This document shows, piece by piece, positions 1-64,000 of a stretch of 64,000 bases of DNA. The notes below the pieces were generated by a model, which saw only the letters and a program-made list of their open reading frames with translations, had not been told where the DNA came from and made no database searches. A program made the position numbers and the translations under genes. This stretch comes from Flavobacterium sp. UMI-01 (GTDB lineage: Bacteria; Bacteroidota; Bacteroidia; Flavobacteriales; Flavobacteriaceae), in the NCBI RefSeq assembly GCF_019656315.1, contig NZ_BPLU01000073.1:62001-126000 (forward strand), given 5' to 3'. Positions within the stretch are counted from its first letter, which is position 1, and each line of letters begins with the position of its first letter.

Positions 1-1
1 T

Positions 2-1303
2 TTGACGTATGGAGCTAATTATAATGATATGTCTTTTAATTTGGATTTAGGGTATAAAAATCAAATTTATAATTGGTATGGTTTGCCAGCAGGTTTTGGT
101 AGTTTGCAAACCCCTCAACAAAGAACGGATTTAATCAAAAGCATCAACCCACAACATTCTTTTAATACCTATAGCATCGGAGGAACGATTGGTTTAGGAG
201 AGCAAATTTTGAGTGGAGCGCATTTGAAATTTTTACATTTTGCGGATACTTTTGGTTCTACTGAAAACCGTTTTTATGTAAAACCTACTTTTCAGTTTGA
301 AGTAGGTGAACAAGCAGTTAAAACAGATTTGTTGGTAGATTATGTTGGAGGAAGTTTTGAAAATAATTATACTCAAACCAATACAGAGGAAATTAAATAT
401 GGTTACACTAATATAGGGCTTTCTCCAAGTTTTGTTATGTTAAAAGACGATTGGACGTTGAATCTAGGGGCGAGTATCTTTTATAGTATGGATTTGGAAA
501 ACAATAAGAACGCAGTATTTGTATATCCACAGGTTAATGCTTCCTATAAAGTTGTAGGTGATTTAATGTTGTTTTATACAGGGGTTAAAGGGGGATTGGA
601 GCAAAATTCGTATCAACAGTTTGCAGATGGTAATCCGTTTATATCACCCACAATGGAAGACAAATCCTCTTCTACTTTTATTAGACCTACTGATAAACAA
701 TATGATATTTATGCAGGTTTGAAAGGAAAATTAGCCAATAATGTGAGTTATAATTTAAAAGCTTCTTATTTGAATGAAAAGAACAAAGCATTGTATAAAA
801 GCAATGATTATAATGAAAATGCATCCAATGCACCTTATGCTTTTGGAAATTCCTTTCAGGTAGTTTATGATGACATGAAAACCTTGAGTTTCTCAGGGAA
901 TTTAAAAGCTAGTTTTTCTGAAAACGTAACTTTTGGAATTGGTGCGACTGTAAATGAATATAAAAATAATTTTCAAGAGAAAGCCTGGAATTTGCCTAAA
1001 GTTGAATTGGATTCAAATTTAGATGTAGTAATTACTCCAAAATGGTTTGCTGGCACACAAGTGTTTTACGTAGGTGAGCGAATGGATATACAACAAAATA
1101 CGTCAATTGTTTTGCCGTCTTCAGCAGTTGAATTACCTAGTTATTTTGATGTGAATGCCCATTTAGGTTACAAACATAATGATCGATTGACAGGTTTTTT
1201 GAAAGCAAATAACCTTACCAATAAAGGATATCAAAAATGGATGAATTATCCAGTTCAAGGATTGCAAATTATATTAGGAGCCAATTATAAATTTGATTTT
1301 TAA
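2..1303 (+). CDS. TonB-dependent outer-membrane receptor, C-terminal part (cut by window start)
   Basis: The reading frame is open from the left edge, so the true start, signal peptide and plug domain lie outside the window. The visible 433 residues are alternating beta strands rich in Tyr, Asn and Gly, as in an outer-membrane barrel. The C-terminus reads ANNLTNKGYQKW followed by a short strand ending in KFDF, the usual last strand of flavobacterial TonB-dependent receptors, with a terminal aromatic residue for BAM recognition. Such receptors take up siderophores, vitamins or oligosaccharides across the outer membrane using TonB energy. Without the plug and N-terminal domains the substrate cannot be guessed. 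It is followed by a long inverted repeat and meets the next gene tail to tail. Confidence 0.8.
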   Translation: MTYGANYNDMSFNLDLGYKNQIYNWYGLPAGFGSLQTPQQRTDLIKSINPQHSFNTYSIGGTIGLGEQILSGAHLKFLHFADTFGSTENRFYVKPTFQFEVGEQAVKTDLLVDYVGGSFENNYTQTNTEEIKYGYTNIGLSPSFVMLKDDWTLNLGASIFYSMDLENNKNAVFVYPQVNASYKVVGDLMLFYTGVKGGLEQNSYQQFADGNPFISPTMEDKSSSTFIRPTDKQYDIYAGLKGKLANNVSYNLKASYLNEKNKALYKSNDYNENASNAPYAFGNSFQVVYDDMKTLSFSGNLKASFSENVTFGIGATVNEYKNNFQEKAWNLPKVELDSNLDVVITPKWFAGTQVFYVGERMDIQQNTSIVLPSSAVELPSYFDVNAHLGYKHNDRLTGFLKANNLTNKGYQKWMNYPVQGLQIILGANYKFDF

Positions 1304-1340
1304 ATCTAATTTTTAACGGCAAAGTGCTTTTTAATCGACA

Positions 1341-1412
1341 AGAGCGCTGAGATTTAACAAAGAATAGTAAAGAATTAATGAACTCTGCTACCTCTGTAAA
1401 TCTTAGCGCTCT
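1341..1412. repeat. Long inverted repeat between convergent genes
   Basis: The arms 1341-1356 (AGAGCGCTGAGATTTA) and 1397-1412 (TAAATCTTAGCGCTCT) are complementary over 16 bases with one G/T mismatch, separated by 40 bases. It lies between the receptor gene and the oppositely oriented DUF2911 gene. It could serve as a bidirectional transcription stop, or be a decayed copy of an interspersed flavobacterial palindrome. Confidence 0.6.
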
Positions 1413-1429
1413 CGACGGTTTTATAATGG

Positions 1430-1975
1430 TTATTCTGTGAAAGGAATCGCAATACGAGTTTTATCCCATCCTAAGTTTAAAATTATACCATTGTCAGCTT
1501 TAGTAAAAACCATAGAAAGTGCTTCTAAGGAATCTTCGGCTTGAGTAACTGGCACGACAAGTCGGGCAATGTCGTTTTCGGTTTTGTAGGAGTAAGCACC
1601 CCAAACATTGGTGTCTTTGTTGATGATGATGGTGTAATTGTCTTTTTCAGGAATGGTAAATAATGAATAAGTGCCCGCTTTTATTTTAGTTTTTCCCAAA
1701 TACATATCTTTATAAAAAGTGATTTCATTGGCTTCGTTGGCTCCCGTTCGCCATACTTTACCATTAGGAGCTAATTCATTCAAGGTACGCCCTTTTAATT
1801 GTGGTCTGCTATAATATATTTTTATCGTTTTAGTAGCTTCTTTATTGCTATTAGGATAAGCAGTGACATCCATAGGGCTTTTGTCTAAAGGTGGAAATTT
1901 TTGCGCCTCAGCATTTGAGGAAAAAAGAAGAGTTAATCCAAAAGTGATTGTTGTGATTAATGTAGTTGTTTTCAT
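1430..1975 (-). CDS. DUF2911 domain secreted protein
   Basis: This is a 181-residue protein. The N-terminal signal peptide (about residues 1-24, hydrophobic core TLITTITFGLTLLFSS, cleavage near AEA-QK) sends it to the periplasm or beyond. The rest matches the DUF2911 family common in Bacteroidota: an SRPQLKGR motif, then VWRTGANEAN, then a GTYSLFTIP strand-turn, then VWGAYSY. The molecular function of DUF2911 is unknown to me; the family is compact, all-beta and usually encoded as a single gene. The start is an ATG directly before the Lys-rich signal n-region. A 13-base perfect palindrome (2010-2022) lies in its upstream region. Confidence 0.8.
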   Translation of the reverse strand: MKTTTLITTITFGLTLLFSSNAEAQKFPPLDKSPMDVTAYPNSNKEATKTIKIYYSRPQLKGRTLNELAPNGKVWRTGANEANEITFYKDMYLGKTKIKAGTYSLFTIPEKDNYTIIINKDTNVWGAYSYKTENDIARLVVPVTQAEDSLEALSMVFTKADNGIILNLGWDKTRIAIPFTE

Positions 1976-2009
1976 AAAAGGGAATTAATTGATTAAAGGT
2001 TAAATTTAT

Positions 2010-2022
2010 CGAATGTCATTCG
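2010..2022. promoter_or_regulatory. Short palindrome upstream of DUF2911 gene
   Basis: CGAATGTCATTCG is a perfect 6+1+6 palindrome lying 35 bases upstream of the minus-strand ATG at 1975, beside a TAAATTTA sequence that resembles a -7 box. The size and position suit an operator, but a 13-base palindrome can occur by chance. Confidence 0.25.
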
Positions 2023-2086
2023 GATAACGGTAAAATTTGGTGTTAAAATTTTAAAATGAATCTAATGGCATAATAGAATAAAAGTC

Positions 2087-2094
2087 TAAATTTG
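2087..2094 (+). promoter_or_regulatory. Candidate -7 promoter box for the Gre-like gene
   Basis: TAAATTTG matches the Bacteroidota -7 consensus TAnnTTTG, 62 bases before the ATG at 2157. No clear -33 TTG is seen at the expected distance. Confidence 0.35.
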
Positions 2095-2156
2095 TTTTAA
2101 GGCATTGTAATTTGTAGTGTCTTGGCAACTAAGAACCTTAGCTCTTCAAAAAACAG

Positions 2157-2606
2157 ATGACTTTCAAACTAAAAATCCACCAGCATTATTTACGACTAGT
2201 ACAAGATAGAATCGATGTTTTCAGAGATATGATTTCGGGATTGACGGAAGATTCTAAAAATGATGCCAAAGGTTCCGCAGGTGATAAGCACGAAACGGCT
2301 TTGTCTATGATGCACTTGGAGCAAGAAAAGCTAAATACCAAATTAGCCGAAGTGCTTCATCAAAAAGCAGTTCTGGATAAAATAAATCCAGAGATTTGCT
2401 CAGAAATTATTTCTTTAGGAAGTTTGGTTAAGGCAAATGGGATTTATTTGTACTTGTCTTTGGCTTTGCCAAAAATAAATATCGATGGCGTGAATGTTAT
2501 TGCGTTATCACCTCAATCTCCTTTAGGTAATAAGTTAATGGGGAATACAGTAGGATTTGGTTTTGAGATTAATGGAACGAAGTATTTGATTGAGAGTGTT
2601 GAGTAA
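2157..2606 (+). CDS. Small GreA/GreB-like protein
   Basis: This is a 149-residue soluble protein of two parts. Residues about 5-80 are helical and Glu/Lys/Gln-rich, suggesting a coiled coil. Residues about 85-149 end in LSPQSPLGNKLMGNTVG followed by a hydrophobic strand, resembling the C-terminal FKBP-like domain of GreA/GreB (SPIARALIGKKVGD type motif), which docks on RNA polymerase. It could bind the secondary channel as a transcript-cleavage or stress factor. The classical acidic tip of GreA is not clear here, so activity may differ. Relatives in Flavobacterium are, as far as I recall, often labelled 3-oxoacyl-ACP synthase, which nothing in this sequence supports. It is monocistronic, with a TAAATTTG box 62 bases upstream. 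Confidence 0.6.
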   Translation: MTFKLKIHQHYLRLVQDRIDVFRDMISGLTEDSKNDAKGSAGDKHETALSMMHLEQEKLNTKLAEVLHQKAVLDKINPEICSEIISLGSLVKANGIYLYLSLALPKINIDGVNVIALSPQSPLGNKLMGNTVGFGFEINGTKYLIESVE

Positions 2607-2832
2607 AAAATCAATCAAAATCTATGTTGCTTGCATCTGTGTCTTCCGCGTCCCAATAATAAAGTGTTTTAAAACAATACTTAAAAGGATATACTTTTTC
2701 ATCAATTATGATTTTCATAATCCTCTTTTTATATCCAAACCTATCGAAATCATTACTAAAAAATAGGATTCCCTAAAAAAAACTTTTGTAAATTCGCGAC
2801 CTTAAAAGTTTACTATAAAACGAAATTAAATT

Positions 2833-3102
2833 ATGAGTAAAATTATGACAGTCGACATTTTGTCGAGTATTAAGGGAGCACAGCCATCGGAAAGCGTGAA
2901 CAAATTATTTGATGTGATAAAAAATGCACATCCGTCAAATGATAATTCCTTACATAATACCAATCGTAATTGTGTGTCTGTTAGTGATTTAAGAGAGGAT
3001 GTGGTGGTGGAAAGTTCGGCTATAGAGAAACAAATTATTTTAGAAAACTTCCCGAACAAGAAAAATGGATTTTTAGTGGTTGCTAAAGTTATAGAAGGAT
3101 AA
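2833..3102 (+). CDS. gatC: Probable divergent GatC subunit of tRNA amidotransferase
   Basis: This is an 89-residue protein whose stop lies 2 bases before gatA. The C-terminal half matches GatC: DLREDVVVES at 52-61 and NFPNKKNGFLVVAKVIE at 72-88 correspond to the family pattern LREDxVxxS and NAPxxxxGFFxVPKVIE, the segment that wraps around GatA in known GatCAB structures. The N-terminal half (SIKGAQPSESVNKLFDVIKN) lacks the usual HIAxLARLxL helix, which is why it looks hypothetical. GatC holds GatA and GatB together while Asp-tRNA(Asn) or Glu-tRNA(Gln) is amidated. Start ATG at 2833; an alternative ATG lies four codons in. A near-consensus -7 box (TAAATTCG, 2790-2797) precedes it. The overlapping minus-strand ORF (2826-3176) is a shadow. 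The assignment rests on motif and operon position. Confidence 0.72.
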   Translation: MSKIMTVDILSSIKGAQPSESVNKLFDVIKNAHPSNDNSLHNTNRNCVSVSDLREDVVVESSAIEKQIILENFPNKKNGFLVVAKVIEG

Positions 3103-3104
3103 AA

Positions 3105-4502
3105 ATGGATTCTCAGATAAAAAAAATACACCAGCAATTGGTGTCTAAACAAATTACTTGTACGGCTTTGGTACAAGAAAAATTAGACTTACTTAAAGAA
3201 AATAAATACAACTCAGTCAATTCTTTATTAGATAGTTTAGCGCTAGAATTGGCGGCTAAAGTAGATGCTAAAATAGCAAGTGGAGAAACAATCGGTTTGT
3301 TAGAAGGAATTCCGTTTGGGATTAAAGATGTGTACATGGTGCAAGGAACGTACACCACTGCAAGTTCTGAGTTGTTAACAAAATATAAATCACCTTACAC
3401 GGCTACTGCTATTCAAAAATTATTGGATGCGGGTGCGATTCCGTTGGTGAAAGAAAACTGCGATAGTTTTGGTCACGGTTCGTCTAGTGAAAATACCATT
3501 TTTGGAGCGGTGAAAAACGCTATCAATCCAGAATTGGTTGCTGGAGGTTCAAGTGGAGGTTCTGCGGTAAACGTAGCCAAAGATTACACGGTTTTTTCTA
3601 TTGGAGGTGATACGGGAGGTTCGATTCGTCAGCCTGCAGGTTATAATGATATTTACGGATTCAAACCTACTTATGGAAGGATTTCACGATACGGATTGAT
3701 GGCTTATGCATCTTCTACAGATTGCGTGGGACCTTTAGCAAAATCAATCGAAGATATCCGCATTGTATTGAACGTGATGAGCGGAAAAGATCCAAAAGAT
3801 CAAACTTCTATCACTTCAAACGAAATTAGTGAAGAAGCAATTGCAACTTCAAAAGTGAAAACGGTTGGTTATTTCAAAAACTTTATCGAAAGTGAAGCGA
3901 TTGATGCCCAAGTAAAAGCGGATTTCTTGGCGAGTATCGAAAAAATTAAAGCGAAAGGAATTGCTGTAAAAGAATTAGATTTCTTTAAATCGGATATTTT
4001 AGTTTCGACTTATTATACCTTGGCAATGGCGGAAACCGCTTCGAATTTATCACGTCTCGACGGAACCAATTACGGAAACCGAATTGAAGGAGAAAATTTG
4101 ATAGACACCTATGCGGTGACTCGTTCTGAAAACTTTTCAGAAGAAACCAAACGTAGAATCGTAGGGGGGAACCAAGTATTGTCTCAAGGTTTTTCTGATG
4201 CCATTTATTTAAAAGGATTGGGGGTAAGAGACCAAATTTCGGAGAATTTTAGTAAAGATTTTGAAGAGGTAGATATCGTTTTATCTCCAGTGACACCAAG
4301 TACGCCTCCTAAAATTGGAGATAGTTTGAAGGATCCGTTGGCGATGTACTTGTCAGATGCTTATACTGTTGGTTTCAGTTTAGGGCAATTGCCAACTTTA
4401 ACCGTGCCACAAGGAACAAGTACTGGGCTTCAAATTACAGCAGCAAAAAATAATGATGAATTAGTATTGCAATTTGCAAACTTCTTAAAAGATACACTAT
4501 AA
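3105..4502 (+). CDS. gatA: Asp-tRNA(Asn)/Glu-tRNA(Gln) amidotransferase subunit A
   Basis: This 465-residue amidase-signature enzyme releases ammonia from Gln or Asn and passes it to GatB. The Ser-cisSer-Lys triad is visible: Lys74 (GIKDVY), Ser149 (AGGSSGGSAV) and Ser173 (GGDTGGSIRQP), each offset by five from S. aureus GatA (Lys79, Ser154, Ser178). After the nucleophile comes GFKPTYGRISRYGL, the GatA-specific continuation that separates it from general amidases. Length is slightly under the family norm of about 480. The ATG follows the gatC stop by 2 bases. The stop codon overlaps the gatB ATG by one base (TAATG), implying coupled translation and stoichiometric assembly. Confidence 0.95.
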   Translation: MDSQIKKIHQQLVSKQITCTALVQEKLDLLKENKYNSVNSLLDSLALELAAKVDAKIASGETIGLLEGIPFGIKDVYMVQGTYTTASSELLTKYKSPYTATAIQKLLDAGAIPLVKENCDSFGHGSSSENTIFGAVKNAINPELVAGGSSGGSAVNVAKDYTVFSIGGDTGGSIRQPAGYNDIYGFKPTYGRISRYGLMAYASSTDCVGPLAKSIEDIRIVLNVMSGKDPKDQTSITSNEISEEAIATSKVKTVGYFKNFIESEAIDAQVKADFLASIEKIKAKGIAVKELDFFKSDILVSTYYTLAMAETASNLSRLDGTNYGNRIEGENLIDTYAVTRSENFSEETKRRIVGGNQVLSQGFSDAIYLKGLGVRDQISENFSKDFEEVDIVLSPVTPSTPPKIGDSLKDPLAMYLSDAYTVGFSLGQLPTLTVPQGTSTGLQITAAKNNDELVLQFANFLKDTL

Positions 4503-7500
4503 TGGAATTGGAACAATTAAATGAAGCTTTAAAAGCTCATGATTTAGAATTGGTAATCGGACTTGAAACGCACGTTCGATTGAATACCAAAACCAAGTTG
4601 TTTTGTTCTTGTCCTAACCAAGAAATAGAAACACCTAATCAAAATATATGTTCCGTTTGTACAGGACAAATGGGCGTTTTACCTGCCGTAAATAAAGAAG
4701 CAATTACCAAGGCGATTTATTTTGGTAAAGCGGTAGAATCATCCTTTAGTAATGAAGTGATTTCATGGGATAGAAAGCATTACGAATATCCAGATAACCC
4801 AAAAAATATTCAAATAACACAGTTTCATAATCCAATCATTCCTGATGGACAGGTGTCTTGTTATAGAAATGACGGTTCGCAATTTACGGTAAACCTAACA
4901 CAGGTTCATATCGAGGAAGATGCAGCGAAATTGATGCACGAAAAGAAAATTTCGTTAGTCGATTTTAATAAAGCTGGGGTTCCTCTTATTGAAATTGTAA
5001 CCGAACCTTGTATTCGCAATATCGAAGACGCTTCAACCTATGCGCAATACATTCAACGTATTGTTCAGAATTTAGGAATCTCTGAAGCTAATTTGGAAAA
5101 AGGAGAATTCAAATCGGATGTTTCGGTTTCCTTGCGTAAAATTAATTCGAATGTTTTGAACCCAAGAACCGAAATCAAAAACTTGAACTCGTTTAAGTTT
5201 ATGGTCGAAGCTTTGAAAGAAGAGGTCGAAAAACAATTCAATTATTACGAAGAACATAAAGAATTCAGACCTGACCAAACCACGGTTTTATGGGATGCTG
5301 ATTTGAAGCAAACCAAAACGATGCGTAAAAAAGAGTTCGAAGCCGATTACCGTTTTATTTCGGAGCCTGATTTACCGTTTGTAAATATCAAATCGGAAAT
5401 TGAAGCCATTACAGTGGATACTGCAGCTTTACCTTTTGCAGTAGAATCTATTTTGATTGGCGGTGGTGTTTTGCCACAAGATGCGAAGTTTTTCACTGCT
5501 GATGCCTTGCGTTCTAGGACTTTTGTTTCTTTGAATAATGCCATAAATGATCCTTCGTTTGTTGCAAAAACACTTACCAATACTATTAAAGCAGAAGATT
5601 ATGATAAAATTCATAATATCGAGCATTTAATAACCATTTTTGTGTTGTTTAAAGCAGAAAAGATTACGGCAGTTTTAGTTCAAAATGCGATTGCAGGTTA
5701 TTTGAAAGATCAAAATTTTGATTATAATAAATACTTCGCAGAAAACACCATTTCTGAAGATAAAATCCAAGAAGTAATAGAAAAAGTACTTTCAGAAAAT
5801 GAGGCTGTGGCCAATGATATCAAAGCAGGTGACCAAGGAAAAGCAGGAATTTTGGTTGGAAAAGTTTTAGGAATCATCGGGAAAGGAGCGAATGGAAAGG
5901 TCATCCGTCAAATTATTTTAGATAAATTAGGAGCAGCAGCGGTATTAGAAAAAGCTGCCGCTTCTGAAAAAGCTTCAAAAGAGATAACATTTGAAAATAA
6001 AGAAATTCAAGAAGAATCCCTTCCTGAAATTCCTATCATTATAAAAGATACGTACCGAACACATAAAATTTCGCAATTATCAGAAACCAACATCAATGAT
6101 GAAGTGTTGTTGTCAGGTTGGGTTGCGAGTGTTCGTGACCACGGAGATTTGATGTTTATCGATTTGCGTGATTCGAGTTATGAAATCTTCCAAGTGAATA
6201 TTAGTAGAGAAACGTTTCCTAATATCGATGAGTTGGTAAAATTGAAACCAGAATCTGTGATTTCGGTAAAAGGAATTGTGATTGGTCGTAACGAAGACGA
6301 TTACAATGCAGGTTTACGTACCGGTAAAATCGAATTAAAAGCATCTGAATTAGAGGTGTTAAACTTGTCTAAAACCTTGCCTTTTGAGATTAAAAGAGCG
6401 GCCAAAACCAATGAGGCAACTCGTTTTCAATACAAGTTTTTGGATCACAGAAATGAAGAGGTTCGTAGAGCGATTGTTAACCGTCATAAAGTAATTAAGT
6501 TATTGCGTGACATTCTTGATGAAGAAGAGTTTTTAGAAATAGAAACACCAATTTTGAGTGCCGGAACGGATGAAGGAGCCCGTGAATTTATTGTGCCTAC
6601 TCGTAAAGGGGTAGGGATGTTTTATACACTACCACAAGCACCACAACAGTTCAAGCAGATGTTGATGGTGAGTGGGTATGAGAAGTATTTCCAAATTGCA
6701 CGTTGTTTTAGAGATGAGGATTCTCGTGGAGATCGTCAGCCTGAATTTACGCAGCTGGATATGGAAATGGCGTATGCTAGCATGCAACAAATTATCGATT
6801 TGAACACCAAAATGTTCAATGAAATTGTAACTAAAATTTATGGTAAAAAATGGATTTTACATCCGTTTGAAATCATAACTTATAAAGACGCGATGGATTT
6901 CTACGGTTGTGACCGTCCTGATTTGCGTTACGGTTTAAAAATGCAAGACATTACCGAAATCGTAAAAGATACCACTTTCCAAGTTTTCTCTAAACCAATT
7001 GAAGAAGGTGGAATCGTAAAATGTATCAAAGTTTCGACTGCAGAGCAAGGAAATAAACGTATGTCGAAAGGACAAATTGAAGCGTTGACTGCTGTAGCAC
7101 AACAACATGGTTTGGGTGGATTGGCTTACATCATTGTAAATGAAGGCGAATTGCAATCGCCTATTATTAAGTTCTTAGGTGAAGAAATCGCAGCTGGAAT
7201 AATCAAAGCTACAGATGCGCAAGTAGGTGATATTGTATTCTTCTCGGCGGCAGATTATGCAACGGCTAACAAAGCCTTAGATGCTGTTCGTCAAGAAATG
7301 GGTAGAATGTTGAACTTGATTAATCCGAAAGAATTGCGTCCGGCTTGGGTAGTTGATTTCCCAATGTTTGAAAGAACCGATGAGGGAAGATGGACATTTA
7401 CACACAATCCATTCTCGATGCCTGCGATTTATGATTTAGAGAAACACATGAAAGGAGACGATGACGAAATCGGAACCATCATTGCGCAACAATACGATAT

Positions 7501-7834
7501 TATCTTAAACGGGTATGAAATAGGTGGAGGTTCTGTTCGTGCGCACAAATCAGAAATCTTAGAAGCAACCTATAGAAATATGGGGTACAACAAAGAAGAA
7601 ATGATGAAGAGTGTTGGAACGATGTACAAAGCCTTCCAATACGGAGCACCACCACACGGAGGAATTGCATGGGGAATTGACCGTTTAATGATGATTTTAG
7701 AGAAAAAAGCTTCGATTCGTGAGGTAATGGCGTTTCCTAAAACAGGTTCTAGTGAAGATTTATTATTCGGAGCACCATCGATTTTATCAGATAAAAAGGT
7801 AGAAGAAATGAATGTGAAGATTATGAGAAAGTAG
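4502..7834 (+). CDS. gatB-aspS: Fusion of amidotransferase subunit GatB with aspartyl-tRNA synthetase
   Basis: One 1110-residue frame carries two enzymes. Residues 1 to about 480 are GatB: IGLETHVRLNTKTKLF, a CxC/CxxC zinc site (Cys35, 37, 50, 53), the VDFNKAGVPLIEIVTEP motif and a YqeY-like tail ending near GKANGKVIRQIILDKLG. An Ala/Glu/Lys-rich linker (about 480-515) leads into a full-length bacterial AspRS (about 516-1110): anticodon-binding OB fold (GWVASVRDHGDLMFIDLRD), class II motif 2 (FRDEDSRGDRQPEFTQLDME), the bacterial GAD insertion, and motif 3 (GIAWGIDRLMM). AspRS charges tRNA with Asp; GatB phosphorylates and amidates Asp-tRNA(Asn) or Glu-tRNA(Gln). The fusion should hand the mischarged tRNA over directly, as a covalent transamidosome. 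The His in RDHG is the residue type linked to non-discriminating AspRS in Pseudomonas. A terminator follows at 7866. I see no internal stop or frameshift. Confidence 0.95.
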   Translation: MELEQLNEALKAHDLELVIGLETHVRLNTKTKLFCSCPNQEIETPNQNICSVCTGQMGVLPAVNKEAITKAIYFGKAVESSFSNEVISWDRKHYEYPDNPKNIQITQFHNPIIPDGQVSCYRNDGSQFTVNLTQVHIEEDAAKLMHEKKISLVDFNKAGVPLIEIVTEPCIRNIEDASTYAQYIQRIVQNLGISEANLEKGEFKSDVSVSLRKINSNVLNPRTEIKNLNSFKFMVEALKEEVEKQFNYYEEHKEFRPDQTTVLWDADLKQTKTMRKKEFEADYRFISEPDLPFVNIKSEIEAITVDTAALPFAVESILIGGGVLPQDAKFFTADALRSRTFVSLNNAINDPSFVAKTLTNTIKAEDYDKIHNIEHLITIFVLFKAEKITAVLVQNAIAGYLKDQNFDYNKYFAENTISEDKIQEVIEKVLSENEAVANDIKAGDQGKAGILVGKVLGIIGKGANGKVIRQIILDKLGAAAVLEKAAASEKASKEITFENKEIQEESLPEIPIIIKDTYRTHKISQLSETNINDEVLLSGWVASVRDHGDLMFIDLRDSSYEIFQVNISRETFPNIDELVKLKPESVISVKGIVIGRNEDDYNAGLRTGKIELKASELEVLNLSKTLPFEIKRAAKTNEATRFQYKFLDHRNEEVRRAIVNRHKVIKLLRDILDEEEFLEIETPILSAGTDEGAREFIVPTRKGVGMFYTLPQAPQQFKQMLMVSGYEKYFQIARCFRDEDSRGDRQPEFTQLDMEMAYASMQQIIDLNTKMFNEIVTKIYGKKWILHPFEIITYKDAMDFYGCDRPDLRYGLKMQDITEIVKDTTFQVFSKPIEEGGIVKCIKVSTAEQGNKRMSKGQIEALTAVAQQHGLGGLAYIIVNEGELQSPIIKFLGEEIAAGIIKATDAQVGDIVFFSAADYATANKALDAVRQEMGRMLNLINPKELRPAWVVDFPMFERTDEGRWTFTHNPFSMPAIYDLEKHMKGDDDEIGTIIAQQYDIILNGYEIGGGSVRAHKSEILEATYRNMGYNKEEMMKSVGTMYKAFQYGAPPHGGIAWGIDRLMMILEKKASIREVMAFPKTGSSEDLLFGAPSILSDKKVEEMNVKIMRK

Positions 7835-7865
7835 ATTTCTCAAATTTTATAAATTAAAGTAAAAA

Positions 7866-7901
7866 CGGATTCGTACTGAAGAGTATGAATCCGCTTTTTT
7901 T
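7866..7901 (+). terminator. Rho-independent terminator of the gatC-gatA-gatB::aspS operon
   Basis: Stem CGGATTCGTACT (7866-7877) pairs with AGTATGAATCCG (7882-7893) with one mismatch around a GAAG loop. A run of Ts follows at 7895-7901. It lies 32 bases after the fusion-gene stop. Confidence 0.85.
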
Positions 7902-7943
7902 ATTGTGTAAAAATGATTTGTAATACTGTTTTTATGAAACTAG

Positions 7944-8007
7944 TTTTTAGCCACGAATTCACGAATTAATTCATTAGAAAATCAATTCGTGATTTCGTGG
8001 CTAAAAA
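7944..8007 (-). terminator. Large inverted repeat, likely trmH-family gene terminator
   Basis: Arms 7944-7967 and 7984-8007 (outer part TTTTTAGCCACGAA / TTCGTGGCTAAAAA) match over 24 bases with one mismatch around a 16-base loop. It starts right after the methyltransferase stop codon (8008-8010) on the minus strand and ends in a T run on that strand. The core CCACGAATT recurs at 35006, so it may belong to a dispersed palindrome family. Confidence 0.7.
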
Positions 8008-8466
8008 TTAAGACCTAGGTTTATTAAGCCCTCTATCATAAAGCACAATCGTCCCTGCAACCGATACATTCAAGCTCTTGGTAGATTTGAATTTTACCAA
8101 ATGATGACATTTGGCAATAGCTTGTTTTGAAAGTCCGTTGTCTTCGGCACCTAATAAATAAACGCAGCGTCTTGGGTGTTCGAAAGTTTCTAAATCTTCG
8201 GCTCTTTCGTCAAGTTCAACACCAACTAAGCGAGCACCTTTCGGTAAGTTTTTGAAGAAATCTTCAAAATTCTCATAATGGAAATACGGCATCGATTTTA
8301 CAGCATTCTCAGTGTCACAGGCTTGTTTGGCATAGCGGTTACCGATGGTAAAAATAAAGCTAGCGCCAAGGTTTTGTGCTGAGCGCCATAGTACGCCTAA
8401 GTTTTCAGGAGTTTTGCCGTTTTGGATTCCGATTCCGAAAAATTCATTTACAAAGTTGTCATTCAT
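8008..8466 (-). CDS. SPOUT-family (TrmH/SpoU-type) RNA methyltransferase
   Basis: This 152-residue protein is a minimal SPOUT domain without an N-terminal RNA-binding extension. SpoU motifs are visible: motif 1 NGKTPENLGVLWRSAQNLGA (Asn and Arg that bind substrate), motif 2 YLLGAEDNGLS and motif 3 KSLNVSVAGTIVLYDR. Together these form the trefoil knot that binds S-adenosylmethionine. Family members methylate ribose 2'-OH groups of tRNA or rRNA; the exact target is not deducible. I chose the ATG at 8466 (MNDNF) over the one at 8481, because a consensus promoter (TTG-N20-TACTTTTG) ends at 8471 and would overlap the longer reading; this leaves a leaderless or nearly leaderless mRNA. Confidence 0.85.
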   Translation of the reverse strand: MNDNFVNEFFGIGIQNGKTPENLGVLWRSAQNLGASFIFTIGNRYAKQACDTENAVKSMPYFHYENFEDFFKNLPKGARLVGVELDERAEDLETFEHPRRCVYLLGAEDNGLSKQAIAKCHHLVKFKSTKSLNVSVAGTIVLYDRGLNKPRS

Positions 8467-8470
8467 GGGG

Positions 8471-8501
8471 CAAAAGTACAAACTGTTGGTAGTATTTTCA
8501 A
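8471..8501 (-). promoter_or_regulatory. Promoter giving a leaderless mRNA for the SPOUT methyltransferase
   Basis: On the minus strand, a -33 TTG (8499-8501) is followed after 20 bases by TACTTTTG (8478 down to 8471), matching the Bacteroidota consensus. Only four bases separate it from the ATG at 8466, so transcription should begin at or next to the start codon. Confidence 0.6.
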
Positions 8502-8636
8502 TTTTTTGATGCTCTGTGCTGACTTTTAGATTTTTGGTTCATTCAAAAATGTCACGGGTTTATCATGATTTATGCTGATTTTAAACACTAGATTGTATTT
8601 GTGTTGTATGTAATTGAGTGTTATTTGGTTTTTAAA

Positions 8637-8701
8637 ACTCCGCTAGGAGTGACCTTTTTGTAGCAAAAGATATTTTAGGATTTTTTTAGCTCCGGAGGAG
8701 C
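8637..8701. repeat. Tandem CTCC-loop-GGAG hairpin repeats
   Basis: Two short palindromes, ACTCC-gcta-GGAGT (8637-8650) and GCTCC-gga-GGAGC (8689-8701), lie 39 bases apart, and each leads into a T-rich stretch. From memory, similar 'ctccgtaggag...tttgtag' units are scattered through Flavobacterium genomes. Copy number cannot be checked here. Confidence 0.45.
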
Positions 8702-8842
8702 GGGCTGTTTTTTAATCGGTATTTTGGGAAACGACAAAGTTTTAAAAAATATTCGGGTGCATTTGTAATTGATGTTGTTATTTGCAGGGACATGCGTGAG
8801 GGATAGGAGCAATCCGCCATAGCGGAGCGGATAGCCCGACAG

Positions 8843-8897
8843 CATTAAGTAAAGGGGCTTAATAAACGAAACCAAAAGTTAGCCCCTTTGCTTAATG
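8843..8897. repeat. 17-base stem with 21-base loop, part of a structured element
   Basis: Arm CATTAAGTAAAGGGGCT (8843-8859) pairs with AGCCCCTTTGCTTAATG (8881-8897); the only non-Watson-Crick position is a T/G that would be a U-G wobble in RNA. It directly follows the 'gagggataggagcaatccgc' and 'agcggatagcccgac' segments (8800-8840). The whole looks like a dispersed non-coding repeat or a structured RNA rather than a simple terminator, as no T run follows. Confidence 0.55.
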
Positions 8898-9065
8898 GTG
8901 GCACGCCCAAATAAAAAAAAATAATTTTAAGGATGACGATTTTAAAGGAGAAAAGGGTATTGTTTTTTGTCGTTATGGCTGATTTTTCTATCGAAATTCA
9001 CATTATTTGTTGATAACTTAAATCGTTAAAACAGTATTTAAGTCGTGTTCTAATTTCTGTTTTTA

Positions 9066-9073
9066 TATATTTG
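9066..9073 (+). promoter_or_regulatory. Candidate -7 promoter box of gyrB
   Basis: TATATTTG fits the TAnnTTTG consensus, 35 bases before the gyrB ATG. The matching -33 element is weak. Confidence 0.5.
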
Positions 9074-9081
9074 CGTGTTAG

Positions 9082-11049
<1,968 letters not shown>

Positions 11050-11118
11050 TTTATTAAATTAGGCCAACCGTTTGTTTATAGCGGTTAGTCATTAATTAAC
11101 AAATTAAACTCAAAAAGT

Positions 11119-12054
11119 ATGAAGGTATCAATTATAGGTGCAGGAAACGTAGGAGCCACTTGTGCAGATGTTATTTCGTATCGAGGAATAGCAAGTGAAG
11201 TAGTATTGTTGGATATTAAAGAAGGTTTTGCTGAAGGGAAAGCTTTAGATATTATGCAATGTGCTACAGATACAGGTTTTAACACTCGAGTAATAGGGAT
11301 AACTAATGATTATTCTAAAACGGCGAATAGTGATGTCGTAGTGGTGACTTCCGGAATTCCAAGAAAACCAGGAATGACACGCGAAGAATTGATAGGTATT
11401 AATGCAGGGATAGTTAAATCCGTTGTAGAAAATGTTTTGAAGTATTCTCCGCAAACCATCATTGTAATGGTTTCTAATCCTATGGATACCATGACTTATT
11501 TGGCCTTAAAATCAACAGGTTTACCAAAAAATAGAATTATTGGTATGGGTGGGATTTTGGACAGTTCTCGATTTAGAACCTATCTTTCATTAGCTCTTGA
11601 TAAACCTGCTAATGATGTTTCAGGGATGGTTATTGGGGGACATGGTGATACTACGATGATTCCTTTAACTCGTTTGGCTGCTTATAATGGAATACCAGTT
11701 TCGCAATTCTTGTCAGAAGAAGTGTTACAAAAAGTAGCTGCTGATACAATGGTAGGAGGAGCAACGCTAACAAAATTATTAGGAACTTCGGCATGGTATG
11801 CTCCTGGCGCTTCGGTGGCTTTTTTAGTAGATAGTATTTTGAATAATCAACGAAAAATGATTGCTTGTTCGGTCTATGTTGAAGGAGAATATGAGCAAAA
11901 TGATATTTGTATTGGTGTTCCGTGTATCATAGGTAAAAATGGTGTCGAAGAAATTATTGATATCAAATTAAACGATGCCGAAAAAGCCTTGTTTGCTAAA
12001 AGTGCTGACGCAGTAAGGTCTATGAATGATGCTTTGAAGGCAATTTTAAGTTAA
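11119..12054 (+). CDS. mdh: Malate dehydrogenase
   Basis: This 311-residue NAD-dependent LDH/MDH-family enzyme interconverts malate and oxaloacetate in the TCA cycle. It has the N-terminal Rossmann motif GAGNVGAT (7-14), an acidic residue after the second strand (VLLDIKEG) for NAD, and substrate arginines in IPRKPGMTREEL, where the Arg-rich mobile loop with Met matches MDH rather than LDH. It also has NPMDTMTYLA and the catalytic His175 in GGHGDTTMIP. It is of the bacterial LDH-like MDH type. ATG at 11119; a strong terminator follows at 12075. The pairing with gyrB upstream and secDF downstream is familiar from other flavobacteria. Confidence 0.97.
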   Translation: MKVSIIGAGNVGATCADVISYRGIASEVVLLDIKEGFAEGKALDIMQCATDTGFNTRVIGITNDYSKTANSDVVVVTSGIPRKPGMTREELIGINAGIVKSVVENVLKYSPQTIIVMVSNPMDTMTYLALKSTGLPKNRIIGMGGILDSSRFRTYLSLALDKPANDVSGMVIGGHGDTTMIPLTRLAAYNGIPVSQFLSEEVLQKVAADTMVGGATLTKLLGTSAWYAPGASVAFLVDSILNNQRKMIACSVYVEGEYEQNDICIGVPCIIGKNGVEEIIDIKLNDAEKALFAKSADAVRSMNDALKAILS

Positions 12055-12074
12055 TAAAAATCCCATTTGAGGGT

Positions 12075-12103
12075 AAAGACTGCACTTTTGCAGTCTTTTT
12101 TTT
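12075..12103 (+). terminator. Terminator of mdh
   Basis: Perfect 10-base stem AAAGACTGCA (12075-12084) / TGCAGTCTTT (12089-12098), loop CTTT, followed by Ts to 12103. Confidence 0.92.
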
Positions 12104-12123
12104 GAGATTAATCGAAAAATAAA

Positions 12124-12154
12124 TTGGTTAGTCTGAACCAGAATTATATATTTG
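12124..12154 (+). promoter_or_regulatory. Promoter of secDF
   Basis: -33 TTG (12124-12126), 20-base spacer, -7 TATATTTG (12147-12154), matching the Bacteroidota consensus. It implies a 5' leader of about 115 bases before the ATG at 12279. Confidence 0.6.
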
Positions 12155-12278
12155 CTCGTTTTATTAAAATAATTCAAATCTAGGGGTTTGATTTTCTAGT
12201 TGAAAGCTAAAATATAGACAGGGAATTAACGCAGAAACAAAAACAAAATAAATATAAAATAATTAATTTTTAGTAATA

Positions 12279-15251
12279 ATGCAGAATAAAGGACTTATTA
12301 AATTTTTTGCAATTCTATTTGCATTGGTAAGTATTTACCAGCTCTCTTTCACTTTTGTTTCCAATAAAATTAAAGATGATGCTAAAGCTTTTTCAGGAGG
12401 AGATCCAGATAAAGAATTGAGATATTTAGATTCTATAGGGAAAGAAAAAGTGTTCAATTTAGGATTTGCTGATTTTACCTTTGATGAGGTAAAAGACAAA
12501 CAAATTAATAAAGGTCTTGACTTAGAAGGAGGTATTAATGTTATTTTACAAATCTCTGTTAAGGATATTTTGAAAGGGTTATCAAATAACTCAAAAAATC
12601 CAGTTTTCAACAAGTCTTTAGCGGATGCTACTGCTAATCAAAAAGGAAATCAAACATATATTGATGCTTTCTTTGAAGCTTTTGCTGCAAATTCTAAAGG
12701 GACTGTAAAGTTAGCTTCTCCAGATATTTTTGCCAATCGTTCTTTACAAGGTGAAGGTGGTGTTGATTTTCAAATGTCAGATGCTGAGGTTCAAAAAGTA
12801 ATCAGAAGAAAAGTTGACGAATCTGTAGAAAGTGCTTTTGGAGTACTTAGAAAACGTATCGATAAATTTGGTGTAACACAACCGAATATTCAAAAATTAG
12901 GAGAATCAGGACGTATCTTGGTGGAATTGCCAGGTGCTAAAGATGTAGATAGAATCAAAAAATTATTACAAAGTACGGCTCAATTAGAGTTTTGGGAAAC
13001 ATATAAGATTGATGAATTAGGTAATTTCTTGGTTGCAGCAAACGAGGCATTAAAGAAAACTGAGGTTACTAAAGTTGAAGCTAAAAAGACTGTTAAAGAT
13101 TCTTTGAGTGCATTGTTGACAGATACCAAAGATTCATTAGATTCAAAAAAAGGAAACAATCCTTTATTTGATAAAATGGTATCTCAAGGAGGTGGTCCTG
13201 TTTTAGGTTTGTTTGCTCCTAAAGATACTGCAGTAGTAAATGGCTATTTAAAAAGAGCTGACATCAGAGTTTTACTAGCTCCAGAATTCCGTTATGCTAA
13301 ATTTGTTTGGGGTAAAGCGACTCAAATGAAAGATGCAAAAGACAAAAGCATTGAAGCAGTTGAATTATATGCTTTAAGAGGAAATAGAGATGATGTTGCT
13401 GCCATGAGTGGTGGTGTGGTTACAGGGGCTAATCCTTCATTTGATCAATTGGGAAAACCATCTGTTTCTATTGAAATGAATGGTCAAGGTGCTAAAATCT
13501 GGGAAGAGTTAACAGGTAGAGCTTTTACTCAAAAATCAAATATTGCTATTGTTCTTGACGATATTGTTTATTCAGCTCCAGGAGTATCTAGTGGGCCTAT
13601 TGCAGGTGGAAGATCAGAAATTTCAGGAAGTTTTACTTTAGATGAATCTACTGATTTAGCAAATGTATTAAGAGCGGGTAAATTACCAGCAGCTGCGGAT
13701 ATTGTACAGTCTGAAGTGGTAGGACCATCATTAGGTCAAGAAGCGATTGATAACGGAACGACTTCTGCGATTGTAGGATTGCTTATCGTGTCATTGTGGA
13801 TGATGGTATATTATGGAAGAGCGGGTTGGTATGCTAATGTTGCTTTAGCAGTAAACTTATTGTTTCTTTTTGGAATTTTAGCAAGTTTAGGTGCTGTTTT
13901 GACATTGCCTGGTATTGCGGGTATCGTGTTAACAATGGGTACAGCTGTTGACGCTAACATCATTATTTACGAAAGAGCAAAAGAAGAGTTAAGAGCAGGG
14001 AAAACACTGGAGGAAGCAATTAAAACTTCCTATAGTTGGAGAGGAGCAATGTCTTCTATTACTGATGCCAATGTTACACATATTTTGACAGGAGCAGTTT
14101 TGTTTATTTTTGGTTCAGGACCTATTAAAGGTTTTGCTACAACCTTATTAATTGGTATCGCTACTTCATTGTTTACATCTATTTTTATCGCAAGAATCTT
14201 TTTGGATAGAAATTTAAGATCGAAAAATGATTTGACTTTCGTTACTAAATTCTCAGAAAAAATATTTAATAATTTCAATTTTGATTTCCTCGGAATGAAA
14301 AAATGGACGTATATGTTTTCTGCTGTAGTGGTAGTAGTGAGTGTGGTTTCTTTAGCGACTAATGGATTGGATCAAGGGGTTGATTTTGTTGGAGGAAGAA
14401 CATTCCAAATACGTTTTGAAAAATCTGTTGACCCGGAAGTGGTAAAAGACGAATTAACTAAAGTTTTTGGTAGTGCTGAGGCAAAGGTTTTTGGTAACGA
14501 CAACCAGTTAAAAGTAACTACTAAATATAAAGTTCAAGAGCACGGTATTCAAGCAGATGAAGAAGTAAATAAATTATTATTTGAAAACTTGAAACATCAT
14601 TATTCGGCTGGTTTAACTTATGATAAGTTTGTTAATGCTTATGATGGTAAAAATGTAGGGATTCTACAAGCTTCAAAAGTTGGGCCTACAGTTGCTGAAG
14701 ATATCAAGACAAATGCATATTGGGCTGTTTTGGGAGCGATGTTGTTAGTGTTCTTGTACTTAATGGTAAGTTTTAGAAAATGGCAATACAGTTTGGGTGC
14801 TATCACAGCAGTAGCGCATGACGTTATTTTTGTATTAGGTATCTATTCTTTATGCTATAAGTTCATGCCATTTGGTATGGAGATTGACCAACATTTTATT
14901 GCGGCAATCTTGACGGTAATTGGATATTCAATGAATGATACCGTAATTGTATTTGACAGGGTTCGTGAGTTCTTAGCAGGTAAAACCAAAGGGAATTTTT
15001 CTGAGATTGTAAATCAATCTATTAATACAACGATGTCAAGAACAATCAACACGTCATTAACTATGATTGTTGTATTGTTAATCATGTTTGTATTTGGTGG
15101 AGAATCTATTAGAGGATTTATTTTTGCCATGCTTGTGGGTATTGTTGTTGGTACGTATTCTTCATTGTTTATTGCAACTCCAGTATTAGTGGATACAATT
15201 TCAAGAGAAGATAAAACAACTGTTGAAAAACAGCATGAAGCGGCAGCTTAA
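12279..15251 (+). CDS. secDF: Fused protein translocase subunit SecDF
   Basis: This 990-residue inner-membrane protein uses the proton-motive force to pull Sec-exported proteins into the periplasm. The SecD half (about 1-660) has an N-terminal membrane helix, a large periplasmic P1 domain with GGINVILQIS and FGVLRKRIDKFGVTQPNIQK, and six-helix RND-type membrane segments with GTAVDANIIIYERAKEEL. The SecF half (about 670-990) has GVDFVGGRTFQIRF and GYSMNDTVIVFDRVREFL. An insert (about 240-330) rich in Lys and Thr inside P1 is typical of Bacteroidota. Fusion of secD and secF is normal in this phylum. Promoter at 12124-12154, terminator at 15273. Confidence 0.97.
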   Translation: MQNKGLIKFFAILFALVSIYQLSFTFVSNKIKDDAKAFSGGDPDKELRYLDSIGKEKVFNLGFADFTFDEVKDKQINKGLDLEGGINVILQISVKDILKGLSNNSKNPVFNKSLADATANQKGNQTYIDAFFEAFAANSKGTVKLASPDIFANRSLQGEGGVDFQMSDAEVQKVIRRKVDESVESAFGVLRKRIDKFGVTQPNIQKLGESGRILVELPGAKDVDRIKKLLQSTAQLEFWETYKIDELGNFLVAANEALKKTEVTKVEAKKTVKDSLSALLTDTKDSLDSKKGNNPLFDKMVSQGGGPVLGLFAPKDTAVVNGYLKRADIRVLLAPEFRYAKFVWGKATQMKDAKDKSIEAVELYALRGNRDDVAAMSGGVVTGANPSFDQLGKPSVSIEMNGQGAKIWEELTGRAFTQKSNIAIVLDDIVYSAPGVSSGPIAGGRSEISGSFTLDESTDLANVLRAGKLPAAADIVQSEVVGPSLGQEAIDNGTTSAIVGLLIVSLWMMVYYGRAGWYANVALAVNLLFLFGILASLGAVLTLPGIAGIVLTMGTAVDANIIIYERAKEELRAGKTLEEAIKTSYSWRGAMSSITDANVTHILTGAVLFIFGSGPIKGFATTLLIGIATSLFTSIFIARIFLDRNLRSKNDLTFVTKFSEKIFNNFNFDFLGMKKWTYMFSAVVVVVSVVSLATNGLDQGVDFVGGRTFQIRFEKSVDPEVVKDELTKVFGSAEAKVFGNDNQLKVTTKYKVQEHGIQADEEVNKLLFENLKHHYSAGLTYDKFVNAYDGKNVGILQASKVGPTVAEDIKTNAYWAVLGAMLLVFLYLMVSFRKWQYSLGAITAVAHDVIFVLGIYSLCYKFMPFGMEIDQHFIAAILTVIGYSMNDTVIVFDRVREFLAGKTKGNFSEIVNQSINTTMSRTINTSLTMIVVLLIMFVFGGESIRGFIFAMLVGIVVGTYSSLFIATPVLVDTISREDKTTVEKQHEAAA

Positions 15252-15272
15252 TTTAAATTTTATATAAATATT

Positions 15273-15304
15273 AAAGACCCAGCATTTGTTGGGTCTTTTT
15301 TTTT
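15273..15304 (+). terminator. Terminator of secDF
   Basis: Stem AAAGACCCA (15273-15281) / TGGGTCTTT (15290-15298) with an 8-base loop, T run to 15304. Confidence 0.92.
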
Positions 15305-15490
15305 ACCGTTGGAGTTTTTTATACTTATCTTTTTTTATTGAAAAAGTCTTTTTTGTTGGATTGGATTAAAAAAATACCTTTTAACGATATTTTAAGATTT
15401 TAATTTTATTAAATGACCATATTTCTTATATTTACTTATTATTGAACTAATGGGAGTCATCACTCATGTTCAAACTAAAAATTTTGTATA

Positions 15491-17725
15491 ATGAAAAAAA
15501 ATACTAAGTCATTTTATTTTCTTTTTTTAGTTGTATTTTTTTTAAATACAAATCTTTATGCCAATAACTTTACCGAAAGGTATGATAGGTCGTGTTATGT
15601 TTTAATTGATTTTATTTGTTTTACTGATTTTGAAATTTTAGCACCACCGCCACCTCCTCCTACTGTGAATTCACCCATATATTATTGTCAAAATAGTCCC
15701 GCAAGTCCATTAACTGCAACACCATCGGCAGGAAATACTTTAAGATGGTACACAACCCCAACAGGAGGTACATTTTCTACTACTGCACCAACTCCTTCAA
15801 CAGCTACGGTAGGTTCAACTTCCTATTATGTGAGTGAAACCGATGGTGTTACTGAAAGTTCTAGAGTCCAAATAGTGGTGAATGTGGTAGCGGATAATGG
15901 TTCTTCAATAATTGGCTTAACATGTGATCCAACACAAATTACTGCTCCTTCGACAAGATATAATGCTGTATTTTTTGATTGGACAAATACAATTGGCTTA
16001 CCGAATCAATATACTTATTTTTATACCGTTGATGGCGGTACACCAGTAAATGGAACCACTGGGCCTACTAATTTACAAGTAACTGGATTAACACCAGGAC
16101 AAGCGGTTACTTTAACTGTATGGCATACCACTTACCCTTGTGATCGTTCGGTAATTACATGTACTGTGCCTTGTGATCCTGCTACTACACCCGTTCCAAA
16201 TTTTGCACCTATTGCATCTATTTGTCAAGGAGGAACAGCACCAGTTTTACAGCCTACATCGCCAAATGGGATTTCAGGAACATGGTCACCAGCTGTAATC
16301 AATACTACAACTCCAGGAACGACCAATTATGTTTTTACCCCTAATCCTGCGGCACATCCTTGTGCTACAACACAAACGTTACCTGTTACAATTAGTCCTA
16401 CTGTTACTATGTCGTTTACATCTATTCCAGCTACCGTTTGTCAAGGAGCAACCTATAATTTGCCTACAAGTTCTAATAATACACCGCCCGTAACTGGTAC
16501 ATGGAGTCCATCGACAGTTAGTACAGCTACATTAGGCTCTACGAATTATACTTTTACAGCTAATCCTGGACAATGTACTTCTGCCCCAAACTATACAACT
16601 ACAATTACAGTTATACCAAATAATGTTACACCAACTTTTACTGCAGTAGGTCCAATTTGTTCTGGTGATGTGATAGCTCCATTGCCTACAACTTCCAATG
16701 AGGGTATCACTGGGACCTGGACACCAGCATTGAATAATACTACGACTACAAACTATACTTTTACACCCAATCCCGGACAGTGTGCCTTGAGTACTACGAT
16801 GACAATCACCGTAAATAATAAAGTGACACCTACATTCACTGCAGTAGCACCTATATGTTCGGGAGATGCATTAAGTCCTTTGCCAACTACTTCTAACAAT
16901 AGTATTAGTGGTACTTGGTCACCAGTTTTAGATAATACCAAAACAACTACTTATACTTTTACTCCAAATACAGGCCAATGTGCCAATTTGGCTAGTTTGA
17001 CTATTATAGTGAATCCAATTATTGAACCTGATTTTAAATCGGTGCCCCCTGTTGTATGTGAAGGAGCGGGTGATTATATTTTGCCAACTTCCTCTGAAAA
17101 TAATCCATCTATTACGGGAACATGGTCGCCTTCTTTTGTAGATAGTGGAATAACAGGGACGCTAAATTACACCTTTACACCCGATGCTGGTTTCTGTGCT
17201 AGTACAGTTTCGATTCCTATAACGGTTAAGCCATCTAATACGTTAGTTGATTTTCAGTGGACGGTAACTGAAGCTTTTGCCGAAAATCAAATAATAACGA
17301 TAAATGCTTCTGCTCCTGGGGATTATTTATACCAACTTGATTTTGGGCCTTTACAGTCAAGTCCCGTTTTTGAACGTGTTTCTTATGGACTTCATTCGGT
17401 TACAGTAGTTGACCCAGATGGTTGTAGTGCTTCTATAACTAAATCTGATATTTTGGTAGTTAATTTTCCTAGATATTTTACTCCCAACGGAGATGGTTAT
17501 AATGATACCTGGAATATTGAGACATTGAAAGATGACCTAACGGCTAAAATCCGAATTTTTGATCGTTATGGTAAATTTTTAGTTGAAATAAAACCAACAG
17601 GCAATGGTTGGAATGGTATGTACAACAACAATCCTCTACCTGCTACGGATTATTGGTTTGTTATAGATTATATTGAAGATAGTACTGCAAAAACTTTTCG
17701 TTCTCATTTTTCTTTAAAACGTTAA
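15491..17725 (+). CDS. T9SS type B-sorted repeat protein (gliding motility-associated C-terminal domain)
   Basis: This 744-residue secreted protein has a signal peptide at 1-25 (core SFYFLFLVVFFLN), a Pro-rich segment (APPPPPPTVNSP, about 54-65) and an Ig-like SprB-type domain. Next come five tandem modules of about 65-75 residues (about 233-581), each with the skeleton F-x-x-I/V-x-x-x-C-x-G ... LPTTS ... GTWSP ... TYTFTP-x-x-GQC ... TITV. The C-terminus is the gliding-motility C-terminal domain: FPRYFTPNGDGYNDTWNI, then KIRIFDRYGKFL, then GWNGMYNNNPLPATDYWFVI. This is the type B signal recognised by the type IX secretion system. It is probably a cell-surface or released adhesin. Cys pairs within each module suggest disulfides. 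Single gene after the secDF terminator. Confidence 0.9.
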   Translation: MKKNTKSFYFLFLVVFFLNTNLYANNFTERYDRSCYVLIDFICFTDFEILAPPPPPPTVNSPIYYCQNSPASPLTATPSAGNTLRWYTTPTGGTFSTTAPTPSTATVGSTSYYVSETDGVTESSRVQIVVNVVADNGSSIIGLTCDPTQITAPSTRYNAVFFDWTNTIGLPNQYTYFYTVDGGTPVNGTTGPTNLQVTGLTPGQAVTLTVWHTTYPCDRSVITCTVPCDPATTPVPNFAPIASICQGGTAPVLQPTSPNGISGTWSPAVINTTTPGTTNYVFTPNPAAHPCATTQTLPVTISPTVTMSFTSIPATVCQGATYNLPTSSNNTPPVTGTWSPSTVSTATLGSTNYTFTANPGQCTSAPNYTTTITVIPNNVTPTFTAVGPICSGDVIAPLPTTSNEGITGTWTPALNNTTTTNYTFTPNPGQCALSTTMTITVNNKVTPTFTAVAPICSGDALSPLPTTSNNSISGTWSPVLDNTKTTTYTFTPNTGQCANLASLTIIVNPIIEPDFKSVPPVVCEGAGDYILPTSSENNPSITGTWSPSFVDSGITGTLNYTFTPDAGFCASTVSIPITVKPSNTLVDFQWTVTEAFAENQIITINASAPGDYLYQLDFGPLQSSPVFERVSYGLHSVTVVDPDGCSASITKSDILVVNFPRYFTPNGDGYNDTWNIETLKDDLTAKIRIFDRYGKFLVEIKPTGNGWNGMYNNNPLPATDYWFVIDYIEDSTAKTFRSHFSLKR

Positions 17726-17855
17726 TTTTAAAAGTATGGCTGTTTCAAAGTTTTCCTAAAAAACATTTTGGATAGCACGGTAAGTTAGACTTAATTAATA
17801 AAAGGAAAGCAGTTTTTTGTGGCTTGAATAGGGATTGCTTTTAAATACAAATCGA

Positions 17856-18470
17856 ATGTTGGACTTATTTAACCCTGATGTAAATCCTCAAAACAATCTT
17901 TTACCCAAAGATGGTACTGTGAATTATTATGGATTTTTGTTTACTCAACAAGAAGCAACTCAATATTTGCAATTGTTACTAAACGAAATTGACTGGAAAC
18001 ATGATGAGGCCTTTATTATGGGGAAATTAATCGTCACAAAACGAAAAGTTGCTTGGTATGGAGATTCTTGTTTTGAGTACACGTATTCTAATCGAACCAA
18101 AAGAGCCACGCTTTGGTCACCTTTATTACAAGTTCTTAAAAAAAGAGTAGAAGAAGTAACGGGGCAAACATTCAATTCTTGTTTACTTAATTTGTATCAT
18201 TCAGGTGAAGAAGGAATGGGATGGCATAGTGATGCTGAAAAGGATTTGAAAAAAAATGGTGCCATTGCTTCTTTGAGTTTTGGAGCAACACGTAAATTTG
18301 TATTTAAACATAAAGTTACAAAGGAAACAGTAACCATACTATTAGAATCGGGTAGTTTGTTAGTAATGAAAGATGAAACACAAACCTATTGGCTTCATAG
18401 CTTGCCCGTTTCCAAAAAAGTGATCCTTCCAAGAATAAATTTGACTTTTAGAATGATAGAAAAATTATGA
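17856..18470 (+). CDS. AlkB-like 2-oxoglutarate/Fe(II) dioxygenase
   Basis: This 204-residue protein is of the AlkB family, which repairs alkylated bases in DNA or RNA by oxidative demethylation. The iron ligands His124 and Asp126 (GMGWHSDAE) and His181 (YWLHSLP), and the 2-oxoglutarate-binding arginines Arg193 and Arg199 (RINLTFR), are all present. NYYGFLFTQQEA near the N-terminus matches the short AlkB2/ALKBH2-like type rather than E. coli AlkB. I start at the ATG 17856 (MLDLFNP); the longer frame from 17835 begins at a TTG and adds only seven unconserved residues. No partner gene; lpdA lies 190 bases on. Confidence 0.9.
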   Translation: MLDLFNPDVNPQNNLLPKDGTVNYYGFLFTQQEATQYLQLLLNEIDWKHDEAFIMGKLIVTKRKVAWYGDSCFEYTYSNRTKRATLWSPLLQVLKKRVEEVTGQTFNSCLLNLYHSGEEGMGWHSDAEKDLKKNGAIASLSFGATRKFVFKHKVTKETVTILLESGSLLVMKDETQTYWLHSLPVSKKVILPRINLTFRMIEKL

Positions 18471-18586
18471 AGGTCAAGTATGGAGCTATTAGCGGGTAAT
18501 TGATACATAAAGTAGACAATGAGAGTCCACATACCTCTTAATTAGTGTCCTTCTTATTCTATTTTTCTTAACAAAAAAGCTCAAAC

Positions 18587-18622
18587 TTTGAAGTTTAAAC
18601 AAAACTTAATTCCTTAATTTTG
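18587..18622 (+). promoter_or_regulatory. Candidate promoter of lpdA
   Basis: -7 box TAATTTTG (18615-18622) with TTTG at 18587-18590 upstream; the spacer (24) is slightly long for the consensus. The ATG is 38 bases after the -7 box. Confidence 0.45.
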
Positions 18623-18660
18623 TAATCGCAATTATTAATACACATTTTAAAAAATATACT

Positions 18661-20064
18661 ATGAGTTCATTTGACGTAGTCATCATTGGTTCAGGACCAG
18701 GCGGATATGTATCAGCTATTCGTTGTGCACAATTGGGGTTTAAAACAGCAATTATCGAAAAATATTCAACTCTTGGAGGTACTTGTTTAAATGTGGGATG
18801 TATTCCTTCAAAAGCATTATTATCTTCATCACATCATTATGCAGAAATCAAGCATTTTGAAGACCACGGAATTGAACTTTCGGGAGATGTTAAAGTGAAC
18901 TTAGAAAAAATGATTGCTCGCAAACAAGCGGTAGTAGATCAAACTTCAGGGGGGATCAACTATTTAATGGAAAAAAATAATGTTACTGTTTTCAATGGAT
19001 TGGGGTCGTTTGTGGATGCTACTCATATAGCTATTGCTAAAGCTGATGGCTCATCTGAAACAATTGAAGCTAAAAATACAATCATCGCAACAGGTTCTAA
19101 ACCATCCTCGTTGCCATTTATTAAAATTGATAAAGAAAGAATTATCACTTCAACAGAAGCTTTGGCTTTAAAAGAAGTTCCTAAGCACCTAGTTATTATA
19201 GGAGGTGGAGTTATCGGAATCGAATTAGGGCAAGTGTATTTACGTTTAGGAGCTCAAGTTTCTGTAGTAGAATTTATGGATAGAATTATTCCTGGAATGG
19301 ATGGCTCTTTATCTAAAGAGTTAACCAAAGTGCTGAAAAAACAAGGAATGAAATTCTACACGTCTCACAAAGTACAGTCTGTTGAAAGAGCAGGGGATGT
19401 GGTGACTGTTAAGGCAGAAAATGCCAAAGGAGAAATCGTAACTTTAGAGGGAGATTATTCATTAGTTTCTGTTGGTCGTCGTCCTTATACGGATGGTTTG
19501 AACGCTGAAAATGCAGGAGTTAAAATTTCTGAAAGAGGTCAAATCGAAGTTAATGATCATTTACAAACATCAGCTTCAAATATTTATGCTATTGGTGATG
19601 TAGTACGTGGCGCAATGTTGGCTCATAAGGCGGAAGAAGAAGGCGTTATGGTAGCTGAAATTTTAGCAGGTCAAAAACCTCATATCGATTACAATTTAAT
19701 CCCTGGAGTGGTTTATACTTGGCCAGAAGTTGCGGCAGTAGGTCAAACAGAAGAACAGTTAAAAGCAGCTGGAGTTGCGTATAAATCAGGAAGTTTCCCA
19801 TTCAAAGCGTTAGGACGTGCTAGAGCAAGTGCTGATTTGGATGGTTTTGTAAAAATATTAGCTGATGCTAAAACTGATGAAGTATTAGGAGTACACATGA
19901 TTGGGGCTAGAACTGCAGATTTAATTGCTGAAGCGGTAGTTGCAATGGAATACAAAGCTTCTGCTGAAGATATTTCAAGAATGTCACATGCTCACCCAAC
20001 TTTCTCTGAAGCTATCAAAGAAGCGGCATTGGCTGCAACTGAAAATAGAGCGTTACACGTATAA
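18661..20064 (+). CDS. lpdA: Dihydrolipoyl dehydrogenase
   Basis: This 467-residue FAD/NAD disulfide oxidoreductase (E3) reoxidises lipoyl groups of 2-oxoacid dehydrogenase complexes. It shows the FAD site GSGPGGYVSAI (10-20), the redox disulfide Cys42-Cys47 in GGTCLNVGCIPSKAL, the NAD-binding GGGVIGIELG, the second FAD motif IYAIGDVV, and the C-terminal active-site pair in HAHPTFSEAIKEA. Length is typical. Encoded alone, between a TAATTTTG promoter and a strong terminator, so not in an operon with E1/E2 here. Confidence 0.97.
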   Translation: MSSFDVVIIGSGPGGYVSAIRCAQLGFKTAIIEKYSTLGGTCLNVGCIPSKALLSSSHHYAEIKHFEDHGIELSGDVKVNLEKMIARKQAVVDQTSGGINYLMEKNNVTVFNGLGSFVDATHIAIAKADGSSETIEAKNTIIATGSKPSSLPFIKIDKERIITSTEALALKEVPKHLVIIGGGVIGIELGQVYLRLGAQVSVVEFMDRIIPGMDGSLSKELTKVLKKQGMKFYTSHKVQSVERAGDVVTVKAENAKGEIVTLEGDYSLVSVGRRPYTDGLNAENAGVKISERGQIEVNDHLQTSASNIYAIGDVVRGAMLAHKAEEEGVMVAEILAGQKPHIDYNLIPGVVYTWPEVAAVGQTEEQLKAAGVAYKSGSFPFKALGRARASADLDGFVKILADAKTDEVLGVHMIGARTADLIAEAVVAMEYKASAEDISRMSHAHPTFSEAIKEAALAATENRALHV

Positions 20065-20088
20065 AATATTGGTTTTTAATTTTTTATA

Positions 20089-20121
20089 AACCCTGTTCTC
20101 CTTTCAGAACAGGGTTTTTTT
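20089..20121 (+). terminator. Terminator of lpdA
   Basis: Perfect 11-base stem AACCCTGTTCT (20089-20099) / AGAACAGGGTT (20106-20116), 6-base loop, T run to 20121. Confidence 0.93.
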
Positions 20122-20146
20122 ATATCTTCAAAAGATTAGTAGTCAT

Positions 20147-20527
20147 TTATTCGTTCATAATAAATAATCCTTTGTAGTTTTTCCAGTGTGAAATGATTAG
20201 GAATATATTGCCACCAAATGCAAAAAGACCAAGTGGAAGATTTTCAGGAGTTAGAAAATAGTTGATTAATAAGATGTTAAGGGATACAGGCAAAATGACT
20301 AAATTAGCCAAGGTGACAAATTTTCCTGAGACAAAAGCGATTCCGCATAGCAATTCAGTAAGTTTTGCTAATGGAATTAAATAAGTCGAAGCAATTAATC
20401 CTACTTGAAAAGCTTTGAAATCTCCAGTGGTAACGGGTTCAGGATTCAAATGAAAAAAATAACTTATTGAAGTATAAAGGAACAAAAGCCCTAACATTGT
20501 ACGAATGATAAGCGTTGCAATTTTCAT
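20147..20527 (-). CDS. DoxX-like small membrane protein
   Basis: This 126-residue protein has four predicted membrane helices: about 4-22 (TLIIRTMLGLLFLYTSISYF), 44-65, 70-90 and 98-115. The pattern of an N-terminal helix with small residues, a loop rich in Pro, and LAKLTELLCGIAFVSGKF resembles the DoxX/DoxD family of quinol-related or redox-stress membrane proteins. The exact role is unknown. It converges on lpdA across the lpdA terminator, and a 209-base gap separates it from the divergent pabB. Confidence 0.65.
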   Translation of the reverse strand: MKIATLIIRTMLGLLFLYTSISYFFHLNPEPVTTGDFKAFQVGLIASTYLIPLAKLTELLCGIAFVSGKFVTLANLVILPVSLNILLINYFLTPENLPLGLFAFGGNIFLIISHWKNYKGLFIMNE

Positions 20528-20708
20528 AATATAGCGGTTTATGGGTTACAATGTACATTAACAAAATATCCTATCGGCTTCCATCAATTATAAAATGCGG
20601 TAGTGGTTTTAAAGTATAATCGTATTAAAGCCAGTACGTTATTGTAAATTTACAAAAAAATCAACGGTTTTTTCGTAATTTGACTCATTATAAGGTGATT
20701 TTTTGTTG

Positions 20709-20716
20709 TAATTTTG
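20709..20716 (+). promoter_or_regulatory. Candidate -7 box of the pabB-tilS-dsbD operon
   Basis: TAATTTTG fits TAnnTTTG. It lies 20 bases before the TTG start of pabB, so the leader would be only about 14 bases. Confidence 0.4.
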
Positions 20717-20736
20717 AGTTTTAAAGCAAAAATCAA

Positions 20737-22023
20737 TTGAGATTAATAGTAAAAAAGACAATTACCGACCTGAAATTGTTTAAAAAACAGCTTTTGAATT
20801 GGTCGCAACGTTACCGCGAAATTACATTTTTAGACAGTAATGATTATCCGCAAGAATACTCTTCGTATGATTGTGTACTTGCCGTTGATGCTTTTACCTC
20901 ATTAAAAACAGATTACCATAATGCTTTTGAAGATTTAAAACAGTATCAACAAACGACACGGGATTGGTTGTTTGGTTATTTGTCCTATGATCTAAAAAAT
21001 GATACGGAGGATTTAGTGTCTCAAAATTTTGATGGCTTGGAATTCCCAGATTTGTTTTTCTTTCAACCCAAAAAGCTGTTTTTGATTCAAGGAACTACTG
21101 TCGAAATTCAGTATTTGCATTTTTGTGATGACGAACTCGAAGAAGATTTTTTGGAGATTACTGCTATCAAACCCATCGAAACGGAAGGACACACCGCTTT
21201 GATGATTCAGCAGCGAATTTCTAAAGAAGCGTATTTGGATAAAGCCAAAAAGATTTTGAATCATGTTCATGTAGGAGATATCTATGAGGCCAATTTTTGT
21301 ATGGAGTTTTATGCTGAAGCGGCACAGATAAATCCGTGGGTTACTTATACCAAACTCAATCAAATATCAAAACCTCCTTTTTCAGTTTTTTTTAAAAATC
21401 ATAAGAATTTTTTATTGTCGGCTTCACCAGAGCGCTATTTAAAAAAAGAAGGAGAACAAATCATTTCGCAACCCATAAAAGGGACTGCTAAACGTTTTGA
21501 AGAGGCAGTTGCCGACGAAACGTCTAAACAAAATCTTAAAACGAATCCTAAAGAACGTGCAGAAAACATCATGATTACTGATTTGGTACGTAATGATTTA
21601 TCTCATACGGCACAACGCGGTTCTGTTCAGGTGACGGCATTGTGTGAGATAAAAAGTTTTTTACAAGTACACCAAATGATTACTACTATTACTTCTAAGT
21701 TAGACCCTAAATTTTCGATTGTAGATGCTATTCGGTTTAGTTTTCCCATGGGGAGCATGACAGGTGCTCCTAAAATTTCAGCGATGAAAATTATGGAATC
21801 TTTGGAAGAAACCAAACGAGGGTTGTATAGTGGAGCAGTGGGGTATTTTACACCTGAGGGTGATTTTGATTTTAATGTGGTGATTCGAAGTATTTTGTAT
21901 AATCAAGATAAAAAATACGTTTCTTTTTCTGTAGGAAGTGCCATTACGGCTTTATCTATTCCTGAAAATGAATACGAGGAATGTTTGCTTAAAGCCAAAG
22001 CCATGCGGGAAGTCTTGAGTTAG
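20737..22023 (+). CDS. pabB: Aminodeoxychorismate synthase component I (chorismate-binding enzyme)
   Basis: This 428-residue enzyme of the anthranilate/ADC synthase component I family makes 4-amino-4-deoxychorismate from chorismate for folate. It shows the chorismate-binding core: LLSASPERYLKK, QPIKGTAKR (the PIKGT form of ADC synthase, where anthranilate synthases usually have PIAGT), ITDLVRNDLSHTA, FPMGSMTGAPKISAM and YSGAVGYFTPEGDFDFNVVIR. The start must be the TTG at 20737: an in-frame TAA stands at 20722-20724 and no in-frame ATG occurs before the conserved part. It leads an operon with tilS and dsbD. The glutamine amidotransferase partner is not in the window. Confidence 0.88.
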   Translation: MRLIVKKTITDLKLFKKQLLNWSQRYREITFLDSNDYPQEYSSYDCVLAVDAFTSLKTDYHNAFEDLKQYQQTTRDWLFGYLSYDLKNDTEDLVSQNFDGLEFPDLFFFQPKKLFLIQGTTVEIQYLHFCDDELEEDFLEITAIKPIETEGHTALMIQQRISKEAYLDKAKKILNHVHVGDIYEANFCMEFYAEAAQINPWVTYTKLNQISKPPFSVFFKNHKNFLLSASPERYLKKEGEQIISQPIKGTAKRFEEAVADETSKQNLKTNPKERAENIMITDLVRNDLSHTAQRGSVQVTALCEIKSFLQVHQMITTITSKLDPKFSIVDAIRFSFPMGSMTGAPKISAMKIMESLEETKRGLYSGAVGYFTPEGDFDFNVVIRSILYNQDKKYVSFSVGSAITALSIPENEYEECLLKAKAMREVLS

Positions 22024-22068
22024 TGTTTCTAAGGATTAGTAAATAGTGATAGGTTGAAAAAATGAATT

Positions 22069-23379
22069 ATGCTCGAAAAAATTAAACTACATATTGAACA
22101 ACGTTTTCCATTTTTAAAAAACAAAAAACTGCTTTTAGCAACTAGTGGTGGACTTGATAGCATGGTCATGTTGTCCGTTTTTAAGCATTTTGGATACGAA
22201 ATCGCCATTGCACATTGTAATTTTCAATTACGAGGATTAGAAAGTTTTGAGGATCAAAATTTTATTCAAGAGTATGCCGAAAAAAACAACATTGCTTTTT
22301 TTGTAACACAATTTGATACTACAGCTTTCGCTAAAGATTACAAACTTTCTATCCAAGTTGCTGCTCGAGAGTTGCGTTACAATTGGTTTTATGAATTGTT
22401 AGAAACCAAAGGATACGATTACATCCTCACAGCGCATCATGCTGATGATAATCTAGAGACTTTTTTGATTAACCTCAGTAGAGGAACAGGATTAGATGGA
22501 TTGACTGGAATTCCAGAGCAAAACGAGAACATTATTCGTCCTTTATTGCCTCTGAGTCGTGACGAAATTTTAGCTTTTGCCAATGAGAATACCATTCACT
22601 GGAGAGAGGATAGTAGCAATGCTTCGGATAAATACCTACGAAACAAAATTCGCCATGAATTGGTGCCTTTGTTGAAAGACTTGAATCCGCATTTTATGGA
22701 AGCCTTCCATAAGACACAAACCTTTTTACAAGAATCGGCGGGTATGGTTGAGGATGCCTCTATTATGGTGTACCAACAAGTGGTGACTCAAGAAGAGGAT
22801 TTGATATACATAGATTTAAAACAATTGTTGCGATTACCTAATTATCAATCTTATTTGTACCAATGGCTGAAGGATTTTGGATTTAGTTCATGGAATGATA
22901 TTTATGAATTGGTAGATAGTATGTCAGGAAAACAAATTTTTTCGTCTCATTTTCGACTGTTAAAAGACAGGGAGCAATTGATATTAAGTCCACTTGTAGA
23001 GACAGATGTAACGGAAGAATATGTTATCGAAAAAGGCCAACTAGAAGTTAATATTCCCTTAAAACTGTCCCTACAAAAAGTGAACGAGGTTTCTAGTCCT
23101 ACTAATACCAGTATATTTGTAGATGAAGATGTGTTGGAATTTCCTCTAATTTTAAAAAAATGGAATGAAGGCGATGTTTTTCAGCCCTTTGGTATGGGAG
23201 GAAAAACAAAAAAAATGAGTAAATTTTTTAAGGATGAAAAAATGTCTTTGGTAGAAAAAGAAAACACATGGATTCTTTGGTCTGGCGCAAATGTGGTCTG
23301 GGTGGTCGGAAGAAGAACAGACGAACGTTTTAAAGTAAACAAACAAACACAAAACATATTAAACATTCAATTGCTATAA
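22069..23379 (+). CDS. tilS: tRNA(Ile)-lysidine synthase
   Basis: This 436-residue ATP-dependent enzyme attaches lysine to C34 of tRNA(Ile)(CAU), switching its reading from AUG to AUA. The PP-loop SGGLDS is at residues 26-31. Further family features are [42 protein letters not shown] and RPLL. The C-terminal domain has a [13 protein letters not shown] segment for tRNA acceptor binding. The stop overlaps the next ATG (TAATG at 23377), so tilS and dsbD are translationally coupled. The gap to pabB is 45 bases. Confidence 0.95.
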
Positions 23380-25397
23380 TGAAGAAAATATATTTTTTAG
23401 TGCTCGCTTTTTTGGCTATGCTTACTGCCAATGCTCAAATGCTAGACCCTGTTAAATGGAATACTGCCATCGAAAAAAAATCAGACAACACTTATGTTTT
23501 AAAATTTAATGGAGTCATTGAAAAAGAATGGCATTTGTATTCACAATTCACACCCGAGGGTGGTCCGTTGCCTTTAGAAGTCATTTTTAAAAATCAAAAA
23601 GGGAATTATATTCTTGTTGGCAAAGCCAAAGAAAGCAAAACTAGGACTGCCTATAATGATATATTTGAAGTAAACGAAACTTTTTTTGAAGGAAAGGTAC
23701 AAATCCAACAAGAAATTAGGTTAGAGAATCCTAAACTGGTTAAAATTGAAGCCGAATTAAATTATCAAGTATGCAAGGAAGTTTGTATTAATCAAGAAAA
23801 GAAATTTAGTTTTATTCTTCCTACTCAAAATCCTGAGAATACAATTTCTACGACTGAAAATAATAATATAGTTACACCTCAAGTAGATAGTCTTGCACCC
23901 AGTTTGGGAGCAGCAGAAGTTGCATCTGTGAATAAAGAGCAAACAGTAATTGAGGCAGTTCCCGAAGTGCCTCAAGAAGCTCCAAAAGGAATTTGGACGA
24001 TTTTTATTATTGCGTTTCTTTCAGGTTTTGCAGCCTTGTTAACGCCTTGTGTATTTCCGTTGATTCCTATGACAGTCAGTTTTTTTACGAAACAAAGTAA
24101 AAATAGAGCAGCAGGAATTAGGAATGCAATATTTTATGGAATTTCGATAATCGTTATTTATGTTCTATTAGGATTGTTGGTTACTACAATTTTCGGAGCT
24201 GGTGCACTCAATGAAATCGCAACTAATGTTTGGTTTAATTTATTCTTTTTCGGATTATTAGTTGTTTTTGCAGTTTCTTTTTTGGGTGCTTTTGAAATTG
24301 TATTGCCTAATTCTTGGGCTAATAAAGTGGATGCTCAGGCTGATAAAGGAGGTTTGATTGGAATTTTATTCATGGCACTCGCTTTAGCCATTGTTTCTTT
24401 TTCATGTACAGGTCCTATTGTGGGGACTTTGTTAGTAGAAGCAGCTTCCAAAGGAGGTATTGCTCCTGTAGTAGGAATGTTTGGTTTTTCATTGGCTCTA
24501 GCCTTACCCTTTATGCTTTTTGCCTTATTCCCAAGTTGGTTACAATCCTTACCGAAATCAGGGGGATGGTTGAATACGGTAAAAGTATTTTTAGGATTTT
24601 TAGAATTGGCTTTGGCTTTTAAATTTTTATCCAATGCGGATTTGGTTCTACAATTGCACTTGTTAGAACGAGAGATTTTCTTGGCAATTTGGATTGCAAT
24701 TTTTGGAACTCTCGCATTGTATTTATTTGGCAAAATAAGTTTGCCTCACGACAGTCCTATGACTCATATTTCAGTTGGGCGTGTCATGATGGGATTATTG
24801 GTTTTGACTTTTACCATATATATGATACCAGGATTGTGGGGAGCACCTTTAAAATTAATCAGTGCTTTTCCGCCACCAATGGAATACAGTGAAAGTCCAC
24901 AAGGAGTGGGGGGTACGAGTAGTGTTTCTGATGCTGTATTGCCTCAAGGTGCTAAATTTGGTGTACATGGTTTAACCGTTTTTGAAGATTACGAATCAGG
25001 TTTGGCCTATGCCAAAACAGTGAATAAACCTATTTTACTTGATTTCACTGGTTATGCTTGTGTAAATTGTCGAAAAATGGAAAATAACGTTTGGTCTGAT
25101 CCCAAAGTATTATCTATTTTAAAAAATGAAGTAGTGTTAATTTCGCTTTATGTGGACGACAAAAGAGCCTTGCCTAAGGAACAGCAAACAGTATCTAAAA
25201 CAACAGGTGCAACCATTGAAACCATTGGAGACAAATGGACTGATTTTATGATTTCAAGATATCAAACCAATACACAACCTTTGTATGTTTTGATTGATTG
25301 GGAAGGTAAAAGTTTGAATTCCGCTCAACCTACAATCAGTTATGTAGGAGTTGAAGCCTATGAAAATTGGTTAAAGACAGGATTGTCTAAATTTTAA
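23379..25397 (+). CDS. dsbD: Thiol:disulfide interchange protein (DsbD type)
   Basis: This 672-residue membrane protein carries reducing power from cytoplasmic thioredoxin to the periplasm. Order: signal peptide (1-19); periplasmic DsbD-alpha-like domain with Cys132/Cys136 (VCKEVC); Pro/Glu-rich linker; a membrane domain of about eight helices with Cys224 ([12 protein letters not shown]) and Cys343 ([10 protein letters not shown]); then a C-terminal thioredoxin domain with Cys561-x-x-Cys564 ([11 protein letters not shown]). All three Cys pairs of the electron relay are present. Last gene of the pabB-tilS-dsbD operon, ending at a bidirectional terminator. Confidence 0.95.
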
Positions 25398-25450
25398 TAT
25401 TCCCATATTTTATAAAGTAGATATTTTTTTAAAAGAAAAACAATAACCTT

Positions 25451-25482
25451 AGAGGCCGATTACTTTCTTGTAACCGGCCTCT
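25451..25482. terminator. Bidirectional terminator between dsbD and the di-haem peroxidase gene
   Basis: Arms 25451-25463 (AGAGGCCGATTAC) and 25470-25482 (GTAACCGGCCTCT) pair with one mismatch. It lies between two convergent genes and has A/T-rich flanks on both sides. Confidence 0.8.
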
Positions 25483-25494
25483 ATTCTGTTATTT

Positions 25495-27246
25495 TTATTT
25501 GATGTCACTAAGTGTTTTCATGAATGCAATTAATGCTTTTTGTTCTTTTTCATCCAGATTCAAAGGATCAGAAGGCAATGTTTGATTTGGAACCGGTAAG
25601 CCCAAGCCTACACCACCTCCTTTATTATAAAATTCGATTACTTCCTCGAGTGTATTGAAAACGCCATTGTGCATATAAGGAGCTGTTCTTTCGATGTTTC
25701 TTAAAGTTGGTGTCTTGAAAGAATTTCTATGAATAGCGCCTCTTGTTACATTAAATTTTCCTAAATCATCATCAAGTTGCCCAGCTTTGTTAGGAACTCC
25801 TAAGACCTCGCTTTCTGTTTTTTCAAATTTAGGAGGAACTGTACCATTTGTTAAAGGGATAAAATGACAACTTGCGCATTTTGCCTTACCTGCAAAAAGA
25901 TTAAAACCTTGTTTTTCTTCAGGGGTAAAAGTAGTTTCTTTTCTCATGACACGATCAAATTTTGAGTCGTATTGGCTCAGTGAACGGATATAGGACGCCA
26001 AAGCATTTTTTATACCAAAAGCATTGATTTCTTTTTTAGGGAATGCTTTTTGGAAAAGCGTACGATAGGTGGTGTTTTCTTTTATTTTTTGTGCCGCTTC
26101 ATCAAGATTACCATGCATCTCGTCCTCGTTCGTAATAACGGCGATGGCTTGATCTTCGAGATAACTCACTCTTGAATCGGCAAAATAAGTTCGTTGATAG
26201 GCAATATTCTTAAGTGTTGGGGTATTTCTTTTTAAAAAATGCTTGCCGTTCATAGTTCTAGCGGTAGGTAAGCCGTCTGTAAAAGCGAGTTCCTCATAAT
26301 GACATGAGGCGCAGGAACGGGAATTATTACCTGATAAAATAGGATCATGGAATAATTTTTTTCCTAAATCAATTTTCTCTGGAGTAGTTTTGTAATCGGG
26401 AAAACCTGAAAATCCTTCTGGGTCAAAAACATTTTTGTCAAATAAAGTTGCTGCAGTAGTTTTTAATCCGCGGAGTTCTTCAAATGTAGGTATTTGGAGT
26501 TCGGTTTGTTTTTGGAGCAAGGCTTTACTTATAGGATTAGCATATTGCAAGATAAAATGAGCTCTGTCAAATGTTGTGTAATCAGGGTTTGCTGTTAAAT
26601 AGGCTATTCCCTTTTTTAATAAATCACTAGTTTTGTCTGAATGGTTATCCGTATATATCTGGTAATAATCGGCAACACTTTGAAGTGCTACAGCAGCTTC
26701 TGGCATCGATTGTTGGGCAATTGGGGAGTCAAATCCTGTAATTCCCATCGTGATGATTCGAAATACCTCTAAGCGCAAGGCATCAAAGACGTGAGCATCC
26801 GTCATTTCGCTAGTGGCTGCAATTTTTTCCAAACGTATTAAATTACTAGACAACATATCGAGTTGTTGTAGCATCTCCTCTTTGGCACTTTTATAAACAG
26901 TAGGAAATAGCATTTCTTCAATCACTTGAAACCCTTGTGGAGGAATCGTTTTGTTGTCGTTTTCTTCAAATTCAGCTAAAGCAGGGCCATTGATTGCTTT
27001 TGATACCTCCGGGAAATAGTATTCACTAAACGCTTCTACTTTTTTATAGGATTGGTGTGCTATATTGAATTGGTTTTGTATTTCGTTTTCGCTTTGGTCT
27101 TTAGCGATAGTTTCTTTTAATTTTTTGGTATTAAGGGATAATTGTTTTATATAATTTTGAAACAGTTGATTTACCTGACTGTGTTTGGGTTTGGTTGTAC
27201 AGGCAACAAAAAAGAAGGGAAGGAATAGAAAGAAAAATTTTCTCAT
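25495..27246 (-). CDS. Lipoprotein with N-terminal imelysin-like helical domain and C-terminal di-haem cytochrome c peroxidase domain
   Basis: This 583-residue protein has a lipobox at FFFVAC (lipid-bearing Cys16). Residues about 20-270 are all-helical and resemble the imelysin/EfeO-like fold (GPALAEFEE motif and FQVIEEMLF). Residues about 280-583 are a MauG/CcpA-type domain with two haem sites, CASCH at 312-316 and CASCH at 457-461, and typical FFDPxLSGNNSRSCASCH and RNTPTLKNIAY surroundings. Such enzymes reduce H2O2 using cytochrome electrons, or oxidise protein residues. No acidic residues follow the lipid Cys (C-TTKPK), so a periplasmic-facing anchor is more likely than surface display. 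It follows the PhoX-like gene, from which a hairpin (27282-27313) separates it. Confidence 0.85.
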   Translation of the reverse strand: MRKFFFLFLPFFFVACTTKPKHSQVNQLFQNYIKQLSLNTKKLKETIAKDQSENEIQNQFNIAHQSYKKVEAFSEYYFPEVSKAINGPALAEFEENDNKTIPPQGFQVIEEMLFPTVYKSAKEEMLQQLDMLSSNLIRLEKIAATSEMTDAHVFDALRLEVFRIITMGITGFDSPIAQQSMPEAAVALQSVADYYQIYTDNHSDKTSDLLKKGIAYLTANPDYTTFDRAHFILQYANPISKALLQKQTELQIPTFEELRGLKTTAATLFDKNVFDPEGFSGFPDYKTTPEKIDLGKKLFHDPILSGNNSRSCASCHYEELAFTDGLPTARTMNGKHFLKRNTPTLKNIAYQRTYFADSRVSYLEDQAIAVITNEDEMHGNLDEAAQKIKENTTYRTLFQKAFPKKEINAFGIKNALASYIRSLSQYDSKFDRVMRKETTFTPEEKQGFNLFAGKAKCASCHFIPLTNGTVPPKFEKTESEVLGVPNKAGQLDDDLGKFNVTRGAIHRNSFKTPTLRNIERTAPYMHNGVFNTLEEVIEFYNKGGGVGLGLPVPNQTLPSDPLNLDEKEQKALIAFMKTLSDIK

Positions 27247-27281
27247 AATTAAGATGAAACCGTATTTAAAAATATAAAAGC

Positions 27282-27313
27282 AAAACCCACGACTCCTATG
27301 AATCGTGGATTTT
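27282..27313 (-). terminator. Hairpin after the PhoX-like gene
   Basis: Arms 27282-27295 and 27300-27313 form a 14-base stem with a 4-base loop; on the minus-strand RNA the two non-Watson-Crick positions become G-U pairs. The RNA continues into a U-rich stretch. It could end the PhoX-like transcript or attenuate the peroxidase gene behind it. Confidence 0.65.
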
Positions 27314-27335
27314 GTTAAAATGTTGTCTGTTGAAA

Positions 27336-28790
27336 TTATCTAGGAAGTCCTTTTATTACTACAATTTGACTTGCTTGATTTTCGTTTAAGCGAAGTGTAC
27401 CTCCATCAACTCCTTTGTATTTGTCACCTCTCCATGAGTGTGGTTGTACACACAATAAGAAAGTATCTTCTACACCTATTTGATTAGATACATCAATCAA
27501 TCCTCCGTATTCCCAATCACCAAATTTAGAAGTACCACCTACGTTGTATTTGGCAGCATCAATTGCTGTACGACGGTGATCTAATTCTAATACCACTTTC
27601 ATTGTTTTCTTAGCAATATCATATTGGTAGATATAACCATCATGTGTTTCATCACCATATCCATTTGGATCTTCTTGGATGTAAACATAGTTGTTAGTTA
27701 CACAAATATTATCTGGATTTTGGAATTTTCCTGCAATACCATTACGGTCGTCTCCATCAAGAATAACTTTTAGAGTTCCTTTTAATGGGTTGTTAGCCTC
27801 TAAATTCAATTGATATACTCTTCCATATTTAGTTCTAGAAGCATCAGCATTAGCTCCAGTAGTATTTTGTCCTGTTACATTAAAGTAGATTTCTCTGTCA
27901 GCTGACTGTCCTCCTTTTCTGTAATCTAAGTCTTCAACTCGACCAAATTTAATTCCTTTTAATGTATTTACAGCAGCATTAATTTGAGCACCTGAAAGTT
28001 TTGCATGATTGTCAATTTTTACAAATGAAACAGGATAGTCTTGTCCTACTACCATGTCTTTCTCTCTTTGGTTTTCGTCATTTCTTTTTAGCATGTAAAA
28101 TGAACCATTTTCTAAGTCACCTAATTTGTCTGAAACATACATGAATACTTGACCTCCATAAGTTCCTGAATCATCATCACCAATAACAACAACTGTTTTT
28201 CCAGCAAAAGCTGTTTTGTTAAGCGGCAAAGCATTTTCGGCACTTAAACGACCTAGGGCAGGTAATTCTTTAGTGATATTGGCTCCAGCAGCAGTAGCAT
28301 AAGGATCAATACGGTGTGTTCTTGATTCTTCTCCAGATTCTCCACATGTTAAGAAATAGGGACCAAAACCGTGTTCTTCTGGGGTAGCTAATGTAGCACC
28401 ACACAATCTCCAAATTCCACCATTAGAATTTAAAATATATTCTCCTTTTACAGGTTTAAACGTTTTATCTAATGAAATCCTTGATACCGCAAAGTTGTCT
28501 TCGTGATTTACGATGAAAGTAAATGTACCGTCAGAATTTTTAAGTAAACCACTTCCGTCCGCTGATCCTCCGAAAACAAAATTGGGACTTTCAGACAACA
28601 CATCATCAGAACCAATTAAAGAAAACAATTCAAGGTTTTCAAAACCAGTTTTTTTAGTTAATAGTACTGGAGTAGTTGAATGGTTTTTTAAAACCACATC
28701 TGGATTGGTAACAAAATCTGAACCTGATTCGTCTTTGTTACATGACACAATTGCCAAGGCTAAAAGTGCTGGTAAAATAATTCTTTTCAT
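27336..28790 (-). CDS. PhoX-like (DUF839) beta-propeller lipoprotein
   Basis: This 484-residue protein has lipobox LAIVSC with lipid-bearing Cys17, followed by NKDES; such acidic residues next to the Cys are a surface-export signal in Bacteroidota. The body resembles PF05787 (DUF839/PhoX): NSNGGIWRLCGATLATPEEH, GRVEDLDYRK, and FQNPDNICVTNNYVYIQEDPN, where Glu/Asp residues bind metal in PhoX. PhoX enzymes are Ca/Fe-dependent alkaline phosphatases; some DUF839 proteins are not proven phosphatases, so the activity is an inference. I start at the ATG 28790 (MKRIILPAL); a longer frame begins at a TTG at 28820 and spoils the signal peptide. It precedes the peroxidase gene on the same strand. Confidence 0.75.
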   Translation of the reverse strand: MKRIILPALLALAIVSCNKDESGSDFVTNPDVVLKNHSTTPVLLTKKTGFENLELFSLIGSDDVLSESPNFVFGGSADGSGLLKNSDGTFTFIVNHEDNFAVSRISLDKTFKPVKGEYILNSNGGIWRLCGATLATPEEHGFGPYFLTCGESGEESRTHRIDPYATAAGANITKELPALGRLSAENALPLNKTAFAGKTVVVIGDDDSGTYGGQVFMYVSDKLGDLENGSFYMLKRNDENQREKDMVVGQDYPVSFVKIDNHAKLSGAQINAAVNTLKGIKFGRVEDLDYRKGGQSADREIYFNVTGQNTTGANADASRTKYGRVYQLNLEANNPLKGTLKVILDGDDRNGIAGKFQNPDNICVTNNYVYIQEDPNGYGDETHDGYIYQYDIAKKTMKVVLELDHRRTAIDAAKYNVGGTSKFGDWEYGGLIDVSNQIGVEDTFLLCVQPHSWRGDKYKGVDGGTLRLNENQASQIVVIKGLPR

Positions 28791-29077
28791 TTGATCTTCT
28801 TGTTTTAAATTTTTTGACAAAGAAAGAATTCATCTATTACCACAAGTTGGATTTTATATTATCAAATTTTTAATCTAACAGGGTTTTTACGGTCTGAATA
28901 AACAATTTGGTTACATTCAAAATTTGAATTGAAATGACTTTGTTTTATCGTGAAGTGAGTAGTACCGTGTAAAAGGTTGAAATACTGGAATTTTATGTAA
29001 ATTGAATGGAGGAAGGATATTAATTTAATGTAAACGGTATGAGTGATAAAGTGGATTATCTTAACACGAATGAAGTT
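28791..29077. other. Intergenic region between TerC and PhoX-like genes
   Basis: About 290 bases, AT-rich. It must hold the PhoX-like promoter on the minus strand, but I see no exact TAnnTTTG box. The 82-residue minus-strand frame at 28862-29110 is low-complexity and runs into the terC terminator, so I do not call it. Confidence 0.4.
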
Positions 29078-29111
29078 AAAAAAAAATGACCGCTGTAATT
29101 GAGCGGTCATT
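29078..29111 (-). terminator. Terminator of the terC-family gene
   Basis: Perfect 10-base stem AATGACCGCT / AGCGGTCATT (29085-29094 and 29102-29111), loop of 7. On the minus strand it is followed by a U run (complement of the As at 29078-29086). Confidence 0.9.
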
Positions 29112-29130
29112 ATAGATTGAAGGTGTTGCG

Positions 29131-29907
29131 TTATTTGGTTGTTTTTCGGCTACTTTTCATATTGAGTACTTCTACAAAAAGGGAAAACGAAATAGCAAAG
29201 TACAAATACCCTTTAGGAATAGGAGTCACGTGGCTTCCAAATATTAAAGCATTGGATAAATGAGCACTTTCTGTTAATAGCATCATTCCTATCAATATTA
29301 AAAATGCCAATCCTAATATTTGAATAGAGGGGTTTTTATTAACAAATGTTCCTACGGGAACGGCAAACTGCATCATGATAAAAACAGATATGACAACTGC
29401 TGTAACCATAATGTATAAAGCTCCAGGAACACCATTTGTCATCCCTACTGCTGTCAAAATACTATCAAATGAGAAAACCAAGTCAATCATGATAATTTGC
29501 AGAATTACATTTTGAAATGATTTTGTGGCAGCTTTACTCAAATCCATTTCTTCTTCACCTTTATGATCTACTTTTTCTCTTATTTCGTTGGTGCTTTTAT
29601 AAATTAAAAACAAACCTCCTAAAAATAAAATGATACTCTGACCCGTAATGCCAGCTTGAAACCAACTTAAATCGATGGTGAACCAAGGTTCTTTCATTTG
29701 GATTAATAGGTTGATACCAAATAAAAGTGTAATTCGCATGAACATGGCCAAGAACATTCCAATTTTGGTTGCTTTTTTACGGCTTTCGGGCGGCAATTTA
29801 CCTGTTGCTATTGATATGAAAATGATGTTGTCAATTCCTAGAACAATTTCTAGAAAAGTTAATGTTAATAAAGCGACCCAAGCATCTGGGTTCATAAATA
29901 CTTCCAT
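29131..29907 (-). CDS. TerC-family integral membrane protein
   Basis: This 258-residue protein has about seven membrane helices. The two TerC signature segments are clear: LEIVLGIDNIIFISI (about 19-33) and IDLVFSFDSILTAVGM (about 141-156). Each has the conserved intramembrane Asp residues thought to bind a metal ion. Relatives are implicated in Mn2+ efflux (Alx/MntY type) and metal loading of exported proteins, or in tellurite resistance. No ter operon partners are present, so a housekeeping metal role is more likely. No yybP-ykoY-type riboswitch is obvious upstream. Confidence 0.88.
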   Translation of the reverse strand: MEVFMNPDAWVALLTLTFLEIVLGIDNIIFISIATGKLPPESRKKATKIGMFLAMFMRITLLFGINLLIQMKEPWFTIDLSWFQAGITGQSIILFLGGLFLIYKSTNEIREKVDHKGEEEMDLSKAATKSFQNVILQIIMIDLVFSFDSILTAVGMTNGVPGALYIMVTAVVISVFIMMQFAVPVGTFVNKNPSIQILGLAFLILIGMMLLTESAHLSNALIFGSHVTPIPKGYLYFAISFSLFVEVLNMKSSRKTTK

Positions 29908-30006
29908 AATTGATTTTCTTATTTTTTAATATTGATTTCGTTGTAAAGAGTGAGTAGTCTTAATCTTTTTTTTTAAATTGACCAATAAGTTGTGTTGTAT
30001 AATGCT

Positions 30007-30375
30007 TTATAATTTTGTTGCCGTACCGCGTTGTTTTTTATCATTACCGACCATTCCATATTCAAAAAGATAGGTGTTGCCTTTGGTTGATAAAATTTTG
30101 ATGTTGATGGCTTTTTCTTCCGCCATGTTTTTGGGATGCAGTTTTTGTAACACATATTCACAATCATTTACCCAACGAATGGAAGCTGTATCTGTTTTTC
30201 CATTATAGGTTTCGATTTCAATGCTGTCATTGCGTTCAAAATATGTAGTATGGAGTTTTCCATCAATCTCACTTTCGAATTTAAATTTTCCAGTTTTAAA
30301 ATCCTTGCAATCTCTTTCAGCTTCTTTACACGAAGCTAGTGACAGGGCTAGGGAGAACAATAGTATTTTTTTCAT
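30007..30375 (-). CDS. Small lipoprotein of unknown function
   Basis: This 122-residue protein has a lipobox LSLASC (lipid-bearing Cys16), followed by KEAERD. The rest is a small beta-rich domain: FKTGKFKFES, TTYFERNDSIEIETYNGKTD, and WVNDCEYVLQ with a second Cys pair (C-D-C in RDCKD and NDC). I do not recognise a characterised family, although similar short flavobacterial lipoproteins share the 'D-C-x-x-F-K-x-G-x-F' opening. It follows the DUF1572 gene on the same strand after 72 bases. Confidence 0.7.
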   Translation of the reverse strand: MKKILLFSLALSLASCKEAERDCKDFKTGKFKFESEIDGKLHTTYFERNDSIEIETYNGKTDTASIRWVNDCEYVLQKLHPKNMAEEKAINIKILSTKGNTYLFEYGMVGNDKKQRGTATKL

Positions 30376-30447
30376 TTTTAAGGGGCTAATGTTATCTATT
30401 TTTGTTTTTTTGATTTAATTAAAAAACATGTTGAAGTGTACAATCAC

Positions 30448-31029
30448 TTATCGTTTATCCAAGCGTTTTAGTTCATCATCCGTAAAGTTCTTAATTTCTT
30501 TGGCTTTGGAAAATTTATCTGCATTGTAATTTTTGGAGTGGTTACGAGCAATTGATAAACTATCCCAGTTAGTTTTTTTTAATTGTTTGGCATAAAAAAT
30601 AAGCTGTCCTATGTGATAAGGATAATGAGCTAGTTGACGGTTTATGGCTTCGACCACCGTATGACCTTCGTTTCTTATGTAAATAATTTTAGCTAAATCT
30701 TCAGGTTGTAAGTCATCCAATGTGTTTAGTAAACATTGCCAACCCTGGTTCCAGATTTTAAACAAAGCTTCTTTGGTTGCAATATCATTTTCAAATTCGC
30801 TGTCGCGATTGCGCCAATCTTTCTCACCATCTGAAGTTAAAAAATCAGTCCAACGTGAAAGCATATTTCCAACGAGGTGTTTTACAATTGTCGCTATGCT
30901 ATTTGTGTCTTCATTTGTTTGTATAAAAAGCTGTTCGGGTTCTAATTGGTCCATGGCTTTCTCGCCCAAGGTCTTATAGTATAAAAACTGCTTTTTAATG
31001 CTTTCCAGATAAATGGTGTTGATTTCCAT
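30448..31029 (-). CDS. DUF1572 (DinB-like) protein
   Basis: This 193-residue four-helix-bundle protein of the DinB/DUF1572 superfamily has candidate metal-binding His residues spread as in DinB: KHLVGNM (about 50), EGHTVVEAI (about 122) and LAHYPYHIGQL (about 134-138). DinB-like proteins are putative metal-dependent hydrolases or thiol transferases; no substrate is known for this subfamily. It follows the pentapeptide-repeat gene on the same strand (39-base gap). Confidence 0.75.
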   Translation of the reverse strand: MEINTIYLESIKKQFLYYKTLGEKAMDQLEPEQLFIQTNEDTNSIATIVKHLVGNMLSRWTDFLTSDGEKDWRNRDSEFENDIATKEALFKIWNQGWQCLLNTLDDLQPEDLAKIIYIRNEGHTVVEAINRQLAHYPYHIGQLIFYAKQLKKTNWDSLSIARNHSKNYNADKFSKAKEIKNFTDDELKRLDKR

Positions 31030-31068
31030 AGCGCTAATTGTATTAGTGTTTACTCCAAAGATGCTGTT

Positions 31069-31641
31069 TTATTGAATTTTGATATCATATTTGCTAAGCA
31101 ATCCAGGTATACCGTCTGTTGAAAATCGGGCTTTTCTCATAGGATTGTATTCGGGATCAATCGTGTAATTATAGGCAGTCAAAAAGTTAGCTTCCTTGAG
31201 TTGGGTTTCATTAAAAATTGCCGCTTGAAGGTTGCAATTATCAAATAAAGATTGCGTTAAGTCACAACCCATAAAAGCAACTTCTTTAAGAGAAGTATTG
31301 ATGAATAGCGTTTTTTGCATTTTCTTGTTAGCAAAAGAGGCATAATCCAAAATACAATCTTGAAATTTTACTTGAAAAAGAAAGTCATTACAAGCATGAA
31401 ATTGAATTCCCATGAGCTTACAATTGGTGAATTCAACCGATTTTAAACTTACTCCAATTAGTTTGGTCAATGAAAGATTGCAGTCGATAAACTCACAATC
31501 CATAAAAGAGTTGTTGGAAAAATCGCTATTTGAAAAATCACAATTTTTGAAAATGCAATCTTCAAATTCTCGATTGTGTACGCTCTTATCGATGAAATTT
31601 ACCTTCTCAAAGGTTTTTTGAATGTGAATTAATTCTTCCAT
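31069..31641 (-). CDS. Pentapeptide-repeat protein
   Basis: This 190-residue protein is built of A(D/N)LXX-type pentads from about residue 24 to 150, for example CIFKNCDFSNSDFSNNSF and CDLTQSLFDNCNLQAAIF. These give a right-handed four-sided beta helix of about 25 pentads with a break near 95-100. The C-terminus (GLLSKYDIKI) forms a short cap. Pentapeptide proteins such as Qnr and MfpA mimic DNA and protect gyrase, and a gyrase gene lies in the same window, but most members have no known target. Its ATG overlaps the stop of the upstream DUF6095-like gene by one base (TAATG on the minus strand), so translation is coupled. Confidence 0.85.
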   Translation of the reverse strand: MEELIHIQKTFEKVNFIDKSVHNREFEDCIFKNCDFSNSDFSNNSFMDCEFIDCNLSLTKLIGVSLKSVEFTNCKLMGIQFHACNDFLFQVKFQDCILDYASFANKKMQKTLFINTSLKEVAFMGCDLTQSLFDNCNLQAAIFNETQLKEANFLTAYNYTIDPEYNPMRKARFSTDGIPGLLSKYDIKIQ

Positions 31642-31862
31642 TACTCATTAAATAAACTTTTCATAATGAACTGTAATCCTTTAAAAATCAAAAATACCGA
31701 GGCTATACAACTAATAATTCCAATTCCTAAAACCAAATAATGCCAAAAAGTATGTTGGTTCATAAAGGCATTGTAAATCAATGAAGGGCCAATAAACAGT
31801 AAAGGTAAAGCTCCTGATAAGTACTTAATTCCTTTTGCTAAAACATTTTTGTCAGTTGCCAT
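31641..31862 (-). CDS. Small two-helix membrane protein (DUF6095-like)
   Basis: This 73-residue protein has two predicted membrane helices: about 14-31 (LSGALPLLFIGPSLIYNA) and 41-63 (YLVLGIGIISCIASVFLIF). They are separated by a short QHTFW loop. It resembles a conserved flavobacterial family of unknown function that I recall as DUF6095. It begins 3 bases after the upstream 153-residue ORF ends and its stop overlaps the next start, so it belongs to the murQ operon. Confidence 0.75.
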   Translation of the reverse strand: MATDKNVLAKGIKYLSGALPLLFIGPSLIYNAFMNQHTFWHYLVLGIGIISCIASVFLIFKGLQFIMKSLFNE

Positions 31863-31865
31863 TTT

Positions 31866-32327
31866 TTAAAATCTAAGTTGTAAGCCGCAACCATTTTGGT
31901 TAGCGATAATGTTTATTTCGGGTTGGGTGCTATCTTCTCCTTTGTGTTGCAAGCCTTCATTATATAAATCGATGGCTTGTTGGGCTTTTTTGTTTTTTCC
32001 AGTTAATATGGGGACCGATATCAATAATGAGGCTAATCCTAAATAGGTGGCAGGAGTAGGGTATTTGACATCTGAAAATAGTCCGATGGCTAAATCGACT
32101 GTTACTAATGCGCTTCCAATGCCTACAAAAAAACCGCCCAAGGCTTCTTTGTTTTGCGATTTTTTGAATAAAGACAAAGCCTCAGTGTTTTTGGTTAATA
32201 AATCCCTCACATGACGGTGTGAAATTTGACTATTATTGCTATAGTACCTTCCTTTGACTTTTACAATTTCTTGTGAAAAAGAGAGTATAGAAAATAAAAG
32301 AAACAATAGCGGTATTCGTTTTTTCAT
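31866..32327 (-). CDS. Exported hypothetical protein
   Basis: This 153-residue protein has a signal peptide (1-18, KKRIPLLFLLFSILSFS, cleaved before QE). A conserved-looking stretch, YYSNNSQISHRHVRDLLTKN, is followed by two hydrophobic helices (about 66-84 and 93-110) and a polar tail. No family recognised with confidence. It sits 18 bases downstream of murQ and 3 bases upstream of the small membrane protein gene, which suggests an envelope-related role. Confidence 0.7.
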   Translation of the reverse strand: MKKRIPLLFLLFSILSFSQEIVKVKGRYYSNNSQISHRHVRDLLTKNTEALSLFKKSQNKEALGGFFVGIGSALVTVDLAIGLFSDVKYPTPATYLGLASLLISVPILTGKNKKAQQAIDLYNEGLQHKGEDSTQPEINIIANQNGCGLQLRF

Positions 32328-32345
32328 GACGTAATTGTATAGGTA

Positions 32346-33155
32346 TTATTTCCAGTTATCAACAGCTTTTCTTACGCTTCCAAATTTTGATAATAATTGA
32401 GATGCTTCCTCATAACCAACAGGAATTTCACTCATTATCATTTTAATTCCTCGGTCAACTAATTTGTTGTTACTTAGTTGCATATCCACCATTTTATTTC
32501 CTTTTACTTTACCAAGTTGTACCATTGTGGCGGTTGAAATCATGTTTAAAACCAGTTTTTGAGCTGTTCCTGCTTTCATACGAGAACTTCCAGTTACAAA
32601 TTCAGGCCCTACTACTACATCAATTGGATATTTTGCGGTGAGCGATATAGGGCTTCCAGCATTGCAACAAATGCTACCGGTGAGAATGCCATTCTCATTA
32701 CATGCTTGTAAACCACCAATGACATAAGGGGTAGTTCCCGAAGCTGCAATTCCAATCACAACATCCTTTGTGTTTACATTGAATTGCTGTAAGTCAAGCC
32801 AAGCTTGAGTAGCATTGTCTTCAGCATTTTCTACTGCTTTACGAATGGCAGTATCGCCACCCGCTATAATTCCCACTACCATATCAAATGGAACTCCAAA
32901 AGTAGGTGGACATTCTGATGCATCAACCACTCCTAAACGACCTGATGTTCCCGCTCCAATATAAAACAAGCGTCCCCCTTGTTTCATTTTTGCGACGATT
33001 TGGGTTACGAGGGCTTCAATGTTTGGAAGTACTTTTTCGACAGCCAAAGGAACTGTTTTATCTTCGTTATTGATATTAGTCAATAATTCTTGAACTGACA
33101 TTTTTTCTAAATGTTCATATTTAGAAGAAAGTTCGGTGGTTTTAGTAAAAGTCAT
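32346..33155 (-). CDS. murQ: N-acetylmuramic acid 6-phosphate etherase
   Basis: This 269-residue SIS-domain enzyme cleaves the lactyl ether of MurNAc-6-phosphate, giving GlcNAc-6-phosphate and lactate during cell-wall recycling. It shows GGRLFYIGAGTSGRLGVVDA, catalytic Glu81 in ASECPPTFG (Glu83 in E. coli), the second acid Glu112 in AVENAEDN, and EFVTGSSRMKAGTAQKL. I start at ATG 33155 (MTFTKTTELS), where MurQ homology begins, rather than at 33212. It leads a same-strand run: exported hypothetical, small membrane protein, pentapeptide-repeat protein and DUF1572. No MurNAc phosphotransferase is nearby. Confidence 0.95.
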   Translation of the reverse strand: MTFTKTTELSSKYEHLEKMSVQELLTNINNEDKTVPLAVEKVLPNIEALVTQIVAKMKQGGRLFYIGAGTSGRLGVVDASECPPTFGVPFDMVVGIIAGGDTAIRKAVENAEDNATQAWLDLQQFNVNTKDVVIGIAASGTTPYVIGGLQACNENGILTGSICCNAGSPISLTAKYPIDVVVGPEFVTGSSRMKAGTAQKLVLNMISTATMVQLGKVKGNKMVDMQLSNNKLVDRGIKMIMSEIPVGYEEASQLLSKFGSVRKAVDNWK

Positions 33156-33373
33156 TTTTTGAGATACTAAGTTACAAAGACTCAAAGGTACTACCTTTTT
33201 TAAAAGTAACATAGGTTTTATAAGTTGATTTCGTCGTAGTATGGAGTCGTTTTTTCAAGAAATTGGAATTGTTCTTTGGAATAAAAAATGTTAAATTATG
33301 AGAAATATAGGCTTTTAGAGGGAAGGATTTTTAAAATAAATGAGCTTAATGGACGGTTGTAAAATATAAATAT

Positions 33374-33381
33374 TTATTTTT
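33374..33381 (+). promoter_or_regulatory. Candidate -7 box of the alpha-oxoamine synthase gene
   Basis: TATTTTTG fits TAnnTTTG and lies 38 bases before the ATG at 33420. Confidence 0.5.
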
Positions 33382-33419
33382 GCAAACTGTTAAAATTAAT
33401 GTTATTACATCTCGATAGT

Positions 33420-34679
33420 ATGGTAAAAGATTTATTCGAAAGAATTCAGAACAATAAAGGACCATTAGGAAAATGGGCATCGCAAGCAGAAGGATATTAT
33501 GTGTTTCCAAAATTGGAAGGAGAATTAGGTCCTCGAATGAAGTTTGGAGGAAAAGATATTTTGAACTGGAGTTTGAATGATTATTTAGGGTTAGCGAATC
33601 ATCCTGAGGTGCGTCAAGCAGATACGGATGCCGCAATCCAATTTGGTGCAGCTTACCCAATGGGAGCTCGTATGATGAGTGGACACACTACCTATCACGA
33701 ACAACTGGAAAAAGAATTAGCTGAATTTGTAATGAAAGAGTCGGCTTATTTATTGAATTTTGGGTACCAAGGAATGGTGTCTATCATTGATGCTTTGGTA
33801 ACCAAAAACGATATCATTGTATATGATGTAGATTCGCATGCTTGTATCATTGATGGTGTTCGTTTGCACATGGGGAAACGTTTTACCTATAAGCACAACG
33901 ACCTTGAGAGTATGGAGAAAAACTTGCAACGTGCCACCAAAATGGCTCAAGAAACAGGAGGAGGAATCCTTTTTATCACAGAGGGGGTTTTTGGTATGCG
34001 TGGACAGCAAGGAAAGTTGAAAGAAATTGTAGCTATGAAAGAAAAATACAATTTCCGTTTATTAGTAGATGATGCACATGGTTTTGGTACACTTGGAAAA
34101 ACAGGTGCAGGAGCTGGTGAGGAGCAAGGTTGTCAAGACGGAATAGATGTGTATTTCTCAACTTTTGCCAAATCAATGGCTAATATTGGGGCTTTTGTGG
34201 CAGCTGATAAAGATGTAATTGATTATTTAAAATACAATTTGCGTTCTCAAATGTTTGCTAAAGCGTTGCCAATGATTCAAACCATCGGTTCTTTGAAACG
34301 ATTGGAGTTGCTTAGAAAATCTTCTGAGATTAAAGATAAGCTTTGGGAAAATGTGAACGCATTACAAAACGGATTGAAAGAAAAAGGCTTTAATATTGGA
34401 GACACCAATACTTGTATTACGCCTGTATATCTTGAAGGTAGTATTCCTGAGGCCATGGTAATGGTAAACGATTTGAGAGAGAATTATGGTATTTTCTTAT
34501 CGATTGTTGTATATCCAGTTATTCCAAAAGGGATTATCTTGTTGCGTATGATTCCAACAGCTTCTCATACATTAGCGGATATAGATGAAACTTTAATTGC
34601 TTTTGAGGCTATTAGAGAAAAATTGGTTAACGGTACTTACAAACAAATTGCTGAGCAAACAACAGTTGATGTATCATAA
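33420..34679 (+). CDS. PLP-dependent alpha-oxoamine synthase family enzyme
   Basis: This 419-residue fold-type I enzyme condenses an amino acid with an acyl thioester (family of serine palmitoyltransferase, KBL, BioF and cysteate acyltransferase). It shows LNWSLNDYLGLANHPEV, GARMMSGHTTYHEQLE, the cofactor-stacking His in YDVDSHACIIDG, the PLP-binding Asp and His in VDDAHGFGTLG, and Lys251 (TFAKSMANIG), which forms the Schiff base. Flavobacteria make sphingolipids and sulfonolipids through such enzymes, so a lipid role is likely. No bio genes are adjacent. Serine versus cysteate specificity cannot be read from the sequence. Start at ATG 33420 (MVKDLFERI); the frame from 33399 adds seven residues only. 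Confidence 0.85.
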   Translation: MVKDLFERIQNNKGPLGKWASQAEGYYVFPKLEGELGPRMKFGGKDILNWSLNDYLGLANHPEVRQADTDAAIQFGAAYPMGARMMSGHTTYHEQLEKELAEFVMKESAYLLNFGYQGMVSIIDALVTKNDIIVYDVDSHACIIDGVRLHMGKRFTYKHNDLESMEKNLQRATKMAQETGGGILFITEGVFGMRGQQGKLKEIVAMKEKYNFRLLVDDAHGFGTLGKTGAGAGEEQGCQDGIDVYFSTFAKSMANIGAFVAADKDVIDYLKYNLRSQMFAKALPMIQTIGSLKRLELLRKSSEIKDKLWENVNALQNGLKEKGFNIGDTNTCITPVYLEGSIPEAMVMVNDLRENYGIFLSIVVYPVIPKGIILLRMIPTASHTLADIDETLIAFEAIREKLVNGTYKQIAEQTTVDVS

Positions 34680-34740
34680 CTAGATTTTAAGTTACAAAAT
34701 GATAAGACTATTAGGTGTTCCTAATGGGAATTATATAACA

Positions 34741-34771
34741 AAATCCATTCATTATATGAATGGATTTTTTT
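34741..34771 (+). terminator. Terminator of the alpha-oxoamine synthase gene
   Basis: Perfect 11-base stem AAATCCATTCA (34741-34751) / TGAATGGATTT (34757-34767), loop TTATA, T run to 34771. Confidence 0.9.
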
Positions 34772-34818
34772 GTTAGTAGATAACTTTGTGACCGTAATAA
34801 CTGTAAATCTAAAAAGAA

Positions 34819-35016
34819 ATGAAAGTGGTCAAATTGTTTTGTAATGTCGTTCTTATAGTGGTAAGTTGTACATTGGTTATCATTGCATTTTTTTCCTCTT
34901 GTAAGAATACCAAAAATGAATCTGTGATTGCGCCTGCAACAGTAGATACTCCCATGCAAACCAAAGCTAAAAAATGTTACCAAGCTATTGTCGATAACAG
35001 AGTAACCACGAATTAA
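34819..35016 (+). CDS. Possible small lipoprotein
   Basis: This is a 65-residue frame. Residues 1-27 are a hydrophobic signal (VVLIVVSCTLVIIAFF) ending in a lipobox-like FFSSC with Cys28; the tail is polar (KNTKNESVIAPATVD...). A TAACTTTG promoter-like box lies at 34781-34788. The stop is inside an inverted repeat. No family recognised. The signal-plus-lipobox layout argues for a real gene, but the length leaves doubt. Confidence 0.5.
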   Translation: MKVVKLFCNVVLIVVSCTLVIIAFFSSCKNTKNESVIAPATVDTPMQTKAKKCYQAIVDNRVTTN

Positions 35017-35064
35017 AGCCCTAATAGTCCCTGGTTGTTCTGGTGGTTAGGAAGTAATTCGTGG
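35006..35064. terminator. Inverted repeat between convergent genes
   Basis: CCACGAATTA (35006-35015) and TAATTCGTGG (35055-35064) pair perfectly, with an inner CCTAA/TTAGG pair. It spans the ends of the small lipoprotein gene and the GNAT gene, so it can stop both. It shares the CCACGAATT core with the repeat at 7944-8007. Confidence 0.6.
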
Positions 35065-36198
35065 ATTAAAGATGTATTGTTCTAAATTCTTTTTAAAAGT
35101 TTTTCTACGACAGGTAATTTTGGGGTCAAAATTTTTCCAAATGGCATGGATGGCATGATTGTCCGCTAGTTCGGGAGTACGAATGCAATTTTCAATGCCT
35201 TTTTCTTTAAAAGTGGTGTAGTATTCATTGAAAATAACTGCGTGAACCCCTTTTTTTTGATATTCTGGATGTACCCCGATAAGATAAAAAGCGACGTCTT
35301 TACTGTGTTTTCGTGCTTTCAACAAATGATAAAACCCAAAAGGGAACAATTTTCCTTTTGCTTTTTGTAAGGCTTCGGAAAAACTAGGCATTACAATGGC
35401 AAAGGCTACTAAGTTCCCGTCTTTATCCACCACAAATTTTATGTATTCGGGATTGATGAAGTTGAGGTATTTTTTCTTAAAATATTCTTTTTGAACATCT
35501 GAAACAGCTACAAAGGAAGATAAATTGGCGTATGAGGTATTGAATAAATCAAACATTTTATCCACATAAGGCATAACCTCTTCGGTTTTTTTAAAGTTTA
35601 AAGCAGTGAGTTGGTATCTTTTTTTAATTACTTCTTGTGCTTTCTCAAAATGCTCAGGACGAACATTACTAAAGGGAAATTTACTTTCTATATATTCTTT
35701 TTCGGTTTCATAGCCCAATGTTTCAAAGTGCTGTGCGTAATACGGATGATTGTACCATGTAACCATTGTTCCTAATTCGTTAAAACCTTCGGTAAGAACT
35801 CCTACTTTGTCTAAATTTGAAAAACCCATTGGTCCTTCTACATATTCTAATGCATTTTTTCGACCTAATTCATAGACTTTTTCCAATAAAGCTTTAGTGA
35901 CGTTGATGTCGTCAATGACATCAAACCATCCAAAACGGACTTTCTTTTTTTGTTGGGTATTAACTTCCTGCCAGTTTACAATGGCAGCAATACGACCTAC
36001 AATTTCATTGTTTTTGTAGGCTAAATAAAAATAGGCTTCGGCATTTTCAAATGCAGGATTCTTAGTCTTATCAAATGTTTCTAATTCATCTGCAATAATG
36101 GGAGGAACCCAATAGGGATTGTTTTTATATAAGGCAAAAGGGAATTTGATGTAATCTGTTAATTCTTTTTTCGTCTTTGCTTCCTTGATTGTAATCAT
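35047..36198 (-). CDS. GNAT-superfamily acetyltransferase-like protein
   Basis: This 383-residue cytoplasmic protein has an N-terminal half (1-160) with YFYLAYKNNEIVGRIAAIVN and VEGPMGFSNLDKVGVL, and a C-terminal half (about 165-375) with DVAFYLIGVHPEYQKKGVHAV, the acetyl-CoA loop of GNAT enzymes (motif A, Q/R-x-x-G-x-x). Two GNAT-like lobes in one chain are consistent with its length, about twice that of a single GNAT domain. The substrate is unknown. Encoded alone on the minus strand, converging on the small lipoprotein gene. Confidence 0.75.
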   Translation of the reverse strand: MITIKEAKTKKELTDYIKFPFALYKNNPYWVPPIIADELETFDKTKNPAFENAEAYFYLAYKNNEIVGRIAAIVNWQEVNTQQKKKVRFGWFDVIDDINVTKALLEKVYELGRKNALEYVEGPMGFSNLDKVGVLTEGFNELGTMVTWYNHPYYAQHFETLGYETEKEYIESKFPFSNVRPEHFEKAQEVIKKRYQLTALNFKKTEEVMPYVDKMFDLFNTSYANLSSFVAVSDVQKEYFKKKYLNFINPEYIKFVVDKDGNLVAFAIVMPSFSEALQKAKGKLFPFGFYHLLKARKHSKDVAFYLIGVHPEYQKKGVHAVIFNEYYTTFKEKGIENCIRTPELADNHAIHAIWKNFDPKITCRRKTFKKNLEQYIFNPRITS

Positions 36199-36308
36199 TA
36201 ATTGTTTAGGGGTTTGTTGTTTGTGTTTAATGTTTAAGGTTTTAATTGTAAAAAGGAGGTTCTCTTTCTTTACCTCTTATTTCTAACTTCTAGCCTCAAA
36301 TACCTTCC

Positions 36309-37241
36309 TTATCCTTTTTTAATTTTTTTTGCTTTTCGTACTGCTTTTTTAGAATCGCCATCATTTGATTTCATTATAACATCTTTGTAATTAGCATCGT
36401 AACGCCATGAAAATCCAATGCCACCATATAAAATAGATGGAGTGGTTTTTAAACTAGAACTGATGGAAGCATCAATTTGTAAACTTTTATTAATTAGATA
36501 AGCAGCTCCTCCTCTCAAAATAGAATCGCTGTAAAAATCGCTTTTGTATCCTTGGTTTTCGATGAATCCCGACCATTTTGCATTAAAACCACGGGTCAAA
36601 GTGAGTACATAACCATAACTAGGGAAATCAGACATGATGTAATCGGCAATGATATTTGAAACTAAAACCCATCTCCCGTCACCAAAATGATTTTGGGTAA
36701 TCAACATCACTTTTGGCGTAATGGCGGCCTCATTAGAAAAATAATAGGGATTGTCAGAAAAAGTAAAATTTGCCCCAGCAAAGAGGGAAACAGCAGGAAT
36801 CAATTGGTGCCAGTCAAAACGACGATTAGCTTTCCAACTGTAAACATTAATTTCTTTTTTATAGCCTTTGAATGGGTCGTAAAATAAAAATTTAGCTCCC
36901 AAGACGGTTTGTTTCAAAGCAGATTTGTTGTATTGAATATTGTGATCCGTAACCAATTGGTATTGGTATTGTAAATCAGCTACAAATTCTAGTTTTTCAT
37001 GAAAAGCACCATATCGTAAAGTTGCATCAAGACCAAAACCATTTGCGTCATAATGAAGTAAACTGTGATTTTCTTGGATACCATAAATACCAGTTTCTAC
37101 TTGAAAAACGGATTTTCCTACAGCGAATGCCGACATGGTTTCGCCAGGTCTGTTGGAGTTAATCTCGTCAGTATGTTGTCCAAAATGTACAAAGGGAACC
37201 AAAAATAAAACAATTATAATTGCAAATTGACTATAGCGCAT
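36309..37241 (-). CDS. Outer-membrane beta-barrel protein of the 'transporter' (MetA-pathway-like) family
   Basis: This 310-residue protein has a signal peptide (1-21, FAIIIVLFLVPFVHFG). The start of the mature part, EINSNRPGETMSAFAVGKSVFQVETG, is the signature of the flavobacterial members of this porin-like family. Alternating amphipathic strands run to GGIGFSWRYD, near residue 285. A Lys-rich tail (KKAVRKAKKIKKG) ends the protein, which is unusual after a barrel. Function unknown. Confidence 0.7.
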   Translation of the reverse strand: MRYSQFAIIIVLFLVPFVHFGQHTDEINSNRPGETMSAFAVGKSVFQVETGIYGIQENHSLLHYDANGFGLDATLRYGAFHEKLEFVADLQYQYQLVTDHNIQYNKSALKQTVLGAKFLFYDPFKGYKKEINVYSWKANRRFDWHQLIPAVSLFAGANFTFSDNPYYFSNEAAITPKVMLITQNHFGDGRWVLVSNIIADYIMSDFPSYGYVLTLTRGFNAKWSGFIENQGYKSDFYSDSILRGGAAYLINKSLQIDASISSSLKTTPSILYGGIGFSWRYDANYKDVIMKSNDGDSKKAVRKAKKIKKG

Positions 37242-37341
37242 GGTTGTTGTTTTTAGGATTTACAAGAATTGGGTTTCCCAAATGTACTATATTTTATTAT
37301 TTATTTAAGAACCAGAGTTTATTTTTAAGTCTAGGATTTGT

Positions 37342-37349
37342 TAATTTTG
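37342..37349 (+). promoter_or_regulatory. Candidate -7 box for the DUF4834-YfhO-glycosyltransferase-flippase cluster
   Basis: TAATTTTG matches TAnnTTTG, 18 bases before the ATG at 37368. The following four genes run in one direction with gaps of 1-47 bases, so this may serve them all. Confidence 0.4.
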
Positions 37350-37367
37350 TGGAAAAATATTTGATTT

Positions 37368-37646
37368 ATGGAAACAGCTTCATTTATAGGTTTTTTTAAA
37401 ACCCTATTGTATATAATGGCCTTTTACTACATTTTTAAATTTTTGGCTCGAATATTTTTGCCAATATTATTGAAAAAAGCGGTAGAAAAAGCAGGTTCTA
37501 ATTTTCAGCAACAACAACAAACTAAGGATAACTCATGGAATAAAACCTCCTCAGCAGGAGATATTTATTACAAACCACCTACTTCAGGAAATCCTAAGTC
37601 CACTAAAAAAGTAGGGGATTATGTAGATTATGAAGAAATAGATTAA
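37368..37646 (+). CDS. DUF4834 small membrane protein
   Basis: This 92-residue protein has one membrane helix (about 8-36, FFKTLLYIMAFYYIFKFLA). A Gln-rich stretch (QQQQQ, about 47-51) follows, then a cytoplasmic tail that ends in VGDYVDYEEID. The tail motif GDIYYKPP...GDYVDYEEID is typical of DUF4834 proteins in flavobacteria. Function unknown. It precedes the YfhO gene by 47 bases. Confidence 0.8.
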   Translation: METASFIGFFKTLLYIMAFYYIFKFLARIFLPILLKKAVEKAGSNFQQQQQTKDNSWNKTSSAGDIYYKPPTSGNPKSTKKVGDYVDYEEID

Positions 37647-37693
37647 ATTTGCTCCTTAAGTTCCTTATTTAACCCTCTATAAATCGCTCAAAA

Positions 37694-40135
37694 TTGAAAG
37701 TTATACAAAAGTTTTACCCTCATGCTCTTGCCGTTTTAGGTTTTGTCCTTGTTTCACTTTTTTACTTTTATCCTGTTTTACAAGGCAAACAAATTTTTCA
37801 GTCTGATATTGCCCAATTTACGGGTATGGCAAAAGAGCAAAACGATTTTAGAGCTTTAGAACATCAAGAACCTTATTGGACCGATGCCGCTTTTGGCGGA
37901 ATGCCTACGTATCAATTAGGAGCTAAGTATCCTCATGATTATATTGGGGCGTTGGATGACATGATTCGGTTTTTGCCTCGTCCAGCAGATTATTTGTTTT
38001 TATATTTTCTAGGTTTTTATGGGTTGTTGTTGGTTTTTAAAATAGACACTTTAAAAGCTTTTTTAGGCGCAATAGCCTTTGGTTTTAGTACCTATCTGAT
38101 TATCATTTTGGGAGTGGGGCATAATGCTAAAGCGCATGCTATAGGGTATATGCCTTTGGTTGTTGCTGGGGTTATTTTGGTTTACCAACAAAAATATAAA
38201 ATAGGTGGGTTGCTCACATTGTTTGCAACGGCGTTAGAAATAAATGCCAATCACTTCCAAATGACCTATTACTTACTCATTTTTTTACTTATTCTCTCTA
38301 TTTTCTTTGTTTATATAGCTATAAAAAACAAAGAATTTAAACCCTTGTTTCAATCTTTTGGTGTATTGTTAGTTGCTGGAATTTTGGGAGTTGGGGCTAA
38401 TGCTACTAATTTATTAGCCACAGCGGAGTATGCAAATTTTAGTACACGAGGAAAAAGCGAGTTGACTTACAATCCTGATGGTTCAAAAACAACCGGTTCT
38501 AGTGCTTTAACCAAAGAATATATAACGGAATATAGTTATGGATTGACAGAAAGTTTTAACTTAATTGTTCCAAGACTTTTTGGTGGATCTAATAATGAAA
38601 ACGTGGGTACTGATAGCAAAATGTATGATTTTATGCTTTCAAAGGGGGTGCCTGCGAATCAAGCTGCTGATTTTGTTTCTGGTATGCCTACCTACTGGGG
38701 GGATCAACCTATCGTGGCGGCTCCTGCCTATATTGGTGCAGTCGTTTTCTTCTTGGCCGTTTTAGCACTTTTCATTGACGAACGAAAAATTAAATATGTT
38801 TTTCTTTCTGGGGCTATAGTGGCTCTAGTGTTGTCATGGGGAAAAAATTTCCCTGTTTTGACTGATTTTTTTATTGACAACGTTCCTATGTATAATAAAT
38901 TTAGAGCGGTATCCTCGATACAAGTAATTCTGGAGTTATGCTTTCCAGTCTTGGCTATTATGGGGTTACAATCTTTTTTTAATAGTCAAAAAGAACAACA
39001 ACAACAAGGATTACTTAAAAGTGCTGCTGTTTCCTTAGGAATTGTTATCCTCTTGTTTCTATGTAAAGGGATGTTTCATTTCTCGGGTGCTAGTGACACT
39101 TACTTTATGGAATCCTACGGTCCCGATTTTGTAGATGCATTGAAATCAGATAGAATGAGCATGTATAGTGCTGATTTATTGCGCACAGGTTTCTTTATTG
39201 CCGTTGTTTCGGCTATTTTGTGGTTTTTTATCAAAAATAAACTGTCTCAAAATACCGCTCTGATTTTGGTAGGATTGTTTATGATATCCGATTTGTTTTT
39301 TGTGGACAAAAGATATGTTGACGCCAAAGATTTTATTAGCGGTCGCGAAGTAGCAGTTCCGTTTCAAGAAACACCTTCGGACGCACAAATTTTGAAAGAT
39401 ACTTCACATTATAGAGTTTTTGAAGTAAATGGTAATTTTTCAAGTGCTAGAGCATCTTATTTTCATAAGTCGATTGGAGGTTATCACGCCGCTAAACCTA
39501 GACGAGTTCAGCAGCTATTTGACTACCAAATTGCTAAAAGCAATATGGAAGTGTTGAATATGTTGAATGTAAAATATATTATTCAAACTGATAAAGAAGG
39601 AAACGAATTCCCGACAATTAATCCAAATGCAAATGGAAATGCATGGTTTGTTCACGATGTAAAATTGGTAAATAAAGCTAATGACGAAATGCGTGCTTTA
39701 GAGAAATACAACACCAAAATTGTGGGGGTTTTTAATATTCAAAAATACGGGCATAAGTTTAGAAATGCGCGTTTGAAAAAGAATTTGGATACTACAGGAA
39801 CCATCCAATTAAATGTTTATAAACCTAATTATTTAAAATATACAGCCGAAACCAAACAGGAAGGGTTGGCGGTTTTCTCTGAAATTTATTATGAAAAAGG
39901 ATGGAATGCCTATATAGATGGGGAATTGACAGACCATTTTCCAGTAAATTATGTCCTAAGAGCCATGATGGTTCCTCCAGGTAAACACACCATCGAATTC
40001 AAGTTTGAACCTCAGGTGATTAAAACAGGTAGCACCATCACCTTAATCAGTTATGGCTGTATTTTGTTACTCATTATTGGAGGAATCTATTTTGAAAGAA
40101 AGAGAAAGTTGACAACCAAAGAAGGGGTTGAATAA
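37694..40135 (+). CDS. YfhO-family multi-spanning membrane protein
   Basis: This 813-residue protein has about 13 predicted membrane helices. The first is at 10-28 (HALAVLGFVLVSLFYFYPV), followed by a periplasmic loop with IFQSDIAQFTGMAKEQ and AFGGMPTYQLGAKYP. The C-terminal part (about 540-790) is soluble, ending in a last helix near 780-800. This is the YfhO (PF09586) architecture, related to lipid-linked sugar transferases of the GT-C type, probably acting in glycolipid or polymer decoration. The start is a TTG at 37694: an in-frame TAA at 37670-37672 and no closer ATG force this. The next gene starts 1 base after its stop. Confidence 0.85.
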   Translation: MKVIQKFYPHALAVLGFVLVSLFYFYPVLQGKQIFQSDIAQFTGMAKEQNDFRALEHQEPYWTDAAFGGMPTYQLGAKYPHDYIGALDDMIRFLPRPADYLFLYFLGFYGLLLVFKIDTLKAFLGAIAFGFSTYLIIILGVGHNAKAHAIGYMPLVVAGVILVYQQKYKIGGLLTLFATALEINANHFQMTYYLLIFLLILSIFFVYIAIKNKEFKPLFQSFGVLLVAGILGVGANATNLLATAEYANFSTRGKSELTYNPDGSKTTGSSALTKEYITEYSYGLTESFNLIVPRLFGGSNNENVGTDSKMYDFMLSKGVPANQAADFVSGMPTYWGDQPIVAAPAYIGAVVFFLAVLALFIDERKIKYVFLSGAIVALVLSWGKNFPVLTDFFIDNVPMYNKFRAVSSIQVILELCFPVLAIMGLQSFFNSQKEQQQQGLLKSAAVSLGIVILLFLCKGMFHFSGASDTYFMESYGPDFVDALKSDRMSMYSADLLRTGFFIAVVSAILWFFIKNKLSQNTALILVGLFMISDLFFVDKRYVDAKDFISGREVAVPFQETPSDAQILKDTSHYRVFEVNGNFSSARASYFHKSIGGYHAAKPRRVQQLFDYQIAKSNMEVLNMLNVKYIIQTDKEGNEFPTINPNANGNAWFVHDVKLVNKANDEMRALEKYNTKIVGVFNIQKYGHKFRNARLKKNLDTTGTIQLNVYKPNYLKYTAETKQEGLAVFSEIYYEKGWNAYIDGELTDHFPVNYVLRAMMVPPGKHTIEFKFEPQVIKTGSTITLISYGCILLLIIGGIYFERKRKLTTKEGVE

Positions 40136-40136
40136 A

Positions 40137-41465
40137 ATGGAAAATCTTTCTTTTGATAAAAATAATAAGTATAGTGAACTAAAAAAAGTTCTTATTGTTA
40201 CTTATTATTGGCCACCAGCTGGAGGTCCAGGTGTGCAACGATGGTTAAAATTTGTAAAATATTTGCCTGATTTTGGGGTACAACCTATTGTGTATGTTCC
40301 TGAAAATCCTACTTATCCTATTGTGGATGAAAAGTTAGCAGTTGATGTTTCCCCTAAAGCCATCATTCTTAAAAATCCTATTTTTGAACCCTACCAACTG
40401 GCTTCTTTTTTTTCAAAAAATAAAACAAAGAAAATCAGTTCTGGGATTATTCCCAATAAAAAGAAGCAAACCACTCTGGATAAAGTTTTTCTCTGGATTC
40501 GAGGAAATATTTTTATTCCAGATGCTCGTGTTTTTTGGGTCAAACCATCGGTTTCGTTTTTAGAAAAATACATTCAGGAACATCAAATTGAGACGATAAT
40601 TACTTCGGGTCCTCCTCATAGTTTACATCTTATTGGGATGGAATTGAAGCAAAAGTTAGGTGTTAAGTGGTTTGCTGATTTTCGTGACCCTTGGACAACC
40701 ATTGGTTACCATAAATCACTTCGCTTGTCTCGATTTGCAGCTCAAAAACACAAAAAGTTAGAGAAACAAGTACTGAATTCAGCCGATACCATTATAGTTA
40801 CTAGTAAAACCACTAAAACCGAATTTCAGCAATTGACTTCGAAGCCCATAGCAGTAATTACTAATGGATATGATGTAGAGCCTGTTGGAAATCAAATGTT
40901 GGATACGTCCTTTAGTTTGGCGCATATAGGTTCTTTTTTATCCGAAAGAAATCCCAAGATTTTGTGGGAAAGTTTGAAAGAGTTAACCACGGAAATCCCT
41001 GATTTTAAGAAATATCTCGAAATCAAGTTACTTGGTGCAGTGAGTCAGGAAGTTCTAGAAACCATTTCACAATTTGGGTTAGATGTATTTGTGAATAAAT
41101 TGGGTTATGTTTCACATGAGGAAGCGATTGCTCATCAAAAAAAATCTCAGGTATTGTTGCTTATCGAAATTGATTCTCAAGACACCAAAAGTATTATTCC
41201 AGGGAAATTATTTGAATATATGGTATCCAATCGTCCAATTATGGCAATAGGTCCAAGAGATTCTGATTTTGCAGAAATTATAACGGGAACCAATACGGGA
41301 GTATTTTTTACTTATGATGAAAAAGAAAGATTAAAAAAACAAATTCAGTTTTATTACAATCACTTTTTGGAAGGAAAATTACAATCACACGGAATAGGTT
41401 TACAAAAATATTCTAGAAAGAATTTGACTAAGGAATTGGCAACTCTTCTGGCCACTAACTCATAA
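40137..41465 (+). CDS. Glycosyltransferase family 4-like protein
   Basis: This 442-residue GT-B enzyme has an N-terminal Rossmann half with VLIVTYYWPPAGGPGVQRWLK (here split as a Gly-rich loop after YYWPPAGG) and WFADFRDPWT. Its C-terminal half has AHIGSFLSERNP, LGYVSHEEAI and IIPGKLFEYMVSNRPIMAIG, where the Glu in KLFEYM contacts the nucleotide sugar as in family 4. It transfers a sugar to a lipid or polysaccharide acceptor; sugar and acceptor unknown. I prefer the ATG at 40137 over the TTG at 40128, which overlaps the yfhO stop. Confidence 0.88.
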   Translation: MENLSFDKNNKYSELKKVLIVTYYWPPAGGPGVQRWLKFVKYLPDFGVQPIVYVPENPTYPIVDEKLAVDVSPKAIILKNPIFEPYQLASFFSKNKTKKISSGIIPNKKKQTTLDKVFLWIRGNIFIPDARVFWVKPSVSFLEKYIQEHQIETIITSGPPHSLHLIGMELKQKLGVKWFADFRDPWTTIGYHKSLRLSRFAAQKHKKLEKQVLNSADTIIVTSKTTKTEFQQLTSKPIAVITNGYDVEPVGNQMLDTSFSLAHIGSFLSERNPKILWESLKELTTEIPDFKKYLEIKLLGAVSQEVLETISQFGLDVFVNKLGYVSHEEAIAHQKKSQVLLLIEIDSQDTKSIIPGKLFEYMVSNRPIMAIGPRDSDFAEIITGTNTGVFFTYDEKERLKKQIQFYYNHFLEGKLQSHGIGLQKYSRKNLTKELATLLATNS

Positions 41466-41480
41466 TCTCTAACTACATTA

Positions 41481-42944
41481 ATGGGAATCGTTTTAAATCA
41501 GTCATTAAAAAATACCATCATTACTTACTTAGGGTTTGGAGTGGGAGCTATCAATACCTTGTATTTGTATCCTGTTTTTCTTGGGGCAACTTATTATGCG
41601 GTTGCAAATTATATTCTATCGGCGGCTAATGTAATTATGCCTTTGTTTGCGATTGGAATGCAAAATACCTTGGTAAAATATTATACCCAATACAACACTG
41701 AGGAAGAAAGAGAACGGTTTTTATCGTTTACCGTATTATTTCCACTCGTATTGTGTGTCCCTTTGGGACTTTTAGGCTTGTTGTATTATGATGACATTAT
41801 CTATTTTGTTTCTAAGAAAAACCCTGTTGTTAGAGAATTCATTTGGTTGATTCCGTTTATTGGGCTGTGCATGGCGTATTTTGAAATTTTTTATGCTTGG
41901 GCCAGAGTACACATGCATTCGGTTTTTGGGAACTTTATTAAAGAAGTGGGGTTACGAATTTTTTCACTTTTGGCTCTAATAGGCGTTTATTATAAATGGA
42001 TTACGGTAGTGGATTTTGTATATGTTACAGCCGGCATCTATTTTCTTGCTTTGATTGTAACGATGTGGTATGCCTTCCGAATTAAACAGCCTAATTTTCA
42101 GTTTACAATTCCTCAAAATGTAAAAGAAATTTTAGAATATACCTTTTACATTATTTTGTCAGGGAGTGTGGCCAATTTGCTTTTAGACGGAGACAAAATT
42201 ATGTTGAATCAATACATGCTGATTGATAATATCGCTTACTATTCGGTAGCGACATATATTGCTTTGGTTATTTCCGTTCCTAGTCGTGCGATGCATCAAA
42301 TTGTTTATCCTATTACAGCCAAGTTGATGCATGAAGATAAACATGATGAATTGAATGATTTGTATAAAAAAACGTCCATCAATCTTCAAGTTGTAGGTGG
42401 ATTTGTGATGTTGTGTATTTTTGTCAATATCAATCAGATGTATGAGTTGGTCCCAAAAGAATACAGCGGGGGTATTGTGGTTGTATTTATGATTGGTCTC
42501 TCTAAATATTTTGATTTGATTTTAGGAAATAACAATGCGATTATCTTTAATTCCAAATACTATCGAACGGTATTGTTTTTGGGGTTGCTATTGGTTTTCT
42601 TGACAATTGGATTAAACATGTTTTTTATACCTCGTTACGGAATTATAGGTTCGGCTTTTGCTACGTTACTATCTATCACCCTATATAGTTTGGCAAAGTT
42701 GCTTTTTGTAGTCAAAAGGATGCATTTGTATCCTTTCACGAAACAAAATATATGGTCGCTTTTGCTCACCTTTGTTGTGTTTTTGGCCTTTTATTTCTGG
42801 GATTTCCCTGTTTATCCTTTAGTGGGAATTGTCTTAAAATCAATACTTGTTACCCTCGTATACTTGTATCTAAATTATAAATTTGCTATCTCACCAGAGA
42901 TTAACGAGGTTATAAATGGACTAGTAAAGAGAATTAAAAAGTAA
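41481..42944 (+). CDS. Polysaccharide flippase-like (MOP superfamily) membrane protein
   Basis: This 487-residue protein has about 12-14 membrane helices. The N-terminal NTIITYLGFGVGAINTLYLYP and the Asp-containing loop GDKIMLNQYM match the Wzx/RfbX-like family that flips lipid-linked oligosaccharides. The gap to the glycosyltransferase gene is 15 bases, so the two likely serve the same glycan. It ends near a convergent dienelactone hydrolase gene with no strong terminator visible. Confidence 0.85.
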   Translation: MGIVLNQSLKNTIITYLGFGVGAINTLYLYPVFLGATYYAVANYILSAANVIMPLFAIGMQNTLVKYYTQYNTEEERERFLSFTVLFPLVLCVPLGLLGLLYYDDIIYFVSKKNPVVREFIWLIPFIGLCMAYFEIFYAWARVHMHSVFGNFIKEVGLRIFSLLALIGVYYKWITVVDFVYVTAGIYFLALIVTMWYAFRIKQPNFQFTIPQNVKEILEYTFYIILSGSVANLLLDGDKIMLNQYMLIDNIAYYSVATYIALVISVPSRAMHQIVYPITAKLMHEDKHDELNDLYKKTSINLQVVGGFVMLCIFVNINQMYELVPKEYSGGIVVVFMIGLSKYFDLILGNNNAIIFNSKYYRTVLFLGLLLVFLTIGLNMFFIPRYGIIGSAFATLLSITLYSLAKLLFVVKRMHLYPFTKQNIWSLLLTFVVFLAFYFWDFPVYPLVGIVLKSILVTLVYLYLNYKFAISPEINEVINGLVKRIKK

Positions 42945-42972
42945 TCGATGTACACCGTATAAACGGGATTCA

Positions 42973-43860
42973 CTATTTTAAATTTTCTTTAAAAAAGTCA
43001 ATAGTTCTCATCCAAGCCAATGTGGCTGCCTGCTCGTCATAACGTGGCGTAGTGTTGTTATGAAATCCATGATTCACTTTGGGATAAATATAAGCGGTGT
43101 GTTTGATGTTGTTAGCTTTTAACACCTTCTCATATTTTGTCCAACCTTCATTAACACGTGTATCCAACTCGGCATAATGAATTAATAATGGTGCTTTGAT
43201 TAAAGCAGCTTCTTCATCTGTGGGTTGTCCACCATAAAAAGGAACTGCTGCTCCTAAACCAGGGAGTTTTACCGCCATCATATTTGAAATCCAACCACCA
43301 AAGCAAAACCCCACAACACCTATTTTTCCGTTGCATTGAGGATGTGATTGTAAATAATGAAAAGCAGCTATAAAGTCTTCGAGCATTTCGTTTTTGTCAC
43401 GTTTTTTTTGCAATTCTCTACCATCATCATCATTACCAGGATATCCTCCAAGTGGTGAAAGTGCATCTGGTGCAAGACTGATAAATCCTTCTAAAGCAGC
43501 TCGGCGATTGACATCTTCAATATAAGGGTTCAGTCCTCTGTTTTCGTGAACAACAATAATTCCGGGTAGTTTTCCTTTGTTTTTTTTAGGAATTGAAAGC
43601 AAACCTTTTATTTGTCCGCCTCCTTTAGGGGAGTTGTAAGTGATATAATCAGATTCTAATCTTGGGTCGTCTTTTGGGACTAAAATAGTATCGATATAGT
43701 TAGGAGTCATAAAGCTTAAAAGTGCTCCTACTGTCACACTTCCTATGGCATATACAGAAAGTTTTTCTACAAATTGTCTTCGGCCTATTTTATTGTGGGC
43801 ATAATCATCATATAAGTCAAAAACTTCTTGACTGATATCTTCTTTTTTAAGGTTACTCAT
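42973..43860 (-). CDS. Dienelactone hydrolase family protein with Tat-like N-terminus
   Basis: This 295-residue alpha/beta hydrolase has the catalytic Cys in VVGFCFGGWI, an Asp in HYAELDTRVN and the His in KVNHGFHNNT, the Cys-Asp-His triad of DLH. It also has IIVVHENRGLNPYIEDVNRR (oxyanion region). The first 60 residues form a polar stretch, then GRRQFVEKL, then a hydrophobic helix (SVYAIGSVTVGALLSFMT). This looks like a twin-arginine signal or anchor. The natural substrate is unknown; DLH relatives act on varied esters. Confidence 0.85.
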   Translation of the reverse strand: MSNLKKEDISQEVFDLYDDYAHNKIGRRQFVEKLSVYAIGSVTVGALLSFMTPNYIDTILVPKDDPRLESDYITYNSPKGGGQIKGLLSIPKKNKGKLPGIIVVHENRGLNPYIEDVNRRAALEGFISLAPDALSPLGGYPGNDDDGRELQKKRDKNEMLEDFIAAFHYLQSHPQCNGKIGVVGFCFGGWISNMMAVKLPGLGAAVPFYGGQPTDEEAALIKAPLLIHYAELDTRVNEGWTKYEKVLKANNIKHTAYIYPKVNHGFHNNTTPRYDEQAATLAWMRTIDFFKENLK

Positions 43861-44040
43861 TGTTTATGCATTTAATGTTATTATTTCTCAAAAAATGTTT
43901 GTAACTAATTTTACTAGTACTTTAAATTAACTGATAAACTATAAAAATAAGGAAATAAAATTGGTTTTCAGTTTAGACTAGAGTAATTAGTTTTAATCGG
44001 TTTTCGTTCCCGATTGTAAAACTGTGCATACACTGATTTT

Positions 44041-44295
44041 TTATTTACGAACTTGATTATAAACAAGCATCATTTCGTGATAATAATGATCAATTTCTTC
44101 TTTAGAATTCACCTCTTGTGGTAAGGCTCTTGCTATCGTTGTTCGAAGTCCACTACCTACAAAAAAAATGTAAGCTTAATTACTATGTGCAGAAAAGTTA
44201 TTGTTAGCTAATACCTTGTTAGCTGCGTCTCCTATATCCTTTAGTGAATTCATTAAAGTTCCGTCTAAGTCAAAGATTACCGCTTTGTAGTTCAT
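44041..44295 (-). pseudogene. Broken HAD-family phosphatase gene (phosphoglycolate phosphatase-like)
   Basis: From ATG at 44295 the minus strand reads MNYKAVIFDLDGTLMNSLKD and then IGDAANKVLANNNFSAHSN, a clear HAD motif I (DLDGT) with Gph-like continuation. It is stopped by TAA at 44176-44178 (39 codons). The same frame then continues FFVGSGLRTTIARALP and SKEEIDHYYHEMMLVYNQVR to a second stop at 44041-44043. Gph proteins have about 215 residues; the C-terminal two thirds with motifs II-IV are absent. So the gene has a nonsense mutation and a 3' deletion. It begins 5 bases after the uvrA stop and was probably once co-transcribed with uvrA. Confidence 0.85.
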
Positions 44296-44300
44296 GCTTT

Positions 44301-47090
44301 TTAGTTTAATTTCTCTTTCAAATACTTCGCAGTAACTGACTTTTTGTTTTTGATAATTTCTTCGGGTGTTCCTTCGGCCAAGAGTTGTCCGCCATTTTCA
44401 CCGCCTTCAGGTCCTAGATCAATAATCCAATCGGCACATTTTATCAAATCGAGATTGTGTTCAATCACTAAAATGGAATGTCCTTTTTCAATCAAAGCAT
44501 CAAAGGAAGCCATTAGTTTTTTGATGTCGTGGAAATGCAATCCAGTGGTTGGTTCATCAAATACGAAAAGTGCTTTCTCCTTAGTAGCTCCTTTGACCAA
44601 GAAAGAAGCCAACTTGATACGCTGTGCTTCACCCCCAGAAAGAGTAGAGGAGGACTGCCCTAATTGTACATAGCCCAAACCTACATCTTGTAAAGGTTTC
44701 AGTTTTTGGGTGATTTTAGTTTGTTTGTTTTTTTCAAAAAAAGCAACGGCATCGTCTATTGTCATGGTCAATACATCATGGATATTTTTGCCTTCAAATT
44801 GGACTTCCAGAATGTCTTTCTTGAAACGTTTGCCTCCACAAGTTTCGCAAGGCAATTGCACATCGGCCATAAAAACCATTTCTACATTGATAGTTCCTTC
44901 ACCACTACAGGTTTCACAACGACCTGCATCTACATTAAAAGAAAAATGTTTAGGCAAATACCCTCTTAATTTGGATAACTTTTCTTTGGCATACAAATCC
45001 CTAATATCATCATAAGCTTTGATATAAGTAACCGGATTAGAACGCGAGCTACGACCTATGGGATTTTGATCGACATATTCAATGTGTCGGATATGAGCAA
45101 AAGAACCTTTTAGTTCGCTAAATTGACCTGCTTTTTCACCAGCATTATCCAGTTTTTTTTGCATCGCTGGAAAAAGGATTTTCTTAACCAAAGTACTTTT
45201 TCCACTTCCCGAAACTCCTGTGATGACAGTTAGTACGTCAAGTGGGAATTTGACGTTGATGTTTTTCAGATTGTTTTCACGAGCCCCAATTATTTCGATA
45301 TAATTTTTAAAAGAACGTCGTTTTTGAGGGATTGCAATACTCAAATCGCCGTTCAAATATTTTGCTGTAAGTGAAGTAGATTTTAAAATTTCATTGTAAG
45401 TGCCTTGTGCCACTAGATTTCCACCAAAAGTTCCCGCTTCAGGACCAATATCTATAATCATATCGGCTGCTTTCATGATGTCTTCATCGTGTTCAACTAC
45501 AATGACTGTATTTCCTAAATCACGTAAGGACAATAAAACTTGGATTAATCGCTCCGAATCTTTGGGATGTAACCCAATACTTGGCTCGTCTAAAATGTAC
45601 ATGGAGCCCACTAAGCTACTTCCTAATGAAGTGGCTAAGTTAATGCGTTGGGATTCTCCACCTGATAGGGATGCCGAGTTTCGGTTTAATGTTAAGTAGC
45701 TCAATCCCACTTGCGTCAGGAAAGAGAGTCGGTTATTAATTTCAATCAACAATCGTTTGGCGATTTGCTGTTCGTATTTATTTAATTCCAGGTTTTTGAA
45801 AAAATCAACCAGATGCTGAATAGGTAAATCAACTAATTCCGAAACGGTTTTGCCGTTAATTTTCACATAATTGGCTTCATCTCGTAGTCGTTTTCCTTTA
45901 CACGCATGGCATTTTGTTTTACCTCGGTAACGGGATAACATGACACGGTTTTGAATCTTGTAATTTTTTTCTTCTAATTCTTTAAAAAAATCGTTGAGTC
46001 CTTGAAAATAACTATTCCCTGTCCAAATCAATTCTTTTTGAGCTTCTGTCAGTTCGAAGTAGGGTTTGTGTATCGGAAAATCAAATTTATAAGCGTGTTT
46101 GATTAATTCATCTTTGTACCAACTCATACTTTCGCCTCTCCATGGGAAAATAGCGCTTTCATATACAGATAAAGAGGTGTTAGGTATCACTAGTTCAGCG
46201 TCGATACCAATAATATTTCCGTAGCCTTCACATACTGGACAAGCTCCGTAAGGATTATTAAAACTGAACAAATGCACATTAGGTTCTAAAAAAGAAATCC
46301 CATCCAATTCAAAATTATTGGAATAATCGAAGCGTTTATTTGTTTTTACTTCTTGCAGATAGCAAATGCCTTTTCCTTCATAAAAAGCAGTTTGTACCGC
46401 ATCCGCTAGTCGGTTATAGAATTCCTCATCGTCTTTCACCACAATTCGGTCAATGATAAGGGTTACATCTTGATTGTCTAATGAGTGTTGGTCAATTTCG
46501 TCAATACGAACCATTTGGTCATTTACCAATATTCGGGCAAAACCTTGTTGGAGTAAGACTTTGAGCTTGTCTTCCAATTTTCTTCCATCTTCTAAATGAA
46601 TAGGAGCAAGGAGTAACCATCTACTACCTATTTCTAGGGCTTTAACATCATTGATAACGTCTGTTACGGTGTTTTTTTTCACTTCTTGTCCTGAAACAGG
46701 AGAGTAGGTCCGGCCAATACGAGCAAATAATAATTTGATATAATCGTAAATTTCGGTTGAGGTTCCTACAGTAGAGCGTGCATTAGTAGTGTTTACTTTT
46801 TGTTCAATAGCAATAGCAGGAGCGATTCCTTTGATGTATTCCACTTTAGGTTTGTCTAAACGGCCTAAGAATTGTCGGGCATAAGAGGACAAACTTTCTA
46901 CATAGCGTCGTTGTCCTTCGGCATACAAAGTATCAAAGGCCAAACTCGATTTTCCAGAGCCTGATAGACCAGTAATCACCACCAATTGATTTCGTGGAAT
47001 AGCCACATCCACATTTTTAAGGTTGTGTACTTGAGCACCTTTGATAATAATGTTTTTCTTTGGGTCTAATGTAGAAAGGTCAACTTGCAT
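44301..47090 (-). CDS. uvrA: UvrABC excinuclease subunit A
   Basis: This 929-residue ABC ATPase finds bulky DNA lesions and loads UvrB for nucleotide excision repair. It has two nucleotide-binding domains with Walker A motifs GLSGSGKSSLAFDTLY and GVSGSGKSTLVKKIL, ABC signatures LSGGESQRINLA and LSGGEAQRIKLA, and Cys zinc clusters CPVCEGYG/CHACKGKR and CETCSGEG/CETCGGKR. I start at ATG 47090 (MQVDLSTLDPK), because a TACTTTTG promoter box (47109-47116, minus) would lie within the longer frame from 47111. The broken phosphatase gene follows. Confidence 0.97.
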   Translation of the reverse strand: MQVDLSTLDPKKNIIIKGAQVHNLKNVDVAIPRNQLVVITGLSGSGKSSLAFDTLYAEGQRRYVESLSSYARQFLGRLDKPKVEYIKGIAPAIAIEQKVNTTNARSTVGTSTEIYDYIKLLFARIGRTYSPVSGQEVKKNTVTDVINDVKALEIGSRWLLLAPIHLEDGRKLEDKLKVLLQQGFARILVNDQMVRIDEIDQHSLDNQDVTLIIDRIVVKDDEEFYNRLADAVQTAFYEGKGICYLQEVKTNKRFDYSNNFELDGISFLEPNVHLFSFNNPYGACPVCEGYGNIIGIDAELVIPNTSLSVYESAIFPWRGESMSWYKDELIKHAYKFDFPIHKPYFELTEAQKELIWTGNSYFQGLNDFFKELEEKNYKIQNRVMLSRYRGKTKCHACKGKRLRDEANYVKINGKTVSELVDLPIQHLVDFFKNLELNKYEQQIAKRLLIEINNRLSFLTQVGLSYLTLNRNSASLSGGESQRINLATSLGSSLVGSMYILDEPSIGLHPKDSERLIQVLLSLRDLGNTVIVVEHDEDIMKAADMIIDIGPEAGTFGGNLVAQGTYNEILKSTSLTAKYLNGDLSIAIPQKRRSFKNYIEIIGARENNLKNINVKFPLDVLTVITGVSGSGKSTLVKKILFPAMQKKLDNAGEKAGQFSELKGSFAHIRHIEYVDQNPIGRSSRSNPVTYIKAYDDIRDLYAKEKLSKLRGYLPKHFSFNVDAGRCETCSGEGTINVEMVFMADVQLPCETCGGKRFKKDILEVQFEGKNIHDVLTMTIDDAVAFFEKNKQTKITQKLKPLQDVGLGYVQLGQSSSTLSGGEAQRIKLASFLVKGATKEKALFVFDEPTTGLHFHDIKKLMASFDALIEKGHSILVIEHNLDLIKCADWIIDLGPEGGENGGQLLAEGTPEEIIKNKKSVTAKYLKEKLN

Positions 47091-47108
47091 AGTTAATGGA
47101 AATTTGCA

Positions 47109-47116
47109 CAAAAGTA
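47109..47116 (-). promoter_or_regulatory. Candidate -7 box of uvrA
   Basis: Minus-strand TACTTTTG matches TAnnTTTG, 18 bases from the ATG at 47090, implying a short leader. No clear -33 TTG. Confidence 0.5.
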
Positions 47117-47296
47117 AGCAATTTTAGAGAGAGAATGGAAGGTAAACGATTCCTAAATTTTAAGAATAACTTTCGTTTTTGGACTTGATAAAATGTTTTT
47201 TTTAGATTTTATTCTTGTATAGTTATTATAACGCTATTTTTTAGGACTGAATTCTTTTTTAATTTTAAATTTACCTAAATCAAAACGAAACCAACA

Positions 47297-50098
47297 TTGA
47301 AAACAAAAATTGCCCTTTTATCCTTTTTATTCTCCATCACTCTTTTTGCACAAGAGTTGCCTCCCATTGTAAAATATGCTCCAACTACTTATGGTGCAGG
47401 CAATCAAAATTGGATGATAAGTCAAGATTCACAGCAATTCATCTTATTTGCTAATAACGAGGGATTATTAGAGTTCAATGGTTCGAGTTGGCAACTGTAT
47501 CCTTCCCCAAATGAAACGATTATTCGTTCTGTTAAGGTGATAGGGGATAAAATCTATACAGGGAGTTATATGGAATTTGGTTTTTGGAAACACATGAATG
47601 ATGGGAAATTGAAGTACCAATCGCTCAGTGCATCCATTAAAAAATACATTCGTGACGACGAACAATTTTGGAATATTTTACATTACGACCATTGGGTAAT
47701 TTTTCAATCATTGGATCGTATTTATGTGTTTGATACCAAAACTGGAAAATTTAGGATTATTGCACCAAGTGCTACTATTATTAAGGCTTTTAAAACAACC
47801 AATGGGTTGTATTATCAAGTTTACAATGAAGGATTGTACGAAATTGAAGCTGGCAAAAGCACCTTAAAATCGAGTCATCCAGTGTTTAAAAATAACCGAA
47901 TTGTAAATGTTTTTTCCAATGAAAATGGACTATTAGTCGTTACTGAGTCCAATGGGTTTTATCAATTATCAGGTAATCAAATCACTAAATTCAGTACAGA
48001 AGCAGATAAGGCACTTGAATCTAGTAGTATTTATAGTTGTGAAAAACTTACTAATGGAGGTATAGCGATAGGAACAGTCTCTAATGGAATTTTTATTTTA
48101 ACTAAAGAAGGAAAGTTAAATTATCATATTTCCCAAAGCAAAGGTTTGAGTAACAACACTGCTTTGTCTTTGTTTGAAGATGCTGAAAAAAACCTATGGA
48201 TAGGATTGGACAACGGTATTAATTGCATCAATTTGCAATCACCTATACAAAGTTATGTGGACGACTCAGGTATTTTGGGTACCATTTATACCTCAAAACT
48301 TCATGATGGTTGGTTATATGTAGGGACTAATCAAGGATTGTTTTATAAAAAATACCGTAGCAACGAGGATTTTAAATTTGTTTCAGGTACCAAAGGTCAG
48401 GTTTGGACTTTATTTGCTTACGATGGGACTTTATTTTGCGGACATGATAGAGGAACTTATGTGGTTCAAAATGGAAGTATCCAATCCATTTTTTCACAAT
48501 CAGGGACTTGGAAATTGAACACCGTTCCAGGTCAAAAAGACATCTTGCTTCAAGGGAATTATTATGGAATCTCTGTTTTGGAAAGGCGAGGAGGTCAATG
48601 GTATTTTAGAAATAAGCTCGAAGGATTCGATTATTCGTCCAAATATTTTGAGATAACGGATGCTTTTGAAATCTATGTGAGCCATGAATATAAGGGCGTG
48701 TTTCGATTAGCAACAGATGCTCGCTTGGCTAAAATCAATACGTTTACCACCTACAAGCATCCTACGAAAGGAAAAAATGCCAGTTTGGTTAAGTTTAATA
48801 ATGCCATTTATTACGCTTATAAAGAGGGGGTTTTTAAATTAAATGCGAAAACAAAAGAATTCCATAAGGATGCTTTGTTGAGTACTGTTTTTGAGAAAGA
48901 CGAATATACGTCAGGTAAAATGATTGTGGATGAAACTCACAAGATATGGTTGTTCTCTAAAAATTATACCAGTTATTATGCCGCAACCAAATTAAGTGAT
49001 CAGCTGAAACAAAATAGCATTCCTATTCCAGCTTCGTTGACCAATTCGATGTTAGGCTATGAAAATATTACGCATTTGGCTAATTCTGATTACCTTTTTG
49101 GTACTACAGATGGGTATTATACGATGAATATTGATGATTTGGTTTTCAAAAATTATAAAGTCTCTATTTCAAACATTACAACGAATCGATTGAATGCATC
49201 CTCGCGAAGTAATCCTATTCAAACCGAAGGAATTTTTGCGCACGATGAAAACAACATCAGTTTTAGCTTTACGGTACCTGAATACAATAAATACATCAAT
49301 CCAGAGTATCAATATATATTAGAAGGATTTCAAGACGATTGGAGCAATTGGAATACAAGATCTAATGTGAATTTTAAAAATTTGCCATCAGGGGAGTATG
49401 TGTTTAAATTAAAAGCAAAGTTTGCCAATTCCAATCTCGATACTATAGTAACGTATTCCTTTACGATAAAAAAACCATGGTACGGAACCAATCTAGCTAT
49501 TTGTATGTATTTCGTATTGTTATTATTGTTTTCTCGATTCATGCATAACCAATACACCAGTTATTATTTGAAAAAAGAACAAAAACTAATTGAAGAAAAC
49601 AATTTGTTGTTAGAAATTCAAGAGTTAGAAAACCAACAGCAATTGATGCGCCTAAAAAATGAACAACTTTCCCAAGATGTAGATAGTATGAATAAGGAAT
49701 TGGCGGCATCCACAATGAGTCTCAATAGTAAAAACGAATTACTGGCTTTGATTCAAGAAGATTTGAAGAAAACAGAAGCAAGTGACAGTAGAAGTATCAA
49801 ATCCGTTATTTCAACGATTAATAAAAACATAACTAAGAATGATGCTTGGAGTGTTTTTCAAGAGGCATTTGATAAAACAGATAAAGATTTTTTGAAAAAA
49901 ATAAAAGAGGCTCATCCTTCCTTAACGGCCAATGATTTGAAATTATGTGCTTATTTGAGACTCAATCTTTCTTCCAAAGAGATAGCTCCATTACTGAATA
50001 TTTCCGTACGAAGTGTAGAGATAAAAAGGTACCGTTTGCGTAAAAAAATGGATTTAGCGCATGAACAGGGGCTAGTGGAGTATATTTTATCTGTATAG
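47297..50098 (+). CDS. Membrane-anchored sensor with Y_Y_Y domain and cytoplasmic LuxR-type DNA-binding domain (PUL regulator)
   Basis: This 933-residue one-component regulator has a signal peptide (1-18, TKIALLSFLFSITLFA). A periplasmic beta-propeller like that of hybrid two-component sensors (about 20-650) has repeats such as FEDAEKNLWIGLDNGINCI. A Y_Y_Y domain (about 655-725) has YQYILEGFQDDWSNW. One membrane helix lies at about 731-749, a coiled coil at about 755-830, and a helix-turn-helix at about 875-933 (DLKLCAYLRLNLSSKEIAP, then ISVRSVEIKRYRLRKKM). No kinase or receiver domain is present, so the ligand signal reaches the DNA-binding domain directly. The start is a TTG (47297) that gives a perfect signal peptide. 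It lies directly before the SusC gene and presumably controls it. Confidence 0.85.
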   Translation: MKTKIALLSFLFSITLFAQELPPIVKYAPTTYGAGNQNWMISQDSQQFILFANNEGLLEFNGSSWQLYPSPNETIIRSVKVIGDKIYTGSYMEFGFWKHMNDGKLKYQSLSASIKKYIRDDEQFWNILHYDHWVIFQSLDRIYVFDTKTGKFRIIAPSATIIKAFKTTNGLYYQVYNEGLYEIEAGKSTLKSSHPVFKNNRIVNVFSNENGLLVVTESNGFYQLSGNQITKFSTEADKALESSSIYSCEKLTNGGIAIGTVSNGIFILTKEGKLNYHISQSKGLSNNTALSLFEDAEKNLWIGLDNGINCINLQSPIQSYVDDSGILGTIYTSKLHDGWLYVGTNQGLFYKKYRSNEDFKFVSGTKGQVWTLFAYDGTLFCGHDRGTYVVQNGSIQSIFSQSGTWKLNTVPGQKDILLQGNYYGISVLERRGGQWYFRNKLEGFDYSSKYFEITDAFEIYVSHEYKGVFRLATDARLAKINTFTTYKHPTKGKNASLVKFNNAIYYAYKEGVFKLNAKTKEFHKDALLSTVFEKDEYTSGKMIVDETHKIWLFSKNYTSYYAATKLSDQLKQNSIPIPASLTNSMLGYENITHLANSDYLFGTTDGYYTMNIDDLVFKNYKVSISNITTNRLNASSRSNPIQTEGIFAHDENNISFSFTVPEYNKYINPEYQYILEGFQDDWSNWNTRSNVNFKNLPSGEYVFKLKAKFANSNLDTIVTYSFTIKKPWYGTNLAICMYFVLLLLFSRFMHNQYTSYYLKKEQKLIEENNLLLEIQELENQQQLMRLKNEQLSQDVDSMNKELAASTMSLNSKNELLALIQEDLKKTEASDSRSIKSVISTINKNITKNDAWSVFQEAFDKTDKDFLKKIKEAHPSLTANDLKLCAYLRLNLSSKEIAPLLNISVRSVEIKRYRLRKKMDLAHEQGLVEYILSV

Positions 50099-50128
50099 GT
50101 AGCTTCATTCTCGACAAAAAAACTATAC

Positions 50129-50165
50129 AACACCACAACATTCGCTAAATGTTGTGGTGTTTTTT
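50129..50165 (+). terminator. Terminator of the PUL regulator gene
   Basis: Perfect 13-base stem AACACCACAACAT (50129-50141) / ATGTTGTGGTGTT (50149-50161), 7-base loop, T run to 50165. It separates regulator and SusC transcripts. Confidence 0.93.
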
Positions 50166-50217
50166 ATATAATTCAAGACTTGTTTGTATTTGTTAAGACT
50201 TAGTTAAACCGTTGTTT

Positions 50218-50236
50218 TATTGAATTATTCTCAATA
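50218..50236. promoter_or_regulatory. Short inverted repeat upstream of susC-like gene
   Basis: TATTGA (50218-50223) and TCAATA (50231-50236) are perfect inverted half-sites with a 7-base spacer, 102 bases before the SusC ATG. A weak promoter (TTG ... TAATTTTA) follows near 50286-50321. It is a candidate site for the LuxR-type regulator, not proven. Confidence 0.25.
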
Positions 50237-50338
50237 CTTCGTGGTTTTTTTTGTGTTGTATGTTTTTTGTAAAGGCAATTTTTGCTATTTTAAAGAAACG
50301 ACTACCTAATTTTATAATTCACAAAAAACTCAAACTAT

Positions 50339-53300
50339 ATGAAATCAAATTATCTATTAATGATTTTTCTATTTCTCTCAACAGTAGGCTTTTCTCAAAG
50401 CTATGATATTGGAGGTGTAGTCAAAGAAAAAAGTTCTGGTCTATCGATACCAGGAGTAAACATTCAAATTAAGAATACTACAAAAGGAGTTGCATCTGAT
50501 TTTGATGGAAAATTTTCTGTAAAGAGTATTCCATCAGGAAGCATCGTCGTTTTTTCTTTTGTAGGATATAAAACATTTGAATATAAAGTTACCACAACCA
50601 ATATGAATATAACCATTACGCTTGAAGAAGACGCGAAGACATTGGACGAAGTTGTAGTTATTGGTTATGGAAGTCAAAAACGAAGAGAAGTAACAGGAGC
50701 AGTATCAGTTGTAGATAGCAAAACATTAGACAAATTAAAACCAGTCAAAATTGAACAAGCTTTACAAGGTACTGTTTCAGGTGTGAATGTAACGACGCAA
50801 TCGGGTTCGCCTGGGGCCGCATTGGACATTCGTATTCGCGGGATTGCTACCAATGGGGAAAACCGACCTACTACCATTATTGATGGGTATGTAGGGGAAC
50901 TAGGATTGTTAAACCCTAATGATATTGAGTCGGTTACCGTTTTGAAAGATGCACAAGCCGCCATTTATGGAACTATTGGTGCCAATGGAGTGATATTGGT
51001 AACGACCAAATCAGGAAAGAAAAATTCCAAATCTAGAATTTCGTACAATACGTATGCAGGTTTTCAGGAAGCGTCTAAATCATTAAACCTATTGAATGCT
51101 ACCGAGTATGCTTTGCTTTTAAATGAAAGTTATGCTAATGGTGGAAAAGCGTTACCCTACACAAATGTAAGCGGATTAGGCAAAGGGACTAATTGGCAAA
51201 ATGAAGTGTTACGTACAGGAGTGCCTATTATTAATCATGATTTGTCTATCTCTGGAGGTTCGGATAAAATAACGTATGCTGTCAGTGGTTCCCATTTGGA
51301 CCAAGAAGGTATTGTGGGAGAAGACAAATCAGGTTTTCTTAGAAATACTGCTAGAATAGGATTGAATGCAGATGTTTCTGAAAATTTGAAACTTAAAACC
51401 AATGTTATTTATACTTATTTTAATCGTAAAACATTAAACGAAAACGGCTTAGGGTCGGTATTGTTCAATGCGTTGAACGTGCCTTCTACATTAAGTCCTT
51501 ATACTACTAGTGGTGATTTTAGTTTAGTACCTAGTACAACAGGATTAGGAACTGAAATCATCAATCCATTAGCACAAATCGCCAATACTTATAACGATTA
51601 TAGTTTTAAAAAATTAAATGGAAATTTTGGATTAGAATACAAAGTAATCGACGGCTTGGTTTTGTCCAGTACTATGGGATTCAATACCTCTAATAGTAAG
51701 TCTAGAGACTTTGCAAAGCAAATTAGTTATGGCGGAAAAGTATTTGATGTTACCAGAAGTTCTGTAACTCAAGGCACTGTGAATGACAATAACTATTCAT
51801 TTGATGCTTTTGCTACCTATTCCAAAAAATTTGCTGAGGATCATAATTTTGTATTCACTTTAGGAAATACCATTTTCAAAGAGTGGGGAACTGGACTTTC
51901 GGCTACGGGCTATGATGTACCTAATAATTCTTGGGATTATGCGGATATCTCCTTAACGACTGGAACATTAGATGCTAAAACGAATAGTTCGTACAGCTAT
52001 GACGAAAGACGTCTTTCTTATTTTGGAAGAATGCAATACGATTACAAGGGGAAATACCTTTTATCAGCCATGTTACGTCGTGATGCTTCAACCAAATTTG
52101 GTCCTGGAAACAAAGTGGGGTATTTCCCTTCCTTTACTGGAGGTTGGGTAGTGTCTGACGAAGGTTTTTTTGGAGAGGATAAAAAAATCAACTTCTTGAA
52201 ATTAAGAGCGAGTTACGGTACACTTGGAAATGACCAAATTCCAAATAACGGTTATGTAAGTTTATTATCAGGTGAAGCGACCTATGTGTTTGATGGTGCT
52301 CTGGTTAATGGTACAGCTACAGGTCAAATTGCTAATCCTGATTTAAAATGGGAAGAAGCGCAAAAATTTGACGTAGGTATGGATATGAAGTTATGGAATA
52401 ACAAAGTGTCTATTGTTGCCGATTATTTTATAGATACTCGAAAAGATTTATTGATACCTAGTATTCCTGTTTCAGGAATTACCGGAAATTATGCTCCAGG
52501 CGCTTCTGCACCAACTGTAAATGCTGGAACGGTGAGAAACTCAGGTCTTGAATTTTCAATTGATTACAAAACAAAATTCTCTGATGATTTTGATATGAGT
52601 CTAGGGTATAATGTTACATTCTTAAAAAATAAAGTATTAGAGGTTAATAATGGTACTGGATTTATTGAAGGGGGAGCTTTTGGGGTAGGACAGCCAGCAC
52701 CTTCAAGAATGGAAGTTGGATTGCCAATAGGATATTTCTACGGATATAAAACTAATGGTATTTTCCAAAACCAAGCTGAAATCGATGCCCATCCATCTCA
52801 AATTGCCTTGGGAGCTAATGCAGCGCCTGGTGATATTCGATTTGTAGATGTGAATGAAGATGGCGTGATTGATTCCAATGATAGAACTAACATAGGCGAC
52901 CCAATTCCTAATGCAACTATGGGATTCAATTTACAGTTAAATTACAAAAACCTAGATTTTGCATTATATACTTTCGCTTCTGTAGGAAATGATATGGTGC
53001 GCAACTACGAAAGAACCTTATCGGATGCCAATCGTTTGACCTATGTTCTTGACAGATGGACTGGTGAAGGTACTAGTACAACTGTGCCTAGAGTAACAAC
53101 TGGAGCTACAGCTAATAATGTTTTCTCTGACTATTTTGTAGAAGACGCTTCGTACTTGAGAATCCAAAACATCCAATTAGGCTATACTTTGAATCCTAAA
53201 ATTTCTCAAAAAGCCAAAATTACAAAACTAAGAATGTATGCGGGGGTTAATAATTTATACACTTTTACGAAATACAAAGGTTTTGACCCTGGCGCTTCTA

Positions 53301-53386
53301 ATGGCGCTCCAATTGGAGGTGGAATCGATTACGGTTTTTACCCTATCCCTAGAACCTATTTGTTAGGTCTAAATATTAATTTTTAA
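50339..53386 (+). CDS. SusC-like TonB-dependent glycan transporter
   Basis: This 1015-residue protein has a signal peptide (1-19). A carboxypeptidase-regulatory-like domain (about 22-95) includes YDIGGVVKEKSSGLSIPGV and FDGKFSVKSIP. The TonB box region EVVVIGYGSQKRREVTGAV (about 104-122) leads to the plug with IRGIATNG and DAQAAIYGTIGANGVILVTT. A 22-strand type barrel runs to the C-terminal PRTYLLGLNINF. SusC imports oligosaccharides across the outer membrane with its SusD lid. It is followed by SusD after 11 bases. Target glycan inferred from the downstream GH16 and GH3 enzymes: a beta-1,3-glucan such as laminarin. Confidence 0.95.
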   Translation: MKSNYLLMIFLFLSTVGFSQSYDIGGVVKEKSSGLSIPGVNIQIKNTTKGVASDFDGKFSVKSIPSGSIVVFSFVGYKTFEYKVTTTNMNITITLEEDAKTLDEVVVIGYGSQKRREVTGAVSVVDSKTLDKLKPVKIEQALQGTVSGVNVTTQSGSPGAALDIRIRGIATNGENRPTTIIDGYVGELGLLNPNDIESVTVLKDAQAAIYGTIGANGVILVTTKSGKKNSKSRISYNTYAGFQEASKSLNLLNATEYALLLNESYANGGKALPYTNVSGLGKGTNWQNEVLRTGVPIINHDLSISGGSDKITYAVSGSHLDQEGIVGEDKSGFLRNTARIGLNADVSENLKLKTNVIYTYFNRKTLNENGLGSVLFNALNVPSTLSPYTTSGDFSLVPSTTGLGTEIINPLAQIANTYNDYSFKKLNGNFGLEYKVIDGLVLSSTMGFNTSNSKSRDFAKQISYGGKVFDVTRSSVTQGTVNDNNYSFDAFATYSKKFAEDHNFVFTLGNTIFKEWGTGLSATGYDVPNNSWDYADISLTTGTLDAKTNSSYSYDERRLSYFGRMQYDYKGKYLLSAMLRRDASTKFGPGNKVGYFPSFTGGWVVSDEGFFGEDKKINFLKLRASYGTLGNDQIPNNGYVSLLSGEATYVFDGALVNGTATGQIANPDLKWEEAQKFDVGMDMKLWNNKVSIVADYFIDTRKDLLIPSIPVSGITGNYAPGASAPTVNAGTVRNSGLEFSIDYKTKFSDDFDMSLGYNVTFLKNKVLEVNNGTGFIEGGAFGVGQPAPSRMEVGLPIGYFYGYKTNGIFQNQAEIDAHPSQIALGANAAPGDIRFVDVNEDGVIDSNDRTNIGDPIPNATMGFNLQLNYKNLDFALYTFASVGNDMVRNYERTLSDANRLTYVLDRWTGEGTSTTVPRVTTGATANNVFSDYFVEDASYLRIQNIQLGYTLNPKISQKAKITKLRMYAGVNNLYTFTKYKGFDPGASNGAPIGGGIDYGFYPIPRTYLLGLNINF

Positions 53387-53397
53387 TTCCAATTAAG

Positions 53398-54876
53398 ATG
53401 AAAAAGTACACCTATATAGCCATGATTTCAGTAGCATTTGTTTCGATGTTGACTGTTTCATGTAGTGATGAATTTGTTGAACGTGACCCTGTTTACTCAA
53501 TAGATTCCGAAAATTATTTTAATTCTAAAACGGATTATGAAAATGCATTAATTGCAGCTTATGACCCGTTACAATCTTCGTATGTGAATGTTCTTTTGGG
53601 CGAAATAGCTTCGGATAATACTTTGTGTGGCGGAGAAAGTCAAACAGATGTTATCGGTTTTCAGCAAATCGACGATATGATTCATACTCCCGTTAATAGC
53701 AATTTAAGAGACATTTGGAACTGGATGTTTGCCGGAGTTAGCAGAGCCAATTATATTTTGGAATTCCAAAATAAAACCGATTTTGAAGGCAAAAACCAAA
53801 TTATTGCAGAAGCACGTTTTCTAAGAGCTTACTACCATTTCGAACTAGTGAAATGGTTTGGGGGTGTTCCTTTAAAAGGAGATGCTCGTTTTAAAATTGG
53901 GGATGAAAAAAGCATTCCACGTTCTTCCATTACGGATGTTTACACTTCGATAGAGAATGACTTAATTTTTGCGTCAACTAACTTAAACGCGACTGCTAGT
54001 CAAGCAGGCCGAGCTACCAAAGGTGCTGCATTAGCGTTATTAGGGAAAGCCTATTTGTATCAAAATAAGTTTGACAAAGCCGCACCTACTTTTGAAACCT
54101 TGATAGGATTGTCAAAATATTCATTAGTAACGGATTATAATGCCCTTTTCGAAGCAGAAGGTGAAAATGGTCCAGAATCTGTTTTTGAGATTCAATATAC
54201 GGATGTGGAAGGTGCTGGTTTTGGTTGTTTGCAATGTAGCGAAGGAAATGTTGCAGTAGGTTTTAATGGGCCTCGAAACTATACAGGAACTTTATTTACG
54301 TCTGGATTTAGCTTCAATGTACCAACTGCTAAAGTGGTTAATGCTTTTGAAGTAGGAGACAAACGTAAGGACGTTGCTATTTTAGACATTAAAGATTGGG
54401 CTCAAAAAACAGGAGCTACTTATGGTGAAGGATACGAGCACACTGGCTATTACAATCGCAAATACATACCAAGAAAACGTAGTGCGACCGCTGCGGGAGA
54501 TTTGAATCTGACAAATCCTAATAACTATAGAGCCATTCGTTATGCAGATGTATTGTTAATGGCGGCCGAGGCTTACAACCGTGGTAAAATCGATGATGGG
54601 AAAGCAAGAGGCTATTTGAATGAAGTTCGCCGTAGAGCTTTTGGTGATTTAAATCATGATATTTCAGCTTCGGGTGATGCATTAACTGATTTTATTTGGG
54701 CTGAAAGAAGAGTAGAGCTAGTGGGAGAAGGACATCGTTTCTTTGACTTAGTTCGTACAGGTAAGGCGGCTCAGGAAATACCAGGTTTTACAGCAGGTAA
54801 AAACGAATTGTTCCCTATTCCTATTGAAGAAATTCAATTTTCAAACGGAAACTGGAGCCAAAATCCTAAATACTAG
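53398..54876 (+). CDS. SusD-like surface glycan-binding lipoprotein
   Basis: This 492-residue lipoprotein has a lipobox LTVSC (Cys22) followed by SDEF, whose acidic residues fit a surface lipoprotein export signal. The N-terminal SusD_N includes DPVYSIDSENYFNSKTDYENAL. TPR-like helices follow, including FLRAYYHFELVKWFGGVPL and ATKGAALALLGKAYLYQNKF. The C-terminal RagB/SusD domain has RYADVLLMAAEAYNRG, YLNEVRRRA, and ERRVELVGEGHRFFDLVRTGKA. It caps SusC and captures glycan. Standard SusC-SusD order with an 11-base gap. Confidence 0.95.
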   Translation: MKKYTYIAMISVAFVSMLTVSCSDEFVERDPVYSIDSENYFNSKTDYENALIAAYDPLQSSYVNVLLGEIASDNTLCGGESQTDVIGFQQIDDMIHTPVNSNLRDIWNWMFAGVSRANYILEFQNKTDFEGKNQIIAEARFLRAYYHFELVKWFGGVPLKGDARFKIGDEKSIPRSSITDVYTSIENDLIFASTNLNATASQAGRATKGAALALLGKAYLYQNKFDKAAPTFETLIGLSKYSLVTDYNALFEAEGENGPESVFEIQYTDVEGAGFGCLQCSEGNVAVGFNGPRNYTGTLFTSGFSFNVPTAKVVNAFEVGDKRKDVAILDIKDWAQKTGATYGEGYEHTGYYNRKYIPRKRSATAAGDLNLTNPNNYRAIRYADVLLMAAEAYNRGKIDDGKARGYLNEVRRRAFGDLNHDISASGDALTDFIWAERRVELVGEGHRFFDLVRTGKAAQEIPGFTAGKNELFPIPIEEIQFSNGNWSQNPKY

Positions 54877-54930
54877 AAATGAATTACATCTTCCTTAGGG
54901 TAGATAGGCATTAACAATAAATTAGAACGT

Positions 54931-56556
54931 ATGAAAAATATAAAACAGATAATAAGCTTTATAGCACTATCGATAGCGCTTGGTTGTTCTACTGAGAATG
55001 ATTTAATCGATTTGGATGCTCTAGGTGCTCCAGACGGTATTTCAGCTTTGACTACCGTGACACAAGACAATACGGGAAAAGTGACTTTTTTACCCCGTGG
55101 AGAAGGAGTAACCCAATATACAATTTATTTTGGAGACGGTACTGAAACACCTGCTTATGTGAGTCCAGGAGGAACGGTGGATCACCTCTACAAAGAAGGA
55201 GTTTATAATGCTCGAATCATTGGAACAACAATTAATGGAAAATCGACTGAGGTTACTCAAAAAGTTGAAGTTACGTTTAAAGCACCCGAAAATTTAGTGG
55301 TGACTATTGAAAATGATTTGGCTGTTTCAAAAAAAGTAACTGTCAAAGCAACAGCTACGTATGCGTTGTTTTATGAGGTTTATTTTGGAGAACCGGGCGT
55401 AACTGAACCTGTAGTGGCCAATAACGGAGAATCGGTATCTTATACGTATCAAAATACAGGTGACTATACTATTAGAGTAGTGTCTAAAAGTGCTGCTATC
55501 AAAACAACAGAATTTACAAAAGTCTTTACGGTAACAGCGGTAAACAAACCGTTTACTTCGGCACCAACACCTCCTAATAGACAAACTTCGGATGTGATTT
55601 CTATTTATAGTTCGAAATATGCAGACGTTAGTGGGACTAATTATTTCCCTGATTGGGGACAAGCTGGGCAAGGAAGCGGTTGGACTGAATTTGACTTGAA
55701 TGGCTACAAAATGCTAAATTATATCAAATTAAGTTACCAAGGAATTGCATTAGCTGATGGAAAAACGATTGATGTGTCAGGAATGGATTATTTGCACATG
55801 GATGTGTGGACAGCCGATTTGGAAAAAATTGAGACATCGCTTATTAGCAAAACAAATGGTGAAAAACCAGTTGTCAAAAACCTTACAGCTAACCAGTGGA
55901 CTTCTATTGATATTCCTATCACGGCTTTTACGAGTCAAGGATTAACAGTGGCCGATATTTTTCAATTAAAATTTGTGGGTACTCCTTGGGCTGGAGGAAG
56001 TGTTTTTATTGATAACATTTATTTTTATAAAACACCGACTGCTTTAATCGAAATGCCAATTGATTTTGAATCCACTGTATTAACATACAAATGGAATGGG
56101 TTTGGAGCAGCTGATTTTGGTGCTATTCCAGCATCAGTAGTTACTAATCCTGATAAAACAGGTAATAACCTCTCCAATAAAGTCGTAAAAATAGAGAAAC
56201 CAGCGGGTGCGCAAGTGTGGGCTGGCGCTAGTTTAGATTTGGATTCCAAAGTCAATTTTGCTAATGGAACTAAGGTAAAAGTCAATGTTTGGTCTCCTAA
56301 GGTAGGTGCAACTATATTATTCAAAATGGAGGTGTCCACATCACCAAAAGACGGTAATGGAAACCCAACTGTTTTTGTGGAAGTTCAAGGAACTACTACT
56401 GTAGCTAATTCTTGGCAAGTAATGACATTTGATCTCACAAGTTCAGCTTCTTTTAATACAGCCAATGCTTATGACCGAGTGATTTTGTTCCCAGATTTTA
56501 ATGTAGCAGGTACAGGAACTACCTACTATTTTGACGATATAAAACAATCCAACTAA
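54931..56556 (+). CDS. Multi-domain surface glycan-binding lipoprotein with PKD-like domains
   Basis: This 541-residue lipoprotein has a lipobox IALGC (Cys19) followed by STEND. Two PKD-like Ig domains cover about 30-115 (FGDGTETPAYVSPGGTVDHLY) and 118-205 (YTYQNTGDYTIRVVS). Two beta-sandwich domains follow, about 210-370 (DYLHMDVWTADLEKIE ... VFIDNIYFYK) and 375-541 (VNVWSPKVGATILFKMEVST ... TYYFDDIK), each resembling carbohydrate-binding modules. No catalytic residues recognised. Position after SusD and before GH16 marks it as a SusE/SusF-like binding protein. The tandem C-terminal modules share the pattern WxP(x)GxTxxxKxE and a final (V/Y)FxDNI/DDI strand. Confidence 0.8.
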   Translation: MKNIKQIISFIALSIALGCSTENDLIDLDALGAPDGISALTTVTQDNTGKVTFLPRGEGVTQYTIYFGDGTETPAYVSPGGTVDHLYKEGVYNARIIGTTINGKSTEVTQKVEVTFKAPENLVVTIENDLAVSKKVTVKATATYALFYEVYFGEPGVTEPVVANNGESVSYTYQNTGDYTIRVVSKSAAIKTTEFTKVFTVTAVNKPFTSAPTPPNRQTSDVISIYSSKYADVSGTNYFPDWGQAGQGSGWTEFDLNGYKMLNYIKLSYQGIALADGKTIDVSGMDYLHMDVWTADLEKIETSLISKTNGEKPVVKNLTANQWTSIDIPITAFTSQGLTVADIFQLKFVGTPWAGGSVFIDNIYFYKTPTALIEMPIDFESTVLTYKWNGFGAADFGAIPASVVTNPDKTGNNLSNKVVKIEKPAGAQVWAGASLDLDSKVNFANGTKVKVNVWSPKVGATILFKMEVSTSPKDGNGNPTVFVEVQGTTTVANSWQVMTFDLTSSASFNTANAYDRVILFPDFNVAGTGTTYYFDDIKQSN

Positions 56557-56564
56557 AAAGATAC

Positions 56565-58214
56565 ATGATGAAAAAGATAGTAATAAATACAATTGCCATT
56601 TTTGCTGTGCTACTAATGGTAAATTGCTCCAAAGATGATTATTCTTTTGGGAGTTTGACAGCTCCTTCTAATTTGGTGATTCAGTCCGAGATAATAGGGA
56701 AAACAACGGAAAATCCTAATGGAGACGGTTCAGGAAAAGTAAAGTTTTCGGTAAAAGCTGCTAATGCCATTTCGTATAAATTCATTTTTGATGATGGCAC
56801 GACAGAAAATGCTCCAAATGGAGTTTTTGAAAAACGTTTTACAAAAACTGGAGTGAACACCTATACAGTAACTGTTGCCGCTTCAGGTACCGGTGGAATC
56901 ACCACTAATTCAACAGTAGATGTAACTGTTTTAAGTACTTTTAGCGATGACGAAGCAGTCGCACTTTTGACAGGTGGTAGTTCTAAAAAATGGTACTTCT
57001 CTGCTTCTGAAGTAGGACATTTGGGAGTAGGGCCTAACAACAATAATGCGGATCAAAATTATTATGGTTTTTGGTACCAAGCTGCTGCTTTTGAAAAAGG
57101 GGGAGCTGCTAGTAGTAGCTGTTTGTATGACAATGTATTGACTTTTACATTAGAGGGCGATCAGTTAAAATTCAACTTAGATAATGGTGGAAAAACCTTC
57201 TTCAATACGGCTTTCTTAAGTGTGGGTGGTGGTTCTGGTTCTGAAGACTCTTGTTTGAGTTATGCGACTACAGGAGCTAAAGTTGTTTCTTTGAGTCCAT
57301 CTGAGTCGGTAATTTTAAACAATCCAAATGCGGCAACTCAAACTAGAGGGACCGTGATGAATATTTCAGGTGGTGGATTTATGGGGTACTATATTGGTCA
57401 AAGTTCCTATGAAATTTTGTCCATCACAGCTAATAGAATGGTCGTTAGAGCTATTGCAGGCAACGATGCAGGCGTGGCATGGTACCATACCTTTACAACG
57501 ACCAAGCCTACTCAAAATACGCCTACTACAGATTATACAAATTTGGTTTGGTCTGATGAATTCAGTACCGATGGAGCGCCTGACGCAACCAAGTGGACCT
57601 ATGATTTAGGCGCTGGAGGTTGGGGAAACAGTGAAGTTCAAACCTATACTAACAGTACTGATAACGCTGTTGTTTCAGGAGGTACATTGAAAATCATCGC
57701 AAAAAAATCAGGTTCAGCATATACCTCTGCTCGTTTAAAATCCGAAGGTAAATTTAAATTCACTTACGGAAAAATTGAGGTGAGAGCCAAACTTCCTGTA
57801 GGAGGTGGTACATGGCCGGCCATCTGGATGTTAGGTTCAGATTATGCAACCAATACATGGCCTGCTTGCGGTGAAATTGATATTATGGAACACAAAGGAA
57901 ACCAACCCAATGTAATTCATGGAACCCTTCACTATCCTGGAAATTCAGGAGGAAATGGAAACGGAAATACAACAACAATTACAAATGCTTCTTCAGAATT
58001 TCACGTTTACAAAGCGATATGGAGTCCGGCATCAGTTAAAATTTATGTGGACGATGTATTGTTTCACACCGTAGCAAACAGTAGTTCTCTGCCTTTCAAT
58101 AAAGATTTCTTTATGATTCTTAACGTAGCCATGGGAGGAACTTTTGGAGGAACTATAGATACTGCCTTTACACAGGGGACTATGGAAGTGGACTATGTAA
58201 GAGTGTACCAATAA
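56565..58214 (+). CDS. GH16 endo-beta-glucanase lipoprotein (laminarinase-like)
   Basis: This 549-residue protein has lipobox LMVNC (Cys21) followed by SKDD, a strong surface-export pattern in this phylum. Order: PKD-like domain (about 33-125), a beta-rich domain of unknown type (about 127-310) with paired Cys, and GH16 (about 320-549). The catalytic motif GEIDIMEH carries Glu437 (nucleophile), Asp439 and Glu442 (acid/base). WPAIWMLGSD, WGNSEVQTYTN and FNKDFFMILNVAMGG are GH16_3 landmarks of beta-1,3-glucanases. It should cut glucan at the cell surface before import. The gene starts MMKK; either ATG could serve. An internal hairpin (58234-58258) separates it from the GH3 gene. Confidence 0.92.
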   Translation: MMKKIVINTIAIFAVLLMVNCSKDDYSFGSLTAPSNLVIQSEIIGKTTENPNGDGSGKVKFSVKAANAISYKFIFDDGTTENAPNGVFEKRFTKTGVNTYTVTVAASGTGGITTNSTVDVTVLSTFSDDEAVALLTGGSSKKWYFSASEVGHLGVGPNNNNADQNYYGFWYQAAAFEKGGAASSSCLYDNVLTFTLEGDQLKFNLDNGGKTFFNTAFLSVGGGSGSEDSCLSYATTGAKVVSLSPSESVILNNPNAATQTRGTVMNISGGGFMGYYIGQSSYEILSITANRMVVRAIAGNDAGVAWYHTFTTTKPTQNTPTTDYTNLVWSDEFSTDGAPDATKWTYDLGAGGWGNSEVQTYTNSTDNAVVSGGTLKIIAKKSGSAYTSARLKSEGKFKFTYGKIEVRAKLPVGGGTWPAIWMLGSDYATNTWPACGEIDIMEHKGNQPNVIHGTLHYPGNSGGNGNGNTTTITNASSEFHVYKAIWSPASVKIYVDDVLFHTVANSSSLPFNKDFFMILNVAMGGTFGGTIDTAFTQGTMEVDYVRVYQ

Positions 58215-58233
58215 TAAAATTTGGAATTATAGC

Positions 58234-58258
58234 AAAAGGTCGAGGTTATCGGCCTTTT
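58234..58258 (+). terminator. Hairpin between GH16 and GH3 genes (attenuator or partial terminator)
   Basis: AAAAGGTCG (58234-58242) and CGGCCTTTT (58250-58258) pair over 9 bases with one U-G, loop 7, followed by a broken T stretch. It lies in the 58-base gap inside the locus, so it may set a lower level for the two distal genes or mark the end of a major transcript. Confidence 0.65.
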
Positions 58259-58272
58259 GTTTAATAAAATGA

Positions 58273-60579
58273 ATGAAGATGAGTATAATAAAAAAAGTAT
58301 CATTTGTCCTAACTGCCATTGTAATGGTGAATTGTAGCCAGAAAATCATCCAACCTAAGGTTGTTCTTTCAAATGAAAATAATCTCGATAAGCGAGTTGA
58401 TTCTGTTTTGAAATTGATGACCTTGGAAGAAAAAATAGGACAACTCAATCAATACAACGGTTTTTGGGAAATAACAGGACCGACTCCTAAAGAAGGCCAG
58501 GCAGCAAAGAAATACGAAGACCTCAAAAAGGGTTTAGTAGGTTCTATGTTGAATGTAAAAGGCGTAAAAGATGTTAGGGCTTTGCAAAAAATAGCCGTTG
58601 AAGAAACCCGCTTGGGAATCCCACTACTATTTGGTTTTGATGTCATCCACGGCTACAAAACCATTAGTCCTATTCCGCTTGCTGAAGCTGCAAGTTGGGA
58701 TTTAGTTGAAATCAAAAAATCTGCGGCTATAGCAGCCGAAGAAGCGGCTTCAGTAGGTCTCAACTGGACTTTTGCTCCTATGGTAGATATTGCTAGGGAT
58801 GCCCGTTGGGGTCGAGTAATGGAAGGCTCAGGAGAGGATCCTTTTTTGGGTAGCCAAATTGCAGTAGCACGAATTCAAGGATTTCAAGGTGAAGATTTGA
58901 AAGCAAAGAATACGATTTTGGCTTGTGCCAAACATTTTGCTGGCTACGCTTTTGCTGAATCAGGTAGAGATTACAATACAGTGGATATTGGAGAATCTAC
59001 CTTGCAAAACATCGTATTTCCTCCATTCAAAGCATCGGTTGATGCAGGAGTACGTACTTTCATGAATTCTTTTAATGAGTTAAACGGAATTCCAGCTACA
59101 GGGAACAAATATTTACAAAGACAAATCTTGAAAGGCGATTGGAAATTTGATGGTTTTGTCGTTTCGGATTGGGGTTCTATCAACGAAATGATTGCGCACG
59201 GTTATGCAAAGGATAACAAACAAGCTGCTGAAATTGCTATCAATGCAGGTTCAGATATGGATATGGAATCTAGCGCTTATGTAGCACATTTAGCCGAACT
59301 AGTGAAAGAAGGTAAAGTCAACGAAAGTTTGATTAATGATGCGGCTAGAAGAATTTTAAAAGTCAAATTTGAATTAGGATTATTTGATAACCCTTATTTG
59401 TATTGTGATGAACGTTATGAAGCAGCAACACTTGGTAAAAAAGCTTTTCACGACGGTGTTTTGGAAATGGCTAAAAAATCAATTGTACTTTTAAAAAATC
59501 AAAAAGAGTTATTACCCTTAAAACAATCAGGGCAAAAGATTGCTTTAATAGGGGCTTTGGCTGCTGATAAAACCAGTCCTTTGGGGAGTTGGCGAATCGC
59601 CGCTGATGATGAAACTGCCATTTCCGTTTTAGAAGGGATGAAACAATACAAAGGAAACCAACTAACGTATGCAAAAGGAGCAAATGTGGCAGAGGGTAGA
59701 ACGCAATTTGTTTGGGAAACCAAAATCAATACGACAGATAAAAGCGGATTTGCAGAAGCGATTGCAGTTGCTAAAACCGCTGATGTAGTGGTGATGGTCT
59801 TGGGAGAACACGGACTTCAATCAGGTGAGGGACGCAGCAGAACCGATATAGGTTTGCCTGGTGTACAACAAGAATTATTAGAGGAAGTGTACAAAGTAAA
59901 TCCTAATATTGTATTGGTTTTAAACAACGGGAGACCCTTAGCCATTCCTTGGGCCGATGCTCATATTCCAGCTATTGTGGAAGCTTGGCATCTTGGAACA
60001 CAAAGTGGTCATGCTATTGCGCAAGTGTTATACGGTGACTACAATCCTAGCGGTAAATTACCTATGACGTTTCCTCGTTCAGTGGGACAGGTACCTATTT
60101 ATTATAATTACAAAAACACGGGACGTCCTGAGATGAGTGAACCTGATAGTGTGTTTTGGTCGCATTATATTGATGAAAAAAATACGCCTTTATATCCTTT
60201 TGGTTATGGATTAAGCTATACAACTTTTGAGTATTCTAATTTAAAGTTGAGCCAAAATGCTTTTTCAAATCAAGAGAAAATTGAGGTGAGTGTTGAGGTA
60301 AAAAACACGGGTAAATACGTTGGTAAAGAAGTGGTTCAATTGTATATTAGGGATTTGTTTGCCACGGTAACTCGTCCAGTAAAAGAGCTTAAGGGCTTTG
60401 AAATGATTGAATTACAACCAAACGAATCTAAGACGGTACGTTTTACAATTGATGCTAAAACCATTGAATTCTTTACGGCCAATTCAAAGTGGGAGGCAGA
60501 ACCAGGAGATTTTAAAGTCTTTGTAGGAGGTAGTTCGGCTAAAACACTCGAAGCTGATTTTCAATATTTAAAAAAATAA
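58273..60579 (+). CDS. GH3 beta-glucosidase lipoprotein (BglX-like)
   Basis: This 768-residue enzyme removes terminal beta-glucose from oligosaccharides. Lipobox IVMVNC (Cys21) is followed by SQKII, with no acidic residues, so it probably faces the periplasm. The TIM barrel (about 35-380) has KHFAGYAFAESGRDYN and the nucleophile Asp299 in GFVVSDWGS. The alpha/beta sandwich (about 400-620) has VVMVLGEHGLQSGEGRSRTD. A C-terminal fibronectin III-like domain (about 660-765) has VEVKNTGKYVGKEVVQLY. This is the common length and order for BglX. The last gene of the locus follows after only 2 bases. Confidence 0.95.
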   Translation: MKMSIIKKVSFVLTAIVMVNCSQKIIQPKVVLSNENNLDKRVDSVLKLMTLEEKIGQLNQYNGFWEITGPTPKEGQAAKKYEDLKKGLVGSMLNVKGVKDVRALQKIAVEETRLGIPLLFGFDVIHGYKTISPIPLAEAASWDLVEIKKSAAIAAEEAASVGLNWTFAPMVDIARDARWGRVMEGSGEDPFLGSQIAVARIQGFQGEDLKAKNTILACAKHFAGYAFAESGRDYNTVDIGESTLQNIVFPPFKASVDAGVRTFMNSFNELNGIPATGNKYLQRQILKGDWKFDGFVVSDWGSINEMIAHGYAKDNKQAAEIAINAGSDMDMESSAYVAHLAELVKEGKVNESLINDAARRILKVKFELGLFDNPYLYCDERYEAATLGKKAFHDGVLEMAKKSIVLLKNQKELLPLKQSGQKIALIGALAADKTSPLGSWRIAADDETAISVLEGMKQYKGNQLTYAKGANVAEGRTQFVWETKINTTDKSGFAEAIAVAKTADVVVMVLGEHGLQSGEGRSRTDIGLPGVQQELLEEVYKVNPNIVLVLNNGRPLAIPWADAHIPAIVEAWHLGTQSGHAIAQVLYGDYNPSGKLPMTFPRSVGQVPIYYNYKNTGRPEMSEPDSVFWSHYIDEKNTPLYPFGYGLSYTTFEYSNLKLSQNAFSNQEKIEVSVEVKNTGKYVGKEVVQLYIRDLFATVTRPVKELKGFEMIELQPNESKTVRFTIDAKTIEFFTANSKWEAEPGDFKVFVGGSSAKTLEADFQYLKK

Positions 60580-60581
60580 TC

Positions 60582-61337
60582 ATGAATAAATTTTTTATTG
60601 TTCTTTTAGCAACCACCTTCTCTTTTGCACAAACTAAAGGAAAAAAACTGGTATGGGAAGAACATTTTAATGGTAAAGAATTAGATACTAAAAATTGGAA
60701 CTTTGAACTAGGTGATGGATGCCCTAACTGTGGTTGGGGCAATAGTGAACGCCAGCTATACACAAAGACGAACCATAAAATGGAAAACGGAAAGTTAGTC
60801 ATTACAGCAAAAAAGGAAGGAACACAATACACTTCTACCCGAATAACGACCCAAGGCAAAAAAGAGTTTCAATACGGATATATTGAAGCTAGAGCCAAAT
60901 TGCCTGTGGGCAAAGGAATTTGGCCTGCTTTCTGGATGTTAGGTTCCAATATTAAGACGGTAGGTTGGCCACAATGTGGTGAAATAGATATTTTGGAATA
61001 TGTGGGCAAAGAACCTCATATGGTTTTCACTTCCTTACACACCACAGCAAGTCACGGCAATACCATCAATACGAAGAGAACACGAATAGATACTATTGAA
61101 CAAGGTTTTCATTTGTATGCAATTGATTGGACTAAGGATAAAATGGATTTTTTTGTAGATAACATCTTAGTTTATACGTTCAATCCAACAGATAAAACAG
61201 AAGCGATTTGGCCGTATGACCAACCTTTTTATTTTATCATCAATATGGCGATTGGAGGTAATTTTGGAGGTCCAGAAGTGGATGATGCCATTTTTCCTCA
61301 AGATTTTAGTATAGACTATATTAAGGTGTATCAATAA
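60582..61337 (+). CDS. GH16 endo-beta-1,3-glucanase, secreted
   Basis: This 251-residue, single-domain enzyme has a signal peptidase I-type signal (1-16, FFIVLLATTFSFA, then QTKGK) and so is soluble in the periplasm or released. The catalytic motif GEIDILEY has Glu134, Asp136 and Glu139. WPAFWMLGSN, WGNSERQLYT and FYFIINMAIGGNFGG are GH16_3 features. A Cys pair near CPNCGWG may form a disulfide. It complements the surface GH16 lipoprotein by shortening imported chains for GH3. It starts 2 bases after the GH3 stop. Confidence 0.93.
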   Translation: MNKFFIVLLATTFSFAQTKGKKLVWEEHFNGKELDTKNWNFELGDGCPNCGWGNSERQLYTKTNHKMENGKLVITAKKEGTQYTSTRITTQGKKEFQYGYIEARAKLPVGKGIWPAFWMLGSNIKTVGWPQCGEIDILEYVGKEPHMVFTSLHTTASHGNTINTKRTRIDTIEQGFHLYAIDWTKDKMDFFVDNILVYTFNPTDKTEAIWPYDQPFYFIINMAIGGNFGGPEVDDAIFPQDFSIDYIKVYQ

Positions 61338-61392
61338 AAATTGAAAGCAATCACGGAATTTAGATTGCATTTGATTCATGAATAAATTAAGC

Positions 61393-61442
61393 AAATAATA
61401 GGGATTAAAATTGCCTTAGCGTAATTTTAATCCCTATTATTT
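61393..61442. terminator. 20-base perfect inverted repeat ending the PUL
   Basis: Arms 61393-61412 (AAATAATAGGGATTAAAATT) and 61423-61442 are perfectly complementary around a 10-base loop. It lies between the last glucanase gene and the sigma factor promoter. It likely ends the locus transcript, though the T run is interrupted. Confidence 0.8.
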
Positions 61443-61472
61443 GTATATTAAAATAAATATTTGTTAAATTTG
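61441..61472 (+). promoter_or_regulatory. Promoter of the sigma factor gene
   Basis: TTG (61441-61443), 21-base spacer, TAAATTTG (61465-61472), consistent with the Bacteroidota consensus. The leader to the ATG at 61569 is about 90 bases. The TTG overlaps the edge of the preceding palindrome. Confidence 0.55.
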
Positions 61473-61568
61473 GTTCATCTATCAATCTATAACCAAGAGC
61501 CTATTCGATAAAATTACTTTTTTAGAAAAATTATTTCAAAAATTTTTAATTAAACTAAAAGGTAAATT

Positions 61569-62153
61569 ATGGCTATACTAGAACTCTCAGATGCTGTATT
61601 GGTTAAAGATTATGTGGCAGGTAATGAGAAAGCCTTGGAGATATTAATCAAGCGACACCAATCCAGAATATACGGTTTTATCTATTCAAAGATTTCGGAT
61701 ACAGATATTTCCAATGATATTTTCCAAGATACTTTCATCAAAGTAATCAAAACTTTAAAATCAAATTCGTATAACGAGGAAGGAAAATTTCTTCCTTGGG
61801 TCATGCGTATTGCTCACAATTTGATAGTCGATCATTTTAGAAGAAATAAAAAAATGCCTATGTTTAGAGAAACAGAGGCTTTCTCTATTTTTTCAATTAT
61901 GTCTGATGAATCTCCAAATGTAGAGAATCAAATTATTATGGAGCAAGTGGAAAGTGATGTGCGCAAATTACTAAAGGAGCTTCCTGAGGATCAAAAGGAA
62001 GTGTTGATGATGCGTATGTATCAGGATATGAGCTTTAAGGAAATTTCAGAAATTACTGGAGTAAGTATTAATACCTCCTTAGGTCGAATGCGTTATGCTC
62101 TTATGAATTTGCGTAAGGTGATTGATAAACATCAAATTGTTTTAACCAATTAG
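61569..62153 (+). CDS. Sigma-70 family (ECF-type) RNA polymerase sigma factor
   Basis: This 194-residue protein is reduced to sigma regions 2 and 4. Region 2 (about 24-95) shows RIYGFIYSKISDTDISNDIFQDTFIKV and LPWVMRIAHNLIVDHFRRNKK. Region 4 (about 130-185) shows LPEDQKEVLMMRMYQDMSFKEIS, followed by VSINTSLGRMRYAL, the helix-turn-helix. No anti-sigma gene is adjacent. The orientation and the small ORF behind it suggest a two-gene transcript ending at the hairpin at 62373. Confidence 0.9.
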   Translation: MAILELSDAVLVKDYVAGNEKALEILIKRHQSRIYGFIYSKISDTDISNDIFQDTFIKVIKTLKSNSYNEEGKFLPWVMRIAHNLIVDHFRRNKKMPMFRETEAFSIFSIMSDESPNVENQIIMEQVESDVRKLLKELPEDQKEVLMMRMYQDMSFKEISEITGVSINTSLGRMRYALMNLRKVIDKHQIVLTN

Positions 62154-62204
62154 ACAATATTTTGTAATAATGGTCGTTTAAGTATAAATTTAATTAAGAT
62201 ACTT

Positions 62205-62348
62205 ATGGCCAAAATCTACTCTAAGAAAAACAATACTTCCAAAGTGAAAAAGCCTAAAAAGGAAGTCATTTCTTTTCTATTGAATTATTCTAAAGCTTTG
62301 AAAGTTGTCAAAGGCGAAAAAAATAGTTTTGAAATTATTTCAAACTAA
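62205..62348 (+). CDS. Conserved-looking 47-residue basic protein
   Basis: ATG at 62205 to TAA at 62346-62348 encodes 47 residues. The N-terminal 20 are very basic (MAKIYSKKNNTSKVKKPKKE); the second half is VISFLLNYSKALKVVK, an amphipathic helix. It lies 51 bases after the sigma factor gene on the same strand and 24 bases before a strong terminator. I recall similar short ORFs (x-E-T-I-D-F-L-L-N-Y-S-K-A-L) between a sigma factor gene and nth in other flavobacteria, but could not check this. Function unknown; the charge suggests nucleic acid or RNA polymerase contact. Confidence 0.65.
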   Translation: MAKIYSKKNNTSKVKKPKKEVISFLLNYSKALKVVKGEKNSFEIISN

Positions 62349-62372
62349 GTTTTTTGTAGTTCTTTAGTATTG

Positions 62373-62413
62373 TAAGATTCACTTATTCAATGTTATTGGA
62401 TAAGTGAATCTTA
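62373..62413. terminator. Bidirectional hairpin between the small ORF and nth
   Basis: A 19-base stem (62373-62391 / 62395-62413) with one T/G position and a GTT loop is followed by TTATTTTTTAT. It includes the nth stop codon on the minus strand and serves convergent transcripts. Confidence 0.88.
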
Positions 62414-63061
62414 TTTTTTATAATAACTTTCAATCACGCTTTTTCGTCCTATTGTTTTAGTGATGATATCTTTGTCTAAGTCCCAGCCTCTTGCGGGGGA
62501 ATATTCTCTTCCATACCAAATCATTTGCAAATGCAAATCGTTCCAAGTGTGTTCTGGAAAAATTCGCTTGGCATCTTTTTCGGTTTGTTGCACATTTTTT
62601 CCGTTACTCAAATTCCAGCGATACATCAACCTATGAATATGGGTGTCAACCGGAAAAGCAGGAACGCCAAAAGCTTGAGACATAACCACGCTGGCAGTTT
62701 TATGTCCTACGGCAGGCAACGCTTCAAGCGCCTCAAAGCTTTGCGGCACAATTCCGTTGTGTTGCTCAATTAAAATTTCTGATAAGCCATGAATGCCTTT
62801 GGATTTCATAGGCGAAAGGCCACAAGGTCTAATGATTTCTTTGATCTCTTCGATACTCATTTTTACCATATCATACGGATTGTCAGCCTTGGCAAACAAT
62901 AAAGGTGTAATCTGATTCACGCGTACATCTGTACATTGAGCAGATAATAAAACCGCAATCAATAAGGTGTAAGGATCTTTGTGATCAAGGGGGATTGGAA
63001 TAGTAGGGTAGAATTCTTTTAACGTATTTATAACAAATGTTACACGCTCTTGCTTGGTCAT
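62411..63061 (-). CDS. nth: Endonuclease III lacking the iron-sulfur cluster
   Basis: This 216-residue HhH-GPD DNA glycosylase/AP lyase removes oxidised pyrimidines. The helix-hairpin-helix LPAVGHKTASVV carries the catalytic Lys121, and FPVDTHIHRL carries Asp139, aligned with Lys120 and Asp138 of E. coli Nth. The four C-terminal Cys that hold [4Fe-4S] in E. coli (187, 194, 197, 203) are all missing: the end reads YGREYSPARGWDLDKDIITK and then a short basic tail. It converges on the sigma factor unit and diverges from bcp. Confidence 0.92.
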   Translation of the reverse strand: MTKQERVTFVINTLKEFYPTIPIPLDHKDPYTLLIAVLLSAQCTDVRVNQITPLLFAKADNPYDMVKMSIEEIKEIIRPCGLSPMKSKGIHGLSEILIEQHNGIVPQSFEALEALPAVGHKTASVVMSQAFGVPAFPVDTHIHRLMYRWNLSNGKNVQQTEKDAKRIFPEHTWNDLHLQMIWYGREYSPARGWDLDKDIITKTIGRKSVIESYYKK

Positions 63062-63259
63062 TTTAGTACTTTTATGAATTGTAAAAATAGTTCTTTTTTA
63101 GATTCTGAGTTTAAAGTTGCTAAGGAACTTAGATTTTTATTTTGAATTTGATTATTAAGATGTAACAAGGTTGAAACTTAAAATCTTTTTTAATTATGAA
63201 CCTAAAACCTTAGATGTATAGTGGCTCAGAATCTTATAACCCTTAAAAAAAACATATCG

Positions 63260-63712
63260 ATGATAACATTAAAAAAAGGAGATAAAGCGCCTGCATTTTC
63301 AGCTATTGATCAAGATGGCAACACACATAATTTATCCGATTATAAAGGAAAAAAATTAGTAGTGTTTTTTTATCCAAAAGCCAATACTCCCGGATGTACG
63401 GCTGAAGCCTGTGATTTGAGAGATAATTTTGAACGTTTTAAAGCCAATAATTATGCTTTGTTGGGTGTGAGTGCTGATTCGGCTAAAGCACAGGCCAAAT
63501 TCAAAGACAAATATGAGTTTCCATTTCCGTTATTAGCAGATGAAGATAAAGCTGTCATTGAAGCTTTTGGTGTTTGGGGGCCTAAAAAATTTATGGGACG
63601 AGAATATGACGGTATTCATCGTATTACTTTTGTAATTGATGAAAACGGTACTATTGAAGAAGTTATTGATAAAGTGAAAACAAAGGAGCACGCGGCTCAA
63701 ATTTTAAAATAG
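63260..63712 (+). CDS. bcp: Thioredoxin-dependent thiol peroxidase (BCP/PrxQ-type peroxiredoxin)
   Basis: This 150-residue peroxiredoxin reduces H2O2 and organic hydroperoxides using thioredoxin. Peroxidatic Cys46 and resolving Cys51 are in FFYPKANTPGCTAEAC, the PrxQ spacing of five (Cys45 and Cys50 in E. coli BCP). Pro44 and Thr43 complete the PxxxT/SxxC site. I start at ATG 63260 (MITLKKGDKAPAF), where BCP homology begins; a GTG frame from 63221 adds 13 unconserved residues. It is divergent from nth, with 198 bases between. Confidence 0.95.
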   Translation: MITLKKGDKAPAFSAIDQDGNTHNLSDYKGKKLVVFFYPKANTPGCTAEACDLRDNFERFKANNYALLGVSADSAKAQAKFKDKYEFPFPLLADEDKAVIEAFGVWGPKKFMGREYDGIHRITFVIDENGTIEEVIDKVKTKEHAAQILK

Positions 63713-63735
63713 TATTCAGTTAAATACCTACGGTG

Positions 63736-64000
63736 TTATTTTATTTTTTTCAAAATTTTATATTCTTCATAACAGCCGCTAATGGCATCCATGATTTGGA
63801 GGTCGTTGGCGGTTTGTATAAAGGCTTCTGAATAATTACAGCGTTGTAAGATTTCAGGGATATCTTTTTTGTCAATTCCGAGTAATACAGCAAGAGTTTC
63901 ACGATCAAATTTGGAAGCTAAAAGATTTCTTACGGTATCGTCTTTTTTCATGTCTTTGAGTTTTCTAAATTCTTTTGCTTTGTTGCTAAAGACATTATAA
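63736..64000 (-). CDS. C-terminal part of a hypothetical protein (open at right edge)
   Basis: The frame ends at 63736. A possible ATG lies at 63951 (71 residues from there), but the same frame stays open for 16 more codons to the window edge (...VFSNKAKEFRKLKDM), so the gene may extend beyond. The visible part is helical and charged: VRNLLASKFDRETLAVLLGIDKKDIPEIL resembles a short helical DNA- or protein-binding domain, but I recognise no family. It converges on bcp, with a 23-base gap. Confidence 0.55.
   Translation of the reverse strand, partial: YNVFSNKAKEFRKLKDMKKDDTVRNLLASKFDRETLAVLLGIDKKDIPEILQRCNYSEAFIQTANDLQIMDAISGCYEEYKILKKIK

What the first reader, a model, noticed from the sequence alone, without database searches (positions are those of the whole stretch)
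2833..3102. Divergent GatC hidden in a small 'hypothetical' gene
The C-terminal half (LREDVVVES, NFPNKKNGFLVVAKVIE) matches the GatA-wrapping segment of GatC, but the N-terminal LARLxL helix is missing or replaced. Position immediately before gatA supports it. A changed N-terminus might reflect altered docking onto the GatB::AspRS fusion.
Basis: partly seen in the sequence, partly recalled or inferred. Interest (0 to 1): 0.65.

Follow-up and report, generated by a model that had tools for sequence, protein, structure and literature searches.

The report
Shortened GatC of a fused transamidosome
A small unnamed gene encodes an unusual GatC-type subunit that, in every case examined, sits beside an enzyme in which two tRNA enzymes are fused into one chain, and the trio probably makes the amino acid asparagine directly on its tRNA in bacteria that mostly lack the usual asparagine-making enzyme.

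Summary
Window 2833-3102 encodes 89 aa. The C-terminal half (about 46-88) is GatC-like; the N-terminal half has no detectable similarity to ordinary GatC. The genome has no other gatC match. The gene is not decaying: over 81 sequences residues 1-32 are its most conserved part. In all 75 loci with enough DNA it is followed by gatA and a GatB::AspRS fusion. The host also has separate AspRS, AsnRS and GlnRS, so this GatCAB is not needed for tRNA-Gln. The window genome matches neither AsnA nor AsnB models. In 199 family genomes, 24 of 38 with a fusion-length GatB have no AsnB-type match, against 6 of 161 without. All 75 fusions carry the histidine seen in mycobacterial non-discriminating AspRS; the host's own AspRS has lysine. 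tRNA-Asn has the U1-A72 pair that GatCAB needs. Best reading: a covalently tethered asparagine transamidosome making Asn on tRNA-Asn in place of asparagine synthetase, with a remodelled GatC. Activity, GatA contact and docking of the new N-terminus are untested; both structure predictions failed. I saw no description of this fusion in the open-access searches.

The parts
2833..3102 (+). gatC-type gene, 89 aa; residues 1-32 a strongly conserved N-terminus without detectable GatC similarity, 33-52 a variable stretch, about 46-88 the GatC C-terminal segment
3105..4502 (+). gatA, 465 aa; Lys74, Ser149 and Ser173 line up with the Lys-Ser-Ser residues of solved GatA chains (which residues form the triad is recalled)
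   Evidence: Pfam Amidase 7.5e-114; TIGR00132 438.8 bits, under its cut-off of 481.1; alignments to 4wj3_A, 3h0l_A, 2df4_A
4502..7834 (+). GatB::AspRS fusion, 1110 aa: GatB about 16-476, variable linker about 477-516, bacterial-type AspRS with GAD domain about 517-1109
6140..6142 (+). codon of His547 in RDHG of the AspRS anticodon-binding domain, the residue seen in mycobacterial non-discriminating AspRS

Best explanation
The gene encodes a divergent, shortened GatC-type subunit of a heterotrimeric amidotransferase whose GatB is covalently fused to a second AspRS. Proposed mechanism: the fused AspRS aspartylates tRNA-Asn (inferred from its residue signature and genome content); the Asp-tRNA-Asn is handed within the same complex to GatB, which activates it; GatA supplies ammonia from glutamine; Asn-tRNA-Asn results. 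The GatC C-terminal segment wraps GatA as usual (inferred from homology). The new N-terminus binds a surface of this particular complex (inferred). The physiological role is tRNA-dependent asparagine synthesis in Flavobacteriaceae that lack asparagine synthetase; the cell's own AspRS and AsnRS serve ordinary tRNA-Asp and free Asn.
For: GatC homology limited to the C-terminal half. gatC-gatA-long fusion frame in 75 of the 80 loci, the other 5 ending at the contig edge. Host has separate AspRS, AsnRS and GlnRS and no asnB or asnA match. Family sample: no TIGR01536 match in 24 of 38 genomes with a fusion-length GatB against 6 of 161 without, Fisher p 6e-16; 11 of 11 AsnB-like proteins fetched from fusion genomes fall under the NF006949 (PRK09431) cut-off, while 3 of 3 fetched from genomes without the fusion exceed it. 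Histidine at the RDHG position in 75 of 75 fusions, Lys in the host's own AspRS and His in none of 14 separate AspRS aligned, His in mycobacterial ND-AspRS, Leu in Thermus AspRS. tRNA-Asn U1-A72 in the window genome (sequence printed). GatA catalytic residues and GatB cysteines kept. dN below dS in all 10 pairs. The Deinococcus/Thermus second-AspRS route and the Bdellovibrio route are experimental precedents (PMC4206432).
Against: No activity is shown. One histidine is a signature, not proof, of relaxed tRNA specificity, and its role is recalled. 14 of the 38 genomes with a fusion-length GatB do have a TIGR01536 match; in six (G061, G087, G106, G185, G190, G253) at least one match was not printed, and the second matches of G166 and G186 were printed but not typed. 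That the 38 are fusions rests on frame length. AsnA was searched only in the 60-genome sample. Related genomes are not independent; the genus tree needs three changes of the label and does not rule out one. U1-A72 also occurs in relatives without the fusion. The window GatC is under Pfam's and TIGR00135's cut-offs.
Confidence: 0.75

Rival explanations
1. The N-terminus is not new: it is the ordinary GatC two-helix hairpin, shortened by about eight residues and diverged past sequence detection, with unchanged docking.
For: MAFFT places VNKLFDVIKNA on the second canonical helix (LNKILEFVDKL of L031) with an eight-residue gap before it; the low-confidence model shows short helices at 10-13 and 18-30.
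Against: An HMM of 14 canonical N-terminal halves scores the real sequences no better than shuffles; hhalign of the two families aligns only residues 50-88; residues 1-32 are more conserved than the C-terminal part, unlike in the 14 ordinary GatC.
Confidence: 0.4
2. The operon is a vestige or a spare: AsnRS covers Asn-tRNA and the GatCAB::AspRS is dispensable.
For: AsnRS is in all five fusion-bearing genomes of the 60-genome sample; PMC4206432 says GatCAB may be vestigial in some genomes that have an Asn synthetase (section 17).
Against: 37 fusion proteins average 87% column identity; GatA and GatB motifs kept; dN below dS in all 10 gatC pairs; anticorrelation with AsnB.
Confidence: 0.1
3. The fused AspRS-GatCAB makes Asn-tRNA for a dedicated use (for example a natural product or cell-wall step), or protects against an AspRS inhibitor, rather than for general Asn supply.
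For: A second synthetase beside a complete set can mark a special role (general knowledge; no call).
Against: The ORFs read up to about 25 kb look like housekeeping genes, named by eye, and a gyrB homologue lies in the flanks of 50 of 68 long loci; no tRNA gene in the window; the AsnB pattern points to Asn supply. The rest of the window was not read for clusters.
Confidence: 0.08
4. The protein is not GatC: the C-terminal match is chance or convergence in a small protein upstream of gatA.
For: Window protein under the Pfam and TIGR00135 cut-offs; hhalign probability only 9% on a shallow profile; in the PDB profile search the only GatC is at E 1.1.
Against: Pfam GatC matched by 74 of 74 homologues, best E 6.2e-6, while no other family matches more than 3; one homologue passes the Pfam cut-off (G010, 24.7 bits); 0 of 2000 shuffles reach the window score; position and absence of another gatC match.
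Confidence: 0.05

Closest known systems
GatC of bacterial GatCAB (PF02686, TIGR00135)
   Same: C-terminal segment (LRxD ... N-P ... V-KV), size class, gene next to gatA, only gatC match of the genome
   Different: Residues 1-52 show no sequence similarity to the canonical N-terminal half and are about ten residues shorter; under curated cut-offs; found with a fused GatB::AspRS
Second-AspRS plus GatCAB route of Deinococcus and Thermus (asparagine made on tRNA-Asn beside AsnRS and GlnRS)
   Same: AsnRS and GlnRS present, an extra AspRS, GatCAB, no asparagine synthetase (PMC4206432: abstract, sections 16-17, passages)
   Different: There the extra AspRS is archaeal-type and a separate protein; here it is bacterial-type with a GAD domain and fused to GatB
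[quoted passage not shown]
   Same: Same enzymes and presumed hand-over of mischarged tRNA
   Different: A complex of separate proteins that needs tRNA in the mycobacterial case (PMC8406222, passages); here two partners are one polypeptide
NF009460 (PRK12820), bifunctional AspRS/GatC
   Same: Natural fusion of AspRS to a GatCAB subunit
   Different: Fused to GatC, not GatB; the window fusion scores 466 bits against its cut-off of 1379, over the AspRS part only
gatC-gatA fusion polypeptide of Mycobacterium smegmatis (PMC7541841, listing and start of abstract only)
   Same: Covalent linkage of GatCAB parts
   Different: Joins GatC to GatA and causes mistranslation, by its title

Membership tests
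GatC (PF02686 / TIGR00135) | C-terminal GatA-wrapping segment | tested here: met
   Pfam 46-83 vs 39-66; 74 of 74 homologues match; shuffles 0 of 2000
GatC (PF02686 / TIGR00135) | N-terminal helical half (LARLxL and second helix) | tested here: not met
   At sequence level no better than shuffles; hhalign aligns only 50-88; structure not resolved
GatC (PF02686 / TIGR00135) | Curated score cut-offs | tested here: not met
   21.4 vs 23 and 21.0 vs 47.1 bits; a close homologue in G010 reaches 24.7. So I call it a GatC-type subunit, not a canonical GatC
GatC (PF02686 / TIGR00135) | Encoded with gatA/gatB and the only gatC of the genome | tested here: met
GatC (PF02686 / TIGR00135) | Physical contact with GatA | tested here: inconclusive
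   GatC-GatA read-through model: mean pLDDT 46, pTM 0.42, GatC part below 50
tRNA-dependent asparagine pathway (ND-AspRS + GatCAB) | AspRS that accepts tRNA-Asn | tested here: inconclusive
   His at the RDHG position in 75 of 75 fusions as in mycobacterial ND-AspRS; no activity data
tRNA-dependent asparagine pathway (ND-AspRS + GatCAB) | Intact GatA glutaminase and GatB residues | tested here: met
   (which residues are catalytic is recalled)
tRNA-dependent asparagine pathway (ND-AspRS + GatCAB) | tRNA-Asn with U1-A72 | tested here: met
   Read from the printed genes of the window genome, G005, G010, G030 and G029; the script's own label named position 73 by mistake
tRNA-dependent asparagine pathway (ND-AspRS + GatCAB) | No AsnA/AsnB, so the route would be the only Asn source | tested here: met
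   Window genome: no match. Not universal: 14 of 38 fusion-length genomes have some TIGR01536 match
tRNA-dependent asparagine pathway (ND-AspRS + GatCAB) | Asn formed in vivo | not testable with these tools
   needs the auxotroph complementation

The most novel reading that the evidence does not exclude
A transamidosome that has become largely one machine by gene fusion (GatB::AspRS) has exchanged the canonical GatC N-terminal hairpin for a new 32-residue module that docks GatA/GatC onto the tethered AspRS or gates Asp-tRNA-Asn transfer, so that mischarged tRNA never leaves the complex; this replaced asparagine synthetase in a sizeable part of the Flavobacteriaceae.
Probability: 0.3. Interest if true: 0.72.

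Novelty: new variant of a known kind. Interest (0 to 1): 0.6.

Why it matters
Handing a wrongly charged tRNA from AspRS to GatCAB without leakage is a central question of this pathway. A natural covalent tether, kept in many species beside a complete set of ordinary synthetases, gives a clean system to test channelling and what GatC contributes. It would also explain how Flavobacteriaceae without asparagine synthetase make asparagine, which models that look only for AsnA/AsnB would miss. Part of this is already in print: the 2014 survey of 547 genera (PMC4206432, section 16) counts Bacteroidetes among 18 genera with AsnRS, GlnRS and GatCAB and no Asn synthetase. But it places the second AspRS of those 18 only in Deinococcus-Thermus, and names Actinomycetales and Clostridiaceae for further extra copies, so a GatB-fused second AspRS in Bacteroidetes seems not to have been recognised there (inference; its tables were not read).

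Tried and rejected
Structure prediction: the GatC-GatA read-through chain (39 rows) and the full fusion (37 rows) gave mean pLDDT 46 and 48, pTM 0.42 and 0.27; the rows were probably too alike. No fold search was run. A first alignment with GatC-only rows looked misaligned and was dropped.

PDB profile search with 74 GatC homologues: 13 rows. Ten are TAL-effector or designed repeat proteins, down to E 2.7e-11 for the whole sequence but with no stretch passing on its own; two are a viral glycoprotein (E 0.77 and 3.8); one is GatC 3h0l_C, residues 54-88, E 1.1. I take the first twelve as chance.

A recurring weak match of residues 25-82 in 845-879-aa frames of relatives was read in one case as a ClpB-like ATPase (L008, by eye) and dropped.

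By eye the second canonical helix resembles VNKLFDVIKNA; the shuffle test did not support it, so it is kept only in a rival. Decay of the gene: rejected. Recent copy of the host AspRS: rejected, the fused domain is 39.6% identical to it. Rfam in 2000-9200: nothing at gathering scores. Literature: no paper on a natural GatB-AspRS fusion seen in the listings (open-access library only; titles and abstract starts; 10 of 25 listed). The anticodon-domain mutagenesis paper (Chuawong and Hendrickson 2006) was not held.

Full report
What is there. Window 2833-3102(+) is an 89-aa ORF two bases before gatA (3105-4502), which overlaps by one base an 1110-aa GatB::AspRS fusion (4502-7834). Pfam assigns Amidase, GatB_N, GatB_Yqey, an OB-fold anticodon domain, class II synthetase and GAD domain to the partners; NCBIfam gives GatA (under its cut-off), GatB and bacterial AspRS. 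The 89-aa protein matches Pfam GatC at residues 46-83, E 2.9e-4, 21.4 bits against a cut-off of 23. The genome (G000, 99.94% complete, 76 contigs) has no other GatC match. Contigs of relatives share lengths with named Flavobacterium records (G005 with F. flevense, G029 with F. taihuense), so the genus is Flavobacterium by inference.

Two halves. Split at LRxD, the C-terminal half of the window protein scores above all of 2000 shuffles on an HMM of 14 ordinary GatC from the same order; over all 81 family members the median (6.7 bits) is reached by 0.2% of shuffles. The N-terminal halves do not differ from shuffles. hhalign aligns only residues 50-88, at 9% probability. Yet the N-terminus is the most conserved part: mean column conservation over 81 sequences is 0.94 for 1-32, 0.68 for 33-52 and 0.86 for 53-89. 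dN is below dS in all 10 pairs of five genus members, in residues 1-45 and 46-89 alike.

Distribution. A scan of genome contigs confirmed 177 relatives and kept the best 80, mostly in Flavobacterium, Lutibacter, Polaribacter, Algibacter, Seonamhaeicola, Confluentibacter and allied genera. In 75 of the 80 a frame of gatA length and a following long frame were found; 73 of the long frames are complete at 1108-1122 aa and two (L117, L158) run off the contig. The other five loci (L109, L134, L152, L167, L178) end before gatA is complete. A gyrB homologue lies in the flanks of 50 of 68 long loci (the gene name is by eye), which suggests an old, vertically inherited place. In 199 genomes of the family, the window's included, 38 have GatB, and all 38 matches lie in frames of 1115-1130 aa, the fusion's length. 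By contrast, of 23 same-order genomes from other families 14 have GatB in frames of 482-499 aa, the same 14 have a GatC over the Pfam cut-off, and none of those 14 has a GlnRS match. So ordinary GatCAB there fits Gln-tRNA formation, while the fused form sits beside GlnRS in 4 of the 5 fusion-bearing genomes of that 60-genome sample; the fifth, G030, is in about 590 pieces.

Genome content. G000 carries a separate AspRS, an AsnRS and a GlnRS but no match to asnB (TIGR01536) or asnA (TIGR00669). In the genus sample (G000-G036, 37 genomes), five have the fusion (G000, G005, G010, G029, G030): four have no match to either family, and the fifth (G010) has one 615-aa protein that scores 282 bits on the AsnB model NF006949, cut-off 499. 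Of the 32 others, 29 have at least one match to AsnA or TIGR01536; G022, G026 and the 60%-complete G033 have none. In the 199-genome sample 24 of 38 fusion-length genomes lack a TIGR01536 match against 6 of 161 others (odds ratio 44, p 6e-16). One search prints all 169 matching genomes and 20 of the 30 without a match; I placed the rest by their absence from the 169. AsnB-like proteins that I fetched from fusion genomes (11: L103, L215-L220, L224-L227) all fall under the NF006949 cut-off (249-312 bits); three controls from genomes without the fusion score 725-959. Fourteen fusion-length genomes have a TIGR01536 match: in eight every match is printed and spans nearly the whole model, unlike the three controls, whose matches end at 384-387; in six at least one match was not printed. 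The second matches of G166 and G186 were not typed. AsnA was not searched in the 199. Genus g23 holds both states: G062 with the fusion and one protein under the cut-off, G247 without the fusion and with a protein of 958.7 bits.

Which tRNA. tRNA-Asn of the window genome, G005, G010 and G030 begins with U1, which pairs with A72 (read from the sequences printed; the script's label took position 73 by mistake), and G029's does too. The five others printed (G022, G020, G013, G009 and G046, all without the fusion) do so as well, so this is a met requirement, not a discriminator. PMC9976931 (passages) and PMC4206432 (sections 16-17, passages) state that U1-A72 marks the substrate. In the AspRS anticodon domain the fusion reads RDHG; so do the mycobacterial enzymes 4o2d and 4rmf, while Thermus reads RDLG and 6wom RDKG; only five of 14 matching chains were printed. 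Of 14 separate AspRS aligned, none has the histidine: seven of eight genus members read RDKG (the host's own included) and one RNKG; the six of other families read RDLG (3), RDFG, RDKG and RKLG. All 75 fusions have the histidine: 69 by pattern and 6 read from the printed sequence. That this position governs tRNA-Asn acceptance is recalled (Bernard 2006; Chuawong and Hendrickson 2006, of which only the title was seen).

Intact machinery. GatA keeps the amidase motifs against solved GatA chains, GatB the cysteines and core; 37 fusions average 87% column identity. The fused AspRS is 36-40% identical to 14 separate AspRS of the order, the host's own included; the fused GatB is 28-41% identical to 14 unfused GatB over the parts that align. 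So the fusion is not a recent copy of either.

Mechanism proposed. Shown: gene order, fusion, sequence signatures, genome content. Inferred: the fused AspRS charges tRNA-Asn with Asp; GatB and GatA amidate it in the same complex; this is the cell's Asn supply. The precedent is experimental in Deinococcus, Thermus and Bdellovibrio (PMC4206432 abstract and sections 16-17). GatC's role there is described as a small scaffold that stabilises the complex (PMC8406222, passages). Here the C-terminal segment is kept while the N-terminus is new. Since the variant GatC and fused GatB occur together in all 75 loci, and GatC over the Pfam cut-off with unfused GatB in all 14 order genomes, a functional link is attractive, but one ancestral event would give the same pattern.

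Limits. The tree from separate AspRS (34 genus members, 4 of them with the fusion, and 3 of the order; G003, G030 and G033 left out for partial or missing genes) needs three changes of the label and does not exclude one, so the within-genus contrast may be one event. The Fisher test treats genomes as independent.

Noticed in passing
G022 and G026 (whole genomes): Two sister Flavobacterium genomes match neither AsnA, nor TIGR01536, nor GatB: no recognisable asparagine route.
   Followed up: partly
L258:304-2427(-), window genome C7: GlnRS of the window genome is 707 aa, with about 150 residues beyond the usual C-terminus; no Pfam match past residue 537 in the 645 residues scanned. Open frames of 692-759 aa are seen in many genus members.
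   Followed up: partly
2157-2606: 149-aa ORF with a weak GreA/GreB C-terminal match (E 0.036, under cut-off) upstream of gatC; a homologue lies in the flanks of 31 of 68 long loci.
   Followed up: no
about 2778-2799: Promoter-like stretch AAAACTTTTGTAAATTCGC upstream of gatC recurs with small changes in most of the Flavobacterium loci aligned (18 sequences, chosen by me).
   Followed up: no
L111 (Lentimicrobium sp. MAG): A contig labelled Lentimicrobium carries a gatC 88% identical to the window's; perhaps mis-binned Flavobacterium DNA.
   Followed up: no
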